A stretch of 64,000 nucleotides of DNA from Nocardioides aquaticus (lineage in GTDB: Bacteria; Actinomycetota; Actinomycetes; Propionibacteriales; Nocardioidaceae). The DNA lies in contig NZ_CP075371.1 in assembly GCF_018459925.1 (NCBI RefSeq), positions 3,472,001 to 3,536,000 on the forward strand, in the 5' to 3' direction. Positions 1 through 64,000 of the stretch are shown in pieces (the stretch's first letter is position 1; every line of letters begins with the position of its first letter). The notes below the pieces were generated by a model, which worked only from the letters and a program-made list of their open reading frames with translations, had not been told where the DNA came from and made no database searches. A program made the position numbers and the translations under genes.

Positions 1-489
1 CACGACCACGGCCGGGAAGTCCTCGTTCTGCTCCAGCAGCCGCAGCGCGACCTCGCGGTCGACGTCCTCGGCGACCGGCACCGGCTGGTACGGCGAGCCG
101 TTCCAGCACCGGTCGGCCACGCTGCCGGGCTCCCCGCAGGTCACCAGGGCGTCCTCGAGGCGGCCGGTGTCGGCGTCGAGCTCGGTCGAGAGCCGGTCGA
201 TCAGCAGGTCGTCCTGCTTGCCGGGGAGCTTGTCGAGCACGGTCCGGTCGACCGCGACCGTCCAGGAGGTGCGGTTGGCCACCAGCGGCCGGCCCTGGTC
301 GTCGACGATCAGGCCCCGCTCGGGCTGCACGACGATCTCGCGCACCGACTGGGCCGCGGCGCGGGCGGTGTACTCGTCGCCGGAGACGACCTGGAGGTAG
401 TACAGGCGCACGAAGAGGGTGGCGAACAACGAGAAGACCAGGGCCTGGACCACCACGAGCCGCAACCGGCTCCGGTGGGCCGGGCTCAC
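1..489 (-). CDS. mrdA: Penicillin-binding protein 2 (MrdA), N-terminal part, cut by window edge
   Basis: Class B penicillin-binding protein, the transpeptidase that cross-links peptidoglycan during side-wall elongation. Only about 163 N-terminal codons are present. The GTG start overlaps the mreD stop (GTGA). The translation has a single N-terminal membrane helix (about residues 8-27) followed by RLYYLQVVSGDEYTARAAAQ and RGLIVDDQGRPLVANRT, which is the typical start of a PBP2 dimerisation domain. The catalytic SxxK, SxN and KTG motifs would lie beyond position 1. It is the last visible gene of the mreB-mreC-mreD-mrdA operon, which supports MrdA over the other class B PBP, FtsI. Confidence 0.88.
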   Translation of the reverse strand, partial: MSPAHRSRLRLVVVQALVFSLFATLFVRLYYLQVVSGDEYTARAAAQSVREIVVQPERGLIVDDQGRPLVANRTSWTVAVDRTVLDKLPGKQDDLLIDRLSTELDADTGRLEDALVTCGEPGSVADRCWNGSPYQPVPVAEDVDREVALRLLEQNEDFPAVVV

Positions 490-1007
490 CGCTGCCACGC
501 GAGCGCCCGCACCGGCTCGAGCCGCCGGAACATCGCCATCAGCGGCGGGAGGACCAGCGGCGTCAGCAGCACGTCGAGCAGCAGCGCGAGGCCGACGACC
601 CCGAGCACGGAACCCACCGAGCTGATCGGGTCCCCGAGCAGGGCGCCGGTCAGGGCGAAGACGGTCGTGCCCAGCAGGGAGCAGACGGCGACCGTGGCGA
701 CCACCGCGACGGCGCTGCTGCGCGCCTCACGGTTGACCTGGCCGGCGACGAGCCCGACCAGGACCAGCGCGAGGGCCCACTGCCCGGCCACGTGGTCGGC
801 CGGCGGCGCCAGGTCGAGCAGGAGGCCGGCGGCCAGGCCGAGGACCATCGCGAACGAGGCGCCCCGCACCAGGCCGGCGGCCACGACGACGAGCAGGACC
901 AGGTTGGGCACGACACCGTGCCAGGAGACCTGGGACAGCACGGAGACCTGCAGCAGGGCGGCGACCAGCACCGCGGCGGCGGCGGCGAGCACGCGGACGC
1001 CGCTCAT
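486..1007 (-). CDS. mreD: Rod shape-determining protein MreD
   Basis: Integral membrane component of the elongasome that links MreC and the cytoplasmic MreB filaments. The 173-residue protein is almost entirely hydrophobic, with about five membrane helices, and ends in a basic tail (FRRLEPVRALAWQR), as expected for MreD. The family is poorly conserved in sequence, so the call rests on size, topology and its place between mreC and mrdA. The ATG overlaps the mreC stop and its own stop overlaps the mrdA GTG, so translation is probably coupled along the operon. Confidence 0.85.
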   Translation of the reverse strand: MSGVRVLAAAAAVLVAALLQVSVLSQVSWHGVVPNLVLLVVVAAGLVRGASFAMVLGLAAGLLLDLAPPADHVAGQWALALVLVGLVAGQVNREARSSAVAVVATVAVCSLLGTTVFALTGALLGDPISSVGSVLGVVGLALLLDVLLTPLVLPPLMAMFRRLEPVRALAWQR

Positions 1008-1993
1008 CGCAGGCTCCCGTCGGCCTCGACAAGGCCGCGGTCCGACACGGTCCCGGACGGCACCACGACCCCGACGACGTCGAGCGACCCGACGTCGACG
1101 AACGGCTCCACGACGACCCGCTTGGTGGACTCGCGCAGGCTCTCGTAGACCGCGGTCACGCGGCCGATCGGGATGCCGGCGGCGTACGGCGCGTCGTTGC
1201 GGCTGCCCCAGGTGACGACCGTGTCGTCCTTGGCGGGGGTCTCGGCGGCGTCGACCAGCTCGAGGTCGAGGTCGCCGCCCTCGCCGGCCTCGCCACGACC
1301 GCGCAGGAAGCCCATCTCCATGCTCTCCCCGACGCGGGCGCCGACGGTCGAGCCGGAGTCCACGACGAGCAGCACGGTGGCGGTGGTGCTGGTGACCCGG
1401 AGCACCCGGCCGACGAGGCCGTCGTCGTTGACCACCGTCATGTCGGGGCCGATCCCGGAGGAGGAGCCGGCATCGATGGTCACGGTGCCGGTGAAGGACT
1501 GCGACGGGCCGAAGCCGACCACGCGGGCCGGCACCAGGGCGTGCCCGAGGTCGCGGGCCGACGACGTCAGGGCCTCCAGCTCGGCGAGACGGTTGCGGTC
1601 GTAGCCGGCCGTGCGGACCTCGGAGCGCAGCGCGGCGTTCTCGGACTCCAGGGCGCCGACGTCGGCGCGCAGCGACGCCTGCGAGCGGAACCACTGCGGC
1701 ACCACGGAGACCGGGCGCACCGCGGCGGCCACGGCGGACTCGGCGGGGCCGACCACCTCGCCGACCGCGCGGCGCACCGGCTCGACCGGCGAGGAGTCGC
1801 CGGCCTGGGTGTCGAGCACCATCAGGCTGGCGCAGGCCATCACGAGGGCCACCACCAGGGAGGTCGGCGGGCGCTGGCCGGAGCCGAGCGGCTGCTCGCC
1901 CCAGCGCCGGTCGCCCCTGCTGCGCCCGAGCCCGTGACCGAGCCCGCGGGTGCGGCCGGGGCCACGACGCGCGAGGGGGGAGGTGCGGGCCAT
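1004..1993 (-). CDS. mreC: Rod shape-determining protein MreC
   Basis: Bitopic protein whose extracytoplasmic part contacts PBP2 and activates the elongation machinery. The 329-residue protein has a basic cytoplasmic N-terminus of about 45 residues, one membrane helix near residues 45-62, then a coiled-coil stretch (ASLRADVGALESENAALRSE) and a beta-rich domain containing GPSQSFTGTVTIDAGSSSGI and NDDGLVGRV, the usual MreC core. The ATG at 1993 overlaps the mreB stop (ATGA) and the stop overlaps the mreD start. Confidence 0.93.
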   Translation of the reverse strand: MARTSPLARRGPGRTRGLGHGLGRSRGDRRWGEQPLGSGQRPPTSLVVALVMACASLMVLDTQAGDSSPVEPVRRAVGEVVGPAESAVAAAVRPVSVVPQWFRSQASLRADVGALESENAALRSEVRTAGYDRNRLAELEALTSSARDLGHALVPARVVGFGPSQSFTGTVTIDAGSSSGIGPDMTVVNDDGLVGRVLRVTSTTATVLLVVDSGSTVGARVGESMEMGFLRGRGEAGEGGDLDLELVDAAETPAKDDTVVTWGSRNDAPYAAGIPIGRVTAVYESLRESTKRVVVEPFVDVGSLDVVGVVVPSGTVSDRGLVEADGSLR

Positions 1994-3021
1994 CAGCGCC
2001 GCCTCGAGTCCGACACGAGCACCTGGGCCAGCGCCTCGAACTCCTCGACGCAGCGGCCCGCGCCGAGGGCGACCGAGGTGAGCGGGTTCTCCGCGACGTG
2101 CACCGGCATCCCCGTCTCGTGGCGCAGCCGTTCGTCGAGGCCGCGCAGCAGGGCGCCGCCGCCGGTGAGCACGATGCCGCGGTCCATGATGTCGCCGGCC
2201 AGCTCGGGCGGGGTCTGGTCGAGGGTCGCGCGCACCGCGTCGACGATGTCGTGCAGCGGCTCCTCCAGGGCCTGACGGATCTCGGCGCTGGAGACGGTCA
2301 CGGTCCGGGGCAGCCCGGTGACCATGTCGCGCCCACGGATCTCGGCCTCGGGCTCGCTGGACATCGGGAAGGCGGAGCCGAGGGTCATCTTGACCTCCTC
2401 GGCGGTGCGCTCCCCCAGCATCAGGGAGTACTCCTTCTTCATCCAGGCCACGATGGCCTGGTCGAGGTCGTCGCCGGCGGTGCGGATCGACAGCGAGGTG
2501 ACGATGCCGCCGAGGCTGATCACCGCGACCTCGGTGGTCCCGCCACCGACGTCGACGACCATGTTGCCGGTGGCGCGGTGCACGGGCAGCCCGGCGCCGA
2601 TGGCCGCGGCCATCGGCTCCTCGACGATGTAGACGCGGCGGGCGCCGGCCTGGTAGCCGGCCTCCTTCACCGCGCGCTGCTCGACCGCGGTGATCCCGCT
2701 GGGCACGCAGATGACCATCCGCGGCTTGGCGAAGTAGCGGCGGCGGTGTACCTGGTGGATGAAGAACCGGAGCATCTGCTCGGTGGCCTCGAAGTCGGCG
2801 ATCACGCCGTCCTTGAGGGGCCGGATCGCGGTGATGTTGTCGGGCGTGCGCCCGATCATCCGCTTGGCCTCGTGGCCGACCGCGAGCACCTCGCCGGTCG
2901 TGTCGTTCATGGCGACCACGCTGGGCTCGTCGAGCACGACGCCCTTGCGGCGCACGTAGACGAGGGTGTTGGCCGTGCCGAGATCGACCGCCATGTCGCG
3001 ACCGATGAGTGAAGAAGCCAT
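1993..3021 (-). CDS. mreB: Rod shape-determining protein MreB, actin-like
   Basis: Actin-fold ATPase that forms membrane-associated filaments directing lateral wall synthesis. The 342 residues cover the whole family length. Phosphate-binding loop 1 is seen in DMAVDLGTANTLVYVRRKG, the second phosphate loop in VVDVGGGTTEVAVISLGG, and the adenosine motif in GIVLTGGGALLRGLD. The start ATG at 3021 has a GAGG Shine-Dalgarno about 9 bases upstream. It is the first gene of the operon. A possible -10 (TAGGGT, 3107 to 3102) lies about 80 bases upstream in the 142-base gap to ndk. Confidence 0.96.
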   Translation of the reverse strand: MASSLIGRDMAVDLGTANTLVYVRRKGVVLDEPSVVAMNDTTGEVLAVGHEAKRMIGRTPDNITAIRPLKDGVIADFEATEQMLRFFIHQVHRRRYFAKPRMVICVPSGITAVEQRAVKEAGYQAGARRVYIVEEPMAAAIGAGLPVHRATGNMVVDVGGGTTEVAVISLGGIVTSLSIRTAGDDLDQAIVAWMKKEYSLMLGERTAEEVKMTLGSAFPMSSEPEAEIRGRDMVTGLPRTVTVSSAEIRQALEEPLHDIVDAVRATLDQTPPELAGDIMDRGIVLTGGGALLRGLDERLRHETGMPVHVAENPLTSVALGAGRCVEEFEALAQVLVSDSRRR

Positions 3022-3163
3022 CCGGGATTGCCTCGCAGCGGGGTCCGCGCGACCGGGGAAGTGAGCGCGCCGCGCGCACGGTCCCGACGCACCCAGGTGC
3101 GACCCTAGGTTCGCCCGGCCGCCGATCGGCGCAGGCTCGCCGCGACGCGCGCGGCGGGAGGTG

Positions 3164-3571
3164 CTAGAGCCCCGGGAACCAGATCGCGATCTCGCGCTCG
3201 GCGGACTCCGGCGAGTCCGAGCCGTGCACGAGGTTCTCGCGGTTCGACAGCGAGTGGTCGCCGCGGACGGTGCCCGGGGCGGCCTTGCGGCCGTCGGTGG
3301 CGCCGTTGATCGCGCGGACCACCTCGACCGCCTCGTCGCCCTCGAGCACGAGCGCCACCAGCGGGCCGCTGGTGACGAAGTCGCGCAGCGGCGGGTAGAA
3401 GTCGCGCTCGACGTGCTCGGCGTAGTGGCGGTCGGCCTGCGCGCCGTCGATGGTGCGCAGCTCGAGGGCCACCAGGGTCAGGCCCTTGGCCTCGAACCGG
3501 CCCAGCACCTCGCCCACGAGCCCGCGGCGGACGGTGTCGGGCTTGAGCAGGACCAGGGTGCGCTGGGTCAT
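3164..3571 (-). CDS. ndk: Nucleoside diphosphate kinase
   Basis: Transfers the gamma phosphate from ATP to nucleoside diphosphates through a phosphohistidine, balancing NTP and dNTP pools. The 135-residue length is normal. The N-terminal RTLVLLKPDTVRRGL, the nucleotide-binding NGATDGRKAAPGTVRGD and the active-site NLVHGSDSPESAEREI with the catalytic histidine are all present. The ATG at 3571 is preceded by TAGGCT (3584 to 3579) with a 7-base spacer and no Shine-Dalgarno, so the mRNA is probably leaderless. That hexamer overlaps the end of the next gene upstream. Confidence 0.96.
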   Translation of the reverse strand: MTQRTLVLLKPDTVRRGLVGEVLGRFEAKGLTLVALELRTIDGAQADRHYAEHVERDFYPPLRDFVTSGPLVALVLEGDEAVEVVRAINGATDGRKAAPGTVRGDHSLSNRENLVHGSDSPESAEREIAIWFPGL

Positions 3572-3581
3572 GGGGCGGAGC

Positions 3582-4292
3582 CTAGTGGTCGGCCGGGGCA
3601 CCCAGGGCGACCGCCCGCCGTCGTACGTCCTCGGGCACCCGGTCGTGGGAGTCGGCACCGTGCTCGGGGGCGCCTGCCACCCGGCGCAGCGGGACCACGC
3701 CGCCCCAGGTGCCGGCGGCGACGTCCTCGGCGTCGTCGACGGGGCCCTCGGCCCGGACCTTGACCGACGCCTCGGCCAGCGGCACCGCCAGGACGGCGGT
3801 GGCGGCCAGCTCCTTGCGCGTGCTGGGCCTCAGCGTGGCCGCCCTCCCGGGCACCATGTGGTCGACGGTCAGGTCGAGGGCGTGCTGCTTCTCCCCGGCG
3901 TCGACGACCACCCGGGCCGCGCCGATCACGACCGCGGAGCGGTAGTTCATCGAGTGGTGGAACGCGGACCGCGCCGCGACCAGGCCGTCGAGCTCGGTCA
4001 GCGTGACGCACACCGTCGCGCCGCCGGAGCGGCCGAGCCACCGCGCGGCCACCGAGCCGTGGACGTAGAGCGTGCCCCCGTCGTCGGGCCCGGCGAGGTC
4101 GACGGCGAAGGCCACCGGCAGCACGACGGGGTACGGCGCCCCGTCCCCGTCCCCGTCCCCTCCGACGACCACGCCCAGGTGTGCCACGAGCGCGTCGTCG
4201 AGCAGCGCGTGCAGCACCTCCCGGTCGTCGGCCGCGCGGGCGTGGCCGCGGCGGACGGTGGTGCGCTCGGTCGGCGACAGCGGGAGGCTCAT
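3582..4292 (-). CDS. Pyridoxamine 5'-phosphate oxidase-like FMN-binding protein
   Basis: Split-barrel flavin-binding protein of 236 residues, related to pyridoxamine 5'-phosphate oxidase and to the Nim/HugZ-like group. Visible features are VVLPVAFAVDLAGPDDGGTL, the barrel strands TLYVHGSVAARWL and VCVTLTELDGLVAARSAFHH, and MNYRSAVVIG, which is typical of this family. The substrate cannot be read from sequence. It is divergent from a MocR-type PLP-dependent regulator (66-base gap), a common pairing that suggests a role in vitamin B6 or PLP metabolism under that regulator. The start ATG has no clear Shine-Dalgarno. Confidence 0.8.
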   Translation of the reverse strand: MSLPLSPTERTTVRRGHARAADDREVLHALLDDALVAHLGVVVGGDGDGDGAPYPVVLPVAFAVDLAGPDDGGTLYVHGSVAARWLGRSGGATVCVTLTELDGLVAARSAFHHSMNYRSAVVIGAARVVVDAGEKQHALDLTVDHMVPGRAATLRPSTRKELAATAVLAVPLAEASVKVRAEGPVDDAEDVAAGTWGGVVPLRRVAGAPEHGADSHDRVPEDVRRRAVALGAPADH

Positions 4293-4358
4293 GGGTCTAG
4301 CGTGACGGCTCGGTGGACCGTACGCACGGGCCACTTCGCGACCAGGACGACAGGCCAC

Positions 4359-5714
4359 ATGACGCTCGCCACCCCGCCACGACTGCCGGTCCGGCTCGAC
4401 CGGACCGCCGCCGCACCGCTGCCGGCGCAGCTCGCCGACCGCGTCCGCGCGCTCGTCCTGGCCGGCACGCTGCGCGCCGGCGACCGGCTGCCGAGCTCCC
4501 GGGCGCTGGCCTCCGAGCTGGCGGTCTCCCGCGCGGTCACCGCGCAGGCCTACGAGCAGCTGGTCGCCGAGGGCTGGCTGGAGGGACGCCACGGCTCGGG
4601 CACGTTCGTGGCCCCGACCGCGCCCGCCGACCGGCCCACGACCGCACCCCGCGCGCGACCGGCCCCCAGCGCCCCGCCCGACCGCCTGGTCCGCCTCGAC
4701 GCCGGCACGCCGTGGATCGACCCGCGCCACGCCGCGGGCTGGCGCCGGGCCTGGCGGGAGGTGTCCACCGCGACGCCGCCGCGCGGGTACGACGACCCCC
4801 GCGGCCTGCCGGAGCTGCGCGCGGCGCTGGCCGAGCGCCTCGGGCGGACGCGCGGGGTGGCGTGCCACCCCGACGAGGTGGCGGTCACCGGCGGCACCAC
4901 GGACGGGCTGCGGCACCTGCTCGGCGCGGTACGGCCCGGGCCGGTGGCGCTGGAGGACCCCGGCTACCGCGCGGCCGTCGAGACGGTACGGGCGCTGGGC
5001 CGACCCGTGCGGGACCTGCCGGCCGTGGGCCCGGTGGACGACCTCGGCGACGCGGTGGCGGCCTACGTGACCCCGGCGCACCAGCACCCGCTCGGCCACG
5101 TGATGCCGGCCGCCCACCGGATCGCGCTGCTCGGCGCGGCGGCCCGGGTCGACGCGCTCGTCGTCGAGGACGACTACGACTCCGAGTTCCGCTACGACGT
5201 CGCCCCGGTCCCGGCGCTGGCCGCGCTGGACCGCGACCGCGTCGCCTACCTCGGCACCGCGGCGAAGTCGGTGGCGCCGAGCCTGCGACTGGGCTGGCTG
5301 GTGGCGCCGTCCGGGCTCGCGGACGCGGTCCAGCGCCGGCGCGTGGTCACCCACGACGCCGCCCCGTGGCCGGTGCAGCGCGCGTTCTGGGCGCTGCTGC
5401 GCGACGGCCACCTCGACCGCGTGGTCCGCACCGCCCGCCGCGTCTACGCCGAGCGGGCGCCGCTGGTCACCGCGGCGCTGACGCCGTACGCCGAGGCGGC
5501 CGGGCCGACCGCCGGGATGTACTCGACGTGGCTGCTCCCCCACGACCGCGCGGTCGCCGCCCGGGACGCGGCCCGGCTGGCCGGCTTCGAGGTGCCCCTG
5601 CTCGCGGGCTACTGCCGCGCGGCGCCGGTGCGCGGACTCGTCGTCGGCTTCGGCGGGGTCACCGACGACGAGCTGGAGCGGGCACTGGCCGCGCTCGTGC
5701 GCGGCCTGGCCTGA
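4359..5714 (+). CDS. MocR/PdxR-type GntR family regulator with aminotransferase domain
   Basis: Transcription factor of 451 residues with an N-terminal GntR winged helix (about residues 20-85: LPSSRALASELAVSRAVTAQ, then GRHGSGTFV) and a C-terminal fold-type I aminotransferase domain that binds PLP as effector. The PLP lysine is in YLGTAAKSVAPSLRLGW, and VVEDDYDSEFRYDVAPV and the GYDDPRGLPELRAAL segment are typical of MocR proteins. The ATG at 4359 is preceded by AGGACGACAGG. Divergence from the PNPOx-like gene suggests that it controls that gene and itself from the shared 66-base gap. MocR members include PdxR (PLP synthesis) and TauR/GabR types, so the exact regulon is inferred. Confidence 0.9.
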   Translation: MTLATPPRLPVRLDRTAAAPLPAQLADRVRALVLAGTLRAGDRLPSSRALASELAVSRAVTAQAYEQLVAEGWLEGRHGSGTFVAPTAPADRPTTAPRARPAPSAPPDRLVRLDAGTPWIDPRHAAGWRRAWREVSTATPPRGYDDPRGLPELRAALAERLGRTRGVACHPDEVAVTGGTTDGLRHLLGAVRPGPVALEDPGYRAAVETVRALGRPVRDLPAVGPVDDLGDAVAAYVTPAHQHPLGHVMPAAHRIALLGAAARVDALVVEDDYDSEFRYDVAPVPALAALDRDRVAYLGTAAKSVAPSLRLGWLVAPSGLADAVQRRRVVTHDAAPWPVQRAFWALLRDGHLDRVVRTARRVYAERAPLVTAALTPYAEAAGPTAGMYSTWLLPHDRAVAARDAARLAGFEVPLLAGYCRAAPVRGLVVGFGGVTDDELERALAALVRGLA

Positions 5715-5725
5715 GGCCTCGGGCC

Positions 5726-6148
5726 TCAGCCCTCGCCGGCGGCCCGGGCCCGGTCGAAGGCGTCGTAGGCCGCGGCCCGCTCGCGCTCGATCTTGTCGCC
5801 GAGCAGCACCGCACCGGCCCACAGCGCGGCGAAGACCGGACCGAGCAGGAACATCACGGGGATCAGGACGCCCAGCGAGATCGCGACGACCTGGACCGCC
5901 CAGCCGAGCCCGTAGGCCCACGGTCGGCGCAGCATCCCGGCCAGCAGCACGCAGACCAGGGCCAGCCCGAGCCCGACCGCGAGCGCCGGACCGGCCGGCA
6001 CCTCGGCGATGACGATCAGCACCGGGGTGGTCAGGCCGAGCGTGACCGCCTCCAGCGACAGCACCGCCGCGGCCATCCCGCGCTTGGGCGAGCGCTGGGG
6101 CCGCGCGGTGGGGGCGACGGGGGTCCCGGGGTCCTCGGCGGTGCTCAT
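5726..6148 (-). CDS. DUF4233 membrane protein next to folC
   Basis: Small actinobacterial membrane protein of 140 residues. A polar, proline-rich N-terminus of about 24 residues is followed by four hydrophobic helices, including LALVCVLLAGMLRRPWAYGL and VVAISLGVLIPVMFLLGPVF, and a charged C-terminus. It matches the DUF4233 family, which is regularly found between folC and ndk in actinobacteria (Rv2446c in M. tuberculosis). Its ATG overlaps the folC stop (ATGA), so it is co-translated with folC. No biochemical function is known to me. Confidence 0.85.
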   Translation of the reverse strand: MSTAEDPGTPVAPTARPQRSPKRGMAAAVLSLEAVTLGLTTPVLIVIAEVPAGPALAVGLGLALVCVLLAGMLRRPWAYGLGWAVQVVAISLGVLIPVMFLLGPVFAALWAGAVLLGDKIERERAAAYDAFDRARAAGEG

Positions 6149-7533
6149 CGCTCACGACCTCCCCGGGCCCCGGGCGGCAGCAGGAGGGTCCGGGCCTCGC
6201 CCACCGTGACGACCGAACCGGTGACCAGCACCGCACCCGACCCGAGCGGGTCCCCGAAGGCCTCCCCGGCCTCGGCCAGGGCGGCGGCCTGGTCGAGGGC
6301 GTCGGCCAGGCGGGGCGCCACGGTCACCTTGTCCTCGTCGAAGACCGTGCGCGCCACCTCGGCCAGGGCGTCGGCCGACAGGGCCCGGGAGGTGGAGTTC
6401 TGGGTGCAGATGACGTGGGCGAGGTGCGGCTCGAGCTCGGCGAGCAGGCCCTCGGCGTCCTTGTCGTCCATCAGCCCGACCACGCCGATCAGCGGGGCGA
6501 AGGTGAAGGAGTCGTCGATGGCCCGCGACAGCGCCTGCGCGCCGTGCGGGTTGTGCGCGGCGTCGAGCACGATCGTGGGGCTGCGGCGCACGACCTCGAG
6601 CCGGCCCGGCGACGTCACGTCGGCGAAGGCGGCCGCGACCAGGTCGCCGTCGAGCGGCTGGTCCCCGGCGAACGCCTCGACCGCGGCGAGGGCGACCGCG
6701 GCGTTCTGCGCCTGGTGCGCCCCGTGCAGCGGCAGGAAGACCTCGTCGTAGCGGGCGCGCAGGCCCTGCAGCGAGACCATCTGGCCGCCCACCGCCGGCA
6801 GCGTCGAGACCACGCCGAACTCCAGGCCCTCGCGGGCCACCGTGGCACCGACCTCGACGGCCCGCGCCAGCACGACCGCGACCACGTCGGGCTCCTGGTC
6901 GGCCACGACCACCGTCGCGCCGGGCTTGATGATGCCGGCCTTCTCCGTCGCGATCGCGGCGGCGGAGTCGCCGAGGTAGCGGGCGTGGTCGACCGCGATC
7001 GGCAGCAGCACCGCGACCGCGCCGTCGGCGACGTTCGTGGCGTCCCACGACCCGCCCATCCCGACCTCGACGACGGCGACGTCGACGGGGGCGTCGGCGA
7101 AGGCGGCGAAGGCCATCGCGACGACGGTCTCGAAGAACGACAGCGGGTGCGTCTCGGCGGCGTCGACGAGGTGGGTGAAGGGGGCGACGTCGTTGAAGGC
7201 GCGCACGAACCCGTCGGCGTCCAGGGGCTCGCCGTCGATGCTGATCCGCTCGGTGATGCTCTCGACGTGCGGGCTGGTGAAGCGCCCGGTCCGCAGGTCC
7301 AGCTGGCGCAGCAGCGCGTCGACCATCCGGGCCGTGGAGGTCTTGCCGTTGGTGCCGGTCAGGTGGATCACCGGGTAGGCGCGCTGGGGCTCGCCCAGCA
7401 GCTCGGTGAACGCCCGGATCCGGTCGAGCGAGGGCTCGAGCCGGGTCTCCGGCCACCGGGAGAGCAGGGCGTCCTCCACCTCGGCCAGGGTCTGGGCGAG
7501 GCGGGGGGCGTCGGGGTCGGGCACGTCTGTCAT
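6145..7533 (-). CDS. folC: Bifunctional folylpolyglutamate synthase / dihydrofolate synthase
   Basis: ATP-dependent Mur-ligase-like enzyme that adds glutamate to dihydropteroate and tetrahydrofolates. The 462-residue protein shows the Walker A loop HLTGTNGKTSTARMVDALLR, the HVESITERISIDGEPLD loop, VAVVEVGMGGSWDATN and the C-terminal VLDAAHNPHGAQAL. I chose the ATG at 7533 over the GTG one codon earlier because TAGACT (7546 to 7541) stands exactly 7 bases before it, the leaderless arrangement repeated across this window. It is followed by the coupled DUF4233 gene. Confidence 0.95.
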   Translation of the reverse strand: MTDVPDPDAPRLAQTLAEVEDALLSRWPETRLEPSLDRIRAFTELLGEPQRAYPVIHLTGTNGKTSTARMVDALLRQLDLRTGRFTSPHVESITERISIDGEPLDADGFVRAFNDVAPFTHLVDAAETHPLSFFETVVAMAFAAFADAPVDVAVVEVGMGGSWDATNVADGAVAVLLPIAVDHARYLGDSAAAIATEKAGIIKPGATVVVADQEPDVVAVVLARAVEVGATVAREGLEFGVVSTLPAVGGQMVSLQGLRARYDEVFLPLHGAHQAQNAAVALAAVEAFAGDQPLDGDLVAAAFADVTSPGRLEVVRRSPTIVLDAAHNPHGAQALSRAIDDSFTFAPLIGVVGLMDDKDAEGLLAELEPHLAHVICTQNSTSRALSADALAEVARTVFDEDKVTVAPRLADALDQAAALAEAGEAFGDPLGSGAVLVTGSVVTVGEARTLLLPPGARGGRER

Positions 7534-7581
7534 CACCGCCAGTCTAGGCGGGTGCCCGCCACGGCCCGCACGCCCGCGACC

Positions 7582-8475
7582 TCACTCCACGCGCAGGGAC
7601 GCGGTGTCGACGTACGCCTCGAACCCGAGCCCGGCGTAGAGCCGGTTCGAGACCGGGTTCGCCTGGTCGGTGAACAGGCAGACCTGCGACCCGCCGGCCC
7701 GCAGCAGCGCGGCGACCTGGTGCACGGCGTTGCCGGCGTACCCCCGTCCGCGCAGCGCCTCGGGGGTCAGCACGGGCCCGATCCGGGCCACCCCCTCGGC
7801 GGGCGGGTTGGCCCCGACGAGGCAGACCGGGCGCCCCTCGTCCTCCCACCACCACACGACGCCGGCGCGGACCTTGGACCGCAGCGACACCAGGTCAGGA
7901 TCCGCGTCGGCCCCGGCATCGCGGCCCGCGGCCCGGTCGACCTCGCGCTGGAACGACGCCCACCACCGGGCCAGCTCGTCGAGCTCGTCCTCGCGCACCG
8001 GTCGCAGCGCGCCCGGCGCCGGCCGCGGCGGGCGCTGCTCGCCCAGGACGTGCAGCCGCAGCCGCTCGTGCACCCGCGCCGTCCGGCCGGTCAGCCGCGC
8101 GGTCTCCTCGGCCACCACCCGGGCGGCTGGCAGCGCCCCGTTCACGGCCGTCACCTCCTCGCCGCGGTCGTGCAGGGCGCCGGCCAGGGCCACCGCGGCC
8201 GCGTCCGGCATCGCGTGCACCCAGGGGGCGTACGGCGGGTGCGGCATGGTCCGCATCGCGACCGAGACCGGCTCGCCGCCGGGCCCGTGCACGACCAGCC
8301 ACCACCGCGGCACGCCGGGCGCCGGGGGTGCGACTCCCCCGGCCGCGGCGAGGCGTGTCCACACCGACAGCACCGAGGTGAGCACCGGCTCGGCGGCCAG
8401 CAGCGGCCCGGCCTCGGCCAGGAGCCGGGCGGGGTCCTCGGTGAAGGTCAGGGCGTACGGCTCGGCGGTGTCCAC
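7582..8475 (-). CDS. GNAT family N-acetyltransferase
   Basis: A 297-residue acetyl-CoA-dependent acyltransferase. The C-terminal third holds the GNAT core: VARIGPVLTPEALRGRGYAG (motif A with the R/Q-x-x-G-x-G/A acetyl-CoA loop), AVHQVAALLRAGG, then LFTDQANPVSNRLYAGLGFE. The N-terminal 150 residues resemble the less conserved first GNAT half of actinobacterial two-domain proteins. The substrate is unknown. The GTG start is preceded by TAGCCT (8488 to 8483) at 7 bases, so it is probably leaderless. It is divergent from valS across a 65-base gap that also carries the valS -10. Confidence 0.85.
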   Translation of the reverse strand: MDTAEPYALTFTEDPARLLAEAGPLLAAEPVLTSVLSVWTRLAAAGGVAPPAPGVPRWWLVVHGPGGEPVSVAMRTMPHPPYAPWVHAMPDAAAVALAGALHDRGEEVTAVNGALPAARVVAEETARLTGRTARVHERLRLHVLGEQRPPRPAPGALRPVREDELDELARWWASFQREVDRAAGRDAGADADPDLVSLRSKVRAGVVWWWEDEGRPVCLVGANPPAEGVARIGPVLTPEALRGRGYAGNAVHQVAALLRAGGSQVCLFTDQANPVSNRLYAGLGFEAYVDTASLRVE

Positions 8476-8527
8476 CGGGCCGAGGCTAGGACGCGGACCG
8501 GTGGCGGCGCACCGGGTTTCCCGACCG

Positions 8528-8533
8528 TAGGCT
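8528..8533 (+). promoter_or_regulatory. Putative -10 element of valS (leaderless)
   Basis: TAGGCT ends 7 bases before the valS ATG, placing a transcript start at or next to the A of ATG. No Shine-Dalgarno is visible. The same hexamer at the same distance precedes ndk and ettA on the other strand. Confidence 0.5.
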
Positions 8534-8540
8534 GGGTGCC

Positions 8541-11168
8541 ATGACCGACACCCAGCAGCAGGCCCCGGACCCGACGAGCACCGCCACCGGTGCCGTCGTC
8601 GTACCGGACAAGCCGGCCCTGGAGGGCCTGGAGGAGACCTGGTCGGCGCGCTGGAAGGCCGACGACACCTACGCCTTCGACCGCACCCAGCCGCGCAGCA
8701 ACGTCTTCTCGATCGACACCCCGCCGCCGACGGTGAGCGGGAGCCTGCACGTCGGGCACGTCTTCTCCTACACCCACACCGACCTGATCGCCCGCTACCA
8801 GCGGATGCAGGGCAAGTCGGTGTTCTACCCGATGGGCTGGGACGACAACGGCCTGCCCACCGAGCGCCGGGTGCAGAACTACTACGGCGTGCGCTGCGAC
8901 CCCTCGCTGCCCTACGACGCCGACTTCACCCCGCCGGAGAAGCCCGACCCCAAGAAGCAGGTGCCGGTCAGCCGGCCCAACTTCGTCGAGCTCTGCGAGC
9001 GCCTCGTCGTCGAGGACGAGCAGGTCTTCGAGGCGCTCTGGCGCCGGCTCGGACTGTCGGTCGACTGGAGCCAGCACTACACGACGATCGGGCCCAAGGC
9101 GCAGGTCGCCAGCCAGCGCGCCTTCCTGCGCAACTTCGCGCGTGGGGAGGCGTACCTGCAGGAGGCGCCGACGCTCTGGGACGTCACCTTCCAGACCGCG
9201 GTCGCCCAGGCCGAGCTCGAGGCCCGCGACTACGCCGGCGCGTACCACCGCGTGGCCTACCACCGCGCGGACGGGACGCCGGTGCACGTCGAGACCACGC
9301 GCCCCGAGCTGATCGTCAGCGCCGTGGCGCTGATCGCCCACCCCGACGACGAGCGGTACGCCGACCTGTTCGGGACCACCGTGACCTCACCGGTCTTCGG
9401 CGTCGAGATCCCGGTCCTGGCGCACCCGGCGGCGGAGATGGACAAGGGCGCCGGCATCGCGATGTGCTGCACCTTCGGCGACCTCACCGACGTCACCTGG
9501 TGGCGCGAGCTGCAGCTGCCGGTGCGCACCGTGATCGGCCGCGACGGCCGCTTCACCCGCGAGACCCCCGGCTGGCTCGAGGGCCCGGGCGCGGCGGCGT
9601 ACGACGGGCTGTCCGGCAAGACCGTCTTCTCCGCCCGCGAGGAGACCGTGCGCCTGCTCCGCGAGGCCGGCGACCTCGACGGCGAGCCCACCCCGACGCA
9701 GCGGATGGCGAACTTCTACGAGAAGGGCGACAAGCCGCTCGAGATCGTCGCCACCCGCCAGTGGTACGTCCGCAACGGCGGCCGCGACGTCGGCCTGCGC
9801 ACCGAGATGCTCGAGCGCGGCGCCGAGATCACCTGGGTCCCCACCCACATGCGCCACCGCTTCGACAACTGGGTCGGCGGGCTGAACGGCGACTGGCTGA
9901 TCTCGCGGCAGCGGTTCTTCGGCATCCCCTTTCCGGTCTGGTACCCCCTCGACGACGAGGGCGAGCCCGACCACGCCCACCCGCTGATGCCGACCGAGGC
10001 CGAGCTGCCGGTCGACCCCTCGACCGACGCCCCGCGCGGGTACGACGAGTCGACCCGCGGCAAGCCGGGCGGGTTCGTCGGCGACCCCGACGTGATGGAC
10101 ACCTGGGCGACCTCCTCGCTGACGCCGCAGATCGCCGGCGGCTGGGAGAGCGACCCCGACCTGTTCGAGCGGGTCTTCCCGATGAACCTGGCCACCCAGG
10201 CCCACGACATCATCCGGACCTGGCTGTTCTCGCGGGTCGTGCGCGCGCACTTCGAGAACGGCGTGGCCCCGTGGAGCCACGCGCTGATCTCGGGCTTCGT
10301 GGTCGACCCGGACCGCAAGAAGATGTCGAAGTCCAAGGGCAACGTCGTGGTCCCCACCGACATCCTCGACCGGTTCGGCGCCGACGCGGTCCGCTGGCGC
10401 GCGGCGATGTCGCGCCCGGGCCTGGACTCGCCCTTCGACGAGAGCCAGATGAAGGTCGGGCGCCGGCTGGCGATGAAGGTCCTCAACGCGTCCCGCTTCG
10501 TGCTCGGCAACGTCGGCGCCACCTCGCGGAACGCCTTCGAGGTCGCCGAGCCCGTCGACTGCGCGCTCCTGGGCCGCCTGGCCACCGTCGTGACCCGCGC
10601 GACCGAGGCCTTCGACGCCTACGACTACACCACCGCCCTCGAGGTGACCGAGCGCTTCTTCTGGGAGTTCTGCGACGACTACCTCGAGCTGGTCAAGGAG
10701 CGGGCCTACGCCGAGGACGGCGGCTCCCCCACCGCGTCGGCACGCGCCACGCTCGCCCTGGCCCTGGAGGTGCAGCTGCGCCTGCTGGCCCCGTTCCTGC
10801 CCTACGTGACCGAGGAGGTCTGGTCGTGGTGGCGACCGGGCTCGGTGCACCACGCCGCCTGGCCGGTCGTGGCCGACCTCGGCGCCCCCGCCGCCGCCGA
10901 CCCGTCGTCGCTGGACGCCGTGGCCTCGACGCTGGCCGGCATCCGGGGCGCGAAGTCCCAGGCCAAGGTGTCGATGCGCACCCCGCTGGGGCGGGTGGAG
11001 GTCCGCGGACCGCAGCAGCTCGTCGACGCCGCCGCCACCGCCGAGCCCGACCTCCGGGCCGCCGGCCGCGTGACGGGCGAGATGACCTTCGTGGCCGACG
11101 ACAGCCGCTCCGAGATCCTCGTCACGGCCGAGGTCGCCCCCGAGGCACCCGGGGCCCCGCAGGCCTGA
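8541..11168 (+). CDS. valS: Valyl-tRNA synthetase
   Basis: Class I aminoacyl-tRNA synthetase charging tRNA-Val, 875 residues. The HIGH signature is [16 protein letters not shown] and the KMSKS loop is [20 protein letters not shown]. The editing (CP1) domain lies between, with [19 protein letters not shown]. This is the shorter actinobacterial type; a long C-terminal tRNA-binding coiled coil is reduced. TAGGCT (8528-8533) stands 7 bases before the ATG, so the mRNA is probably leaderless. In M. tuberculosis valS and folC are collinear, whereas here they are divergent with a GNAT gene between. Confidence 0.96.
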
Positions 11169-11193
11169 CCCGGCGGCACGCCGCCCGGGACAC

Positions 11194-11238
11194 ACAGCAG
11201 CGGATCACTGCCACCTGGTGGCAGTGATCCGCTGCTGT
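11194..11238. terminator. Perfect 22-bp palindrome between convergent genes, bidirectional terminator
   Basis: Two 22-base arms (11194-11215 and 11217-11238) are perfect inverted copies separated by a single base, so the folded RNA has about 20 pairs and a minimal loop. It lies 25 bases after valS and 22 bases after the stop of the convergent gene. There is no T-run on either strand, as is common for actinobacterial hairpin terminators. Confidence 0.75.
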
Positions 11239-11260
11239 CGTGCTGGCAGGAGTTGCGTGG

Positions 11261-12187
11261 TCAGGCGGCGGGCGCGGGGGCCCCGGCCGGCTCCGCCGGC
11301 TCGACGGGGGAGGCCGGCTCGGCCGGCTCGACCGGGGTGGCCGGCTCGACCGGGGTGGCCGGCTCGACGGGGGTGGCGGGCTCGGCGGGCTCCACCGGTA
11401 CGGCGCTCGGCCCCTCCTCCTCGACGCGCGGCTCGCACACGATCGGCGGCAGCGGCGGCACGATCGGGAGCGCGGGCGCGGCCGGGACCGCCGGGGCCGG
11501 CGGCGGGGCCGGGCTGCCGCCGACCGACGGACCCTCGTCCTCGGGGCCACCGTCGCCCGCACCGTCCGGGGCACCGAAGGCCGGGCTGCCACCCTTCACC
11601 GGCGGCGTCCAGGGCGCGGCCGGTGCGGCCTCCGGCTGCGAGGCCGGGTCGGTGGGTGCCGGCCCCTCGGCCGGGTCGTCGCTCCCGTCGGCCCCGTCGG
11701 CCCCGTCGCCGCCGACGGCTGCGCCAGCGGTGCCACCTGCCGGGCCGGAGGCGGGGCCCGCGGACCCCTGCGCCACGGTCTCCTGGCCGTCCGACGAACC
11801 CGCGGCCACCGGTCCCGAGCGTCCGCCCGAGGTGGTGCCGGAGACGGGGCCGGAGACGGGGCCGGACGTGGACGCGCCCTCGCTCGAGGACGCTCCGCCG
11901 GTGATCGCCGTCCTGGGCAGGTCAGCCGCGGTCAGCTCGGAGCCGTCCGAGCCGGCCGTGGCGTCCAGGACCGACGCGGCACCGTTCTGCGCGGACGCGT
12001 CGGGCGTGTCCGACTCGCGGAGCCGGGACCCGCCGAGCGGGGCGCTCTCGATCAGCCGGGTGGCGAAGGTGCGCGCGTCGATCGGCACCGGTGACGCCTC
12101 CCCACGCGCCGTGGCGACCATGACGAAGCCGCACAGGACCGCCACCATGCAGAACACCAGGAACGGTGCTCGTTGGTTCTTGCTCAT
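11261..12187 (-). CDS. Proline/alanine/glycine-rich exported protein, function unknown
   Basis: A 308-residue protein with a hydrophobic N-terminal segment (about residues 8-27, PFLVFCMVAVLCGFVMVATA) that is a signal peptide or membrane anchor, and a long low-complexity body rich in P, A, G, S, E and D. The C-terminus carries a hexapeptide repeat of the form PVEPAT. Only one short stretch, DARTFATRLIESAPLGGSRL (about residues 37-56), looks ordered. No enzyme motif is visible, and a cell-wall-spanning or surface role is only a guess. It sits alone between the valS and clpX terminators. Confidence 0.6.
   Translation of the reverse strand: MSKNQRAPFLVFCMVAVLCGFVMVATARGEASPVPIDARTFATRLIESAPLGGSRLRESDTPDASAQNGAASVLDATAGSDGSELTAADLPRTAITGGASSSEGASTSGPVSGPVSGTTSGGRSGPVAAGSSDGQETVAQGSAGPASGPAGGTAGAAVGGDGADGADGSDDPAEGPAPTDPASQPEAAPAAPWTPPVKGGSPAFGAPDGAGDGGPEDEGPSVGGSPAPPPAPAVPAAPALPIVPPLPPIVCEPRVEEEGPSAVPVEPAEPATPVEPATPVEPATPVEPAEPASPVEPAEPAGAPAPAA
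11323..11376. repeat. Three tandem 18-bp units encoding PVEPAT
   Basis: Units at 11323-11340, 11341-11358 and 11359-11376 are identical except for one base in the third. On the minus strand they encode the hexapeptide PVEPAT near the C-terminus of the proline-rich protein. Degenerate copies continue on both sides. Such in-frame repeats can change copy number by slippage. Confidence 0.85.
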
Positions 12188-12295
12188 TGTTCGCTGCCCC
12201 CGCAGGTCATGAGGTCGTGACGACCCGAGCCCATTGTCGGGCCACCGCCGCCACGCACCGACCAGAACAGCAGAAATGACTCGAAGTGACTAGCA

Positions 12296-12329
12296 GGCGA
12301 CGCCCCCGGGACGACCCGGGGGCGTCGCC
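12296..12329 (-). terminator. Hairpin terminator after clpX
   Basis: A perfect 15-bp stem (12296-12310 with 12315-12329) and ACGA loop begins 4 bases after the clpX stop on the minus strand. There is no U-tail. It separates the clp genes from the proline-rich protein gene. Confidence 0.8.
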
Positions 12330-12333
12330 GGCC

Positions 12334-13617
<1,284 letters not shown>

Positions 13618-13660
13618 CGGCGATCTCCCCTCTAGACGGACGTACAACCATGGAACGGTA

Positions 13661-13697
13661 CCCCGTGCCACCCCCGGGACCGGCGGGTGACACGGGG
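13661..13697 (-). terminator. Imperfect hairpin between clpP2 and clpX
   Basis: 13661-13673 can pair with 13685-13697 (12 pairs, one mismatch, about 11-base loop) in the gap between the clpP2 stop and the clpX Shine-Dalgarno. It could be an attenuator or an RNA-processing site that lowers clpX relative to clpP. This is visible structure only. Confidence 0.4.
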
Positions 13698-13704
13698 GTG
13701 GTGC

Positions 13705-14319
13705 TCAGGTCCCGGCGAGCGCCGGGGTGCCCTTGCGCGAGTCCAGCACGCCGTCGATCAGGCCGTAGTCCTTGGCCTGCGCGGCCGTCAGGATCTTGTC
13801 GCGCTCGATGTCGCGGCTGACCTGCTCGATGTCGCGACCGCTGTGCTCGCTGATCATCGTCTCGAGCAGCTCGCGCATCCGGAGGATCTCGTTGGCCTGG
13901 ATCTCGATGTCCGAGGTCTGGCCGAACGTGCCCTCGGTGTAGGGCTGGTGGATCAGGATCCGGCTGTTGGGCAGGGCCAGGCGCTTGCCGGGGGCCCCCG
14001 CCGCGAGCAGGATCGCGGCCGCCGAGGCGGCCTGACCGAGGCAGACCGTCTGCACGTCGGGCTTGATGAACCGCATCGTGTCGTAGATCGCGGTCAGCGC
14101 CGTGAAGGAGCCGCCCGGGGAGTTGATGTAGATCTGGATGTCCTGGTCGGGGTTCAGGGACTCCAGGCACAGCAGCTGCGCCATCACCGCGTTGGCGACG
14201 TCGTCGGAGATCGGGGTGCCGAGGAAGATGATGCGGTCCTCGAACAGCTTGCCGTAGGGGTCGATGCGACGCACGCCGTAGGAGGTGCGCTCTTCCCACT
14301 GGGGGATGTAGTAGCTCAT
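13705..14319 (-). CDS. clpP2: ATP-dependent Clp protease proteolytic subunit ClpP2
   Basis: Serine peptidase subunit of 204 residues that in actinobacteria forms a mixed ClpP1P2 tetradecamer. The catalytic serine is Ser99 in CLGQAASAAA, the histidine is His124 in SRILIHQPYTEG, and an aspartate is at about 173 in ERDKILTA. The start ATG has AGGA 9 bases upstream. It follows clpP1 with a 4-base gap, so both subunits are made from one message, which fits their assembly as a hetero-oligomer. Confidence 0.96.
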   Translation of the reverse strand: MSYYIPQWEERTSYGVRRIDPYGKLFEDRIIFLGTPISDDVANAVMAQLLCLESLNPDQDIQIYINSPGGSFTALTAIYDTMRFIKPDVQTVCLGQAASAAAILLAAGAPGKRLALPNSRILIHQPYTEGTFGQTSDIEIQANEILRMRELLETMISEHSGRDIEQVSRDIERDKILTAAQAKDYGLIDGVLDSRKGTPALAGT

Positions 14320-14323
14320 GTCG

Positions 14324-14971
14324 TCAGTCCTTCGTGTGGGCCGGTCGGCCCTCGTCGGCGGCGTCGCGCGCGTTCTTGACCACCTTGTCGACCAGGCCGT
14401 ACTCCATGGCCTGGTCGGCGGTGAACCAGCGGTCGCGGTCGGCGTCGGCGATGACCTGCTCGATGTCCTGGCCGGTGTGCTCGGCGATGAGGTCGAGCAG
14501 CACCTTCTTGATGTGCAGCGACTGCTGCGCCTGGATCTTGATGTCCGAGGCGGAGCCGCCCATGCCCGAGGAGGGCTGGTGCATCATGATCCGCGCGTGC
14601 GGCAGCGCGTACCGCTTGCCCTTGGCGCCGGCGCAGAGCAGGAACTGCCCCATCGAGGCCGCCAGGCCCATCCCGACGGTCGCGACGTCGTTGGGGATGT
14701 AGTTCATGGTGTCGTAGATCGCCATGCCGGCGTCCACGGAGCCACCGGGGCTGTTGATGTGCAGGAAGATGTCGGCCTCGGGGTCCTCGGCCGAGAGCAG
14801 CAGCAGCTGGGCGCAGATCGCGTTCGCGTTCTGGTCGCGCACCTCGGAGCCGAGGAACACGATGCGCTCGCGCAGCAGCCGCTGGTAGATGTGGTCGTCG
14901 AGCACGTTGAGTCCTGCCCCGCCGTTCATCTGCGGGAGGCCCTCGCCAGGTCGGGTCTCGTAGTCGTTCAC
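14324..14971 (-). CDS. clpP1: ATP-dependent Clp protease proteolytic subunit ClpP1
   Basis: Second ClpP subunit, 215 residues from the GTG at 14971. Ser106 (GLAASMGQF), His131 ([11 protein letters not shown]) and Asp180 ([10 protein letters not shown]) form the triad with the spacing of E. coli ClpP (97/122/171). An alternative ATG at 14929 would still include the core. I prefer the GTG because TAGTGT (14984 to 14979) lies 7 bases before it, the leaderless layout seen elsewhere here. The N-terminal 20 residues may be a propeptide. Confidence 0.94.
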
Positions 14972-14978
14972 CCGGCCG

Positions 14979-14984
14979 ACACTA
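14979..14984 (-). promoter_or_regulatory. Putative -10 element of clpP1-clpP2
   Basis: TAGTGT read on the minus strand ends 7 bases before the GTG at 14971. It overlaps the stop codon of the upstream SRPBCC gene and decides the clpP1 start. Confidence 0.45.
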
Positions 14985-15545
14985 GCCCGCGTCGGGCCCC
15001 GAACCACGGGTGGTCGGGCCCTGTTCGCCAACAGCGGACGCGGACGCCGCGGCGGCCATCCGCTCGACCGTGCGGGCCATGCCGGCCTCGAGCTCGTCGG
15101 CGTGGGCGTCGGTGCCGCCGAGCAGCAGCGGCGCCGCCAGCCGGCTGAGCCCGGTGAGCCCCCGGGGCACCGGCCGGCGGTGCACGACCCTGGTCCGCCC
15201 GTCGCCGGTCGGCTCCAGCTCCCAGATCCAGCGGGCGCCGCTGGTGCGCGTGTCCCACGACAGCAGCCGGCCGGGCTCGAGCTCGGCCACCACGGAGCGG
15301 GTGGGCCAGACCACGACCCCGCGCCGGTTGATCCCGAGGTACTGCTGCCCGACCCGCAGCCCGCCCGGCAGCAGCGGGCGCATGGTCACCAGCTCGGGGC
15401 TCCACTCCCCCATCCGCGCGACGTCGGCCAGCGTCGCCCAGACCGCGGCGGGCGGCGCGTCGACCACCTGCTCCGCGCGCAGCTCACGAGCGGCGGACGA
15501 CGACGACGCGGACGACGCTGGAGAGGGGTCTCGGTCGGAGGTCAC
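14982..15545 (-). CDS. SRPBCC (START/polyketide-cyclase-like) family protein
   Basis: A 187-residue protein with a helix-grip fold expected to bind a hydrophobic ligand. The core reads [60 protein letters not shown] and [20 protein letters not shown], which matches polyketide cyclase/dehydrase-type SRPBCC proteins. The first 20 residues are serine-rich and probably disordered. It starts 7 bases after the stop of the lipase-like gene, so the two are probably co-transcribed. Ligand unknown. Confidence 0.78.
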
Positions 15546-15552
15546 CGCGCGA

Positions 15553-16761
15553 TCATCCCCGCCCGACCTCGGCGGCGTCGAGCCACCGGCCCAGGGCGGC
15601 GTGGACGTCGGGGTGGTTGAGCAGGCCGAAGTGGTCGGTGCCGCCGACGTGGAGCACGTCCGCGCCCGGGAACAGCTCGGCCCCGCGACGGTCCCGGCCG
15701 TACGCCGAGCGCGGCCGGACCAGGACGTCGCCGACCAGGTCCCCCACCGGGTGCCGCTGCTCGCGGGTCAGGGTGGCCGCCACCAGGTGGTACCGGGCGT
15801 GCGGCCACGGCGGCACGTCGGAGGTCAGCCCGGCCACCAGGTCGTGCACGCCCTGGGAGCGCCAGTCGAGGATGCGGCCGAACGCCGCGGTCTCCGGCAG
15901 CAGCCCGAGGCCGCGCGAGCCGTGCCCGACCCCCCAGGCCACCGGGGCGCCCAGGTGGGGCGTGCCGAGGGTGACGACGTCGCTGACCAGCTCCGCCCAG
16001 GCCCGCCCGGAGTCCGGGGGTGCGGGGGCCACGGCGCCGGCGGCGCGCACCACCAGGCCGCCCATGGAGTGGCCGACCAGGACGACCCGGCGCACCGGGA
16101 CCGGCCAGGCGTCGACGACCCGCTGCATCAGGGCGGCGAGCGCGACGCCGTTCTCGCGCAGCGGCAGCCCCGAGTTGAGCCGGAGGAAGACCGGGGTCCA
16201 GCCGCGGGCGGTCACCGCCTCGCCGTAGGTCGTGCCCACGCTGGCGCGGTGCAGGCCCCAGGCCTCCTCGCTCTCGCAGAGCCCGTGCAGGAAGAACACG
16301 AGGTCGCCGGTGGCCTCCGGGAACGCCGCGGCCAGCGGCACCGGGTCGGGCTCGACGTCGCGGTGGTGCACGCGCACCGCCAGCGGGATCGCCAGCTGCG
16401 GGCGCTCCTGCAGCAGCCGGTCCCCGATCAGGCCGTTGACGGCCGAGGACACGAAGCGGCCCCGGGGGTGGTCCTCCAGCCGCGGCCCGGCGCCCGTGGC
16501 CGCGAGCCGGTCCAGGCCGACCGAGGTCGCCCGGAGACCGGCCCCGAGGCCGGCGTACACCGCGGAGGCGATGCCGCGGTGGGCCACCTCGGGCACGGCG
16601 GAGACGCCGAAGGTCGCCCTGCGGGTCACCCGGTGCGCCCGGTCGGCGATCGCCAGGTGCGTGTCCCGGGCGCTGCGCACGACCAGCTCGTCGGCGACCT
16701 GCGCCAGCAGCGACAGCGCATCCAGCACGGACGCGCCGGGGGCGGGGGCGACGGAGGTCAT
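15553..16761 (-). CDS. Alpha/beta hydrolase, lipase-like (GHSMGG)
   Basis: A 402-residue serine hydrolase. The nucleophile elbow is VVLVGHSMGGLVVRAAGAVA, the oxyanion region FFLHGLCESEEAWGL, and the likely catalytic histidine lies in HVGGTDHFGLLNHPDVH. The TLGTPHLGAPVA segment is typical of PGAP1/triacylglycerol-lipase-like enzymes. A 140-residue helical N-terminal extension precedes the core. No signal peptide is seen, so it is probably cytoplasmic. The ATG is preceded by TAGCGT (16773 to 16768) at 6 bases. That hexamer sits just before the tig terminator. Confidence 0.82.
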   Translation of the reverse strand: MTSVAPAPGASVLDALSLLAQVADELVVRSARDTHLAIADRAHRVTRRATFGVSAVPEVAHRGIASAVYAGLGAGLRATSVGLDRLAATGAGPRLEDHPRGRFVSSAVNGLIGDRLLQERPQLAIPLAVRVHHRDVEPDPVPLAAAFPEATGDLVFFLHGLCESEEAWGLHRASVGTTYGEAVTARGWTPVFLRLNSGLPLRENGVALAALMQRVVDAWPVPVRRVVLVGHSMGGLVVRAAGAVAPAPPDSGRAWAELVSDVVTLGTPHLGAPVAWGVGHGSRGLGLLPETAAFGRILDWRSQGVHDLVAGLTSDVPPWPHARYHLVAATLTREQRHPVGDLVGDVLVRPRSAYGRDRRGAELFPGADVLHVGGTDHFGLLNHPDVHAALGRWLDAAEVGRG

Positions 16762-16774
16762 CCCCCCACGCTAA

Positions 16775-16806
16775 CCGATCCGGTGCACAGGCGTGCACCG
16801 GATCGG
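16775..16806 (-). terminator. Hairpin terminator after tig
   Basis: A perfect 14-bp stem (16775-16788 with 16793-16806) and 4-base AGGC loop start 7 bases after the tig stop on the minus strand. There is no U-tract. Confidence 0.8.
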
Positions 16807-16813
16807 CCGGGCG

Positions 16814-18286
16814 TCACTCCTTGGTGGTGTCGTCCTCGGCGGTCTCGCCCTCGGCGCCCTCGGCGCCCTGGACGTCCTCGGCGGACCCGTCCGCGTCGTC
16901 CTCGACCGACTCGTCCCCGGCGTCGGCAGCCTCGGCCGCAGCGACCTCCTCGGCGGAGGCGATGCTGCCGTCGGGGCGCAGGTTGCGCATCTCGACCACG
17001 TTGCCGGACGCGTCGGTGACGGTGGCGGACTCGACGATGGAGGCCAGCGCCTTGCCCCGCAGGATCTCCTGGACCAGGTCGGGGATGTGGTTGTGCGCGA
17101 ACATGTGGTTCGCGAACTCCTGCGGGTCCTGGCCGGACTGCTGGGCGCGACGCACGAGGTGCTGGGAGAGCTCGTTCTGGTCGACGCCGAGCTCCTCCTT
17201 CTTGGCGATCTCGTCCAGGATGAACTGGGCGGCGACCGCGTCGCGGACCCGCTTCTCCAGGTCGGCCTCGAACTCGTCGACCGTCTGGCCCTCGTCGTCG
17301 AGGTAGGCCTGCATGGTCATCCCGGCCTGCGCGAGCTGCTGCTCGACGCTCTGGCGACGGGCGGTGAGCTCCTCGGCCACGACCGACTCCGGCAGCGGCA
17401 CGTCGACCTTCTCGAGGAGGACCTCGAGGACGGCGTCGCGGGCGGCGGCGGCCTGCTCGAGGCGCTTGCCGTTGCGCAGCCGGTCGCGCACGTCCTCGGT
17501 GAGCTCCTCGTAGGTGTCGAACTCCGAGGCCTCCTGGGCGAAGTCGTCGTCGAGCTCGGGCAGCTCCTGCTCCTGCACCTGGCTGACGCGCACGCTGACC
17601 TCGACGTCCTCGCCGACCAGGTCGCCACCGACGAGCTGGGTGGTGAAGACCTTGTCCTCGCCGGCCGACAGGCCGAGCAGGGCCTCGTCGAGGCCCTCGA
17701 TCATCCCGCCGCGGCCGACCTGGTAGCTCATCTGGCTGACCTCGGCGCCCTCGACGGGCTCGCCGCCCTGGGTGGCGAGGAGGTCGATGACCACGAAGTC
17801 GCCGTCGGCGGCGGGGCGCTCGACGTCGGAGAGGGTGCCGAAGCGCTCGCGCAGCGCGGCGACCTGCTCCTCGACGTCGGCGTCGGTGACCTCGAGGTCG
17901 TCGACGCCGGCCTCGATGCCGTCGTACTCCGGCAGCTCGATGGTCGGCTTGACGTCGACCTCGGCGGTGAACTCGAGCTGCTCGTCCGGGGCGAGGTTGG
18001 TGACCTCGATCTCGGGCTGGGCGAGCGGCTGCAGGTCGTTCTCCTGGAGCGCCTCCATGTACTTCTGCGGCACGAGGTCCTGCACGGCCTCCTGGAGGAC
18101 GACCTCGCGGCCGACCTGCCGGTCGATGATCGCGGCGGGGACCTTGCCGCGGCGGAAGCCGGGGACGTTGATCTGCTGGGCGATCTTCTTGTAGGCCGCG
18201 TCGAGGCTCGGCTTGAGCTCCTCGAAGGGCACCTCGACGGTCAGCTTGGCCCGGGTCGGGGTCAAGGTCTCGACGGCGCTCTTCAC
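16814..18286 (-). CDS. tig: Trigger factor (ribosome-associated chaperone, peptidyl-prolyl isomerase)
   Basis: Folding chaperone of 490 residues docked at the ribosomal exit tunnel. The N-terminal ribosome-binding signature is PGFRRGKVPAAIIDRQVG, the FKBP-type isomerase domain contains DGDFVVIDLLATQGGEPVEG and MIEGLDEALLGLSAGED, and the C-terminal chaperone arms follow. The last 60 residues are very acidic, as in other actinobacterial trigger factors. The GTG start at 18286 has GGAGA upstream. It lies downstream of two tRNA genes and upstream of clpP, the usual chaperone-protease neighbourhood. Confidence 0.96.
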   Translation of the reverse strand: MKSAVETLTPTRAKLTVEVPFEELKPSLDAAYKKIAQQINVPGFRRGKVPAAIIDRQVGREVVLQEAVQDLVPQKYMEALQENDLQPLAQPEIEVTNLAPDEQLEFTAEVDVKPTIELPEYDGIEAGVDDLEVTDADVEEQVAALRERFGTLSDVERPAADGDFVVIDLLATQGGEPVEGAEVSQMSYQVGRGGMIEGLDEALLGLSAGEDKVFTTQLVGGDLVGEDVEVSVRVSQVQEQELPELDDDFAQEASEFDTYEELTEDVRDRLRNGKRLEQAAAARDAVLEVLLEKVDVPLPESVVAEELTARRQSVEQQLAQAGMTMQAYLDDEGQTVDEFEADLEKRVRDAVAAQFILDEIAKKEELGVDQNELSQHLVRRAQQSGQDPQEFANHMFAHNHIPDLVQEILRGKALASIVESATVTDASGNVVEMRNLRPDGSIASAEEVAAAEAADAGDESVEDDADGSAEDVQGAEGAEGETAEDDTTKE

Positions 18287-18337
18287 AGGTTGTCTCCTCG
18301 GTGTTCAGGTGTGCTCGGGTGGGTGGTGCTGGGACGG

Positions 18338-18413
18338 TGGTCGGGGCGACAGGACTCGAACCTGCGGTCTCCTGCTCCCAAAGCAGGCGCGCTAGCCACT
18401 ACGCTACGCCCCG
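18338..18413 (-). tRNA. tRNA-Pro (TGG)
   Basis: A complete cloverleaf on the minus strand. The 7-bp acceptor is CGGGGCG/CGCCCCG with discriminator A, the anticodon loop TTTGGGA carries TGG, and the T-arm contains GGTTCGAGTCC. CCA is encoded (18338-18340). It lies 55 bases upstream of tig. Confidence 0.95.
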
Positions 18414-18468
18414 CCAAGAGGCCCTGGCCGCCCGCGCGATCACCCGCGCAGGACGTCCGGCGGCTCCT

Positions 18469-18542
18469 TGGAGCGGATGACGGGAATCGAACCCGCGTAG
18501 CCAGTTTGGAAGACTGGGGCTCTACCATTGAGCTACATCCGC
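18469..18542 (-). tRNA. tRNA-Gly (TCC)
   Basis: A cloverleaf on the minus strand. The acceptor is GCGGATG/CATCCGC with discriminator T, as in other tRNA-Gly. The anticodon loop CTTCCAA gives TCC and the T-arm is GGGTTCGATTCCC. CCA is encoded (18469-18471). It is in tandem with tRNA-Pro, 55 bases apart. Confidence 0.95.
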
Positions 18543-18637
18543 CGGCGCGGGATCGGGCCCCGTACACCCCGGGAATCCTCGCACAACGCCCGGACGGCGC
18601 CCAATCGGGCCCGGCTCGGCCCGGCCCGGATCGGGGC

Positions 18638-19741
18638 TCAGGTGCGGTGGACCACGATCATCGCGCGGTCGTCGTCCGGGGAGCCCAGCGCGGTCACCAG
18701 CCGGGTCGCGGCCCCGCCCACGCTGCCCCGCAGCAGCTGCTCCGCGGCGCCCAGCAGCCGGTCGATCCCCAGGTCGATGTCGCGCCGGGGCTCCTCGACC
18801 ATGCCGTCGGTGTAGAGCAGCAGGGTGTCGCCGTGGCCGACCACGCCGCGCGCCGCGACGAAGTCGGGCCCCTCGATCAGCCCGAGCACGGGCCCCTCGC
18901 TGTCCAGCACGCGCCACCGGCCGGAGCCGGCCGAGCGGTGCAGGGCCGGCGGGTGACCGGCCGAGCGGACCTCGTAGGCCCCCGTGCCGAGGTCGACGGA
19001 GAGGTGCACGGCGGTCGCGAAGCCCTCGTCCCAGTCCTGGCGCACCATGTAGTCGTTGGCCGCGGGCAGGAAGCCGTCGGGACGCGTGGCCCCCAGCAGG
19101 CCGCCGAAGGCGCCGGAGAGCAGCAGCGCGCGGGTGCCGGCGTCCGCGCCCTTGCCCGACACGTCGACGACCACCACCTCCAGGCGGCCCGGGTCGTCGA
19201 CCCGGGTGGCCACCACGAAGTCCCCCGCGAAGGGCGTGCCCCCCGCGGAGTGGATCGCGGAGTCGACCTGCCACCCCTCGGGCAGCGCGGGGATGCCGCC
19301 CTGGGTGAGGATCCGGTCGCGCAGGTCGACCAGCATCGACTCGCCCCGCAGCCCGCCGACGCCGAGCTGGGAGCGGCGGAACGAGGTGAAGAGCACGATC
19401 AGCCCCATCGTGAACTGCACCGTGGTCGGGCCGACGATGCGGCCTCCGGAGTCCCCGACGAGCGCCACCTGCGCGGTCAGCAGCAGCATCAGGTAGATCA
19501 CGAACCACGGCAGCGTGCGCGGGCCGAGGAAGATGCTGCCGACCAGCAGCGGGACCATCAGGCTGGTGAACGGCATGATGCCGTCGAAGGCCACGACGAG
19601 CAGGGCCACCACGGTCGACACGGCACCGAGGCCGACCGAGAGGCGCGTCTCCGCGCTCACGCCGTGCCGGCGCAGCGACCGGAGTCCTCTCCGGGGCGCG
19701 AGCACGCGCTCCGGGCGCACGTCCCGGGTCGGGGTGCTCAT
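18638..19741 (-). CDS. PP2C-type (SpoIIE/RsbU-like) serine/threonine phosphatase, membrane-bound
   Basis: A 367-residue protein with four or five N-terminal membrane helices (about residues 30-125) and a C-terminal PP2C-SpoIIE phosphatase domain. Metal-binding motifs are AGGTPFAGDFVVATRVDD, VVVDVSGKGADAGTRALLLS and LLLYTDGMVEEP. Phosphatases of this class usually dephosphorylate anti-anti-sigma factors in partner-switching stress pathways, but no sigma, anti-sigma or STAS gene lies nearby, so the target is unknown. The ATG has GAGG upstream. A stand-alone gene. Confidence 0.88.
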   Translation of the reverse strand: MSTPTRDVRPERVLAPRRGLRSLRRHGVSAETRLSVGLGAVSTVVALLVVAFDGIMPFTSLMVPLLVGSIFLGPRTLPWFVIYLMLLLTAQVALVGDSGGRIVGPTTVQFTMGLIVLFTSFRRSQLGVGGLRGESMLVDLRDRILTQGGIPALPEGWQVDSAIHSAGGTPFAGDFVVATRVDDPGRLEVVVVDVSGKGADAGTRALLLSGAFGGLLGATRPDGFLPAANDYMVRQDWDEGFATAVHLSVDLGTGAYEVRSAGHPPALHRSAGSGRWRVLDSEGPVLGLIEGPDFVAARGVVGHGDTLLLYTDGMVEEPRRDIDLGIDRLLGAAEQLLRGSVGGAATRLVTALGSPDDDRAMIVVHRT

Positions 19742-19775
19742 CGCGGCACCGCCTCCGCTCGCTCGCTGGGAGCGC

Positions 19776-20639
19776 TCACCCTACGGCGCGGGAGCGGAAC
19801 ACGGGCTGGCAACGCGGGCACCAGAACAGGTTCCGGGCGGCCAGCTCCCTGGTCCGCACCGTCGCCCCGCAGACCAGGCACTCCTGCCCGTCGCGGCGGT
19901 AGACGTAGTGCTGGCCCGTACGCCGCCGCGCCGGCCGCTGGCGGGCCGCCGCGCGGTCCTCGGGGCGCAGCGTCTCGATCCTGCCGCTGCGCACGCCCGC
20001 CGCCATCAGCTCGACGAGGTCGTCCCACACCGCCTGCCACTGGCTGACCCGCAGGGTGCGTCCGGGACGCATCGGGTCGAGCCGCTGCCGGAAGAGCACC
20101 TCTGCCCGGTAGACATTGCCCACGCCGGCCAGCACGGACTGGTCCATCAGCAGCCCGCCGATCGGGGCCCGGCTGCGGCGGATCCGCTGCCAGGCCCGGT
20201 CCGGGTCGGCGTCGGGCTTCAGCGGGTCCGGCCCGATCCGGTCGAGCACGGCCTCGCGCTCGGCCGGGGTGACCAGGGCGCACTGCGTGGCGCCGCGCAG
20301 GTCTCCGTACGCCGTGCCGGCGCCGTGACCGTCGGCACCGTCGGCGACCAGCCGCATCCGGACCGCCCCGACCGGGGCCGGCACCGCGTCCACGCCGGGG
20401 AGGCCCGCGTGGACCGGCAGCTTGCCGTACAGCCCGAGGTGGACGTGCACGACGTCCTCCTGGTCGAAGTCGAGGAACAGGTGCTTGCCGGTGGCCTCGG
20501 CGGCGCGCAGCACCCGGCCGTCCAGGATCGCCGCGGACTCCTCGAAGCGGCCCTGCGGGCTGGTGACCCGGACGTGGCGCCCGCCGAAGGCGGCGTCGAG
20601 GTCGAGCGCGAGCCGCAGCAGGGTGTGGCCCTCGGGCAC
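19776..20639 (-). CDS. Fpg/Nei family DNA glycosylase (endonuclease VIII type)
   Basis: Bifunctional DNA glycosylase/AP lyase for oxidised bases, 287 residues. It starts with PEGHT, where Pro2 is the Schiff-base nucleophile and Glu3 the catalytic acid. The H2TH region reads LLMDQSVLAGVGNVYRAEVL, and the C-terminal zinc finger is CLVCGATVRT...FWCPRCQ with four cysteines. The PEGHT start and position beside rpiB match actinobacterial Nei2 (Rv2464c). It begins 4 bases after the rpiB stop, so the two are co-transcribed. Confidence 0.9.
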   Translation of the reverse strand: MPEGHTLLRLALDLDAAFGGRHVRVTSPQGRFEESAAILDGRVLRAAEATGKHLFLDFDQEDVVHVHLGLYGKLPVHAGLPGVDAVPAPVGAVRMRLVADGADGHGAGTAYGDLRGATQCALVTPAEREAVLDRIGPDPLKPDADPDRAWQRIRRSRAPIGGLLMDQSVLAGVGNVYRAEVLFRQRLDPMRPGRTLRVSQWQAVWDDLVELMAAGVRSGRIETLRPEDRAAARQRPARRRTGQHYVYRRDGQECLVCGATVRTRELAARNLFWCPRCQPVFRSRAVG

Positions 20640-20643
20640 GTCC

Positions 20644-21153
<510 letters not shown>

Positions 21154-21165
21154 GGCGCGATCCTC

Positions 21166-22092
21166 TCAGGCCCCCGGGTCCGGACGGGTGGTGGGCAGGT
21201 GGTGGGCCACGAAGGCGCCGACCTGCTGGATCGCGGTGCTCGCGGCGTCGTAGGCACCCGGGTGGCGCCAGAACCCGTGCAGCATGCCGAGGTAGCGGGT
21301 GCCGGTCACCTCGACGCCGGCCTCGGCCAGCAGCGCGACCAGGTGCTCGCCCTCGTCGAGCAGCGGGTCGTGCTCGGCGGTGAGCACCAGCGTCGGCGGC
21401 AGCGTCGCGAGGTGCTCCGAGAGCAGCGGCGCGAGGTCGGGGTCGGCGAGGTCGGCCGACGAGGCGGCGTACTGCTCCCAGTACCAGGTGGCGTCGCGGG
21501 GGTCGAAGCCGTGCGTCTCGCGCCGGAAGGAGGGGAAGGAGCCGGTGGGGTCGAGGAAGGGGTAGATCAGCACGGTCGCGGCGAAGCGGCCGGGGTGGCG
21601 CAGCGCGGCGACCAGGGCGAGGTTGGCGCCGGCGCTGTCGCCGTGTGCCACCACCGGCACGTCGAGCCCGCGCCCGGGTCCCTCGGCAGCCAGCCAGGCC
21701 AGCACCGTGTCGACGTCGTCGGGCGCGGCCGGGAACCGGTGCTCCGGCGGGCGGCGGTAGTCGACGCTGAGCACCGCGTGCCCGCTGGAGACCACGAGGC
21801 GGCGGCAGGCGGCGTCGTGGACCTCGACGTCGTTGAGCACGAAGCCCCCGCCGTGCAGGTGCAGCACCAGCCCGGTCACGGAAGCGTCCGCCGGGTCGAC
21901 GGGCAGGTAGACCCGGCACGGCACCCCGTGCGCGTCGACGTCCTCGACGTGGGCGACGCGCTCCCGGGGCTCGGCCGCCGCGGCGACCCGGGACTCCGCC
22001 CGGGCCCGGGCGACGTCGAAGGCCGGGTCGCTGACCGGGACGTCGCCCGCGGCAGCCTCGAGGGCGGCGCGGGCCTGGGGGTGCAGGGCCAT
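21166..22092 (-). CDS. Alpha/beta hydrolase fold-3 (hormone-sensitive-lipase-like) esterase
   Basis: A 308-residue carboxylesterase. LVLHLHGGGFVLNDVEVHD carries the HGGG oxyanion motif, VVAHGDSAGANLALVAALR the nucleophile serine in GDSAG, EHDPLLDEGEHL the acid and MLHGFWRHPGAY the histidine. No signal peptide is seen. Of the Lip/Aes family by motif; the natural substrate is unknown. It follows the LURP-one-like gene with a 14-base gap, so they may share a transcript ending in rpiB and the glycosylase. Confidence 0.88.
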   Translation of the reverse strand: MALHPQARAALEAAAGDVPVSDPAFDVARARAESRVAAAAEPRERVAHVEDVDAHGVPCRVYLPVDPADASVTGLVLHLHGGGFVLNDVEVHDAACRRLVVSSGHAVLSVDYRRPPEHRFPAAPDDVDTVLAWLAAEGPGRGLDVPVVAHGDSAGANLALVAALRHPGRFAATVLIYPFLDPTGSFPSFRRETHGFDPRDATWYWEQYAASSADLADPDLAPLLSEHLATLPPTLVLTAEHDPLLDEGEHLVALLAEAGVEVTGTRYLGMLHGFWRHPGAYDAASTAIQQVGAFVAHHLPTTRPDPGA

Positions 22093-22106
22093 CGTGGTCC
22101 GCCCGC

Positions 22107-22676
22107 TCAGCGCGCCATCAGGGCGTCCAGCGCCACCGCGACCGCCGCGGCGACGCGGAAGTCGATCTCGGGGTGCGGCACCGTCACCGTGTACTTGTCG
22201 CGCACCGAGCCCTGGCGGGAGACCGAGAGCAGCGGAGCCCCGTCGGGGGCCACGAAGTCGAAGTGGATCGGCAGGAAGGGGATGTCGGCCACCCGGCGCA
22301 CGATCGCGACCAGCTGGCTGCGCTCCCGCCCGGTCCCGGCGTACCCCGGGCCCTCGAGGTGGAAGGTCGAGCGGAGCAGGCTCGCGCCGAAGTCCTTGCG
22401 GAAGAAGCCCAGCGGTGCGCCGGCCTCGTCGGTGACGTCGTAGCCGGCGTTGAGGTCCATCCGCTGCCGGGCCTTGAAGGCGAAGACCGGGCGCGCCTTG
22501 GAGGAGTCCTCGAAGAAGGTGACCTGCTCCTTGAACGCCAGCCGCTTCTGCTCGGCCAGCCCCATCATCGCGCCGGTCGAGCCGTCCGGGTTCGCGGCGT
22601 AGAGCTCGTAGCGGTTGGTCGTCAGCGCGACCTTCTGCTTGACGAAGAACGAGGGCAGGTACATCGAGGCGGTCAC
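22107..22676 (-). CDS. LURP-one-related/scramblase-like protein
   Basis: A protein of about 189 residues resembling the phospholipid-scramblase/LURP-one fold, a 12-strand beta barrel around a central helix. Visible are VKQKVALTTNRYELYAANPD, FKEQVTFFEDSSKARPVFAF, ARQRMDLNAGYDVTDEAG and an IHFDFVAPDGAPLLSVSRQ-like C-terminal strand pair. I chose the GTG at 22676 because TAGGAT (22689 to 22684) stands 7 bases before it; the ATG at 22664 is the alternative. The biochemical role of bacterial members is not settled. Confidence 0.72.
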   Translation of the reverse strand: MTASMYLPSFFVKQKVALTTNRYELYAANPDGSTGAMMGLAEQKRLAFKEQVTFFEDSSKARPVFAFKARQRMDLNAGYDVTDEAGAPLGFFRKDFGASLLRSTFHLEGPGYAGTGRERSQLVAIVRRVADIPFLPIHFDFVAPDGAPLLSVSRQGSVRDKYTVTVPHPEIDFRVAAAVAVALDALMAR

Positions 22677-22696
22677 GGCGGCGATCCTAGGCCGGT

Positions 22697-24508
22697 TCAG
22701 CCCTCGGGCGTGGCCAGACGCTCCCGCTCCTGCTCGACGACCGACGGGTCGAGCTTGGTGAAGACCGGCGTCGGCTTGGCCACCGGGGTCCCGGCCACGA
22801 CCGGGCGGGACTCCCAGCGCGGCGTGCCGCGGTAGTCGCCCGTGATCACCGGGTACGGCCCGAGGCCGGCGCCGGCGCCGGGGTCGAGGTCCTCGACCTG
22901 CTCGATGCGCGGCATCGGCACCAGCTCGCCCTCGCCCCCGTAGACCGCCCACACCCGGTTGGCGGCGTGCGGCAGGAACGGGGCCAGCAGCAGGTTGCAG
23001 TCCAGGACGCACTGCGCGGCGACGTTGAGGACGGTGCCGAGCCGCTCGCGCTGCGCCTCGTCCTTCATCTTGTAGGGCTCGGTGACGGTGAGGTACTTGT
23101 TCACCTCGCCGACGCAGCGCATCGCCTCCGCGATCGCGGCGCGCTGGCGGTGCCGGGAGATCAGCCCGCCGACCGCGTCGAACCCGGCGCGCACGGTGGC
23201 GAGCACGTCCTCGTCGACCTGCTGCAGCGGGCCGCGGGGCGGGACCTCGCCGAAGCTCTTGGCGATCATCGTCGCCGTGCGGTTCACCAGGTTGCCCCAG
23301 CCGGCCACCAGCTCGGAGTTGGTGCGCTGCACGAACTCGGCCCAGGTGAAGTCGGAGTCGGAGGTCTCGGGGCCGGCCGCGCAGATGAAGTAGCGCAGCG
23401 CGTCGGGCTGGTAGCGCGTCAGCATGTCGCCGACCAGGATCACGTGACCGCGGCTGGTCGAGAACTGCTTGCTCTCCATGGTCATGAACTCCGAGGAGAC
23501 GACCTCGGTGGGCAGCACGAGGTCCCCGTACGTCCCCGGCTCGCCGCCGCGGTCGCCGCGGCCGTCGTAGGCCAGCAGCTCCGCCGGCCAGATCTGGCTG
23601 TGGAAGACGATGTTGTCCTTGCCCATGAAGTAGTAGGCCAGGGTCTGCGGGTCGTTCCACCAGTCGCGCCAGGCCTCGGGCGTGCCCTGGCGGCGGGCCC
23701 ACTCGATCGAGGCCGAGAGGTAGCCGATCACCGCGTCGAACCAGACGTAGAGGCGCTTGGTGGGCTGGTCCTCCCAGCCCGGCACGGGGATGCCCCAGTC
23801 GATGTCGCGCGTCATCGCGCGGGGGCGGATCTCCTTGAGGATGTTCTGGCTGAACCGGATCACGTTGGGCCGCCACAGCCCGGTGGCCTCGCGCTCGTCG
23901 AGCCACTCCCCCAGCGCACCGGCCAGCGCGGGGAGGTCCAGGAAGTAGTGCTGGGTGTCGACGAACGACGGGGTCTCGCCGTTGATCTTGGAGCGGGGCG
24001 CGACCAGGTCGGTGGCGTCCAGCTGGTTGCCGCAGTTGTCGCACTGGTCCCCGCGGGCCTCGGTGTAGCCGCAGATCGGGCAGGTGCCCTCGATGTAGCG
24101 GTCGGGCAGGGTGCGACCGGTCGAGGGGCTGATCGCCGACTGGGTGGTCTGCTCGACCAGGTAGCCGTTGCGGTGCACGGTGCGGAACATCTCTTGCACC
24201 GTGAGGTAGTGGTTGCCGGTCGTGGTGCGGGTGAACAGGTCGTAGGACAGCCCGAGGTCGTGCAGGTCCTGCACGATCACCGCGTTGTTGCGGTCGGCGA
24301 GGTCCCGGGCGCTGACGCCCTCGGCGTCGGCGGCGACCAGGATCGGCGTGCCGTGCTCGTCGGTGCCGGAGACCATGAGGACGTCGTGGCCGGCCATCCG
24401 CATGTAGCGGCTGAAGACGTCGGAGGGCACCCCGAAGCCCGCGACGTGGCCGATGTGGCGGGGGCCGTTGGCGTAGGGCCAGGCGACGGCGGACAGGACG
24501 TGGCTCAT
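22697..24508 (-). CDS. metG: Methionyl-tRNA synthetase
   Basis: Class I synthetase charging tRNA-Met, 603 residues. The HIGH motif is exact in [17 protein letters not shown], a zinc knuckle [18 protein letters not shown] follows, and the anticodon-binding alpha-helical domain ends the protein. The KMSKS loop is replaced by [12 protein letters not shown], a KFSxSR-type variant found in part of the MetRS family. There is no C-terminal dimerisation domain. TAGGAT (24520 to 24515) lies 6 bases before the ATG, so the transcript is probably leaderless. Confidence 0.96.
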
Positions 24509-24533
24509 GCCCCGATCCTAGGGACCCGCCTGC

Positions 24534-25736
24534 TCACGCCAACCGTTGGATCCGCGCCGCCGCCCGCCGGCGCACCCAGGTGAGGCGGCCGTAGAGCCTG
24601 CTGCCCGGGCAGGCGGTCTCGTTGGTGTCGCGGTGACCGTCGATCACGCGCAGCCGGACGCGCTGCCCGGACCGGTACCGGTCGCTTCCCGAGGAGGTGA
24701 CCCGGACGCTCGCCCGCGGCCGACGTCCGTGCTTGTGGAGCTTCCAGGCGGCGATCTTGGCCAGGCCCCGGATGATCCGGCGGTTCGCTGCCCCGGCCTC
24801 GAAGTTCCCGATCACCGCCACCCCGAAGGAGTTGCTGTTGAACCCCAGCGTGTGCGCGCCGCGCACCGGGCGCTCCACCCCTCCGGCCCGACCGGCCCAG
24901 ATCCGGCCGAAGCGGTCCACCAGGAAGTTGTAGCCGATGTCGGACCAGCCGAGGTTCTGGGTGTGGTACCGGTACATGCCCCGGATCAGGCCGGGCACGT
25001 CGCCGCGCGCGTACCCGTTGGAGTTCACCGTGTGGTGGACGTGCATCTGCCGGATGGTGCTGTCGATGGTCGGCGACCCGGTGCGCAGCCGTTCGTCGGC
25101 CCCCCAGTCCCGACGGGAGCGGATGGCCGGTCGCAGCCCCTTGTCGCGCGTGGAGGAGCGGGGCAGCACGCGCGCGGGCAGCACCTCCGGCTCGATCAGG
25201 GCCAGGGCGGGATCGCCGGCCGCGCCGCTGGTGCGGACCTGGAGGGCGTCGCTCGGGCCGACCCACGTCAGCTCGGTCGAGCGCAGCGTGGGGTCGCCCT
25301 CGCCGCTGTCGAGGTCGGGCCCGTCGTGCTGGAAGCGCAGCGTGCTCCAGGGACGCCAGGTGCCGGAGCCGACCGGGCGGGTCCGCACCTCGACGGTGGT
25401 CTCACCGCCGCGCCAGGTCACCCCGACCATCGAGAACGGGTCGGTCTCGACCGTGCTGGTCTCGAGGCCGGCGGCGCCGGTGCTGCGTCGGGCCGACCCC
25501 GCGGCCAGCGACGCCAGCGGGACGTCGGCGGCGCGGACCCCGCCGGGCCGGGAGGCCAGGGCGACGCCGGTGCGCCCGCCGGACAGGCGGGCGCGGGTCA
25601 CGCCGTCCCCGGTCCCGGGCTCGTCACCCCCGCCGGAGAGGGCGTCGATGACGGGCACGGCGACGACGGCACCCACGGCGGCCGTCGCGACCACGGTGAC
25701 GGTGCGCCGACTGGGAGACGGGAGGCTCATGGACAT
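24534..25736 (-). CDS. N-acetylmuramoyl-L-alanine amidase, PGRP/amidase_2 domain, exported
   Basis: A 400-residue peptidoglycan amidase. The N-terminus SPSRRTVTVVATAAVGAVVA resembles a Tat-type signal, with an in-frame ATG two codons in. A beta-rich region (about residues 85-200) precedes the catalytic PGRP domain (about 210-370). Zinc ligands are visible in MHVHHTVNSN (His) and VIDGHRDTNETACPG (His and Cys), so it should be an active Zn amidase rather than a recognition-only PGRP. It would cleave the bond between MurNAc and the stem peptide outside the membrane. A stand-alone gene. Confidence 0.9.
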   Translation of the reverse strand: MSMSLPSPSRRTVTVVATAAVGAVVAVPVIDALSGGGDEPGTGDGVTRARLSGGRTGVALASRPGGVRAADVPLASLAAGSARRSTGAAGLETSTVETDPFSMVGVTWRGGETTVEVRTRPVGSGTWRPWSTLRFQHDGPDLDSGEGDPTLRSTELTWVGPSDALQVRTSGAAGDPALALIEPEVLPARVLPRSSTRDKGLRPAIRSRRDWGADERLRTGSPTIDSTIRQMHVHHTVNSNGYARGDVPGLIRGMYRYHTQNLGWSDIGYNFLVDRFGRIWAGRAGGVERPVRGAHTLGFNSNSFGVAVIGNFEAGAANRRIIRGLAKIAAWKLHKHGRRPRASVRVTSSGSDRYRSGQRVRLRVIDGHRDTNETACPGSRLYGRLTWVRRRAAARIQRLA

Positions 25737-25802
25737 TGATCATGCGTCACATCAGCAACATCCGTCCAACCCGTCACACCCCGGCGCGGCGCGCCGACGG
25801 GG

Positions 25803-26402
25803 TCAGCTGAAGTCCAGCGCCTCGTTGCGGGAGCGCTTGAGCTCGAAGAAGTGCGGGTAGGAGGCCATCGCCACCGCGCCGTCCCAGATCGCGCCGGCCT
25901 GCTCGCCGCGCGGGATCCGGGTCATCACCGGACCGAAGAACGCGACGCCGTCGATGGCGATCGTCGGCGTGCCGACGTCCTCACCGACCTGGTCCATGCC
26001 CTCGTGGTGGGAGGAGATGATCGCCTCGTCGTAGGAGGTGTCCTCGAAGGCCTCGGCCAGCTCGGCAGGGAGCCCGACCTCGGCCAGCGCCTCGGCCATG
26101 ACCTGCTGGTCGCGGCCGCGGTCCTGGTCGTGGATGCGGGTGCCCATCGCGGTGTAGAGCGGCAGCAGGTGCTCGCGCCCGTGCTGCTGCTGCACCGCCA
26201 TCGCCACGCGGACCGGGCCCCAGGCACCCTCGAGCGCCTTGCGGTACTCCTCGGGGATCTCCTTGTCCTGGTTGAGGTAGCCCAGGCTCATGATGTGCCA
26301 GGTGACGTCGACGTCACGGACCTTCTCCACCTCCAGCATCCAGCGCGAGGTGATCCAGGCGAACGGGCAGAGCGGGTCGAACCAGAAGTCGGCTTTCGTC
26401 AT
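25803..26402 (-). CDS. DsbA-family protein of the Rv2466c (mycothiol-dependent reductase) type
   Basis: A 199-residue thioredoxin-fold protein with an inserted helical domain. It matches the actinobacterial Rv2466c/Mrx family: [20 protein letters not shown] at the N-terminus, the conserved [10 protein letters not shown], and the cis-proline [21 protein letters not shown]. tuberculosis Rv2466c is a mycothiol-dependent reductase with two cysteines in the motif. Here the motif is CPFA, so the resolving cysteine is missing and it must work as a monothiol. Known members help withstand oxidative stress. Its position next to pepN is conserved with M. tuberculosis. Confidence 0.85.
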
Positions 26403-26413
26403 GCCGGTGCAGC

Positions 26414-26452
26414 GGTCGCCGGGCGCGCGCTATTCCCGCGCGCCCGGCGACC
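26414..26452 (-). terminator. Hairpin terminator after the CHAP-domain gene
   Basis: A perfect 16-bp stem (26414-26429 with 26437-26452) and 7-base loop lie 8 bases after the CHAP gene stop on the minus strand. The hairpin ends only 11 bases before the ATG of the next gene. Confidence 0.82.
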
Positions 26453-26460
26453 CGGGCCGC

Positions 26461-28143
26461 TCAGCCGGCCGGCAGCACCGTGACCGGCACCTCCACCGAG
26501 ACCGGTGCGATCAGGTCCGAGCCGAGGAAGTCGACCCGGACCACGCGCTCGCCGGCCTTCAGCGGGGCCACGACGACACGGGCGACCCCGGCCTCCACGG
26601 TCACCGGCACCTCGCGGCCACGGATGGTGACCAGGGCCTGACCGGTCGGCACCTCCACCCCCGGGGCGCTCAGGGCCAGGGTGACGACGGCCTCGCGGGC
26701 CCTGCCGGTCGCGACCACCTCGAGCGAGGGCGTGGCGCGCACGGCGCGCTCGACCTCGACCAGCTGCGTGGTCGGGCGGTACCCCGCCCGCACCAGCTCG
26801 ACCTCGACGGAGAGCCATGCCCCGACGTCGCGGGCCCGGACCGGGTAGGTCGCCGCCGCACCCCGGACACCCTTGATCCGGGCGCCGTCGCGCAGCCACC
26901 GGTAGCGCACCTCGGCCTGGGCCGGGGCGAACGACCCGGGATCGACCGCGAGCTCCTCGCCGACCTGCGGCGTGCCCTCGACGCGGGCCGGCTCGACGAC
27001 CTCGACCGACGGCGCCGTCACCGGCGCCGTGGCGACGGACCGGGTGCGGGCGGGCACGTGGCCCCGACCGAACCCGTCCACCCCGGCGACCACGCGGGCG
27101 CCCTCCAGGTCCTCGGTCAGCACCAGGCGAGCACCAGTGGCGCCCTCCACGAGCTCGCCGTCGGCGAACCACGAGAACCGGGTGCTGCCGGGCTCCGGCG
27201 TCATCGTGCCGGGGGTCGAGGTCAGCACCTGGCCGACCTCGGGCGTCCCGGTGACGACCGGGGGTGTGGTGGTGAAGCGGCCGCGCCTGACCGCGGCGGT
27301 GCGCTGCGAGACGACCGTGGCGGCCTCGTAGCCCGCCTTGCGGGCCGTCACCTGCAGCGTGATGGTCTTGCCCACGTCGCGCGGGCGCGGGGTGAACCGG
27401 TTGCCGGTCGCACCCTCGACGGCCCGTCCCTCGACCAGCCACTGCCGCTCGGCACCCTCCACCCGGGGGGTCCAGCTGCCGCGGTCGCTGGTGAGCGCCC
27501 GGCCCACGGTGGCGGTGCCGCCGACCCGCGGCAGCGTCTTGTTCGCCAGCTCCGGGGTGCTGTCGACGAAGTGCACGAAGCCGTCGGGCCAGGTGCCGGC
27601 CGCCACGCTGTAGCGGCGCCAGTGGAAGTCGCCGCCCCAGCTGTCCTCGCTGACGATGATCTCCGTCGGGCTGACGACCCGCTCCACGTAGGCCACGTGA
27701 CCGGCGGACCCGGAGACGCCGGACCGGTACGCCCGGAACCAGGCCACCGCCCCCACCTCGGGCGTGCGGTCGGTCTTCGAGGCGTTCGAGGTGCCCCAGA
27801 ACATCGCGTTGCCGCTGCCGGACCACGGACGCACGTTGGGCATCCCCGCCTGCACCATCCGGTAGGCCACGTAGTTGGTGCAGTTGTGGCCGGAGTACAT
27901 GTTCCAGTACATCGTCCCGCCGCGCTCCTTGTAGCCCGCGTGGCCGTAGCCGGCGCGGGCGCAGGCGTCGTACCCGGTGCAGAGGTAGGAGCTGCTGCTG
28001 CTGGTGACGGCCTCCTTCGCCGCGGCGGTGCCGGCGACCGGCAGCAGGGTCGAGGCACCGAGCGCGAGGGCGAGCGCGCCCGCGACGAGCAGCCGGAGCA
28101 GGGCGTCGGGACGGGTGCGAGAGGTGCTGGGCGCAGAGGTCAC
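26461..28143 (-). CDS. Secreted CHAP-domain peptidoglycan hydrolase with Ig-like repeats
   Basis: A protein of about 560 residues. A signal peptide (about residues 12-40, LLRLLVAGALALALGAS) leads to a CHAP amidase/endopeptidase domain with the catalytic cysteine in SGHNCTNYVAYRMVQAG and histidine in SGSAGHVAYVERVVS. Three Ig-like repeats of about 90 residues follow (GTATVGRALTSDRGSWTP, GTPEVGQVLTSTPGTMTP, GTPQVGEELAVDPGSFAP), then a fourth all-beta domain. These repeats probably bind or span the wall. I prefer the GTG at 28143 because it gives a clean signal peptide. A perfect TTGACA occurs upstream (28167 to 28162), though no good -10 follows it. Confidence 0.85.
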   Translation of the reverse strand: MTSAPSTSRTRPDALLRLLVAGALALALGASTLLPVAGTAAAKEAVTSSSSSYLCTGYDACARAGYGHAGYKERGGTMYWNMYSGHNCTNYVAYRMVQAGMPNVRPWSGSGNAMFWGTSNASKTDRTPEVGAVAWFRAYRSGVSGSAGHVAYVERVVSPTEIIVSEDSWGGDFHWRRYSVAAGTWPDGFVHFVDSTPELANKTLPRVGGTATVGRALTSDRGSWTPRVEGAERQWLVEGRAVEGATGNRFTPRPRDVGKTITLQVTARKAGYEAATVVSQRTAAVRRGRFTTTPPVVTGTPEVGQVLTSTPGTMTPEPGSTRFSWFADGELVEGATGARLVLTEDLEGARVVAGVDGFGRGHVPARTRSVATAPVTAPSVEVVEPARVEGTPQVGEELAVDPGSFAPAQAEVRYRWLRDGARIKGVRGAAATYPVRARDVGAWLSVEVELVRAGYRPTTQLVEVERAVRATPSLEVVATGRAREAVVTLALSAPGVEVPTGQALVTIRGREVPVTVEAGVARVVVAPLKAGERVVRVDFLGSDLIAPVSVEVPVTVLPAG

Positions 28144-28287
28144 ACCGGGGAGGCAACCACATGTCAAGCACCGACACGCCGACACGCGACAAATTTCTCA
28201 ACTTTCCCACGCATCACACCGGCCCCATCCTCCCCGCGTCCGACGCCGCCCGGTCGACCACCCCGAACGGGTGGCAGGATCGCGGCC

Positions 28288-30839
28288 ATGCCTGGAACCA
28301 ACCTGACCCGGGACGAGGCCGCCACCCGCGCCGGCCTCCTCACCGTGGGGTCCTACCTCGTCGAGCTCGACCTCACGACCGGCGAGCACACGTTCGCCTC
28401 GACCACGACGATCGAGTTCACCTGCGCCTCACCCGGCGCCTCCACCTTCGCCGACCTGGTCGGCGCCGAGGTGCACGAGATCACCCTCAACGGCCGTGCG
28501 CTCGACCCCGCGACGGCCTACGTCGACAGCCGGATCGCGCTCGACGACCTCGCCGCGGCCAACACGCTCGTGGTCCGCGCCGACTGCACCTACTCCCGCT
28601 CCGGGGAGGGCCTGCACCGCTTCGTGGACCCGGTCGACGACCGCGTCTACCTCTACACGCAGTTCGAGGTGCCCGACGCCCGCCGCGTCTACACGACCTT
28701 CGAGCAGCCCGACCTCAAGTCGGTCTTCACCTTCCGGGTGACCGCGCCCGAGGACTGGAAGGTGGTCTCCAACTCCCCCAGCCCGGACCCCGTCCACCTC
28801 GGGGCCGGCCGCGCCCGCTGGGACTTCGCGCCGACCAAGCCGATGTCGACCTACATCACCGCCGTGGTCGCCGGGGAGTACCACGAGGTGCAGGACGTCT
28901 ACGTCGGCGCGCACGGCGAGATCCCGCTCGGCCACTACTGCCGCCAGTCGCTGGTCGAGCACCTGGACGTCGAGGAGCTGCTCACGATCACCCGGCAGGG
29001 CTTCGAGTTCTTCGAGGAGGCCTTCGACTTCCCCTACCCCTTCGGCAAGTACGACCAGCTCTACGTGCCGGAGTACAACATGGGCGCGATGGAGAACGCC
29101 GGCTGCGTGACCCTGCGCGACGAGTACCTGCCGCGCAGCCGCCAGGACGGCGCCTTCTACGAGTTCCGCGCCTCCGTGGTCCTGCACGAGATGGCCCACA
29201 TGTGGTTCGGCGACCTGGTGACCATGCGGTGGTGGGACGACCTGTGGCTGAACGAGTCCTTCGCGGAGTGGGCCTGCTACCACGCGGCGGTCGAGAACAC
29301 CGCGTTCACCGAGTCCTGGACCGGCTTCACCAACGCCCGCAAGGTCACCGGCTACCGCCAGGACCAGATGCCCTCCACGCACCCGATCGCGGCCGACAAC
29401 CACGACCTCGAGGCCGTCGAGGTCAACTTCGACATGATCACCTACGCCAAGGGCGCCTCGGTGCTCAAGCAGCTGGTGGCCTGGGTCGGGCTCGACCCCT
29501 TCCTGGTCGGCCTGCGGCAGTACTTCCGCGACCACGCCTACGGCAGCTCGGAGTTCGCCGACCTGCTCGCCGCCCTCGAGCGCTCCTCGGGCCGCGAGCT
29601 CCAGGGCTGGGCCCGGGAGTGGCTGCAGACCGCAGGCGTCAACACGCTGACCCCGGCCTCGGCCGTCGACGCCGAGGGCCGCTACACCTCGGTGACCGTG
29701 CAGCAGAGCGCGGTCCCGGAGTGGCCCACGCTGCGCCGCCACCGCCTCGGCGTCGGCCTCTACGACGAGGTCGACGGGCGCCTCGAGCTGCGCCGCCACC
29801 TCGAGATCGACGTCGAGGGTGCCACCACCGAGGTGCCCGAGCTGGTCGGCGAGCCCCGGCCCGACCTGCTGCTGCTCAACGACCACGACCTCGCCTACGC
29901 CAAGATCCGCCTCGACGAGCGGTCCCTGGCCACCGTCGTGCGGGGCCTGGCCACGCTGGACGACTCGCTGGCCCGCGCCCTGTGCTGGGGCGCCGCGTGG
30001 GACATGGTCCGCGACGGCGAGCTGGCCGCCACGGCGTACGTCGACCTCGTCCTCGGGGCGATCGGCTCGGAGACCGACGCCTTCGGCGGCAGCGTCATCC
30101 CGCGGTTCGCCGCCACGGCCGCGAACCTCTACGCCGCCCCGACCACCGCGCCGGCCTGGTCGCGCGCTGGGAGCAGGGCGTACGGCGGCTGCTGCACGAG
30201 GCCGCTCCCGGCAGCGACCTGCAGCTGACCTTCGCCCGCGCCCTGGCCGGCGCGGCGCGCAGCGACGACGCCCTCGACGAGCTCGAGGGCCTGCTGGCCG
30301 GCACGACGGGCGTACCGGGCCTCGAGGTCGACACGGACCTGCGCTGGGTCCTGGTCACCGCGCTCGCGGCACGCGGTCGCCTCGGCGAGGACCGGATCGC
30401 CGCGGAGGAGGCGCGCGACGCCACCATCTCGGGCCGCGAGCACGCCGCGGGCGCCCGGGCCGCGCTGCCGACGCCGGAGGCCAAGGAGGCGGCCTGGCAG
30501 CAGGCCTTCGTGGACCCGGAGACCCCGAACGAGACGCAGCGCTCGATCGTGACCTCGTTCTTCCAGCACGGCCAGGACGACGTCCTGGCGCCGTACGTCG
30601 GGCGCTTCCTGGACGTGGCCGGCACCGCCTACGAGCGGCTGGGCACCCAGCGTGCCTCGACGGCGCTGCGCTTCGGTTTCCCGACGGTGCTGGCCTCGCC
30701 GGGCCTGCTCGCCGACGTCGACGCGTGGCTGGCCACGACCCAGGCGAACGCCAACGCCGTCCGCTACGTCACCGAGGGCCGCTCCGAGGTCGCCCGGGCG
30801 CTGGCGGCGCGCACGGCGGACGCGGACGCGGCACGGTAG
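28288..30839 (+). CDS. pepN: Aminopeptidase N (M1 family), reading frame broken near 30137-30140
   Basis: Zinc aminopeptidase removing N-terminal residues from peptides in the cytoplasm. The first frame shows YNMGAMENAG (substrate-binding GAMEN) and VVLHEMAHMWFG with NESFAEW (HExxH-x18-E zinc site), and runs from the ATG at 28288 to a stop at 30228. The C-terminal ERAP1-like domain continues in the -1 frame from about 30140 to 30839 (LVARWEQGVRRLLHEAAPGS onward). One extra C in the CCCC run at 30137-30140 would join both parts into an 850-residue PepN of normal length. CAGGAT lies 7 bases before the ATG. Confidence 0.9.
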
Positions 30840-30864
30840 CGGCCGGCCGGGACGTCCCGGGTGC

Positions 30865-31266
30865 TCAGTCCTCGGTGGAGGAGTGCAGCGTCCGGGGCGC
30901 CCGGGCGTGCTCGCCCAGCATCGTGACGCCACGACGGAGGCCACCGACGAGGTCGCCCTCAGCGAAGGCGCTCTGCATCGTGAGGGCCACCAGCTCGACC
31001 TGCTTGTCGCTCAGGTGACGACGCACCCAGCCGCCGGTCACGATCTCCAGCGCGCGGGCGGTGGGGTCGACCATCACCAGGATGCTGCGGGACGGCGCGA
31101 CCAGGGAGTTGTGCAACGACGTCGCGAAGGCGCGGGCACCGCCCTCGGCGGTCCCGACGAACACCGAGATCTCGGCCCGGCAGGCCTGCTCGGCGCGCCG
31201 GATGGTGTCGTCGAGCAGGGTCCGGTCGGCGCCGGTCAGGTGGGAGGAGCGGTCACCAGCGGGCAC
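30865..31266 (-). CDS. DUF5130 / TPM-like domain protein
   Basis: A 133-residue protein from the GTG at 31266. It contains TLLDDTIRRAEQACRAEISV, FVGTAEGGARAF, ILVMVDPTARALEIVTGGWV and ALTMQSAFAEGDLVGGLRRG. This resembles the TPM_phosphatase-like fold as in DUF5130 proteins of actinobacteria. No signal peptide or membrane helix is present. The start overlaps the end of the upstream membrane-protein gene by 14 bases, so the two are translationally linked and may act together at the membrane. Function unknown. Confidence 0.72.
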   Translation of the reverse strand: MPAGDRSSHLTGADRTLLDDTIRRAEQACRAEISVFVGTAEGGARAFATSLHNSLVAPSRSILVMVDPTARALEIVTGGWVRRHLSDKQVELVALTMQSAFAEGDLVGGLRRGVTMLGEHARAPRTLHSSTED

Positions 31267-31669
31267 CGGCACCCCCGGCCTCGGAGCCTTCGCCGTCGGG
31301 GCCGGCGAGCTCGCCGGCCGCCTTGCGGGGACCGCCGATCCACTGGTTCTCGACGGCCGGGACACCCGGGTTGATCCGTTCGCCCCGGGCCAGCGCCGGG
31401 CCGACGGTGAGCACCGTGACGACGAGGATCACCGCGAGCGCCACCCCGCCGATCAGCAGCAGCGCGTCGAGCACGTTGACCGGCTCGTTCTGCGGCCAGC
31501 CCTGGGCGGGCACGTCGGCCGCGGCCGGGGCGGCCAGGGCCACCCCCAGGACGAGGGCGGCCGTCACCGCCGTCGTCGCGGTCAGCACCGCGGCGCGCAC
31601 CGTCGGCACGGCGCGACGGCGCGGGGTCTCCCGGGGCGGGCGGGCGGCGGGGGTGGCGTGCTGCGTCAC
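31253..31669 (-). CDS. Small membrane protein with signal-like N-terminus, function unknown
   Basis: A 138-residue protein. It has a basic N-terminus, a hydrophobic segment ending AAPAAADVPAQ (signal peptide or first helix), a short external stretch PAQGWPQNEPVN, and a second strong helix ALLLIGGVALAVILVVTVLT, followed by a soluble charged tail containing NPGVPAVENQWIGG. Actinobacterial homologues of this layout accompany DUF5130 genes. TACCCT (31681 to 31676) lies 6 bases before the GTG, pointing to a leaderless start. I assign no function. Confidence 0.65.
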   Translation of the reverse strand: MTQHATPAARPPRETPRRRAVPTVRAAVLTATTAVTAALVLGVALAAPAAADVPAQGWPQNEPVNVLDALLLIGGVALAVILVVTVLTVGPALARGERINPGVPAVENQWIGGPRKAAGELAGPDGEGSEAGGAGARW

Positions 31670-31821
31670 ACCGCCAGGGTATCGGTCCCCACCCCGACCG
31701 CCTCCCCCGGAGGCCACCGGGACCCCCGGGCGTCGTCGCCTTGGTCACACCGGGCCCGTGCATCGGCGACAGGCCAGCCGTCGGGTCGAGATCGGGACCG
31801 GTCGGCTGCTACACACGGGGG

Positions 31822-32868
31822 ATGCCTGCCGCTCTCCCCCTCGCCGTGGCCGTCCCCGGCCTCGACACCTTCCTCGACCTCGTCGTCGGTCCCCGCGGGA
31901 CCGGCGCCGCCGACCCCTGCGCCGAGGGCCAGCAGGTCTGCACCACCGTGCTGGACTGGTCCGGCAACTCCCGCCTGGCCGCGGCCGCCGACCTGATCAT
32001 CGGGACCCCGCTCCAGCTCGTGGGCTACCTCGTGCTGGCCCTGGTCGTCCGGTGGGTCGTCCACCGGCTCATCGGCCGGGTGGTGCTGCGGGCCGAGAAG
32101 GGCCCGGCCGCCGCGCCCGGCCACCAGCACCGCAGCACCCGCCGCACGCAGCGCGCACAGACCGTCGGCAGCCTGCTGAAGAGCGTCAGCACCGGGGTCA
32201 TCACCGCCGTCGTGGGCACGATGATGCTGAGCGAGATCGGCGTCAACATCGCGCCGATCATCGCCTCCGCCGGGATCATCGGCGTCGCGGTCGGCTTCGG
32301 CGCCCAGTCCCTCGTGGCCGACTTCCTCTCGGGCATCTTCATGATCGTCGAGGACCAGTACGGCGTGGGCGACGTCGTCGACCTCGGGGAGGCCATCGGC
32401 ACGGTCGAGGCGGTGACCCTGCGGATCACCCGGGTCCGCGACATCAACGGCACGGTCTGGTACGTCCCCAACGGCTCGATCACCCGGGTCGGCAACCAGA
32501 GCCAGAACTGGGCGCAGACCGTGCTCGACGTCGCGGTCGGCTACCACGAGGACCTCGGCCGCGTGCGCACCGTGCTGGAGTCGGTGGCCCACGACCTCTG
32601 GGAGGACGAGACCTTCGAGGGCAAGATCATCGAGGAGCCGTCCGTCTGGGGCGTGCAGAATCTCGGCCCCGACGGTGTCGACGTCCGGGTCGTGCTGAAG
32701 ACCGCCCCGCTGGAGCAGTGGGCGGTCGCCCGCGAGATGCGCCAACGGATCAAGGCCCGCTTCGACGCCGAGGGCATCGAGATCCCGTTCCCCCAGCGCG
32801 TGATCTGGCACCGGGGTGACGAGGGCGACCAGCCGGCCGGGGCGCAGGCGCCCGCCGGTGGCGCCTGA
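31822..32868 (+). CDS. Small-conductance mechanosensitive channel (MscS family)
   Basis: A 348-residue channel that opens on membrane tension to release solutes under osmotic downshock. After an N-terminal helix region come membrane helices LVGYLVLALVVRWVVHRLIG and VITAVVGTMMLSEIGVNIA. The pore helix is ASAGIIGVAVGFGAQSLV with the usual alternating G and A, then the beta domain GDVVDLGEAIGTVEAVTLRI and VPNGSITRVGNQSQ. The start ATG at 31822 follows CACGGGGG. A shorter group I MscS, close to family length. Divergent from the small membrane protein gene. Confidence 0.92.
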   Translation: MPAALPLAVAVPGLDTFLDLVVGPRGTGAADPCAEGQQVCTTVLDWSGNSRLAAAADLIIGTPLQLVGYLVLALVVRWVVHRLIGRVVLRAEKGPAAAPGHQHRSTRRTQRAQTVGSLLKSVSTGVITAVVGTMMLSEIGVNIAPIIASAGIIGVAVGFGAQSLVADFLSGIFMIVEDQYGVGDVVDLGEAIGTVEAVTLRITRVRDINGTVWYVPNGSITRVGNQSQNWAQTVLDVAVGYHEDLGRVRTVLESVAHDLWEDETFEGKIIEEPSVWGVQNLGPDGVDVRVVLKTAPLEQWAVAREMRQRIKARFDAEGIEIPFPQRVIWHRGDEGDQPAGAQAPAGGA

Positions 32869-32891
32869 GAGCGGCAGGCGATGATGGAGTC

Positions 32892-33278
32892 GTGAGCACC
32901 TACTACGACGAGATCGGCGGCGAGCCGGTCATCCGGGCCATCGTCCACCGCTTCTACGAGGGCGTGGCCGACGACGAGGTGCTGCGCCCGCTCTACCCCG
33001 AGCAGGACCTCGGCCCGGCCGAGGAGCGCTTCGCGACCTTCCTGATGCAGTACTGGGGCGGCCCCACGACGTACTCCGACGCCCGCGGCCACCCGCGGCT
33101 GCGGATGCGGCACGCGCCGTTCAAGGTCGACCCGGTCGCCAAGGACCACTGGCTGCTGCACTTCCGCGCCGGCCTGGACTCGGTCGACCTGACCCCCGAG
33201 CAGGACGAGAAGTTCTGGGACTACGTCACCCACGCCGCGCAGTTCATGGTCAACACCTTCGACCAGCAGGATCAGTAG
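32892..33278 (+). CDS. Group II truncated hemoglobin (GlbO-like)
   Basis: A 128-residue heme protein binding O2 or NO. Family marks are YYDEIGGEPVIRAIVHRFYE with the B10 tyrosine, FLMQYWGGPTTYSDARGHPR, the proximal-histidine region LRMRHAPFKVDP and the G8 tryptophan in KDHWLLHFRAGLD, all of the group II/O type (Rv2470 in M. tuberculosis). The GTG start lies 23 bases after mscS. Its last 7 bases overlap the 3' end of the convergent thioesterase gene. Confidence 0.92.
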   Translation: MSTYYDEIGGEPVIRAIVHRFYEGVADDEVLRPLYPEQDLGPAEERFATFLMQYWGGPTTYSDARGHPRLRMRHAPFKVDPVAKDHWLLHFRAGLDSVDLTPEQDEKFWDYVTHAAQFMVNTFDQQDQ

Positions 33279-34168
33279 GCGCGTCCCCTCGCCAGGGCCT
33301 CCTCCAGGCGTGCGCGCAGCCGGGCCGACGGCTCGACGGAGCGGCCGTGCTCGCGGTCGAAGAAGACCATCACCACCCGCCCCCGGGCGCAGACCTCGTC
33401 GCCGTCGCGGATCTCCGAGGACAGGTCCATCGACCTCGTCCCGAGCCGGGAGACGGTGGTCAGCACGGTGTAGTGCTCGGGACGCAGCACCATCGGGCGG
33501 TGGTAGTCGACCTCGGCGCGGCCGACGACCACCCCGGTGGCGTCGGTGTCGGGGTCGCGCCACAGCGCGTCGCCGATCGCGATCCGCGCCTCCTGGAGGT
33601 ACTCGACGTACTTGACGTTGTTCACGTGGCGGTAGACGTCGACGTCGGAGAAGCGCACCCGCAGCTCGTAGGCCGTGGCCCGCTCGGCGTCGACGGCGCC
33701 GGGTCGCGGCCCCGCCGGTCGGTCGTCGGGCTCGAGGAACCCGGCGAGCACCTCGCGCTCGGCCGGGGTCAGCCGGCGCGGTCGCCCGCTGGCGAAGACG
33801 TACGGCGTGAGCAGGGTCGTCGCCCGGGCGTAGACGCGCCGCGCCCCGTCCGCCCCGTCCGGCTCGGGGTGGAACAGCTCGTAGCGCAGCGTGAAGCTGG
33901 CCGCGCGCACCTCGCTCACCCAGACCTCGATGTGCAGCGGGCCGCGGTCGAGGACGAGCGGGGTGAGGTAGTCGATGTCGTGGCGGACCACCAGCGCGGC
34001 CTCGCCCTGCGCCGCCTCGTCGGGAGAGCCCGGCACGACACCGGGACGCAGCAGGCGGAGCAGCTCGACCCGGGCCTCCTGGAGGTAGTCGACGTAGACG
34101 ACGTTGTTGACGTGACCGAGCTCGTCGAGGTCGGCCCATCGCAGAGGGCACAAGTACGTGTGGCGCAC
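33272..34168 (-). CDS. Acyl-CoA thioesterase with two hotdog domains
   Basis: A 298-residue protein built from two 4HBT hotdog units. The first has RWADLDELGHVNNVVYVDYL (about residues 10-29) and the second VRFSDVDVYRHVNNVKYVEY (about 170-190), both with the catalytic-type aspartate and HVNN. It hydrolyses acyl-CoA thioesters to free acid and CoA; chain-length preference cannot be read. Similar double-hotdog proteins occur at this location in other actinobacteria (Rv2475c). Divergent from the thiolase gene, which suggests a lipid or beta-oxidation context. Confidence 0.86.
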   Translation of the reverse strand: MRHTYLCPLRWADLDELGHVNNVVYVDYLQEARVELLRLLRPGVVPGSPDEAAQGEAALVVRHDIDYLTPLVLDRGPLHIEVWVSEVRAASFTLRYELFHPEPDGADGARRVYARATTLLTPYVFASGRPRRLTPAEREVLAGFLEPDDRPAGPRPGAVDAERATAYELRVRFSDVDVYRHVNNVKYVEYLQEARIAIGDALWRDPDTDATGVVVGRAEVDYHRPMVLRPEHYTVLTTVSRLGTRSMDLSSEIRDGDEVCARGRVVMVFFDREHGRSVEPSARLRARLEEALARGRAY

Positions 34169-34254
34169 GGACCGATGCTGTCAGAAGGCGGCTCCTCTAG
34201 GGTGGCCGGAGGCGTCGGAGCCGACGCCGCCCCCGGCAGATCGGAGCCTCACCC

Positions 34255-35469
34255 ATGCCCGAAGCAGTCATCGTCGCCGCGACGCGCTCGCCCATCGGAC
34301 GCGCCAACAAGGGCTCGCTGAAGGACCTGCGCCCCGACGACCTGGCGGCGACGATCGTCCGGGCCGCCCTGGACAAGGTGCCCGGGCTGGACCCGGCCAG
34401 CGTCGACGACCTCTACCTCGGCTGCGGCCTCCCCGGCGGGGAGTCCGGCAGCAACATGGGACGGGTGGTGAACGTGCTCAACGGCATGGACAGCGTCCCC
34501 GGCGCCACCGTGACCCGCTACTGCGCCTCGTCGGTGCAGACCACCCGGATGGCCTTCCACGCCATCAAGGCCGGCGAGGGCGACGTGTTCGTCTCCGCCG
34601 GCGTCGAGATGGTCTCCCGCTTCTTCAAGGGCACCTCCGACCACCTGCCCGACACCGTGAACCACGCCTTCGACGACGCGCAGTCGCGGACGAAGGCCAC
34701 CGCGGAGAGCAACGCCGCGTGGCACGACCCCCGCCAGGACGGGGCGCTGCCCGACGTCTACATCGCGATGGGTCAGACCGCGGAGAACCTCGCCACCAGC
34801 CGGGGTCTGAGCCGGCAGGAGCTCGACGAGTTCGGCGTCCGGTCGCAGAACCTCGCCGAGAAGGCGATCGCCAACGGCTTCTGGCAGCGCGAGATCACCC
34901 CGGTGACGACTCCCGACGGCACGGTCGTGACCGCCGACGACGGCCCCCGGGCCGGCGTCACCTACGACGCGATCAAGGACCTCAAGCCGGTCTTCCGCGC
35001 CGACGGCGTCGTCACCGCCGCCAACTGCTGCCCGCTCAACGACGGCGCCGCGGCCGTGGTGATCATGTCCGACACGAAGGCCGCCGAGCTCGGCCTGACC
35101 CCGCTGGCACGGATCGTGTCCACCGGCGTGTCCGGCCTCTCGCCCGAGATCATGGGCCTCGGCCCGGTCGAGGCGACCCAGCGCGCCCTGGCCCTGGCCG
35201 GGATGAGCATCGGCGACATCGACCTCGTCGAGATCAACGAGGCGTTCGCGGCCCAGGTGGTCCCGTCCTACCAGGACCTCGGCATCGACCTCGACCGGCT
35301 CAACGTCAACGGCGGTGCGATCGCCGTGGGCCACCCGTTCGGGATGACCGGCGCCCGCCTGCAGAACACGATGCTGAACTCGCTGGACTTCCACGACAAG
35401 TCGACCGGCCTGATCACCATGTGCGTCGGCGGCGGCCAGGGCATGGCCCTCATCCTGGAGCGGGTCTGA
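34255..35469 (+). CDS. Acetyl-CoA C-acyltransferase (thiolase)
   Basis: A 404-residue thiolase. The nucleophile is Cys90 in [19 protein letters not shown]. The second active-site elements are [27 protein letters not shown] (His) and [13 protein letters not shown] (Cys). It either condenses two acetyl-CoA or, in the degradative direction, releases acetyl-CoA from 3-ketoacyl-CoA; sequence alone does not separate these. No fadB-like partner is adjacent, so it is not an obvious FadA. A MarR gene follows by 26 bases and may regulate it. Confidence 0.93.
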
Positions 35470-35495
35470 CCACCGGGCCCGGGGTCGGGGACGAG

Positions 35496-36005
35496 GTGCC
35501 CGGCGACGCCGGTGACGCCGGTCGTGCCCCGACCCCGTGGCTCGACGACGACGAGCAGCACGCCTGGCGCGCGCTGGTCCTCGGCTCCGAGCTCCTCTTC
35601 GGCCGCCTCAACGACGAGCTGGAGCGTCGGCACGGGCTGACCTTCACCGAGTACTCCATCCTGGTCCGGCTCTCCGAGCGGGACGGCCGGATGCGGATGG
35701 CGCAGCTCGCCGACGCGCTGGCGCACAGCCGGAGCCGCGTCACCCACACCATCAAGCGGATGGAGGGGCGGCGCCTGGTCCGCCGGGAGGACTCCCCCGA
35801 GGACGGTCGCGGCGTCGACGCGGTGATGACCGACGAGGGGCTGGCCGTGCTCGAGAAGACCGCGCCCACCCACGTGCTCGGGGTGCGCCGCCACCTGCTC
35901 GACCTCGCCGGGCCCGGCGAGGTGGCGGCGCTCGGCCGCGTCATGGACGCGGTCTGCGACCACCTGATCGCCGGGCACCCGGAGATGGAGATCCGGGAGG
36001 CCTGA
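35496..36005 (+). CDS. MarR family transcriptional regulator
   Basis: A 169-residue winged-helix repressor type. The core is [40 protein letters not shown] (recognition helix) and [20 protein letters not shown] (wing), flanked by dimerisation helices. I set the start at the GTG at 35496, preceded by GGGGACGAG. The first 16 residues are probably disordered. It lies 26 bases after the thiolase and probably shares its transcript, so autoregulation of thiolase-marR is the simplest reading. Effector unknown. Confidence 0.86.
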
Positions 36006-36011
36006 GCCGCC

Positions 36012-37694
<1,683 letters not shown>

Positions 37695-37704
37695 GCTCAC
37701 GAGC

Positions 37705-38106
37705 CTACGCAGCGACGTGCTCCCCCGGCTCCGCGGGGGTGGCCGCCGCGGTCCGGGTGAAGACGGTGCTGCCGCGGGCCAGGTCGTGGCCCACGAGGAC
37801 CGCCTCCACCTCGTGGGTGGTGACCGCCACGCCGTCCTTGCCCGTCCAGGTGCGGGCCGCCAGCCGACCGTGGACCACGACCGGCTGACCCTTGTGGAGC
37901 GAGGCGGCGCAGTTCTCGGCCAGGCCGCGCCAGGCGTTCACCGTGTACCACTGCGTCTCGGCGTCGCCCCAGGTCTCGGTGCGTCGGTTCCAGCGGCGCG
38001 GGGTGCAGCCCACCCGGAAGCTGGTCACCGGGACGTCGCCGGCCAGGCGCAGCGCGACCTCCCCGCCGATCCAGCCCTGCAGCGTCACCAGGGTCTCGTT
38101 GCTCAT
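37705..38106 (-). CDS. Single-stranded DNA-binding protein (second, short type)
   Basis: A 133-residue OB-fold protein. Recognisable are ETLVTLQGWIGGEVALRLAG, VTSFRVGCTPRRWNRRTETW, TQWYTVNAWRGLAENCAASL and KGQPVVVHGRLAARTWTGKD. It lacks the long acidic C-terminal tail (DDDIPF type) of the replicative SSB, so it is likely an accessory SSB like Rv2478c, found beside ettA. The ATG has GGGGAGGA 6 bases upstream. The 175-base gap to the upstream GTPase genes contains only tandem short repeats of the CACCCGACCC type. Confidence 0.88.
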   Translation of the reverse strand: MSNETLVTLQGWIGGEVALRLAGDVPVTSFRVGCTPRRWNRRTETWGDAETQWYTVNAWRGLAENCAASLHKGQPVVVHGRLAARTWTGKDGVAVTTHEVEAVLVGHDLARGSTVFTRTAAATPAEPGEHVAA

Positions 38107-38281
38107 CGGTCCGTCCTCCCCGCCCGCCGGCGACGGGCACGGCACCAGCCTGCGGCCGGTGCCCGCGCCGGGGCGACCGGCGCGGCGGCGCTGGTGGACG
38201 GGCGTGCCGCCCGGGCCGCTGTGGAGGGTTCCCGACCCCACCCGACCCCACCCGACCCGGGCCGGGGGCGGGACGGTGAGG

Positions 38282-39940
38282 TCAGCCGCGCCGGATCGTC
38301 GCGAGCGCCTCGCGCACCTGGGCGTGCGCGGCCAGCTCGGCGGAGACCGGTGCCACCACCAGCTCGGTGGCCACCTCGGCCACCGCTCTGCGCAGCCGCT
38401 TGTCCGCCGTCCTGGCCCGCGAGCGGGCGGTGGCCCGGACCAGGACGCGACCGGCCAGGCCGAGCAGGATGCCCAGCAGCACCCCGCCGAGCAGCATCAC
38501 CGTGGGCGCCGGGAGGCCACCGGCCGACGGCGTGGCCACCTCGGGGAGACCGAGGAACCCGAGCACGGCGAGGACCAGCAGCCAGGCCAGCCCGGCGGCG
38601 CCGGTCACCAGCAGCAGCCACTGCAGTCCCCGGACGGCGCGGGTCCACCACGGCAGGCGGTCGACCTGCAGGTCGGTCGAGGCCATCGCCGCGTCGAGCC
38701 GGTCGCCGAGGTCGTCGAGCCGTGAGGTCGAGGCGCGCCGCACCGAGGCCGCCCAGGGCCGGCCGAGACCGGCGGCGGCCTCGTCGGCCAGGGCCCGCAC
38801 CTCGGTGTCGACCCGCGCCCGCTGGACCGGGGTCGTGGCCGGCAGGGAGGTGCGGGAGAGCCCGGTGAGCTGGCGCCCGGCGTCACCGAGGTCGAGGTGG
38901 AGCCGCTTGAGCGGGTCCGGGCGGAGCCGGGCGACCCAGCTGACGACCGGCCAGCCGGTGGCCTGACCCCCGCGCACCCGGGTGGACCGCTCGACCGCCT
39001 CGACCACCGTGGGGACGCCGGCCGCGTCGGCCAGGGCGCCCTCCAGCTCGCGCACCCGCTGCTCGGACAGGCTGCGGGCCTGCCCCTCGCCGCTCTGCTC
39101 GGCCATCCGTTCGGCCACCGCGCGCAGGTCGGCCTCGAGCCGCAGCCGGGTGGAGGCCTTGTCGCGCACCCGTCCGGCGATCTCGCCGCGCAGGTCCTCG
39201 ATGCCGATCCCGTGCCGGGCGCTGACGGCGTAGACCGGCACGGCGGACAGCCCGTCGGCCGCGAGCAGCCGGCGGACGTCGGCGACCATCGCCTCGCGCT
39301 GGTCCTCGGGCACGGTGTCGATGTGGTTGAGCACCACCACCATCACGTCGCGGTGCGACTGCAGCGGAGCGAGGTAGCGGTCGTGGATCGCGGCGTCGGC
39401 GTACTTCTGGGGGTCGAGGACCCAGACGAGCAGGTCGGTGAGCTGCACGAGCCGGTCGACCTCGAGGTGGTGGCTGACCTCGGTCGAGTCGTGGTCCGGG
39501 AGGTCCAGCAGGACGACCCCGTCGAGCTGGCGGTCGTCACGGCGCTCGTCGAGCATCGAGTCGCGGGCGGTCCGGTGGCGCGGCGGGATGCCGAGCCACT
39601 CCAGCAGCTCCTCGGCGTCCTCGTGCCCCCACACGCAGGCCGAGGCCCACGAGGTGGTCGGGCGGCGGACCCCGACGGCGGAGAGCTCGAGGCCGGTCAG
39701 CGCGTTGTAGGTCGAGGACTTGCCCGACCCCGTCGCGCCGGCGATCCCGACCACGGTGTGCCGGGCGGAGAGCCGCATCCGCGACGCCGCGCGGTGCGCG
39801 GCGGCGGCGGCCTCGTCGACGACGCCGTCGTCGAGCCGTCCGCGCGCGCCCTGCGCGGCGAGCTCCAGCGCCTCGATGCGGGTCCCGAGCTCGGTGCCCC
39901 GGGTGACCAGCTTGCGGGCCCCCTCCAGCAGCGTCGTCAC
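38282..39940 (-). CDS. Dynamin-like GTPase with C-terminal membrane helices (YfjP-type), second of a pair
   Basis: A 552-residue GTPase. G1 is GIAGATGSGKSSTYNALTGL, G3 is LLDLPDHDSTEVSH and G4 is VVVLNHIDTVPEDQ. A helical middle region follows, then two membrane helices (LLLVTGAAGLAWLLVLAVLG and VMLLGGVLLGILLGLAGRVL, about residues 440-510). The GTG start overlaps the stop of the first GTPase (GTGA), so both are made in fixed ratio, as in bacterial dynamin pairs that form heteromers on membranes. The cellular process is unknown. Confidence 0.82.
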   Translation of the reverse strand: MTTLLEGARKLVTRGTELGTRIEALELAAQGARGRLDDGVVDEAAAAAHRAASRMRLSARHTVVGIAGATGSGKSSTYNALTGLELSAVGVRRPTTSWASACVWGHEDAEELLEWLGIPPRHRTARDSMLDERRDDRQLDGVVLLDLPDHDSTEVSHHLEVDRLVQLTDLLVWVLDPQKYADAAIHDRYLAPLQSHRDVMVVVLNHIDTVPEDQREAMVADVRRLLAADGLSAVPVYAVSARHGIGIEDLRGEIAGRVRDKASTRLRLEADLRAVAERMAEQSGEGQARSLSEQRVRELEGALADAAGVPTVVEAVERSTRVRGGQATGWPVVSWVARLRPDPLKRLHLDLGDAGRQLTGLSRTSLPATTPVQRARVDTEVRALADEAAAGLGRPWAASVRRASTSRLDDLGDRLDAAMASTDLQVDRLPWWTRAVRGLQWLLLVTGAAGLAWLLVLAVLGFLGLPEVATPSAGGLPAPTVMLLGGVLLGILLGLAGRVLVRATARSRARTADKRLRRAVAEVATELVVAPVSAELAAHAQVREALATIRRG

Positions 39941-41682
39941 GTGGTCCTCTCCTGGGTGGTCTGCGGGGGCGCGGCCACGCCGCCGTGGCGGCGGGCCGCG
40001 AAGCGCTGGTCGTCGACCTTGCGGGCGGCCTCGCGCAGCCGCTCGGCCGCGCCGGGCGCGAGCCCCTGCTCGTCGAGCAGGTCGGTGAAGCGGGCGCGCT
40101 CGCCCTCGAGCAGCGCACGCAGCCGCTGGTCCAGCGAGCGCTTGGCGCGCTCGGCGAGGCGGCGTACGGCCTGGTCGCCGAAGACGGCCTCGAGCAGCTT
40201 CTGGCCGAGCACCGCCGAGCCGCCGGCGATGCCGACCTCGGTCCCGGTGACCCCGGCGGTGCTGGCGAAGACGACCACCATCAGCGCGACCGAGAGGCCG
40301 TTGACGCCGAAGGCCAGGAAACGGGCCGTGCTGCGCTTGTCGGCGCCCTCGGTGCGGACCATCTCGAGCACGTCGGACTGCCACTCGCGCACCGCTCGCT
40401 CGGTCTGGCGGCGCAGGTCGCGGGAGGCGCGGCCGAGGTCGCGGTCGCCGCGCTCGAGCAGCGCGCGGCCGGCCGGGCTCTGCCGCCACGCGGACTCGGC
40501 CCGCTCGGCGGCGGCCTCGGCGTGCTCGAGGATGAGGGTCTCCAGGCCGGACTCGACGGCCACCGTGACCTGCTCGGCCTGCCGGGGCTTGCCCTTGACC
40601 GCGCTGACCACGCGGTCGCGCAGCCAGCCGACCTTGGTCTCCAGCGAGCGCAGCAGGTCGCCGGTGCCCACGAACTCCTGCCAGCGGGCGAGCACCTCGC
40701 CCCGCAGCAGGGTGCCGTCGGCGCAGGCGCGGTTGACGGCGTCGACGGCCTCGTCGTGAGCACGGTCCACGTCGTCGTGCAGCGTCCCGGTGGCGCGTGC
40801 CTGCTCGGCCACCGCGTCGGCGACGGGGTGGGACCGTCGGGCGACGTCGCGCACGGCGCCCTCGAGCGTCTGCTGGACCACCGCGGCGCGCGCGGCCGTG
40901 TCCCCGGCGAGGTTCTCCAGCCACGCCCGCACCGGTGCGACGTGGGCCGGCGGCAGCAGGCCCTCCTCGTCGACGGGGCCCTCGGCCACGGTGAAGAGCG
41001 GGGAGTCCTTGAGCCCGCGGCTGGCGAGCATCCGGGCGAGGTGGGAGGAGACGGTGGCGACGGCGTCCTCGGGCGTGCGGTCGAGGACCACGGCCACGGC
41101 CGTCGAGCGCTCCGCGGCCTGCTTGAGGAAGCCCCACGGCACCTGGTCGGCGTAGCGGGCCGCCGAGGTGACGAAGAGCCAGAGGTCGGCGGCGGCGAGC
41201 AGCTGGGCGGCCAGCTGGCGGTTGCGCTCCTCGACCGAGTCGACGTCGGGGGCGTCGAGCACGGCCAGGCCGGCGGGGACGGCCGTGGTCGCGACCAGCT
41301 GGAGCGCGGCCGGGTCGTTCGTCGAGTGGGTCACGCGGGCCAGGTCCGGCAGCAGCCGGTCCTGGCCGAACCACGCCGCGTCGTCGGGGTGGTGCACCAG
41401 CACCGGCGAGCGGGTGGTCGGGCGGAGCACGCCCGGCGTGGTCACCCGGTGCCCGACCAGGGAGTTGACCAGCGTGGACTTGCCGGCGCCGGTGGAGCCG
41501 CCGACCACGGTGAGCAGCGGTGCGTCGAGCGTCATCAGGCGGGGGATGACGTAGTCCTCGAGCTGGTCGATCATGGCGCGCCGGGAGTCGCGCGCCGCCT
41601 CGACCCCGGCGAGGTCGAGGGGCAGCTCGGCCGCCTGGAGCGCGCTGCGGAGCCGCACGAGCGCGGTCACCATCTGGGTCAT
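39937..41682 (-). CDS. Dynamin-like GTPase, first of a pair
   Basis: A 581-residue GTPase. G1 is TVVGGSTGAGKSTLVNSLVG, the switch threonines lie in LRPTTRSPVLVHHPD, G3 is LAVLDAPDVDSVEERN, and VVLDRTPEDAVATV stands at the place of G4. A long helical region follows, with a hydrophobic segment FGVNGLSVALMVVVFASTAG (about residues 450-470). The ATG overlaps the stop of the PrsW-type gene (ATGA) and has AGGTGG upstream. The three genes prsW-GTPase-GTPase are thus coupled. Fission, repair or stress responses of the membrane are plausible but not shown. Confidence 0.82.
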   Translation of the reverse strand: MTQMVTALVRLRSALQAAELPLDLAGVEAARDSRRAMIDQLEDYVIPRLMTLDAPLLTVVGGSTGAGKSTLVNSLVGHRVTTPGVLRPTTRSPVLVHHPDDAAWFGQDRLLPDLARVTHSTNDPAALQLVATTAVPAGLAVLDAPDVDSVEERNRQLAAQLLAAADLWLFVTSAARYADQVPWGFLKQAAERSTAVAVVLDRTPEDAVATVSSHLARMLASRGLKDSPLFTVAEGPVDEEGLLPPAHVAPVRAWLENLAGDTAARAAVVQQTLEGAVRDVARRSHPVADAVAEQARATGTLHDDVDRAHDEAVDAVNRACADGTLLRGEVLARWQEFVGTGDLLRSLETKVGWLRDRVVSAVKGKPRQAEQVTVAVESGLETLILEHAEAAAERAESAWRQSPAGRALLERGDRDLGRASRDLRRQTERAVREWQSDVLEMVRTEGADKRSTARFLAFGVNGLSVALMVVVFASTAGVTGTEVGIAGGSAVLGQKLLEAVFGDQAVRRLAERAKRSLDQRLRALLEGERARFTDLLDEQGLAPGAAERLREAARKVDDQRFAARRHGGVAAPPQTTQERTT

Positions 41683-42800
41683 CGGGTCGGTACCACCTGT
41701 CCGGGGAAGGCTACGGCAGGTCGCACCGCTCGGATGCGGAGGACGTGGGCCTGCCCCCGAGCCTGCCAGTCGTCGGGTGCGGTGCCACGCAGCAGGCGGT
41801 GGTGGAGGAAGCCGAGCTCGATCACGGCCTGCTGGTAGTCGCGCATCGCCCGCTCCGCCGCGCGGCCCCCGGTCTCGCGGGCGTGGAGTCGTGCGGCGCG
41901 ACGCGCCGGCAGGTCGACGACCCACCCGATGTCGGTCGCGGGCACCAGGCCGCGCTGGGCGGCGTCACCCAGCGCGGCGAGCAGCATCACCCGCTCGGAG
42001 CGACGCGCCCAGACCGCCAGGGCGACGATCCCGGCCAGCGCGGGCAGCATCAGCACGACGTAGACGCCGACGAAGCCCCCCAGCCCGGCCACCGTCGAGC
42101 CGTTCCACAGCCCGTGGGCCAGCACCGCGGCGAGGTAGCCGAGCAGCGGCGCGCCGACGCGCACCGACCGAGACCGGCTGGACACGGCGAGCCCGACGCC
42201 GATGCCGATGAAGGCGGTGAACAGCGGGTGGGCGAAGGGGCTGAGCACGCAGCGCACCACGAACAGCGTGGTCAGCCCGGCCACTCCCCCGGGGCCGGCG
42301 CCGTCGGTGCCGTTGTAGGCGGCGGCGAGGTAGAGGATGTTCTCGGTGAAGGCGAACCCGATGCCGACCATGCCCGCGTAGACGAGGCCGTCGAGCAGCC
42401 CGTCGAGCTCGGCGCGGCGCCACCACAGCAGCAGGAGCAGGAAGACGCCCTTGCTGGCCTCCTCGGTCACCGGGGCCACCACGGCCAGCGAGGCGGTCTC
42501 GTCGTAGCCGATCACCAGCCCGCCGATCCCGCCGAGCACCACGGCCGCGACGGTGGCCACGAAGGCGCCCCAGGCCAGGCCGGCCAGCAGCAGCCCGCGA
42601 GGCTCCGGCTCGTAGCGGTCGAGCCACAGGTAGCAGGCCACGAGCGGGACCACCGGCACCGCGGCGGCCACCGCGGCGACCAGGGTGATCCGGGGTGCGC
42701 CCGAGAGCGCGAGGAGCAGCAGGACAGCGAGGGCCCCGAGCGCCACCAGGACGGCGACGGTGACCGTGAAGGCGACGCTGTCGCGGCGGGGGGCCGGCAT
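41679..42800 (-). CDS. PrsW family intramembrane metalloprotease
   Basis: A 373-residue membrane protein with about nine helices followed by a soluble C-terminus of about 100 residues. The family motifs are present: VVAPVTEEASKGVFLLLLLW (EExxK), GIGFAFTENILYLAAAY (FxxxE), SPFAHPLFTAFIG and AAVLAHGLWNGSTV. B. subtilis PrsW starts cleavage of anti-sigma factor RsiW, but no anti-sigma gene is here, and the coupling to two dynamin-like GTPases suggests another substrate. TACGCT (42812 to 42807) lies 6 bases before the ATG. Confidence 0.88.
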   Translation of the reverse strand: MPAPRRDSVAFTVTVAVLVALGALAVLLLLALSGAPRITLVAAVAAAVPVVPLVACYLWLDRYEPEPRGLLLAGLAWGAFVATVAAVVLGGIGGLVIGYDETASLAVVAPVTEEASKGVFLLLLLWWRRAELDGLLDGLVYAGMVGIGFAFTENILYLAAAYNGTDGAGPGGVAGLTTLFVVRCVLSPFAHPLFTAFIGIGVGLAVSSRSRSVRVGAPLLGYLAAVLAHGLWNGSTVAGLGGFVGVYVVLMLPALAGIVALAVWARRSERVMLLAALGDAAQRGLVPATDIGWVVDLPARRAARLHARETGGRAAERAMRDYQQAVIELGFLHHRLLRGTAPDDWQARGQAHVLRIRAVRPAVAFPGQVVPTR

Positions 42801-42863
42801 GGGCGAAGCGTAACGAAGGCCGACCCCGGCCCCGCCCGTCGTGACCGGTCGTAGGCTGCCGGG

Positions 42864-44318
42864 GTGAGCAAGGACGAGCACGACATCGCTGACCCCACCG
42901 CCCCGACCGCCGCCGAGCCCGAGGTCGGCACCGAGTCGCACGACCCGGCCGTCCCGCGGGCCTACCGCGACTTCATGCGCACCGGCTGGGGCGAGCGCGA
43001 GCTCGACCTGCCCGCCCACCCGGTCGCGCCGTACGCCGCCGCGCGTCGCCGACGCCTGGCCGAGGCGTTCCCCGGCGAGCGGCTGGTGCTGCCGGCGGGC
43101 ACCTTCAAGGTGCGCTCGAACGACACCGACTACCGGTTCCGTCCCGACACCGCGCACACGTACTTCTCCGGGAACCAGACCACCGACGCGGTCCTGGTCG
43201 TGGAGGACGGCGCCGAGGTCCTCTACGCGCGCCCGCGCTCCTCGCGCGACACCGACGAGTTCTTCCGCGACCGGCAGTACGGCGAGCTGTGGGCGGGGCG
43301 CCGGCCCTCGATCCACGAGATGTCGTCGTCCCTCGGTCTCGAGGTGCGCCACCTGGACACCCTCGAGGACGACCTGCAGCGTCGCGGCGCCGCCAAGACC
43401 CGGGTGCTGCGCGGGCTCTCGTCGGCGGTCGACCGGATCGTGGCCCCCGACGCCGGGCTCGACGACGAGCTCGGGCGGGTGGCCTCGGAGATGCGTCTGG
43501 TGAAGGACGACTGGGAGGTCGGCGAGCTGCGGGAGGCCTGCGACGTCACCGCGCTCGGGTTCGAGGACTCGGTCCGGGAGTGGGACCGCGTGCTGGAGCA
43601 CGGCGAGCGCTGGATCGAGGGCACCTTCTTCCGCCGGGCCCGGGCGATGGGCAACGACATCGGCTACGACTCGATCGTGGGCGGCGGCAAGCACGCCACG
43701 ACGCTGCACTGGATCGAGAACTCCGGGTCGATCACGCCCGGGGAGCTGGTCCTGCTCGACATGGGCGTCGAGGGCCGCAACCTCTACACCGCCGACGTGA
43801 CCCGCACCCTGCCGGTCGACGGCCGGTGGACCGCGCGCCAGCGCGAGCTGTACGACGTCGTCCTCGCCGCCCAGCAGGCCGGCATCGACGCCGTACGGCC
43901 CGGGGCGCGGTTCGCGTCGGTCCACGAGGCCTCGATGGAGGTGCTGGCGCACGCGCTGGCCGACCTGGGTCTGCTGCCGGTCAGCGCCGAGGAGGCGCTG
44001 GACCCCGAGTCCAAGGTGTACGCGCGCTGGACCCTGCACGGCACGAGCCACATGCTCGGGATGGACGTCCACGACTGCGGCCGGGCGGCACCGGAGGCGT
44101 ACGCCAAGGGTGTGCTCGCCGAGGGCATGGTGCTCACGGTCGAGCCGGGGCTGTACTTCCAGGAGGACGACCTGCTGGTGCCCGAGGAGCTGCGCGGCAC
44201 CGGGATCAGGATCGAGGACGACGTGCTGGTGACGGCCGACGGCAGCGAGAACCTGTCGGCGTCGCTGCCCCGCGGCGCCGACGAGGTCGAGGCCTGGATG
44301 GCGCGCCTGCGGGGCTGA
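42864..44318 (+). CDS. Aminopeptidase P family (M24B Xaa-Pro aminopeptidase)
   Basis: A 484-residue metallopeptidase that removes residues preceding proline. An N-terminal creatinase-like domain (RSNDTDYRFRPDTAHTYFSG) precedes the pita-bread catalytic domain. Metal ligands are in LVLLDMGVEGRNLYTADVTR (two Asp), LHGTSHMLGMDVHD (His), VLTVEPGLYF (Glu) and GIRIEDDVLV (Glu). The GTG start is preceded by TAGGCT (42852-42857) at 6 bases. Divergent from the PrsW-type gene across 63 bases that hold both -10 elements. Confidence 0.92.
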   Translation: MSKDEHDIADPTAPTAAEPEVGTESHDPAVPRAYRDFMRTGWGERELDLPAHPVAPYAAARRRRLAEAFPGERLVLPAGTFKVRSNDTDYRFRPDTAHTYFSGNQTTDAVLVVEDGAEVLYARPRSSRDTDEFFRDRQYGELWAGRRPSIHEMSSSLGLEVRHLDTLEDDLQRRGAAKTRVLRGLSSAVDRIVAPDAGLDDELGRVASEMRLVKDDWEVGELREACDVTALGFEDSVREWDRVLEHGERWIEGTFFRRARAMGNDIGYDSIVGGGKHATTLHWIENSGSITPGELVLLDMGVEGRNLYTADVTRTLPVDGRWTARQRELYDVVLAAQQAGIDAVRPGARFASVHEASMEVLAHALADLGLLPVSAEEALDPESKVYARWTLHGTSHMLGMDVHDCGRAAPEAYAKGVLAEGMVLTVEPGLYFQEDDLLVPEELRGTGIRIEDDVLVTADGSENLSASLPRGADEVEAWMARLRG

Positions 44319-44331
44319 GGCCTGCGGGGTC

Positions 44332-45354
44332 CTAGTGCTCCTCGGCCCGCTCGGGCGTGGCCGCGGCCGGCATCAGGCGGGACAGCAGGTCGGCCAGCGT
44401 CACCACGGTCGACCCGCCGTCCGCGCGGTGCACGACCGCGATCTGGGTGCCGGCGGCGCGCAGGGTGGACATCGCGTCCAGCACGGTCGTGGCGCCGTCC
44501 AGCTCGTGCAGGTCGCGCACGTAGGCCGCGACCGGCTCCTGTGCGGCGGCGGTGAGGGTGTCGCGCACGTGCACGACCCCGGACGGCTCCTCGGCCGGAC
44601 CGACCAGGATCCTCAGGTGCCCGGACTCGCGGGCCTGCTGCTGCGCGTCCCCGACGGTCGCCCCGACCGGCACGCCGACCAACCGGGAGCTGCTGGTCAG
44701 GTCGTCCAGGGTGGCCTGCGACATCTCGAGCGCGCCGGAGAGCTGCGCGGACGACCGGGCGTCCAGGTCCCCCGTCTCGACGGAGTGCTGGACCAGCTGG
44801 CGCAGGTCGTCGGGGTTCTGCTCGATGGCCACCTCGTCGACCGGCTCGACCCCGACCCGGCGGACGAGGCCGTTCGCGGCGTTGTTGAGCAGGGCCAGCA
44901 CGGGACGGAAGAGCCACATGAAGCCGCGCATCGGGATCGCGAACAACGTGGCCGACCTCTCGGGGTGGCTGATCGCCCAGGACTTCGGGGCCATCTCCCC
45001 GACGACGAGGTGCAGGAACGTGGTGACCACCAGCGCGAGGCCGAAGGCGACCGCGTAGGACAGCCACCCCGGGAGCCCGACCTGCTCGAGCAGCGGCTCG
45101 AGGGCGTGCTCGATGGCCGGTTCGGTGATGGCGCCGAGCGCCAGGGTGCAGGCGGTGATGCCCAGCTGGCAGCCGGCCAGGAGGACGGAGACCTCCGAGG
45201 CGCTGCGCAGGGCGGCGCGCGAGGCCTTGCTGTGGGTGGCGGCCTCCTCGAGCCGGGTGCGGCGCGAGGCGATGCTGGCGAACTCGACGGAGACGAAGAA
45301 GGCGCTCAGCACGATGATCGCGACGGTCGCGGGGATGGCGGCGAACCCGGTCAT
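44332..45354 (-). CDS. CNNM/hemolysin-family protein (DUF21 plus CBS pair), short form
   Basis: A 340-residue membrane protein with an N-terminal DUF21/CNNM domain of three to four helices (IIVLSAFFVSVEFASIASRR, VLLAGCQLGITACTLALGAI, VGEMAPKSWAISHPE) and a cytoplasmic CBS-domain pair. It lacks the C-terminal CorC_HlyC domain of its neighbour. Members are linked to Mg2+/Co2+ transport. Its ATG overlaps the stop of the larger paralogue (ATGA), so the two are probably subunits of one complex. Confidence 0.88.
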   Translation of the reverse strand: MTGFAAIPATVAIIVLSAFFVSVEFASIASRRTRLEEAATHSKASRAALRSASEVSVLLAGCQLGITACTLALGAITEPAIEHALEPLLEQVGLPGWLSYAVAFGLALVVTTFLHLVVGEMAPKSWAISHPERSATLFAIPMRGFMWLFRPVLALLNNAANGLVRRVGVEPVDEVAIEQNPDDLRQLVQHSVETGDLDARSSAQLSGALEMSQATLDDLTSSSRLVGVPVGATVGDAQQQARESGHLRILVGPAEEPSGVVHVRDTLTAAAQEPVAAYVRDLHELDGATTVLDAMSTLRAAGTQIAVVHRADGGSTVVTLADLLSRLMPAAATPERAEEH

Positions 45355-46814
45355 CGGCTGACCTCCTCGGTCTGGTCGGTGTGGTTCTGGTCGGTGTGGT
45401 CCTGGTCGGTGTCGTCCTCGCCCGGCAGCGGCGCGCCGACCAGCTCCAGGCGCAGGTGGGTGGGCACGTGGTGCTCGACCTCGAGGACCTCCGCACGCAG
45501 CGTGCGCTCGGGCGGGTGCTCGGAGTGGGCGAGCTCGAGCGGGTCCGGTGGCAGGTGGACCTCGACGGTGTCGCCCTCGGCCGGCAGCGCGCCGTGCTCG
45601 GCGATGACCATGCCGGCGACGGTCTCGAAGTCACCGCGCGGGAGCACCGCGCCGACCTCGCGCTCGACCTCGTCGAGGGGGGCGTCGCCGCGCACGGTCC
45701 AGGCCCGGGCGGAGGCGTCGGGCACCAGGTGCGGCTCCTCGTCGCCGTCGTGCTCGTCGGTGATCTCCCCGACGACCTCCTCGACGAGGTCCTCGAGGGT
45801 GATGATGCCGGCGAACCCGCCGTACTCGTCGACGACGCAGGCCAGCTGGTCGCCGGCCTCGGTCATCGCGGCCAGGGCGTCGGGCAGGCGCATCAGGGTC
45901 GGCAGCACGGTCGCCTCGCGGCTGACCTCGCCCACGGTCACCGTCGGGCCCTCGGGGGCGTGGTCCTCGCACGGCCGCAGCGCCTCGATGACGTCGACGA
46001 GGTGGACCACCCCGACGACCTCGCCGTGGGCGTCGAGCACGGGGTAGCGGGAGTGGCCGCCCTCCATCACCTGCAGCACCTCGCGCAGGTCGGTGCCGGC
46101 GTCGAAGACGTCGACGCGGGAGCGCGGGACGAGTGCGTGGTCGACGTCGCGCTCGGGGAAGTCGATCATCCGGTCCAGGACCAGGCTGAGCTCGGGCGGC
46201 AGCTCGCCGGCGTCCTTCGACGCGCTGACGATGCGCTGGAGGTCGTGCAGGTTGGCCGAGTGGGCGACGTCGTGGACGGGCTCGATCCGCAGCAGCCGGA
46301 GCAGGCCGTTGGAGGCCGCGTCGAAGAAGCGGATCACCCACCCGAAGGCACGCATGTAGACCAGGGTCGAGCCGGAGAGCCGCTGGGCCACGGCGTACGG
46401 CCGGGCGATCGAGAGGTTCTTGGGGAACAGCTCCCCGAAGAGCATCTGCGCGAACGTCGCCACCACCAGCGTGCCGACGGTGCCGATCGCGATGCCGGTC
46501 CCGGTCGGCACCCCGACCCCGCCCAGCAGCTCGCCGACGGCAGAGCCGATCAGCGGCTCGGCGGCGTACCCGACCATCAGGCCCGTGACGGTGATGCCGA
46601 GCTGAGCCCCGGAGAGCATGAAGGACGTGCGGTCGGTGATCTGCAGGGTCCGCTTGGCCGACCTGTCGCCCTGGGCCGCCAGCGCGTTGAGGCGCGAGCG
46701 GTCGACGGCCATGTAGGAGAACTCCTGGGCCACGAAGTAGCCGTTGGCCGCGATGATCAGGCCGATCAGGAGCACACCACCGACCAGGGACAACGCGATG
46801 CTCATGGTCGTCAT
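45351..46814 (-). CDS. CNNM/CorC-family protein (DUF21, CBS pair, CorC_HlyC domain)
   Basis: A 487-residue membrane protein. The DUF21 domain has LIGLIIAANGYFVAQEFSYM, MLSGAQLGITVTGLMVGYAA and MLFGELFPKNLSIARPYAV. The CBS pair includes VLQVMEGGHSRYPVLDAHGE and ACVVDEYGGFAGIITLEDLV, and a C-terminal CorC_HlyC module (about residues 370-450) follows, then a His/Asp-rich tail made of a repeated DHTDQN-like unit. It begins only 4 bases after the stop of the first paralogue of the unusual cluster upstream, so it may belong to that transcript. Confidence 0.88.
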   Translation of the reverse strand: MTTMSIALSLVGGVLLIGLIIAANGYFVAQEFSYMAVDRSRLNALAAQGDRSAKRTLQITDRTSFMLSGAQLGITVTGLMVGYAAEPLIGSAVGELLGGVGVPTGTGIAIGTVGTLVVATFAQMLFGELFPKNLSIARPYAVAQRLSGSTLVYMRAFGWVIRFFDAASNGLLRLLRIEPVHDVAHSANLHDLQRIVSASKDAGELPPELSLVLDRMIDFPERDVDHALVPRSRVDVFDAGTDLREVLQVMEGGHSRYPVLDAHGEVVGVVHLVDVIEALRPCEDHAPEGPTVTVGEVSREATVLPTLMRLPDALAAMTEAGDQLACVVDEYGGFAGIITLEDLVEEVVGEITDEHDGDEEPHLVPDASARAWTVRGDAPLDEVEREVGAVLPRGDFETVAGMVIAEHGALPAEGDTVEVHLPPDPLELAHSEHPPERTLRAEVLEVEHHVPTHLRLELVGAPLPGEDDTDQDHTDQNHTDQTEEVSR

Positions 46815-46818
46815 GGTG

Positions 46819-47319
46819 TCAGTGACGTGGGCGGTCCCCAGGGGTGTGCGACGCCGACCTGCGGCGGGCCCGACGCTTCTGCAGGGTGTGGGTCCAGGCC
46901 AGGGCGCCCGGCACGCCTGCCAGCAGCGTGAACACAGGGAACGCGACGAACCCGGCCTTGGTGTCGTCCGGACCGGGCACCTGGATCCCCTCGCCCGGGT
47001 CGTAGTGGACGAGAGCGTTCTCCTCCAGGCCCCCGCAGGTGCCGAACCGCCCGCCGCTGGCCTCCTGGACGGTCTCGACCGGCGGCCCGTCAGGACGGTC
47101 GGCGATGACCAGCACGCACTCCGGCGAGCTCGACACGACGTAGCCGGAGGGATCGTCCGCGGTGAGGCGCTCGTGCATGATGAAGCCGCCGGAGACGCCG
47201 ATCACGACGGCGCAGACCGGGCACAGCCACAGCAGCACGAACCTGCGCCACGCGGTGCTGTCCCAGGGCTTGCCACCCGTGCCGAACCCCTTGTCGAGCA
47301 TCGTCTCGATGGTGGGCAT
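46819..47319 (-). CDS. Two-helix membrane protein, paralogue A of an unrecognised family
   Basis: A 166-residue protein of a family I do not recognise, present four times in this region. Helix 1 is FVLLWLCPVCAVVIGVSGGF (about residues 27-46) and helix 2 is FPVFTLLAGVPGALAWTHTL (about 128-147), followed by a basic tail QKRRARRR. Charge distribution puts both ends inside and the roughly 70-residue loop outside. The loop holds the shared pattern ECVLVIADRPDGPPVETVQE and GTCGG with two cysteines, probably a disulfide. It begins 6 bases after paralogue B and ends 4 bases before the CNNM gene. Confidence 0.7.
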   Translation of the reverse strand: MPTIETMLDKGFGTGGKPWDSTAWRRFVLLWLCPVCAVVIGVSGGFIMHERLTADDPSGYVVSSSPECVLVIADRPDGPPVETVQEASGGRFGTCGGLEENALVHYDPGEGIQVPGPDDTKAGFVAFPVFTLLAGVPGALAWTHTLQKRRARRRSASHTPGDRPRH

Positions 47320-47325
47320 CCCTGG

Positions 47326-47805
47326 TCACCCGCCGTTCGCGGCAGGCCGGCGGCGGGCCCGGCGCTTCTGCACCGTGGCGGTCCAGGCGAGGGCACCCGG
47401 CACCGCGCCCAACAACGCCATGACCGGGAACACCACGAACCCCACCTCGGTGTCGTCGTCGCCGAAGACCTGGATCCCGCGGCCCGGGTCGTAGAAGACC
47501 TCCTGGTCGACGTCCAGTCCTCCGCACGTGCCCAGGCGCCCGCCACTGTTCTGCTCGACGGTCTCGACCGGGGGGCCGCCCGGCGTCGCGGCGACGACCA
47601 GCGTGCAGTCGGCGTCGTTCGACACGACGTAGCCGAGCGAGTAGTCCGCGGCCAGCCTGTCGCGGACGAGGAACGCACCGGACACACCGATGACCAGGGC
47701 GCCGATCGGGCACGCCCAGAGCAGGAGCGCCTTCCGCCACCACGTGCGGTCCCACGGCTGCCCGTTGCTGAAGCCCCGGTCGAGGAGGTCCTCGGCGGTC
47801 GCCAC
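47326..47805 (-). CDS. Two-helix membrane protein, paralogue B
   Basis: A 159-residue protein of the same family as its three neighbours. The N-terminus is LLDRGFSNGQPWDRTWWRKA, helix 1 LLLWACPIGALVIGVSGAFL, the external loop DCTLVVAATPGGPPVETVEQ and GTCGGLDVDQEVFYDPGRG, and helix 2 VMALLGAVPGALAWTATVQK with the basic end RRARRR. Conservation is strongest in the loop and in the GFSNGQPWDRT start. It lies 5 bases after the ATP-grasp ligase gene, so it is almost surely co-translated with it. Function unknown. Confidence 0.7.
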   Translation of the reverse strand: MATAEDLLDRGFSNGQPWDRTWWRKALLLWACPIGALVIGVSGAFLVRDRLAADYSLGYVVSNDADCTLVVAATPGGPPVETVEQNSGGRLGTCGGLDVDQEVFYDPGRGIQVFGDDDTEVGFVVFPVMALLGAVPGALAWTATVQKRRARRRPAANGG

Positions 47806-47810
47806 GACAG

Positions 47811-49091
47811 TCAGGAGGCCGGCAGGGTCGGCACGTCGGCACCGACGCGGTCGGCCAGCCAGGCCCGGACCTGGGCCGGGTCGGGGCTGACGGTGTCGCT
47901 GATGACGTGCGGGACCACCCGGCTGTAGTAGTCGGTGACGAGGCCGTCGGACTCGCGCACGAGCATGCCGGCGGCCTCACCGCCGACGACCCAGGACCCG
48001 ATGACGACGCGGTTGCCCTCGTAGCTCGGCAGCTCGGCGTACCCCTGGTAGACGAAGCCCTCGGCGCCGTACGCACCCGGCATCTGCACGTCCTCGCTGC
48101 CGTCCGCGAGGTGGACGCGGACGTTGTCGCCCTCCCGGCCGTGGAGCGGCTTGGCCACCCACTGCAGCAGGTCGCGCGGCTCGTCGAAGTACGCCGGCAG
48201 GAGGTGCCGGTGGCCCGGGTTCCGCTCCCACAGCACCGGGAGGATCGCCTTGGTCGACAGCAGGGCCTTCCAGGCCGGCTCGAACCAGGTGACCGGCCTG
48301 GCCTCGCGACCCTCCAGGATCATCTGCCCGAACCTCTCCCCCAGCATGTCCTCCCACGGGTACAGCTTGAAGACGTTGCGCAGGGGGAGGTCGTGGGCGT
48401 CGCGGAACTCGCGGTGGTCGGGGTTCCAGCCGACCTCGGACACGGGGTGCGCCATCACCGTCAGACCGGCCTGGATGGCGGTGTCCATCATGTAGTGGAT
48501 GGTCATCTCGAGCTCGCCGTCGTCGTACTCCGCGCCGCCGCCGAGGTGGTAGACGAAGTGGACGTGGTCGCCCTCGATGGCCCCGGAGGTCCGCAGCTCG
48601 GCCCACCGGGCGACCAGCCGGTCGTGCACGGAGTTCCACTGGTCGGCGTCGGGGAGGACGTCCTCGAGCCAGCGCCACTGGGCGACCGCGGTCTCGACGA
48701 GCCCGGTGGGGGTGTCACCGTTGATCTCGAGCATCTTGAGGGAGCCGTCGGCGCCGTAGACGAGGTCGAAACGGGCGTAGACGGACTTGTGCCCGGCCTC
48801 GACCGACCGGCGGACCAGGTCCAGGCTGCCGGCCGGCAGGCCGAGCCGGGCGTCGGTCATCCCGGACCCGGGCGAGACCATGTGGGCGACGGCATCGATG
48901 CACAACGCCCACAGCTCCTCCGTGGCCGACTCCAGGCGCTCGACCTCGTCCATGGTGACCTCGTACCAGGCCGACTCGTTCCAGTAGGGCACGGTGGTGC
49001 CGTCGTCCTTCGTGGTGACGGGGAAGATCAGGCCCTGCTCGGTGACGATCCGTTCCCAGTCCTTGCGGGGCCGGATCCGGTGGCGCCACAT
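47811..49091 (-). CDS. Glutathionylspermidine synthase-like ATP-grasp ligase (YgiC/YjfC type)
   Basis: A 426-residue cytoplasmic ATP-grasp enzyme without the amidase domain of bifunctional Gss. Family motifs are FDLVYGADGSLKMLEINGDT followed by PTGL, FEPAWKALLSTKAILPVLWE, YFDEPRDLLQWVAKPLHGRE followed by GDNV, and GYAELPSYEGNRVVIGSWVV. Such enzymes activate a carboxylate with ATP and form an amide. True glutathionylspermidine synthesis is unlikely in a mycothiol-type actinobacterium, so the substrate is probably another peptide or protein. The ATG overlaps the DUF350 stop (ATGA). Gene partners are DUF350 and a lipoprotein, as in the E. coli ygi/yjf loci. Confidence 0.85.
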   Translation of the reverse strand: MWRHRIRPRKDWERIVTEQGLIFPVTTKDDGTTVPYWNESAWYEVTMDEVERLESATEELWALCIDAVAHMVSPGSGMTDARLGLPAGSLDLVRRSVEAGHKSVYARFDLVYGADGSLKMLEINGDTPTGLVETAVAQWRWLEDVLPDADQWNSVHDRLVARWAELRTSGAIEGDHVHFVYHLGGGAEYDDGELEMTIHYMMDTAIQAGLTVMAHPVSEVGWNPDHREFRDAHDLPLRNVFKLYPWEDMLGERFGQMILEGREARPVTWFEPAWKALLSTKAILPVLWERNPGHRHLLPAYFDEPRDLLQWVAKPLHGREGDNVRVHLADGSEDVQMPGAYGAEGFVYQGYAELPSYEGNRVVIGSWVVGGEAAGMLVRESDGLVTDYYSRVVPHVISDTVSPDPAQVRAWLADRVGADVPTLPAS

Positions 49092-49555
49092 CAGGCGATG
49101 CTCGCGCTCACGATGGCCGCCACCGAGACCGCCGTCGCCGCGGCGACGTAGGCGAGGGGCCGGACCGGGCCCGGCTCGCACACGATCTTGCGCAGGTTGC
49201 CCGGGGTGATCGCCTCGATGGCGAAGAACATCACCGTGTTCAGCAGGATGCCGAGCGCACCGAACGACACGGTCCAGAGCAGCGCCCACCCGAGGTCCGT
49301 CTCCCCGTTGGTCCAGATGGCGGTGAAGAGGACCAGCGCGTTCGAGACCAGCCAGGCCGAGGTGACCAGGCCCGCGGAGCGGGACTGGGCGTGCACGGAC
49401 TCGGTGCCGGTCTCGTCGACGCCGCGCAGGTGCGAACCCAGGTGGCCGGGGGTGACCAGGTCGAGCACGTAGTAGGACACCACGAGCATCGCGCCGGCGA
49501 TAACGGCGTACACGACGGCGTGGTAGAGCGCGACGAAGAGGTCGAGGAAGGTCAT
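49091..49555 (-). CDS. DUF350 membrane protein (YjfL type)
   Basis: A 154-residue membrane protein with four helices: AVVYAVIAGAMLVVSYYVLD, VTSAWLVSNALVLFTAIWTN, ALLWTVSFGALGILLNTVMF and PLAYVAAATAVSVAAIVSAS. The second-half sequence LNTVMFFAIEAITPGNLRK and the first-half LDLVTPGHLGSHL are repeat-like, as in DUF350, which is built from two similar two-helix units. Known members sit beside YgiC/YjfC-type ligases. Its stop overlaps the ligase start, so membrane protein and ligase are made together. Transport or anchoring of the ligase substrate is possible but not shown. Confidence 0.82.
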   Translation of the reverse strand: MTFLDLFVALYHAVVYAVIAGAMLVVSYYVLDLVTPGHLGSHLRGVDETGTESVHAQSRSAGLVTSAWLVSNALVLFTAIWTNGETDLGWALLWTVSFGALGILLNTVMFFAIEAITPGNLRKIVCEPGPVRPLAYVAAATAVSVAAIVSASIA

Positions 49556-49586
49556 CTTGGTTCGGTCCTTTGTCGGTGCGGGCTGG

Positions 49587-49979
49587 TCAGGAGGAGATGC
49601 CGCGACTGATGCCGCCGAACCCGCCCTTGGTCGTCGATGACTTCACGGTGCTGCCGCCCGTAGTGGGCAGCCCGCCGCGCTGGACGGTCCCGGACAGCGA
49701 GGACCCGTTGAACGTGCCTCCCGAGACCCCGGAGCCGAGCGCGGGCACCGTCCGGCTCGCCGCCAGGTAGTACCAGAAGAAGCCGGACCCGGTGCCGTTG
49801 TAGTCGTCCTGCTCGTCGTCGCAGGAGTCGTCGTCGACGCGCTCCTCGGTCTCGGGGTCGACGCAGACCGCGGCGTAGTCGGCGGAGGACGAGCAGCCGG
49901 TCAGGCCGCTGGCCATCACGGCGGTCACGCCGATCGCGACGGTGGTCGATCGCATCCTGCGACGGGTGGGGGTGTCCAT
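49587..49979 (-). CDS. Small lipoprotein with C-terminal KGGFG motif (YgiB/DUF1190-like)
   Basis: A 130-residue lipoprotein. The signal is TTVAIGVTAVMASGLTGCSS with the lipobox cysteine at about residue 29. The mature part has CVDPETEERVDDDSCDDEQ, then GSGFFWYYLAASRT, and a Ser/Thr/Gly-rich end STVKSSTTKGGFGGISRGIS. From memory, E. coli YgiB (DUF1190), partner of YgiC, has the same order: lipobox, acidic Cys-containing part, an FW segment and a C-terminal RGGFG. I therefore regard it as a divergent member. The ATG has AGAGGA 6 bases upstream. It may be the ligase substrate. Confidence 0.72.
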   Translation of the reverse strand: MDTPTRRRMRSTTVAIGVTAVMASGLTGCSSSADYAAVCVDPETEERVDDDSCDDEQDDYNGTGSGFFWYYLAASRTVPALGSGVSGGTFNGSSLSGTVQRGGLPTTGGSTVKSSTTKGGFGGISRGISS

Positions 49980-50013
49980 GGTCGTCCTCTGTCGGTCCTC
50001 GGTGGTGCCGTGG

Positions 50014-50019
50014 ACGCTA
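50014..50019 (-). promoter_or_regulatory. Possible -10 of the lipoprotein-DUF350-ligase unit
   Basis: TAGCGT on the minus strand lies 34 bases before the lipoprotein ATG, in the only gap (99 bases) within the cluster large enough for a promoter. This would give a leader of about 28 bases that includes the AGAGGA Shine-Dalgarno. A weak call based on one hexamer. Confidence 0.3.
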
Positions 50020-50078
50020 CTGCCCCGCCCGGGTCCCGACGGGCACGACGTCCCGCGGGTCGGCCCGGTCGCCTGTCG

Positions 50079-50549
50079 TCAGGCGGCTGATCGCCCGCGC
50101 GCGCGCCGCTTCTGCAGCGTGTGCGTCCACGCGAGGGCCCCGGGCACCGCGACGAGCAGGACCACGACGGGCAGGACGACCATCCCGACCACGTTGTTGT
50201 CGGGGCCGAACGCCTGGACCCCGCGCCCGAGGTCGTAGTAGACCTCCTGGTTCTCGTCCAGCCCGCCGCACGTCCCCAGGCGACCACCGCTGCTCTGCTG
50301 GACGGTGGCGACCGGTGGTCCGTCGGGGCGCTCGGCGACGACGAGCGTGCAGTCCTCCGAGCTCGACACGACATAGCCCACGGGGTAGTCCGCCGTGACG
50401 TCGTCGTAGATGATCGCGGCACCTGCCACGGCGATGACCAGTGCGGCCAGGGGCAGGACCAGCAGCATCACCGCCTTGCGCAGCGGCGTCCGGTCCCAGG
50501 GCTGCCCGTTGCTGAAGCCCCGGTTCATGATCGTCTCGACCGTCGGCAC
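50079..50549 (-). CDS. Two-helix membrane protein, paralogue C
   Basis: A 156-residue member of the four-copy family. The N-terminus PTVETIMNRGFSNGQPWDRT is shared with the other copies. Helix 1 is AVMLLVLPLAALVIAVAGAA, the external loop DCTLVVAERPDGPPVATVQQ and GTCGGLDENQEVYYDLGRG, helix 2 VVVLLVAVPGALAWTHTLQK, and the tail RRARGRS. I chose the GTG at 50549, 2 bases after the stop of copy D, to match the N-termini of the family. Function unknown. Confidence 0.7.
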   Translation of the reverse strand: MPTVETIMNRGFSNGQPWDRTPLRKAVMLLVLPLAALVIAVAGAAIIYDDVTADYPVGYVVSSSEDCTLVVAERPDGPPVATVQQSSGGRLGTCGGLDENQEVYYDLGRGVQAFGPDNNVVGMVVLPVVVLLVAVPGALAWTHTLQKRRARGRSAA

Positions 50550-50551
50550 CG

Positions 50552-51031
50552 TCAGCCGCCCGCCCCGCCCGGCCGCCGCCGGGCCTCGCGCTTCTGCAAC
50601 GTGGCGGTCCACGCCAGGGCGCCCGGGACACCGGCCAGCGCTGCGGCGACGAGGGACGCGACGATACCGACGACGTTGCTCTCGGTACCGAAGGTCTGCT
50701 GCCCTGTGCCGGGGTCGTAGTAGACCGCCTGGTTCTCGTCCAGGCCGCCGCACGAGCCGAGCCTGCCCCCACTGTTCTGCCGCACGGTCTCCACCGGGGG
50801 TCCGTCCGGGCGCTCGGCGAGGACGAGGGTGCAGTCGCTGTCGTTGGATACGACGTAGCCCACCGGGTAGTCGGCCACGGCCTCGCCACGGTAGTAGGTG
50901 TAACCGGCCACGGCGATGACGACCGCACAGACCGGGAGCAACCAGAGCATCATGGCCCTCCGGACCGCCGTGCGGTCCCAGGGTTGGCCGTTGCTGAAAC
51001 CCTTGTTCAGGATCGTCTCGACCGTCGGCAC
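50552..51031 (-). CDS. Two-helix membrane protein, paralogue D
   Basis: A 159-residue member of the four-copy family and the first gene of the cluster. It has PTVETILNKGFSNGQPWDRT, helix 1 AMMLWLLPVCAVVIAVAGYT, loop DCTLVLAERPDGPPVETVRQ and GSCGGLDENQAVYYDPGTG, helix 2 ASLVAAALAGVPGALAWTAT, and the basic end KREARRRP. The GTG at 51031 gives the family N-terminus and has GGGG 13 bases upstream. C and D are closest to each other in the loop, suggesting tandem duplication. Confidence 0.7.
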   Translation of the reverse strand: MPTVETILNKGFSNGQPWDRTAVRRAMMLWLLPVCAVVIAVAGYTYYRGEAVADYPVGYVVSNDSDCTLVLAERPDGPPVETVRQNSGGRLGSCGGLDENQAVYYDPGTGQQTFGTESNVVGIVASLVAAALAGVPGALAWTATLQKREARRRPGGAGG

Positions 51032-51357
51032 CGTCAGTTCAACCCCATCGCGGCGTTCTCCTGGATGTCGATCCACTGCTGCTGCCGCCGTGCAGGTCCA
51101 TGTCTCGTCCTCAGCATCCGGGCCCGGTGTCACCGCCGCGGAGCGTAACCCGTCGCGGTCACACCTGATGGTCCAACGTTCCAGGTGGGAAGGTCCATCT
51201 CGCGGCAACCTCGCGGCCGTCGGCTGCGTCCAGGTGCGCGGAAGACCGCGCCCGTGCTGACCCTCCTGACCCGGGTCGACCGCCGCGACGAGCCCCGCGA
51301 GTCGCTGACCCTCACCGACCTCCACGGGACCCCGGATCAGGCATGATGACGATGCCC
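51032..51357. other. 326-base gap between the YgiC-like cluster and tRNA-Arg
   Basis: I find no convincing gene on either strand; the short open frames show no family feature or Shine-Dalgarno. It must hold the promoters of the leftward cluster and of tRNA-Arg. A TTGGAC-like box occurs near 51170 on the minus strand, but no well-spaced -10 follows. Confidence 0.5.
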
Positions 51358-51434
51358 GCCCCCGTAGCTCAGCTGGATAGAGCAGCGGCCTTCTAATCCG
51401 CCGGTCGCAGGTTCGAGTCCTGCCGGGGGCGCCA
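51358..51434 (+). tRNA. tRNA-Arg (TCT)
   Basis: A cloverleaf with acceptor GCCCCCG/CGGGGGC, discriminator G and encoded CCA (51432-51434). The D-arm is GCTCAGCTGGATAGAGC, the anticodon loop CTTCTAA gives TCT, and the T-arm is CAGGTTCGAGTCCTG. One C/T mismatch closes the anticodon stem next to the loop. Confidence 0.95.
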
Positions 51435-51454
51435 CCTGGTCACCGATGCGTCAG

Positions 51455-51495
51455 TGCCGCGGATCGCTGCGAACAGTTCGCAGCGATCCGCGGCA
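51455..51495. terminator. Perfect 20-bp palindrome between tRNA-Arg and gad, bidirectional terminator
   Basis: Arms 51455-51474 and 51476-51495 are perfect inverted copies around one central base. It lies 20 bases after the tRNA and 19 bases after the stop of the convergent decarboxylase gene. It shares a GCGGATCnCTGC core with the palindrome after valS. Confidence 0.75.
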
Positions 51496-51514
51496 TTCCT
51501 GCCTCGCGCCGCGA

Positions 51515-52933
51515 TCAGTGCCGGAACGCGCGCCCCGCGTCCTCGCCCGTGCCGTCGCAGCGGCCCACGGCCCGGCCGAGCTCCATCAGGAACATCTGCG
51601 CCAGGTCGCGGCTGAAGGCGTTGCGGACCACGATCCGGATGATCTCCAGGTTCTCCCGGTCGGCGCAGAAGTTGTACGCCGGGACGGCCCAGCCGCCCTG
51701 CTTCATCCAGTCGGCGACGTCGTTCAGCGTGTACTGCACGTTCGCGGCGTAGCTGTCCTTCTTCGGCTTCCCGGACGTGGTGTTGGCGCCCTTGAAGCAG
51801 AACGCGACCACCGGCAGGTCGCTGCCGTCGGCGATCACCTCGAACTCGTCCATGCCGTCGATGGCCGCGGCCATCATCTGGGCGATGTCGCGGCTGTGCT
51901 GGTGGACCCGCTTGAAGCCCTCGTAGCCCAGGCGCACGAACTGGTAGTACTGCGCGACGACGCCGGAGCCGGGCTTGGTGAAGTTCAGCGACATCGTGGG
52001 GTGGTCGCCGCCGAGGTAGTCGACGCGGAACACCAGGCCCTCGGGCCGGGCCTCCTCGTTGCGCCACAGCACCCAGCCGACGCCGGGGTAGACCAGTCCG
52101 TACTTGTGGCCGGAGGCGTTGATCGACTGCACGCGCTCGATGCGGAAGTCCCACACCAGCTCGGGGTCGACGAAGGGGGCGAAGAGCCCGCCGGACGCGG
52201 CGTCGACGTGGATCGGGACGTACGTTCCGGTCTCGATCTCGAGCTTGTCGAGCGCCTTGGCCATCCCGGCGATGTCCTCGTAGGCACCGTCGAAGGTGGA
52301 ACCGAGGATGCCGATGACGCCGATCGTGTCCTCGTCGCACGCAGCGGCGACGTCCTCGGGGTGCAGGGTGGTCTCGCCCGGGCGGATCGGCACCTCGACC
52401 GGCTCGACCTCCCAGTAGCGGCAGAACTTGTGCCAGCAGACCTGCACGTTCGCGCCGACGATCAGCTTCGGGTTGGCGGTGGACTTCCCGGCCTTCTCCT
52501 GGCGCTCCTTCCAGCGCCACTTCAGCGCCATGCCCGCGAGCATGCAGCCCTCGGAGGAGCCGATGGTCGAGCAGCCGATGGGGTTGTCGGGCTCGGGGGC
52601 GTTCCAGAAGTCGGCGATGATGTCGAGGCAGCGGTCCTCGAGCTGCGCGGTCTGCGGGTACTCGTCGCGGTCGACCAGGTTCTTGTCCGCGGCCTCGGCC
52701 ATCAGCTTCTCGGCCTGCGGCTCCATCCAGGTCGTGCCGAACGTCGCCACGTTGAGGCGGGCGTGGCCGTCGAGCATCAGCTCGTCCGCGATCACGTGGT
52801 AGGCCGTCTCGGGGTCGACCGAGCTCTCCGCCATCCGTCGGCGCGGGATGTCGACGACCGCGCCGTCCCGGCTGAACTGGGGTCGGACGTCCAGGCCGTC
52901 CTGCAGGCTCTGGGCGGACGAGTACTTCGGCAT
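51515..52933 (-). CDS. gadB: Glutamate decarboxylase (PLP-dependent)
   Basis: A 472-residue PLP enzyme converting glutamate plus a proton to GABA and CO2. Family motifs are NPIGCSTIGSSEGCMLAGMA, PIHVDAASGGLFAPFVDPEL and the PLP lysine in SINASGHKYGLVYPGVGWVL. The N-terminus (PRRRMAESSVDPETAYHVIA) is the GadA/B type. The ATG at 52933 has GGAGG 8 bases upstream. No antiporter gadC lies next to it, so a role in acid resistance or GABA metabolism is open. Ends at a strong palindrome shared with tRNA-Arg. Confidence 0.93.
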   Translation of the reverse strand: MPKYSSAQSLQDGLDVRPQFSRDGAVVDIPRRRMAESSVDPETAYHVIADELMLDGHARLNVATFGTTWMEPQAEKLMAEAADKNLVDRDEYPQTAQLEDRCLDIIADFWNAPEPDNPIGCSTIGSSEGCMLAGMALKWRWKERQEKAGKSTANPKLIVGANVQVCWHKFCRYWEVEPVEVPIRPGETTLHPEDVAAACDEDTIGVIGILGSTFDGAYEDIAGMAKALDKLEIETGTYVPIHVDAASGGLFAPFVDPELVWDFRIERVQSINASGHKYGLVYPGVGWVLWRNEEARPEGLVFRVDYLGGDHPTMSLNFTKPGSGVVAQYYQFVRLGYEGFKRVHQHSRDIAQMMAAAIDGMDEFEVIADGSDLPVVAFCFKGANTTSGKPKKDSYAANVQYTLNDVADWMKQGGWAVPAYNFCADRENLEIIRIVVRNAFSRDLAQMFLMELGRAVGRCDGTGEDAGRAFRH

Positions 52934-53059
52934 GGGCGGGCCTCCGAGATGGCGCGACGGCCCTCGCGAGCCGGCCGGTGATCGACCGACCGCCCATAGA
53001 TACCGGAGTTGCCGACCGCCGTCCACCGCCCCCTGGACCCCCCTCCACCCCCGAACTTG

Positions 53060-53073
53060 ACCGTACGTACGGT
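53060..53073. promoter_or_regulatory. TetR-type operator overlapping the tetR promoter
   Basis: A perfect 14-bp palindrome ACCGTACGTACGGT sits directly against the -10 (TATAGT, 53073-53078) of the tetR gene. Binding there would block transcription, so it is a good candidate for the autoregulatory site of the TetR-SMR-SMR operon. Confidence 0.65.
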
Positions 53074-53078
53074 ATAGT
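53073..53078 (+). promoter_or_regulatory. -10 element of tetR (leaderless)
   Basis: TATAGT ends 7 bases before the ATG at 53086 and no Shine-Dalgarno exists, so transcription should start at or next to the A of ATG. It overlaps the last base of the palindromic operator. Confidence 0.55.
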
Positions 53079-53085
53079 TTGATTC

Positions 53086-53637
53086 ATGAGGCCCAGCCAT
53101 CGCACCGCCGTGCTCGACGCCGCCCTGCGGCTGCTCGACCGGGAGGGCGGCGCCGAGATCTCGTACGACGCCACCGCCCGGGAGGCCGGCCTGACCAAGG
53201 CCGGCGTGATGTACCACTTCGCCACCCGCGAGGAGCTCGTCCTCGGGGTGGTCGGCCACGCCGCCCGTCGGTGCGTGGCCGCGATGCGCGCCGTGGCCGG
53301 CGGCGGTCCGGAGGGCCTCTCCCCCGCGGAGCGCACCCGGGCCTACGTCGAGGTCGCCGTCGGCGGGGACCTCAGCACCGCCGACGTGTCCGTCTTCGCC
53401 GACGCGCTCTACCGACCGCACCACGCCGGTCCCTGGCGCGAGGTGTTCGCGCCCTGGTTCGACCTGTCCGACTGCCCCGACCCGGACCTGCGCGCGCGGC
53501 TCTGCGCGGCCCGCCTCGCAGCCGACGGCCTCTGGCTGGCCCGCGCCACCGGCCTCTTCGCCCCGGGCGCCGACGGCCAGCCCGGGATGGACGACGTCGT
53601 CGCCGAGGTCCGCCGCCTGTTGGAGCCGGCCCCGTGA
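53086..53637 (+). CDS. TetR family transcriptional regulator
   Basis: A 183-residue repressor type. The N-terminal HTH is AVLDAALRLLDREGGAEISY, DATAREAGLTKAGVMYHFAT and REELVLGVVGHAARR, of the TetR type. The C-terminal ligand domain is less conserved. The stop overlaps the GTG of the first SMR gene (GTGA), so it is the first gene of the operon and very likely represses it through the palindrome just upstream. The inducer is unknown, probably a cationic toxic compound given the efflux genes. Confidence 0.9.
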   Translation: MRPSHRTAVLDAALRLLDREGGAEISYDATAREAGLTKAGVMYHFATREELVLGVVGHAARRCVAAMRAVAGGGPEGLSPAERTRAYVEVAVGGDLSTADVSVFADALYRPHHAGPWREVFAPWFDLSDCPDPDLRARLCAARLAADGLWLARATGLFAPGADGQPGMDDVVAEVRRLLEPAP

Positions 53638-54038
53638 CCCGCCACCACCACCGCCGGGGCCCGGGCCGCCTGGCCGGACCCCGGCTGCCGCTGGCCGCAG
53701 CCATCGTCAGCGAGGTCACCGCGACCCTCGCGCTCCGGGCCGCCGTCGACCAGCCGGCCTGGTACGCCCTGACGGTCGTCGGCTACCTCACCGCCTTCGG
53801 CCTGCTGGCCCGCACCCTCGAGGCCGGGATGCCGGTCGGGGTGGCCTACGCCGTGTGGGCCGCCACCGGCGTCGCCGCCACCGCGGTGCTCGCCGCGCCG
53901 CTCTTCGGCGAGGCGCTGACCCCCCTCGTGGGCATCGGCATCGCGCTGATCGTCGTCGGCGTCGTCGTGGTCGAGCTCGGCGCGCACCGCGCCACGATCG
54001 CCCGGGCCGCCTCGCACCAGGACGGGGCCGACCGGTGA
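53634..54038 (+). CDS. Small multidrug resistance (SMR) family efflux protein, subunit 1
   Basis: A 134-residue membrane protein with four helices after a basic N-terminus of about 18 residues. The essential membrane glutamate is in AAAIVSEVTATLALRAAVDQ (helix 1), and PVGVAYAVWAATGVAATAVL is the conserved helix 3 motif. Both this and the next protein carry the glutamate and are translated from overlapping codons, so they probably form a heterodimer like EbrAB or YkkCD, exporting small cations in exchange for protons. The soluble C-terminal tail is unusual. Confidence 0.85.
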   Translation: MTRHHHRRGPGRLAGPRLPLAAAIVSEVTATLALRAAVDQPAWYALTVVGYLTAFGLLARTLEAGMPVGVAYAVWAATGVAATAVLAAPLFGEALTPLVGIGIALIVVGVVVVELGAHRATIARAASHQDGADR

Positions 54039-54349
54039 CCGCGGCGCTGCTGGTGCTCGCCGTGGTCGCCGAGGTCTCCGGCACGCTGTCCCTGCGCCAG
54101 TCCCGCGGGCTGCGCCGGCCGGCCTGGGTGGCGGCGACCGCGACCGCGTACCTGCTGGCCCTCGGACTGCTCGCCGTGGTGCTGCAGCGCGGCATGCCGG
54201 TGGGGGTGGCCTACGGCGTCTGGGCCGCGCTCGGCATCGTGCTCACCGCGGTCGCCGGTCGCGTGCTGTTCCGCGACCCGCTCACCCCGCAGATGGTCGC
54301 CGGGATGGCGGTCGTGCTGGCCGGGGTCGCCCTCGTCGAGCTGGGCTGA
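54035..54349 (+). CDS. SMR family efflux protein, subunit 2
   Basis: A 104-residue protein with four membrane helices. The helix 1 glutamate is in LLVLAVVAEVSGTLSLRQSR, and helix 3 has RGMPVGVAYGVWAALGIVLT. Length and motifs are those of standard SMR proteins. The GTG start overlaps the stop of subunit 1 (GTGA). The gene ends the TetR-SMR-SMR operon; a short hairpin follows 23 bases later. Confidence 0.88.
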   Translation: MTAALLVLAVVAEVSGTLSLRQSRGLRRPAWVAATATAYLLALGLLAVVLQRGMPVGVAYGVWAALGIVLTAVAGRVLFRDPLTPQMVAGMAVVLAGVALVELG

Positions 54350-54372
54350 GGCCGCCGGCGCCGATCCACCCG

Positions 54373-54391
54373 GCGGGAGGTTTCCTCCCGC
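54373..54391 (+). terminator. Short hairpin after the SMR operon
   Basis: An 8-bp stem (54373-54380 with 54384-54391) and TTT loop lie between the SMR operon and the PIG-L gene. Short for a terminator and without a T-run, so only a candidate. Confidence 0.45.
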
Positions 54392-54416
54392 GCCCGAGGG
54401 GCCTAAAGTCCCGGGG

Positions 54417-55189
54417 ATGAGCGCGGAGCAGGTGGGGGACTCCAGGACCACCCCCGGTGGGGGCGGCTCCCCGACCTCGGCCTCGACGACCGGTACGACC
54501 GGCTCGTCGTGGTCGCGGCCCACCCCGACGACGAGAGCATCGGCGCGGGAGGGCTCATCGCCCGGGCGCACGACCGCGGCATGCAGGTCTACGTCGCCCT
54601 GCTCACCGCGGGCGAGGCCGCCGACCCCGCCGTCACCGACGGCAGCCGCCACGCCCTGGCCCGGATGCGCCTGGCCGAGATGGAGGCGGCCGTCGACCTG
54701 CTCGCCCCCGGCGCCCCCGTGGTCTTCCTCGGCGCCCAGGACGGTCACCTCGACGAGTGCGAGCCCCAGATCTCGGCCTACCTCACCGAGACCCTCGGGC
54801 AGGGCGGACGCACGCTGGTCGCCGCGCCCTGGCGCGAGGACCCGCACCCGGACCACCGCTCCGCGGGCCGTGCCGCCGCTACCGCCGCGGCCGCCGCCGG
54901 CGCCCGTCTCGTCGAGTTCCCCGTCCGGCTCTGGCTGGACGCCGACCCCGGCGAGGCGCCGTGGGACCGGATGGTGCAGCTCTCCCTGAGCGACGCCGAG
55001 CGCGACCGCAAGGTCGCGGCGATCGGCGCGCACGCCAGCCAGGTCCGCTCCCCCGACGTGCTGCGCTCCCGGCTCGCGCACCTGGCCGGGACGGTGGAGC
55101 ACCACGTCCTGGAGCCGGCGCCCGTTCCGGACCCGGTCTCGGACCCGGTCTCGGCGCCGGTGTCGGACCCGGTCTCGGCGGAGTCCTAG
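54417..55189 (+). CDS. PIG-L family N-deacetylase, frame broken near 54459-54463
   Basis: LmbE/PIG-L zinc deacetylase of the MshB/BshB group. The catalytic frame has LVVVAAHPDDESIGAGGLIA (zinc-binding AHPDD), QDGHLDECEPQ and WREDPHPDHRSAGRAA (HPDH), and ends in repeats of the type DPVSDPVSAPVSDP. In that frame the first start codon is the GTG at 54509, which would cut off the first strand. The ATG at 54417 lies in another frame. One extra G in the GGGGG run (54459-54463) would join them into a protein of about 257 residues. The TAG stop lies in the IS481 target duplication. Confidence 0.8.
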
Positions 55190-55190
55190 C
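55185..55190. repeat. Left 6-bp target duplication of the IS481 element
   Basis: CCTAGC directly before the left inverted repeat equals the six bases after the right one. It fits the NCTAGN target known for IS481 and contains the TAG stop of the PIG-L gene. Confidence 0.88.
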
Positions 55191-56319
55191 TGTGATGCCC
55201 AGGCACGTTGGTCGAGATCCTGCGACGACACGATCTGACCTGTAGATGGACGAAGGCCTCCCCGGTGTGGAGTGGAGCTGTCTAGGAACCGCTCCGCCAC
55301 CGAAGGAGGCCTTCGTGTCCCACGCTACCCATGCAAACGCTGCCCTGACCCCCGCGCACGACTACGACTCGCGCGACTGATCGTCGACCAGGGATGGCCG
55401 CCCGTTCGTGCTGCTGAGCGCTACGACGTTTCCTGGCGCACGGCGAAGAAGTGGGCCGACCGCTACCGCGACGAGGGACCCGACGGCATGCACGACCGGT
55501 CCTCGGCACCACACCGCCAACCGAACCGGACGCCGGCACCGGTGGTCCGCAAGATCGTGCACCTGCGCTGGAAGCAACGCCTCGGACCAGTCGAGATCGC
55601 TGACCGACTCGGCATGGCGTCCTCGACCGTCCACGCCGTCCTGGTCCGCTGCCGCCTCAATCGGCTCACCCACATCGACCGTGCCACCGGGGAGCCGATC
55701 CGTCGCTACGAGCACGAGCAGCCCGGAGACCTGCTCCACGTCGACGTCAAGAAGCTCGGCAAGGTCCCCGACGGCGGCGGATGGCGCTACGTCGGCCGCC
55801 AGCAAGGCCAGAAGAACCGGTCAACAACTGTGGCGCGCACCGGCACACCACGCAGCAAGCACCGCGACCCAGTCATCGGGACCTGCTACCTGCACACCGT
55901 GATCGACGACCACTCCCGCGTCGCCTACGTCGAGGCCCACGACGACGAGACCAAGGAAACCGCGGTCCTGGTGCTGCGCAACGCGGTCGCCTGGTTCGCC
56001 CAGCGCGGCGTCACCGTCCAACGGGTCCTCAGCGACAACGGCAGCTGCTACAGGTCCCACTTGTGGCGCGAGACCTGCGCCGAACTCAGCATCACACCGA
56101 AGAAGACCCGGCCCTACCGACCTCAAACCAACGGCAAGATCGAGCGCTTCCACCGCACCCTGGCCGAGGACTGGGCATTCAAGAAGTTCTACAACTCCGA
56201 GTCAGCCCGGCTCGCCGCTCTGCCAGCATGGGTCCACCAGTACAACCACCACCGACCCCACTCAGCAATCGGGAAGGCCGCACCCATCACCAGGTTGAAC
56301 AACCTGGCTGGGCATCACA
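55191..56319 (+). mobile_element. IS481-family insertion sequence, 1129 bp
   Basis: Bounded by 23-base imperfect inverted repeats (55191-55213 and 56297-56319, 20 of 23 bases match, both starting TGTGATGCCCAG) and by 6-bp direct repeats CCTAGC outside. It carries one DDE transposase gene in the plus direction. The ends, length and duplication are intact, so insertion looks recent. It separates two convergent genes whose stop codons originally overlapped. Confidence 0.92.
55250..55316 (+). promoter_or_regulatory. Stem-loop covering the transposase Shine-Dalgarno
   Basis: Twelve bases at 55250-55261 are perfectly complementary to 55305-55316, which hold the GGAGG Shine-Dalgarno and the first two bases of the GTG start. 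A transcript entering from outside would fold and hide the start, while one beginning inside the element after 55261 would not. Confidence 0.6.
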
Positions 56320-56324
56320 CCTAG
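55315..56324 (+). CDS. IS481 family transposase, frame broken near 55349-55353
   Basis: DDE transposase. The N-terminal helix-turn-helix is VRAAERYDVSWRTAKKWADR, and the catalytic core includes GDLLHVDVKKLGKVPDGGGW (first Asp), VQRVLSDNGSCYRSHLW (second Asp) and YRPQTNGKIERFHRTLAEDW (Glu). GAAGGAGG and the GTG at 55315 give SHATHANAALTP, the usual IS481 start, but this frame closes at 55380. The main frame is -1 relative to it, and one extra C in the CCCCC run (55349-55353) would restore about 337 residues. The TAG stop (56322-56324) lies outside the element, in the target duplication. Confidence 0.88.
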
Positions 56325-56325
56325 C
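56320..56325. repeat. Right 6-bp target duplication of the IS481 element
   Basis: CCTAGC, the copy of 55185-55190. It contains both the transposase stop TAG and, on the minus strand, the stop TAG of the adenosine deaminase gene. Confidence 0.88.
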
Positions 56326-57370
56326 CCGACGTCGGTCGGTGGGTCCGCTCGTAGGCGTCGATCTCGCCGAGCACGCGCCGGCGCACGTCCTCCGGCGCGA
56401 AGGACGCACGGACGCCCTCGCGCGCCAGCTCGGCGAGGCCGGCCTGGTCCAGGCCCAGGAGGTCGGCCGCGATCTCGTGCTCGCGGTTCAGGGTGGTGGC
56501 GAACATCGGCGGGTCGTCGGAGCCGATCGTGACCCGGACGCCCGCCGCGACGAACGCCGGCAGGGGGTGCTCGGCCAGGGACGCGACCGCGCGGGTCGCC
56601 ACGTTCGAGGACGGGCACACCTCCAGGGCGATCCCCCGCTCGGCCAGGTGGGCCAGCAGCGCCGGGTCCTGCGCGGCCGACGTGCCGTGGCCGATCCGCT
56701 CCGCCCCGAGGTGCTCCAGGGCGTCCCACACCGTCTGCGGGCCGGTGGTCTCCCCGGCGTGCGGGACGCTGCGCAGCCCGGCCGCGCGGGCGCGGTCGAA
56801 GTGGGGCGCGAACTGGGGCCGCGGCACGCCCACCTCCGGGCCGCCCAGCCCGAAGCCGATCAGGCCCTCGGGGCGGTGGCGCAGGGCGTACTCGAGGGTG
56901 GCGTCGGCCGCCGGGATCCCGGACTCGCCCGGGATGTCGTAGACGAACCGCAGCACGACGCCGAGCTCGCGCTCGGCCGCGAGGCGGGCGTCCTCCAGGG
57001 CCTCGGTGTAGCCCTCGATCGGCACGCCGACCGCCACCGAGGTGAAGGGCGTGCAGGTCAGCTCGGCGTAGCGCACCTGCTGCCCGGCCAGGTCGCGGGC
57101 GACCTCGTAGGTCAGCGTGCGGACGTCCTCGGGCGTGCGGACGAGGTCGACGACGCTGAGGTAGACCTCGATGAAGTGTGCGAAGTCGCGGAAGTCGAAG
57201 AACGCGCGCAGCTCGTCGAGGTCCGCCGGCACCCGGCCCGGGTGCCGCGCCGCCAGCTCGGCGACGATCCGCGGCGAGGCCGACCCGACGTGGTGGACGT
57301 GGAGCTCGGCCTTGGGGAGCCCGGCGACGAACCCCGCGAGGTCCGCTGCTGCGGCGGGCGTCGCGCCCAC
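56321..57370 (-). CDS. add: Adenosine deaminase family protein
   Basis: A 349-residue amidohydrolase that deaminates adenosine or deoxyadenosine to inosine. Zinc ligands and catalytic residues are seen in PKAELHVHHVGSASP, SVPHAGETTGPQTVW, RIGHGTSAAQDP and VTIGSDDPPMFATTLN. HVHHVGS replaces the more common HLHLxG, a form I know from other actinobacterial ADD proteins. The GTG start follows the DsbA-like gene by 4 bases, so the two are co-transcribed. Its stop is within the IS481 target duplication, so the protein is not truncated. Confidence 0.88.
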   Translation of the reverse strand: MGATPAAAADLAGFVAGLPKAELHVHHVGSASPRIVAELAARHPGRVPADLDELRAFFDFRDFAHFIEVYLSVVDLVRTPEDVRTLTYEVARDLAGQQVRYAELTCTPFTSVAVGVPIEGYTEALEDARLAAERELGVVLRFVYDIPGESGIPAADATLEYALRHRPEGLIGFGLGGPEVGVPRPQFAPHFDRARAAGLRSVPHAGETTGPQTVWDALEHLGAERIGHGTSAAQDPALLAHLAERGIALEVCPSSNVATRAVASLAEHPLPAFVAAGVRVTIGSDDPPMFATTLNREHEIAADLLGLDQAGLAELAREGVRASFAPEDVRRRVLGEIDAYERTHRPTSG

Positions 57371-57374
57371 CGGC

Positions 57375-58121
57375 TCAGCCCTGCTCGATGGTGCTGATCA
57401 GGTTGGCGGAGAGCTCCTCGACGGTCTGGCCGTCGGTGAAGGGCTCGCCGTCGACCAGGATCGTCGGCGTCGCAGAGACGCCGGCCTCGGAGGCCTCCTG
57501 GGTGGCCTGGTCGACCCAGTCCTCGAACGCGAGGTCCTCGATCGCGGGGCGTACGGACTCCTCGTCCGCGCCGGACTCCACCGCGAGCTGGACGAGCGCG
57601 TCGTCGTCGGGGAACGGGCCGGACTCGCTCGGCTGGTTGGCGAACAGCGCGTCGTGGAAGGTCTTCGCGACCTCCGGTCCCTCGGAGTCCAGCACGGCGG
57701 CGAAGGCGTTGGTGGCGCGCTCGGAGTAGTCGCCGATGCGGGACAGGAAGTTCAGCGGGCGGTACTCGACGTAGACCTGGCCGTCGTCGGCGAGACGCTG
57801 CAGCTCGTCGCCGCTGGCGGCCTCGAACTGGCCGCAGAACGGGCAGAGGAAGTCCTCGTAGACCACGACCTCGGTCGGGGCCTCGGGGTCGCCCACGCCC
57901 AGGGAGTACTCGCTGGCGCCGGCCGGCGCGGCGTCCACGTCGCTGCTGTCGTTGCTGGGCCAGAAGACGTAGAGCGCACCCACGACCAGCACCACCACGA
58001 GGACCACGGCCCCCACCGAGGCCAGCTGGCGGTTGCGGTTGCGGCGGCGCTCGGCCTCCAGCGCGGCGGCGGTGCGCTGGGTGCGCGCGGCCCGGGACTC
58101 CTGATCAGAACTCTTCGACAC
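57375..58121 (-). CDS. DsbA-family thioredoxin-fold protein, membrane-anchored
   Basis: A 248-residue protein. A charged N-terminus of about 30 residues and one helix (VGAVVLVVVLVVGALYVFWP, about 34-53) anchor an extracytoplasmic thioredoxin-like domain with CPFC in EVVVYEDFLCPFCGQFEAAS and the cis-proline in GVSATPTILVDGEPF. It probably makes or exchanges disulfides in exported proteins. TACGGT (58134 to 58129) lies 7 bases before the GTG at 58121, which decides the start. The adenosine deaminase gene follows after 4 bases. Confidence 0.9.
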   Translation of the reverse strand: MSKSSDQESRAARTQRTAAALEAERRRNRNRQLASVGAVVLVVVLVVGALYVFWPSNDSSDVDAAPAGASEYSLGVGDPEAPTEVVVYEDFLCPFCGQFEAASGDELQRLADDGQVYVEYRPLNFLSRIGDYSERATNAFAAVLDSEGPEVAKTFHDALFANQPSESGPFPDDDALVQLAVESGADEESVRPAIEDLAFEDWVDQATQEASEAGVSATPTILVDGEPFTDGQTVEELSANLISTIEQG

Positions 58122-58196
58122 GGGCACCACCGTAGTGAGCGGTGCTGAACGCGTCCTGAGAAGGGCCACCCCGCCCTCGCGCGTAGGGTGCCCGCC

Positions 58197-58850
58197 ATGA
58201 GTGAGCGACTGGTGTGGATCGACTGCGAGATGACCGGGCTGGACCTGGAGAAGGACGCCCTGATCGAGGTCGCCGCGCTGGTCACGGACTCCGACCTGAA
58301 CGTGCTGGGCGAGGGCGTCGACGTGGTCGTGAAGCCGCCGCCGGGCGCGCTGGAGCAGATGATCCCGCTGGTGCGCGAGATGCACGAGAAGTCCGGGCTG
58401 CTCGAGGAGCTGGACGCCGGGACGACCCTGGCCGACGCCGAGAAGCAGGTCCTGGACTACATCACCGCGCAGTGCCCCTCGGGCTCGCGCCCGCCCCTGG
58501 CCGGCAACACCGTCTCCACCGACCGGATGTTCCTGGCCCGCGACATGGCCGACCTCGACGGCTACCTGCACTACCGGATCGTCGACGTCTCCTCGATCAA
58601 GGAGCTGGCCAAGCGCTGGTTCCCGAAGTCCTACTACGCCGCCCCGGCCAAGCGCGGCAACCACCGGGCGCTGGCCGACATCCAGGAGAGCATCGAGGAG
58701 CTGCGCTACTACCGCGAGGCCGTCTTCGTGCCGGCCCCCGGGCCCGACTCGAGCACGGCCCAGGAGGTCGCCGCCCGCCACGGCGGCGCCGTGACCGGCC
58801 TCGGCCGCGACGAGGCGGCGCCGTCCCCCGATGCGGCCGAGCCGGCCTGA
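58197..58850 (+). CDS. orn: Oligoribonuclease
   Basis: A 3'-5' exonuclease that degrades 2-5-mer RNA to mononucleotides, the last step of RNA decay and of pGpG removal. The 217 residues show the DEDDh motifs: LVWIDCEMTGLDLEKDALIE, GNTVSTDRMFLARDM and KRGNHRALADIQESIEELRY. The C-terminal 35 residues are a low-complexity extension. TAGGGT (58184-58189) lies 7 bases before the ATG, so it is probably leaderless. Followed closely by tRNA-His, as in other actinobacteria. Confidence 0.95.
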   Translation: MSERLVWIDCEMTGLDLEKDALIEVAALVTDSDLNVLGEGVDVVVKPPPGALEQMIPLVREMHEKSGLLEELDAGTTLADAEKQVLDYITAQCPSGSRPPLAGNTVSTDRMFLARDMADLDGYLHYRIVDVSSIKELAKRWFPKSYYAAPAKRGNHRALADIQESIEELRYYREAVFVPAPGPDSSTAQEVAARHGGAVTGLGRDEAAPSPDAAEPA

Positions 58851-58896
58851 ATGTCCTATAGTCGCCTCCGGTCTGCGGTGCACCCGCGGACCGCGC

Positions 58897-58973
58897 GGTG
58901 GGTATAGCTCAGCTGGTAGAGCGCCGCCTTGTGGTGGCGGATGTCGCGGGTTCAAGTCCCGTTACTCACCCCA
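58897..58973 (+). tRNA. tRNA-His (GTG)
   Basis: A cloverleaf with the extra G at position -1 (58897) facing C73, acceptor GTGGGTA/TACTCAC, anticodon loop TTGTGGT with GTG, and T-arm GCGGGTTCAAGTCCCGT. CCA is encoded (58971-58973). The G-1:C73 pair is the histidine identity mark. Confidence 0.95.
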
Positions 58974-58980
58974 GTCGTCA

Positions 58981-59012
58981 GAGCCCCCGACCCGGTCCCG
59001 GGTCGGGGGCTC
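58981..59012. terminator. Hairpin terminator between tRNA-His and modC
   Basis: A perfect 14-bp stem (58981-58994 with 58999-59012) and 4-base loop lie 7 bases after the tRNA and 8 bases after the modC stop. It probably serves both convergent units. Confidence 0.85.
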
Positions 59013-59020
59013 GACGCGTC

Positions 59021-60091
59021 TCAGCGGGTGCGGTAGATCGCGACCTCGGAGGCCTTGACCACGAAGTAGCCCCGCGTGCCCGGGGCGAGGTCGAGCTCGC
59101 TGACGGCCCGGACGGAGACGTCGGCGCTCAGGGTGCCGGCGCGCACCCGCACCTGGCCGCCGTGCGGCTCGAGGTCGGACAGGGTGACCTCGACCGCGTT
59201 CCGGGGGCTGCCGTGGGGCGCCTCGAGGAAGACCGAGACCGCCGACGGGCCGAAGACCGCCACCGCCTCCTCCCCCTCGCCCGGCACGGGGTCGGCCGCG
59301 ATCCCCTCGACCCGCATCGAGCGACCGCCGTACGCGACCTCGACCGCCCCGTCGCGCCAGGCGCCGCGCAGCATGTTGAGCCCGGCGATCCGGGCCGCGA
59401 AGGAGCTGCGGGGGCGGGAGAGCACCTCGGCGCACGGGCCATGCTCGACGACGGCACCGTCCTCGAGCACCACGACCCGGTCGGCGAGCAGCAGCGCGTC
59501 GAGCACGTCGTGGGTGACCAGCAGGACGGTGCGGTCGGCCAGCACCCGGCGCAGGGTCTGCCGCAGCTGGGGCGCAACGTCGACGTCGAGGGCCGCCATC
59601 GGCTCGTCGAGGAGCATCAACGACGGCGTCGCGGCCAGGGCACGAGCGACCGCCGCCCGCTGGGCCTGCCCGCCGGAGATCTCGGCGGGTCGGCGCCCGG
59701 CGAGGTCGGCGACCCCCACCTCTTCCAGCCACTGCCGGGCCGTCTCCCGCGCCGCCGCGCGGCCGGCGCCGGTGCTGCGCGGACCGAACGCCACGTTGTC
59801 GAGGACGCTGAGGTGCGGGAAGAGCAGCGGCTCCTGCGCGAGCAGGGAGACGCGCCGGTCGTGCGGCGGTATCTGCGTCCGACGCTCGCCCGGGCGTCCC
59901 TGGGAGGTCAGGACGCGGCCGTCGAGGACCACCCGACCTCGGTCGGGGACGAGGTGGCCGGCCAGCACCGACAGCACGGTGGACTTGCCGGCGCCGTTCG
60001 GGCCGAGCAGGGCGACGGTCTCGCCCTTCGCCACCTCGAGGGCGACCTCGACGCCGCGCTCGTCGACGGAGGCCTCGACGATCAGGCTCAC
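59021..60091 (-). CDS. modC: Molybdate ABC transporter ATP-binding protein
   Basis: A 356-residue ATPase of the molybdate importer. The nucleotide-binding domain has Walker [21 protein letters not shown], signature [20 protein letters not shown], Walker [13 protein letters not shown] and the switch histidine [13 protein letters not shown]. The C-terminal 110 residues form a TOBE-type domain ([20 protein letters not shown]), which in ModC senses or stabilises oxyanion binding. The start ATG overlaps the modB stop (ATGA). Confidence 0.92.
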
Positions 60092-60888
60092 ACCGCGCTC
60101 CTGCTCTGCCGGGCGAACCCGATCACGACGACCGCGACGACCACCAGCACCAGCGACAGCGCCACGGCGGCCTCGGCGTCGGTCTCGCGGCGCAGGTAGA
60201 TCTCCAGGGGAAGGGTCCGCGTGATGCCCTGCAGGCTGCCGGCGAAGGTGATGGTCGCGCCGAACTCACCCAGGGAGCGGGCGAAGGCCAGCACGGCGCC
60301 CGAGGCGAGCCCGGGCAGCACCAGCGGCAGGGTGACCCGACGGAACACCGTGGTCGGTCGGGCTCCCAGGGAGGCCGCCACGGCCTCGTACCGTCGTCCG
60401 GCGCTGCGCAGCGCGCCCTCGAGGCTGACCACGAGGAACGGCATCGCCACGAAGGTCTGGGCCAGCACGACCGCGGTGGTGGAGAAGGCGACCTGGATCC
60501 CCAGCACGTCGAAGGTCTCACCGAGCAGGCCGCGGCGGCCGAAGGTGTAGAGCAGCGCGATCCCGCCGACGACCGGGGGCAGCACCAGGGGCAGCAGGAC
60601 CAGCGAGCGCAGGATCCCCTGGCCGCGGAAGCTGGTCCGGGCCAGGACGACGGCCATCGGGACGCCGAGCAGCACGCAGATCGCCGTGCTGGTCGCCGAC
60701 GTCCGCAGGCTGAGGGCCAGCGCCTGCTGCGACGACTCGGAGGTGATCAGCTCGAGGAACCTGCTCCACGGCGTGCGGGCGACGATCGCCACCAGCGGCA
60801 GCAGGACGAAGGCCGCGCCCAGCAGGGCGGGGACGAAGAGCCAGCGGGGTACGCCCACCTGGTCCCGCTGGGGACGGGGTCGTGCCAC
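60088..60888 (-). CDS. modB: Molybdate ABC transporter permease
   Basis: A 266-residue integral membrane permease with five to six helices. The cytoplasmic EAA loop contacting ModC reads [20 protein letters not shown], followed by [20 protein letters not shown] and [20 protein letters not shown], typical of ModB. The GTG start lies 1 base after the modA stop region, and the stop overlaps modC, so the three genes are tightly coupled. Confidence 0.92.
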
Positions 60889-60889
60889 G

Positions 60890-61666
60890 TCAGGGCGCCG
60901 GGGCGAACCCGGCGTCGGCGAGCACGTCCTGACCGGTCCGGGCGAGCACCAGGTCGACGAACCCCTGGGCGAGCTCGGCCTCCTCGCTGTCGGCGACCGT
61001 CGCGATCGGGTAGAGGTTGACGGCGTTCACGTCCTCGGGGATCTCGACGCCCTCGACGTCGTCACCGGCGGCGATGACGTCGGTGACGTAGACCAGCCCC
61101 GCGTCGGCCTCCCCGGTGCTGACCTTGGCCAGGACGTCGGTCACCGACTGCTCCTCGCTGACCGGGGAGAGGTCGAGGTCGGCGGCCTCGGCGACGGCCT
61201 CGGCGGCCGCGCCGCACGGGACCTCGGGGGCGCAGAGGACGAGGTTGAGCCCGTCGGCGGCCAGGTCGTCGACCGACGTGACGCCGGCGGGGTTGCCCGG
61301 CGGCACGGCGATCGCGAGCGTGTTGGAGGCGAACAGGGCCGGGGCGTCCACCAGGTCGTCGGCGGTCGCCTTGTCCATGTTGGCCTCGTCGGCGGACGCG
61401 AACACGTCGGCGGGGGCGCCCTCCTGGATCTGGGCGACGAGGTCGGAGGACCCGGCGAAGTTGAGCTGCACGTCGACGCCGTCGTTCTCGGCCTCGAAGT
61501 CCGCGGCGACCTGCTCGAAGGACGAGGTCAGCGAGGCCGCGGCGAACACGGTGATCGTCGCGGTCCCGCCGTCCCCGGCCCCGGCCTCCTCGCCGCCGCC
61601 GGTCCCGCAGGCGCCGGCCGCCAGGGCGACCAGGGTGGTGACGACGAGGGCGCTGGCCTTCTTCAC
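60890..61666 (-). CDS. modA: Molybdate-binding lipoprotein of the ABC transporter
   Basis: A 258-residue lipoprotein. The signal [20 protein letters not shown] ends in a lipobox cysteine (about residue 20). The mature protein shows [55 protein letters not shown] and [13 protein letters not shown], the ModA pattern, with the serines that bind the oxyanion. It captures molybdate, and possibly tungstate, outside the membrane for ModBC. The ATG overlaps the stop of the HTH-TOBE regulator. Confidence 0.93.
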
Positions 61667-62067
61667 GACTGTCCTTGAGGGGTCTCGACGATGACGGTGG
61701 TGGACTTGATGACGGCGACCGCGACGGACCCGAGCTCGATCCCGAGGTCACGCACCGCCTCGCTGCTCATCAACGACACCACGCGGAACGGACCGCACTG
61801 CAGCTCGACCTGGGCCATCACGGCGTCGACCTCGATGTTCGTGACCAGGCCGACGAAGCGGTTGCGGGCCGAGCTGATCACCCCGTCCGGCGGTCCGGGC
61901 GGCGAGGAGTGCTGGCGGGCGACGAGGGCCACGTCGTAGCCGTCGACGACCTTGCGACCGGACTCGTCGGTGGTGGCGGCGAGCAGGCCGCGGTCGACCC
62001 AGCGGCGGACGGTGTCGTCGCTGACGCCGAGGTAGGCGGCGGCGTCGCGGATCCTCATGTGCGGCAT
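61663..62067 (-). CDS. HTH-TOBE regulator (molybdate-binding), first gene of the mod operon
   Basis: A 134-residue protein fusing a MerR/excisionase-type HTH (RIRDAAAYLGVSDDTVRRWV, about residues 5-24) to one Mop/TOBE domain (SARNRFVGLVTNIEVDAVMA, LSSEAVRDLGIELGS-like, AVAVIKSTTVIVE). TOBE domains bind molybdate, so it should report cellular molybdate to the operon, replacing the unrelated ModE of proteobacteria. The ATG at 62067 has TAGTGT (62081 to 62076) 8 bases before it. A GTG at 62079 is an alternative. Its stop overlaps modA. Confidence 0.82.
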   Translation of the reverse strand: MPHMRIRDAAAYLGVSDDTVRRWVDRGLLAATTDESGRKVVDGYDVALVARQHSSPPGPPDGVISSARNRFVGLVTNIEVDAVMAQVELQCGPFRVVSLMSSEAVRDLGIELGSVAVAVIKSTTVIVETPQGQS

Positions 62068-62110
62068 CGCTGCGGACACTACCCCGTAGATGCGTCCTTG
62101 CCCCGCGTCT

Positions 62111-63259
62111 TCATTCTCGTCCGCGGAACGCGAACGCGGCCAGGGCCGTGGTCAGCGGGACCGCTGCCACCAGGCCCAGCGTGGCGACCACGCTCCGGAC
62201 GATCTCCTGGGCGATCACCTGGTCGGTCAGCACGCCACCGAGGGAGTCGTCGTTCGCGACGATCAGGATGAGCAGCGGCAGGGCCGAGCCGGCGTAGGCC
62301 AGGACGATCGTGTTGACCACCGACGCGATGTGGGAGCGCCCGACCCGGCTGCCGGCCCGGTAGAGCTGGCCGACGCCGTACGCCGGGTTGGCCCTCGCGA
62401 GCTCGGTCACGGTCGCGGACTGGGTCACGGTGACGTCGTCCAGCACCCCGAGCGAGCCGATCACGATGCCCGCGAGCAGCAGGCCCTGGGTGTTGATCCC
62501 CTGGGAGGTGCCGACGGAGGCCGAGAGGTCGTCGGTGACGCCGGTCAGGTGCAGCGCCCCCACCGCGAGGGACGACAGCAGGCCGGTGAGCGTCAGGCTG
62601 GCCAGGGTGCCGAGCACGGCCACGGTGGTCGAGAGACCGAACCCGTGGGTCAGGTAGAGCACCGTCAGCATGATCGCGGCGGAGCCCACGATCGCGACCA
62701 GCAGCGGCGGCTCCCCGGCCAGGATGGCCGGCACGACGAAGAGCAGCAGCAGCGCGAACGTCACCCCCAGCCCCGCGAGGGCGGCCAGTCCGCGCCACCG
62801 GCCGAAGGCGACCAGGGCCAGGGCGAAGGCGGCCACGAGCACGACCAGGCCGGTGCCGCGCTGCTGGTCCACGATCGAGTACGTCTCGCCGTCCGGGCCG
62901 GTCCGGACCAGCACCACGTCGTCGCCCTCGGCGACCTCGGGGGCGCCGGTGCCGTTCGGCAGCGGCACCTCGAGGTCGTCGCCGTCCTCGGCACCCCCGG
63001 CCACGCGCACCGTCGCGGTGCCGCACCCGTTGACGTCGTCGGGGAGCTCCTCGACGCACTCCTCGGACTGGATCGCGGTCACCTGACCGGCGAGCTCCTC
63101 GGCACCGCCCTGCTGCTCCGGGGCCGGGACCCCCTCGGTCGGCCACAGCCAGACCATGGCGGCCAGGGTCAGGACCGCGATCGGCACGATCACCGCCAGG
63201 ACCAGCCGGCGCATCCGGCCGGTCTCCGGCGCGTCGTGCCGCGGGTGGTGCGCGTCCAT
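62111..63259 (-). CDS. YibE/F family membrane protein
   Basis: A 382-residue membrane protein. One N-terminal helix (RRLVLAVIVPIAVLTLAAMV, about residues 17-36) leads to an external beta domain of about 100 residues with two cysteines (SEECVEELPDDVNGCGTATV). Eight helices then form the YibE/F core with GFGLSTTVAVLGTLASLTLT, GLLLAGIVIGSLGVLDDVTV and VNTIVLAYAGSALPLLILIV. The role of the family is not firmly known. The ATG has AGGAG upstream. Between the molybdate operon and the oxidase gene, with its own promoter region. Confidence 0.86.
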   Translation of the reverse strand: MDAHHPRHDAPETGRMRRLVLAVIVPIAVLTLAAMVWLWPTEGVPAPEQQGGAEELAGQVTAIQSEECVEELPDDVNGCGTATVRVAGGAEDGDDLEVPLPNGTGAPEVAEGDDVVLVRTGPDGETYSIVDQQRGTGLVVLVAAFALALVAFGRWRGLAALAGLGVTFALLLLFVVPAILAGEPPLLVAIVGSAAIMLTVLYLTHGFGLSTTVAVLGTLASLTLTGLLSSLAVGALHLTGVTDDLSASVGTSQGINTQGLLLAGIVIGSLGVLDDVTVTQSATVTELARANPAYGVGQLYRAGSRVGRSHIASVVNTIVLAYAGSALPLLILIVANDDSLGGVLTDQVIAQEIVRSVVATLGLVAAVPLTTALAAFAFRGRE

Positions 63260-63338
63260 CGTCGAGGCTCCTCAGCGGGTTCGGGTACGGGGTCCGCGGC
63301 TGCGGACCATCGGGCGTCGATGCTACGGCGCCGCGTCC

Positions 63339-63356
63339 TTGTGAAAACATTCACAA
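63339..63356. promoter_or_regulatory. Rex operator (ROP) upstream of the cytochrome bd gene
   Basis: TTGTGAA-AACA-TTCACAA, a perfect match to the Rex consensus TTGTGAANNNNTTCACAA, lies 40 bases before the start of the oxidase gene. Rex represses respiratory genes and is released when NADH/NAD+ rises. S. coelicolor Rex controls cydABCD through such sites. The palindrome extends by one more pair on each side. Confidence 0.85.
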
Positions 63357-63396
63357 GAATGCCGGAAGGCCCCTCCCCGGTCGTACCGTCCGAGGT

Positions 63397-64000
63397 GTGG
63401 AACCCGTGCTGACCACCCTCGCCCCCTTCCTCACGACGCTGGCTGCCGACGTCGCCGAGCCCGCCGGCCTGCTGCCCGCCCGGCAACAGATGGCCCTCTC
63501 GCTGGGCTGGCACATCGTGCTCGCCTGCTTCGGCGTCGCCCTGCCCACGATCATCGCGGTCGTCCACTGGCGCGGCGCCTTCCGGGGCGACCAGGGTGCG
63601 CTGCTGCTGGCCAAGCGGTGGGGCAAGGTATCGGCCGTCCTGTTCGCGATCGGCGCGGTCTCCGGCACGGTGCTGGGCTTCGAGATGGGGCTGCTCTGGC
63701 CCGGGCTGATGGGCACCTTCGGCGACGTGGTCGGCCTGGCGTTCGCCTTCGAGGGCCTCTCCTTCTTCGTCGAGGCGATCTTCCTCGGCATGTACCTCTA
63801 CGCCTGGGGGCGGATGGACCCCCGGCACCAGTTCTGGATGCTCGTGCCGATGGCCGTCTCGGGCATCTCCGGCACGTTCTTCATCCTCAGCGTGAACGCC
63901 TGGATGAACGCACCCGTCGGCTTCGACATCGTCGACGGCGAGGTCGTCAACATCGACCCGTGGGCGGTCTTCACCAACGACCAGGTGTGGATGCAGTTCC
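63397..64000 (+). CDS. cydA: Cytochrome ubiquinol (bd-type) oxidase subunit I, N-terminal part
   Basis: The first 201 codons of the heme-carrying subunit of a quinol oxidase. ARQQMALSLGWHIVLACFGV contains the conserved N-terminal heme-ligand histidine. GTVLGFEMGLLWPGLMGTFG, VGLAFAFEGLSFFVEAIFLG and SGISGTFFILSVNAWMNAPV with the conserved NxWMN-type end of helix 4 are CydA family marks. The likely start is the GTG at 63397; the GTG at 63406 or ATG at 63490 cannot be excluded. The gene runs off the window. The upstream Rex site indicates induction under low oxygen or high NADH. Confidence 0.88.
   Translation, partial: MEPVLTTLAPFLTTLAADVAEPAGLLPARQQMALSLGWHIVLACFGVALPTIIAVVHWRGAFRGDQGALLLAKRWGKVSAVLFAIGAVSGTVLGFEMGLLWPGLMGTFGDVVGLAFAFEGLSFFVEAIFLGMYLYAWGRMDPRHQFWMLVPMAVSGISGTFFILSVNAWMNAPVGFDIVDGEVVNIDPWAVFTNDQVWMQF

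Follow-up and report, generated by a model that had tools for sequence, protein, structure and literature searches.

The window analysed here, a stretch of 64,000 nucleotides from the genome of Nocardioides aquaticus (contig NZ_CP075371.1, positions 3,472,001 to 3,536,000), contains a run of seven genes encoding, in transcriptional order, the orphan membrane proteins A1 and A2, a lipoprotein, a DUF350 protein, an ATP-grasp ligase and the orphan membrane proteins B1 and B2 (Table 1). A preliminary description of the sequence had given seven genes of one direction in this order, all of which was confirmed, as were its intergenic gaps of 2, 99, 31, 5 and 6 bases, whereas the DUF350 and ligase genes overlap by a single base (TGATG) and not by four (ATGA). 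The tight gene run extends past B2 into two CNNM genes, which may share a transcript with the seven-gene run.

Table 1. Predicted genes of the locus (positions within the window).
Feature	Position	Strand	Basis or remark
A1, orphan membrane protein, GTG start	50552..51031	-	predicted TM-barrel-TM via homology to A2
A2, orphan membrane protein, GTG start	50079..50549	-	predicted TM-barrel-TM (structure model)
Membrane lipoprotein	49587..49979	-	LTGC lipobox (by eye), two invariant Cys, KGGFG-GISRGISS tail
DUF350 membrane protein (YjfL-like)	49091..49555	-	Pfam PF03994, 55.2 bits
ATP-grasp acid-amine ligase, GSP_synth family (YgiC/YjfC-like)	47811..49091	-	Pfam PF03738, 419.2 bits; nearest solved structures YgiC, YjfC
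B1, orphan membrane protein, GTG start	47326..47805	-	homology to A1
B2, orphan membrane protein	46819..47319	-	homology to A1
CNNM/CBS/CorC_HlyC protein	45351..46814	-	outside the core; 4 bases past B2
Second CNNM protein	44332..45354	-	outside the core; 4-base overlap with the first CNNM gene

The match of the ligase to the Pfam family GSP_synth (cut-off 29.3 bits) covers profile positions 1-371 of 371 and is its sole Pfam match at E ≤ 1 across 426 amino acids; a CHAP amidase domain was not detected. Its nearest relative in the PDB is YgiC (E 5.6e-71), and its nearest relatives of solved structure are the peptide-spermidine ligases YgiC and YjfC (7uk6, 7uk7, 7uk8 and 7uka). The glutathionylspermidine and trypanothione synthetases belong to the same Pfam family and have motifs that can be aligned with the ligase; in a phmmer comparison with the bifunctional glutathionylspermidine enzyme of E. 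coli, the alignment is confined to ligase residues 265-397 of 426, and the ligase has no match to an amidase. Across 35 actinobacterial ligases, 57 positions, including R107, D109, E122, N124, K281, K314 and R379, reach a conservation of at least 97% and have the same residue in YgiC and YjfC; which of these are catalytic we presume from work on glutathionylspermidine synthetase. No export signal was evident by eye in the ligase. Since the lipoprotein tail ends outside, the two could meet only if the modification preceded translocation, which counts against an amidation of the tail.

Of 149 genomes sampled from the family, 19 have the ligase; in the sample of the phylum the figure is 26 of 396. 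The neighbourhoods of 36 ligase loci, which are not independent of one another, were read using gene calls from a simple in-house caller, some of whose predicted starts are wrong. The set includes 16 of the 23 new ligase matches above the cut-off in the phylum sample, leaving out seven of a single genus (g28), and excludes a match below the cut-off (G587). The DUF350 protein of the window scores above the Pfam cut-off (26 bits), and a DUF350 gene was found by phmmer clustering of our own gene calls in 28 of the 36 loci; one locus of the 36 (L097) stops inside the ligase gene, so that DUF350 could not appear there. A profile of the lipoprotein matches the same 19 of the 149 genomes as the ligase, together with one marginal match (1.2e-5), and the lipoprotein adjoins the ligase in all 36 loci (32 found by script, the other four by reading).

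Searches of Pfam and NCBIfam with the lipoprotein gave nothing above the cut-offs. The window lipoprotein has no match to Pfam DUF1190 at E ≤ 1, a single match (E 0.038) was obtained among 25 members of its family, and an hhalign comparison of the two families aligned 15 columns, of the tail only, at a probability of 4.7%. The most constant part of the protein is its GGFG tail: the motif GG[FLI][GF], KGGFG in the window, occurs near the C-terminus in all 36 actinobacterial loci, has 7-10 residues after it in 34 of them, and the last residue is either glycine (22 loci) or serine (14 loci). In the predicted structure, residues 119-130, which comprise the GGFG motif and the tail, have a pLDDT below 50. 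Glycine and serine together account for 67% of the eight residues preceding the end residue; the tail region is thus Gly/Ser-rich anyway and the loci are not independent, which speaks against tail amidation. The near-constant tail rule, i.e. the motif-to-end spacing and the Gly/Ser end, is new here; among the matches listed in our literature search, which left most subscription journals outside, neither this rule nor the orphan family was described. The regularity of the tail strengthens the case for an amide ligation at the cell envelope, which is plausible.

With GSP_synth and DUF350 above their cut-offs and a GGFG lipoprotein adjoining, the core was rightly described as a set of YgiC/YjfC, DUF350 and lipoprotein, and it appears from sequence to be the actinobacterial form of the YgiB-YgiC / YjfL-YjfM-YjfC module. 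This module is widespread and, while poorly understood, already known. The E. coli loci ygiB-ygiC and yjfL-yjfM-yjfC both have a GSP_synth ligase without a matched amidase and close gene packing, and the yjf locus also has a DUF350 neighbour (YjfL), as in the window. YgiB (TRGGFG) and YjfM (SRGGYG) carry GG[FY]G near the C-terminus and end in GG; however, their tails are longer (23 and 11 residues after the motif, respectively) than the near-fixed actinobacterial ones, and both are DUF1190 lipoproteins, whereas the window lipoprotein is not recognised as such. Four orphan membrane proteins are added in the window. As a probe for PspA and a CesT/Tir-like partner, E. coli YjfI, YjfJ and YjfK were compared with the 36 loci by tblastn and gave no match at E ≤ 1e-3; this search is a weak test, since DUF350 genes present in these loci likewise escaped the YjfL query. 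The earlier statement that YgiC and YjfC have no established substrate is outdated, as a peptide-spermidine ligase activity is reported for both E. coli proteins (PMC12568646), and RefSeq product names and PDB entries likewise name this activity.

The wider neighbourhood of the ligase module, including a variant with a K+ channel, has already been published: in the passages seen, a "third group" of PspA-linked operons comprises an ATP-grasp ligase, DUF350, DUF1190, a K+ channel and DUF2491, with variants containing an AdoMet decarboxylase (PMC11237479). These operons resemble ours in the ligase, DUF350 and the lipoprotein, and in the K+ channel, whose gene lies on the upstream side of the lipoprotein gene in 11 of the 18 remaining Nocardioidaceae loci; they differ in that AdoMet decarboxylase was not found in the host of the window and the K+ channel is missing from the window operon. 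The same passages contain no version with an amino-acid permease or the orphan family. Among the 18 sister loci, the partner slot is occupied by a K+ channel and/or an amino-acid permease in 13, three of them having an APC permease, in one case together with a K+ channel. Two loci have the permease gene overlapping that of the lipoprotein, and in one further locus it overlaps the ligase gene. Neither kind of partner gene is present in the window operon.

The four paralogues flanking the core had been described as an unrecognised, lineage-specific family, and this description stands: none of them matches a Pfam or NCBIfam family above the cut-offs, and paralogues occur in two of 215 genomes of the genus, in a contig scan that may omit the window's own genome. 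A2, B1 and B2 share 59-67% identity with A1. The family comprises 18 protein clusters, metagenomic members included; in the word-based protein searches, used for this family and the ligase, scoring was limited to candidates sharing most words and very distant relatives may be missed. Comparison with the copies of Nocardioides sp. AX2bis, in which a copy of A1 was not found, indicated purifying selection on A2, B1 and B2 (omega 0.10-0.14 by YN00 and 0.22-0.54 by NG86, which differ several-fold in these GC-rich genes). The selection on these three genes and the size of the family show that the four paralogues are real genes. The predicted layout, in which two transmembrane helices enclose a small beta barrel bearing a YDP motif, resembles that of DUF3592-type proteins, from which the paralogues differ by their own conserved N-terminal GFSNGxPWD segment and Cys pair. 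An hhalign comparison with DUF3592 gave a probability of 36.7% (controls 0.4% and 0.05%), and neither 16 members of the orphan family nor the four window paralogues matched Pfam DUF3592 at E ≤ 1.

Both genomes with paralogues carry the ligase core, and copies elsewhere than at the core were found in neither of them. The expectation that would have undermined the system as first described, namely paralogues occurring mostly without the core in other genomes, was thus checked and not borne out, yet the DNA of the locus is 93% identical between the two genomes and the association amounts to about one independent case. The paralogues do not belong to the ligase system in general, as 18 of the 19 genomes with a ligase in the family sample are without them. 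They are presumably a lineage-specific add-on of a small Nocardioides branch and could possibly be dedicated partners of the core. Their amino acid identity to AX2bis is 91-94%, as is that of the CNNM proteins, compared with 98.6-99.4% for the core. The one tie of the paralogues to the ligase is their position in one lineage, which speaks against a role.

Genes for the synthesis of spermidine were searched in the hosts. AdoMet decarboxylase is missing from all 19 ligase genomes, which is a new observation (it occurs in one of the 149 family-sample genomes overall), and nspC was found in none of the 20 genomes searched. Spermine_synth matches were obtained in 12 of the 19 ligase genomes at 30-40 bits (curated cut-off 22.9), which speaks against a lack of spermidine synthesis, although these scores fall far short of the 115-123 bits of the two strong matches. 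The genome of the window has no match to AdoMet_dc, Spermine_synth or nspC, and its host thus seems to lack the usual spermidine-making genes. Given the missing decarboxylase, spermidine of the hosts' own making cannot be the basis for the label "peptide-spermidine ligase" in these genomes, and since nspC was not found either, host-made spermidine is probably not the amine. Actinobacterial hosts use mycothiol, a point of difference from the glutathionylspermidine and trypanothione synthetases.

We tentatively favour an explanation in which the tail of the lipoprotein is amidated by the ligase ahead of export, the amine being something other than host-made spermidine, with DUF350 and an exchangeable membrane partner as further components. 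The ATP-grasp enzyme would activate the C-terminal carboxylate of a peptide with ATP in the cytoplasm and join it to an amine, which may be imported or a compound other than spermidine. The likeliest peptide would be the flexible Gly/Ser tail of near-fixed length, modified ahead of the translocation of the C-terminus, and the finished lipoprotein would be anchored outside the membrane alongside DUF350 and the partner. In one small Nocardioides branch, copies of a TM-barrel-TM protein flank the core, and the operon lacks the usual K+ channel or permease gene; whatever part the four paralogues may play in the ligase process is one that we infer. The most far-reaching version, in which the GGFG tail is an encoded C-terminal tag amidated before export with a non-spermidine amine, and the module pairs with a K+ channel or permease or, in this one branch, with four TM-barrel-TM proteins that would either be gated by the tagged lipoprotein or act upon it, appears quite improbable to us.

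Somewhat doubtful, while still a serious alternative, is that the ligase forms a small soluble conjugate of a peptide and an amine in the cytoplasm, which the lipoprotein, DUF350 and the channel or permease would sense, export or respond to, with the unmodified tail binding a membrane partner. The recurrent K+ channel or permease neighbours would suit a small solute, the ligase is cytoplasmic while the tail lies outside, and relatives of the same Pfam family presumably use a small thiol peptide; however, a most constant GGFG tail at a near-fixed distance to a free C-terminus would be needless for a simple binding motif. An amine scavenged from the surroundings could also be spermidine itself, the enzyme then resembling E. 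coli YgiC/YjfC and serving as a polyamine store or buffer. The ligase positions shared with the E. coli enzymes and the overlapping APC permease genes are in line with this, the APC superfamily including polyamine carriers. With no AdoMet decarboxylase in any of the 19 genomes, however, the hosts are less likely to need spermidine constitutively, and the permease is restricted to three of the 18 sister loci and absent from the window operon; this reading therefore seems unlikely.

Independently of the substrate, the four paralogues may be unrelated to the ligase, a duplicated orphan family flanking the core by chance in one branch and possibly co-transcribed with it, as is possible for the CNNM genes. 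Their restriction to two genomes with nearly the same locus, their absence from most ligase genomes, a conservation below that of the core and about equal to that of the CNNM genes, and the copy absent from AX2bis are all consistent with chance. On the other hand, copies lie on both sides of the core in an order that the two genomes have in common, purifying selection acts on three of them and none was found away from the core. We regard a chance association as quite conceivable, its probability falling somewhat short of even.

To our knowledge, YgiC and YjfC are active in vitro but have no settled physiological peptide. The near-constant spacing from motif to end and the Gly/Ser end, which holds in 36 of 36 loci, make the lipoprotein tail a concrete candidate substrate, and the true substrates of the ligase thereby become a testable question. 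Furthermore, the ligase family is not tied to home-made spermidine, which bears on its annotation as "glutathionylspermidine synthase", the name given to many among the 120 ligase relatives listed.

All seven genes named in the preliminary description were recovered on the minus strand and in the order given there, including those for four paralogous orphan membrane proteins (A1, A2, B1 and B2; predicted TM-barrel-TM). The junction between the DUF350 and ligase genes, which had been read as an overlap of 4 bases (ATGA), is instead a TGATG with an overlap of 1 base. Two CNNM-type genes, which overlap each other by 4 bases, extend the run past B2, the first beginning 4 bases after it. The genome carries a single GSP_synth gene, and the paralogue family is present four times, each copy at this locus; the fifth listed match has an E-value of 0.34. 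An Aminopeptidase P-type M24 metallopeptidase gene (42864-44318, plus strand) lies tail to tail with the run at its CNNM end. Upstream of the run lies a PLP-dependent decarboxylase gene (Pfam Pyridoxal_deC; 51515-53026, minus strand), with a tRNA-Arg gene (plus strand) between the two.

Genes of the ligase locus in the window
Gene	Position	Strand	Remark
A1	51031-50552	minus	
A2	50549-50079	minus	
Lipoprotein	49979-49587	minus	
DUF350	49555-49091	minus	above Pfam cut-off
Ligase	49091-47811	minus	GSP_synth, 419 bits
B1	47805-47326	minus	
B2	47319-46819	minus	

GSP_synth was the sole Pfam domain matched by the ligase at E<=1, and its closest solved structures are E. coli YgiC (E 5.6e-71) and YjfC (E 1.8e-59), both bearing the RefSeq product name peptide--spermidine ligase. 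Fifty-seven positions conserved at 97% or more across 35 actinobacterial ligases are identical in YgiC and YjfC. The ligase was detected in 19 of 149 genomes of an even sample of the Nocardioidaceae, and the lipoprotein profile in the same 19 and one more (E 1.2e-5); in the sample of the phylum it occurred in 26 of 396 genomes, 25 of them above the cut-off. Neighbourhoods were examined at 36 loci: the window, Nocardioides sp. AX2bis, all of the other family hits (18) and, from the phylum sample, 16 of the 23 new hits above the cut-off. Since the GGFG-type lipoprotein gene adjoins the ligase gene in 36 of 36 loci and DUF350 neighbours it in 28 (L097 terminates within the ligase), the minimal pair of the system is lipoprotein and ligase. 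Downstream of the ligase, a convergent glutathione-peroxidase-like gene (by eye; family F11) was observed in four Nocardioides loci (L037, L042, L044, L045). Two distant groups both have a class III aminotransferase gene (family F15; Pfam Aminotran_3 for L095) close to the ligase, downstream of DUF350 in L093 and L095 and on the opposite strand in L087 and L088.

By eye, the lipoprotein of the window has an LTGC lipobox. Across 25 aligned members, two cysteines never vary, nor does the GG of GGFG. The lipobox cysteine is missing from several members (e.g. at L032, L033, L082 and L085), which suggests that the constant property of the family is to be anchored outside the membrane rather than lipidated. 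Among the 36 loci, which include related species several times, GG[FLI][GF] is preceded by K, R, S, Q or T and lies 7-10 residues from the end in 34 (7 or 8 in 29), the remaining distances being 14 and 27. The final residue is glycine in 22 and serine in 14; as glycine and serine make up 67% of the eight residues before it, this uniform end is notable, not overwhelming. E. coli YgiB and YjfM similarly end in GG, but their motifs (TRGGFG and SRGGYG) are separated from the C-terminus by 23 and 11 residues.

AdoMet decarboxylase was detected in one of the 149 family genomes (G044, a genome of the genus with loci L103 and L104), which lacks the GSP_synth ligase and is also one of the two genomes that match spermidine synthase strongly. 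These two Spermine_synth matches exceed 100 bits, both in genomes without the ligase; matches of 30-40 bits, passing the curated cut-off of 22.9, occur in 12 of the 19 ligase genomes, and the genome of the window has no match. The alternative decarboxylase nspC was detected in none of 20 genomes (the 19 and AX2bis). The aminopropyl route depends on AdoMet decarboxylase and cannot run without it. Thus, the ligase organisms either take up spermidine, produce it by some unrecognised route or rely on a different amine.

Sister operons place other genes beside this core. A K+ channel gene lies upstream of the lipoprotein gene in 11 of the 18 other Nocardioidaceae loci, overlapping it by 4 bases in eight, and all channels scanned (four of the 11, and that of L094 from the phylum set) passed the Ion_trans_2 cut-off. 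An APC permease gene lies upstream in three of the 18, in L036 between channel and lipoprotein; in L085, from another family, it immediately follows the ligase. Upstream of the lipoprotein gene, three loci of genus g19 carry a gene pair for a response regulator and a kinase-like protein (named by eye). PspA-linked operons with ligase, DUF350 and DUF1190 have already been reported to include a K+ channel (passages in PMC11237479). The four paralogues are a lineage-specific addition where 13 of the 18 sister operons hold a channel and/or permease; two of the four lie downstream of the ligase.

The core represents a known type of system, its two informative features being the tail rule and the missing AdoMet decarboxylase. 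In the predicted lipoprotein model the motif and tail (residues 119-130) have pLDDT below 50, and a flexible tail with the motif at a near-fixed distance from a free C-terminus would be expected for the acid substrate of a peptide-amine ligase. We tentatively propose, at less than even confidence, that the ligase amidates the lipoprotein tail with a non-endogenous or non-spermidine amine. That its product is rather a small soluble conjugate is only slightly less likely. The paralogues may be functionally unrelated to the ligase, a reading that falls a little short of probable and fits either tail amidation or a small conjugate, so that the three likelihoods need not add up to certainty. Elsewhere the paralogues were not found mostly without the ligase core, which left standing the earlier proposal that they are its dedicated partners, with about one independent case behind this outcome.

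In AX2bis (locus L050) an HNH endonuclease gene (L050:8585-9970) abuts A2, in the position that A1 and its upstream flank take in the window; this junction is a putative breakpoint, by recombination or insertion, directly at the array. Between window positions 44332-50549 and L050, the core and paralogues have a synonymous divergence (NG86) of 0.04-0.12, against 0.19-0.31 for the two neighbouring CNNM genes. The array and core may share a more recent history than the flank. One member of the orphan family, P0138 (262 aa), is fused or rearranged, with an N-terminal segment seemingly lacking the barrel, followed by a second helix-barrel-helix unit (both by eye), and shows a weak match to Rv2743c under the cut-off (E 0.0069).
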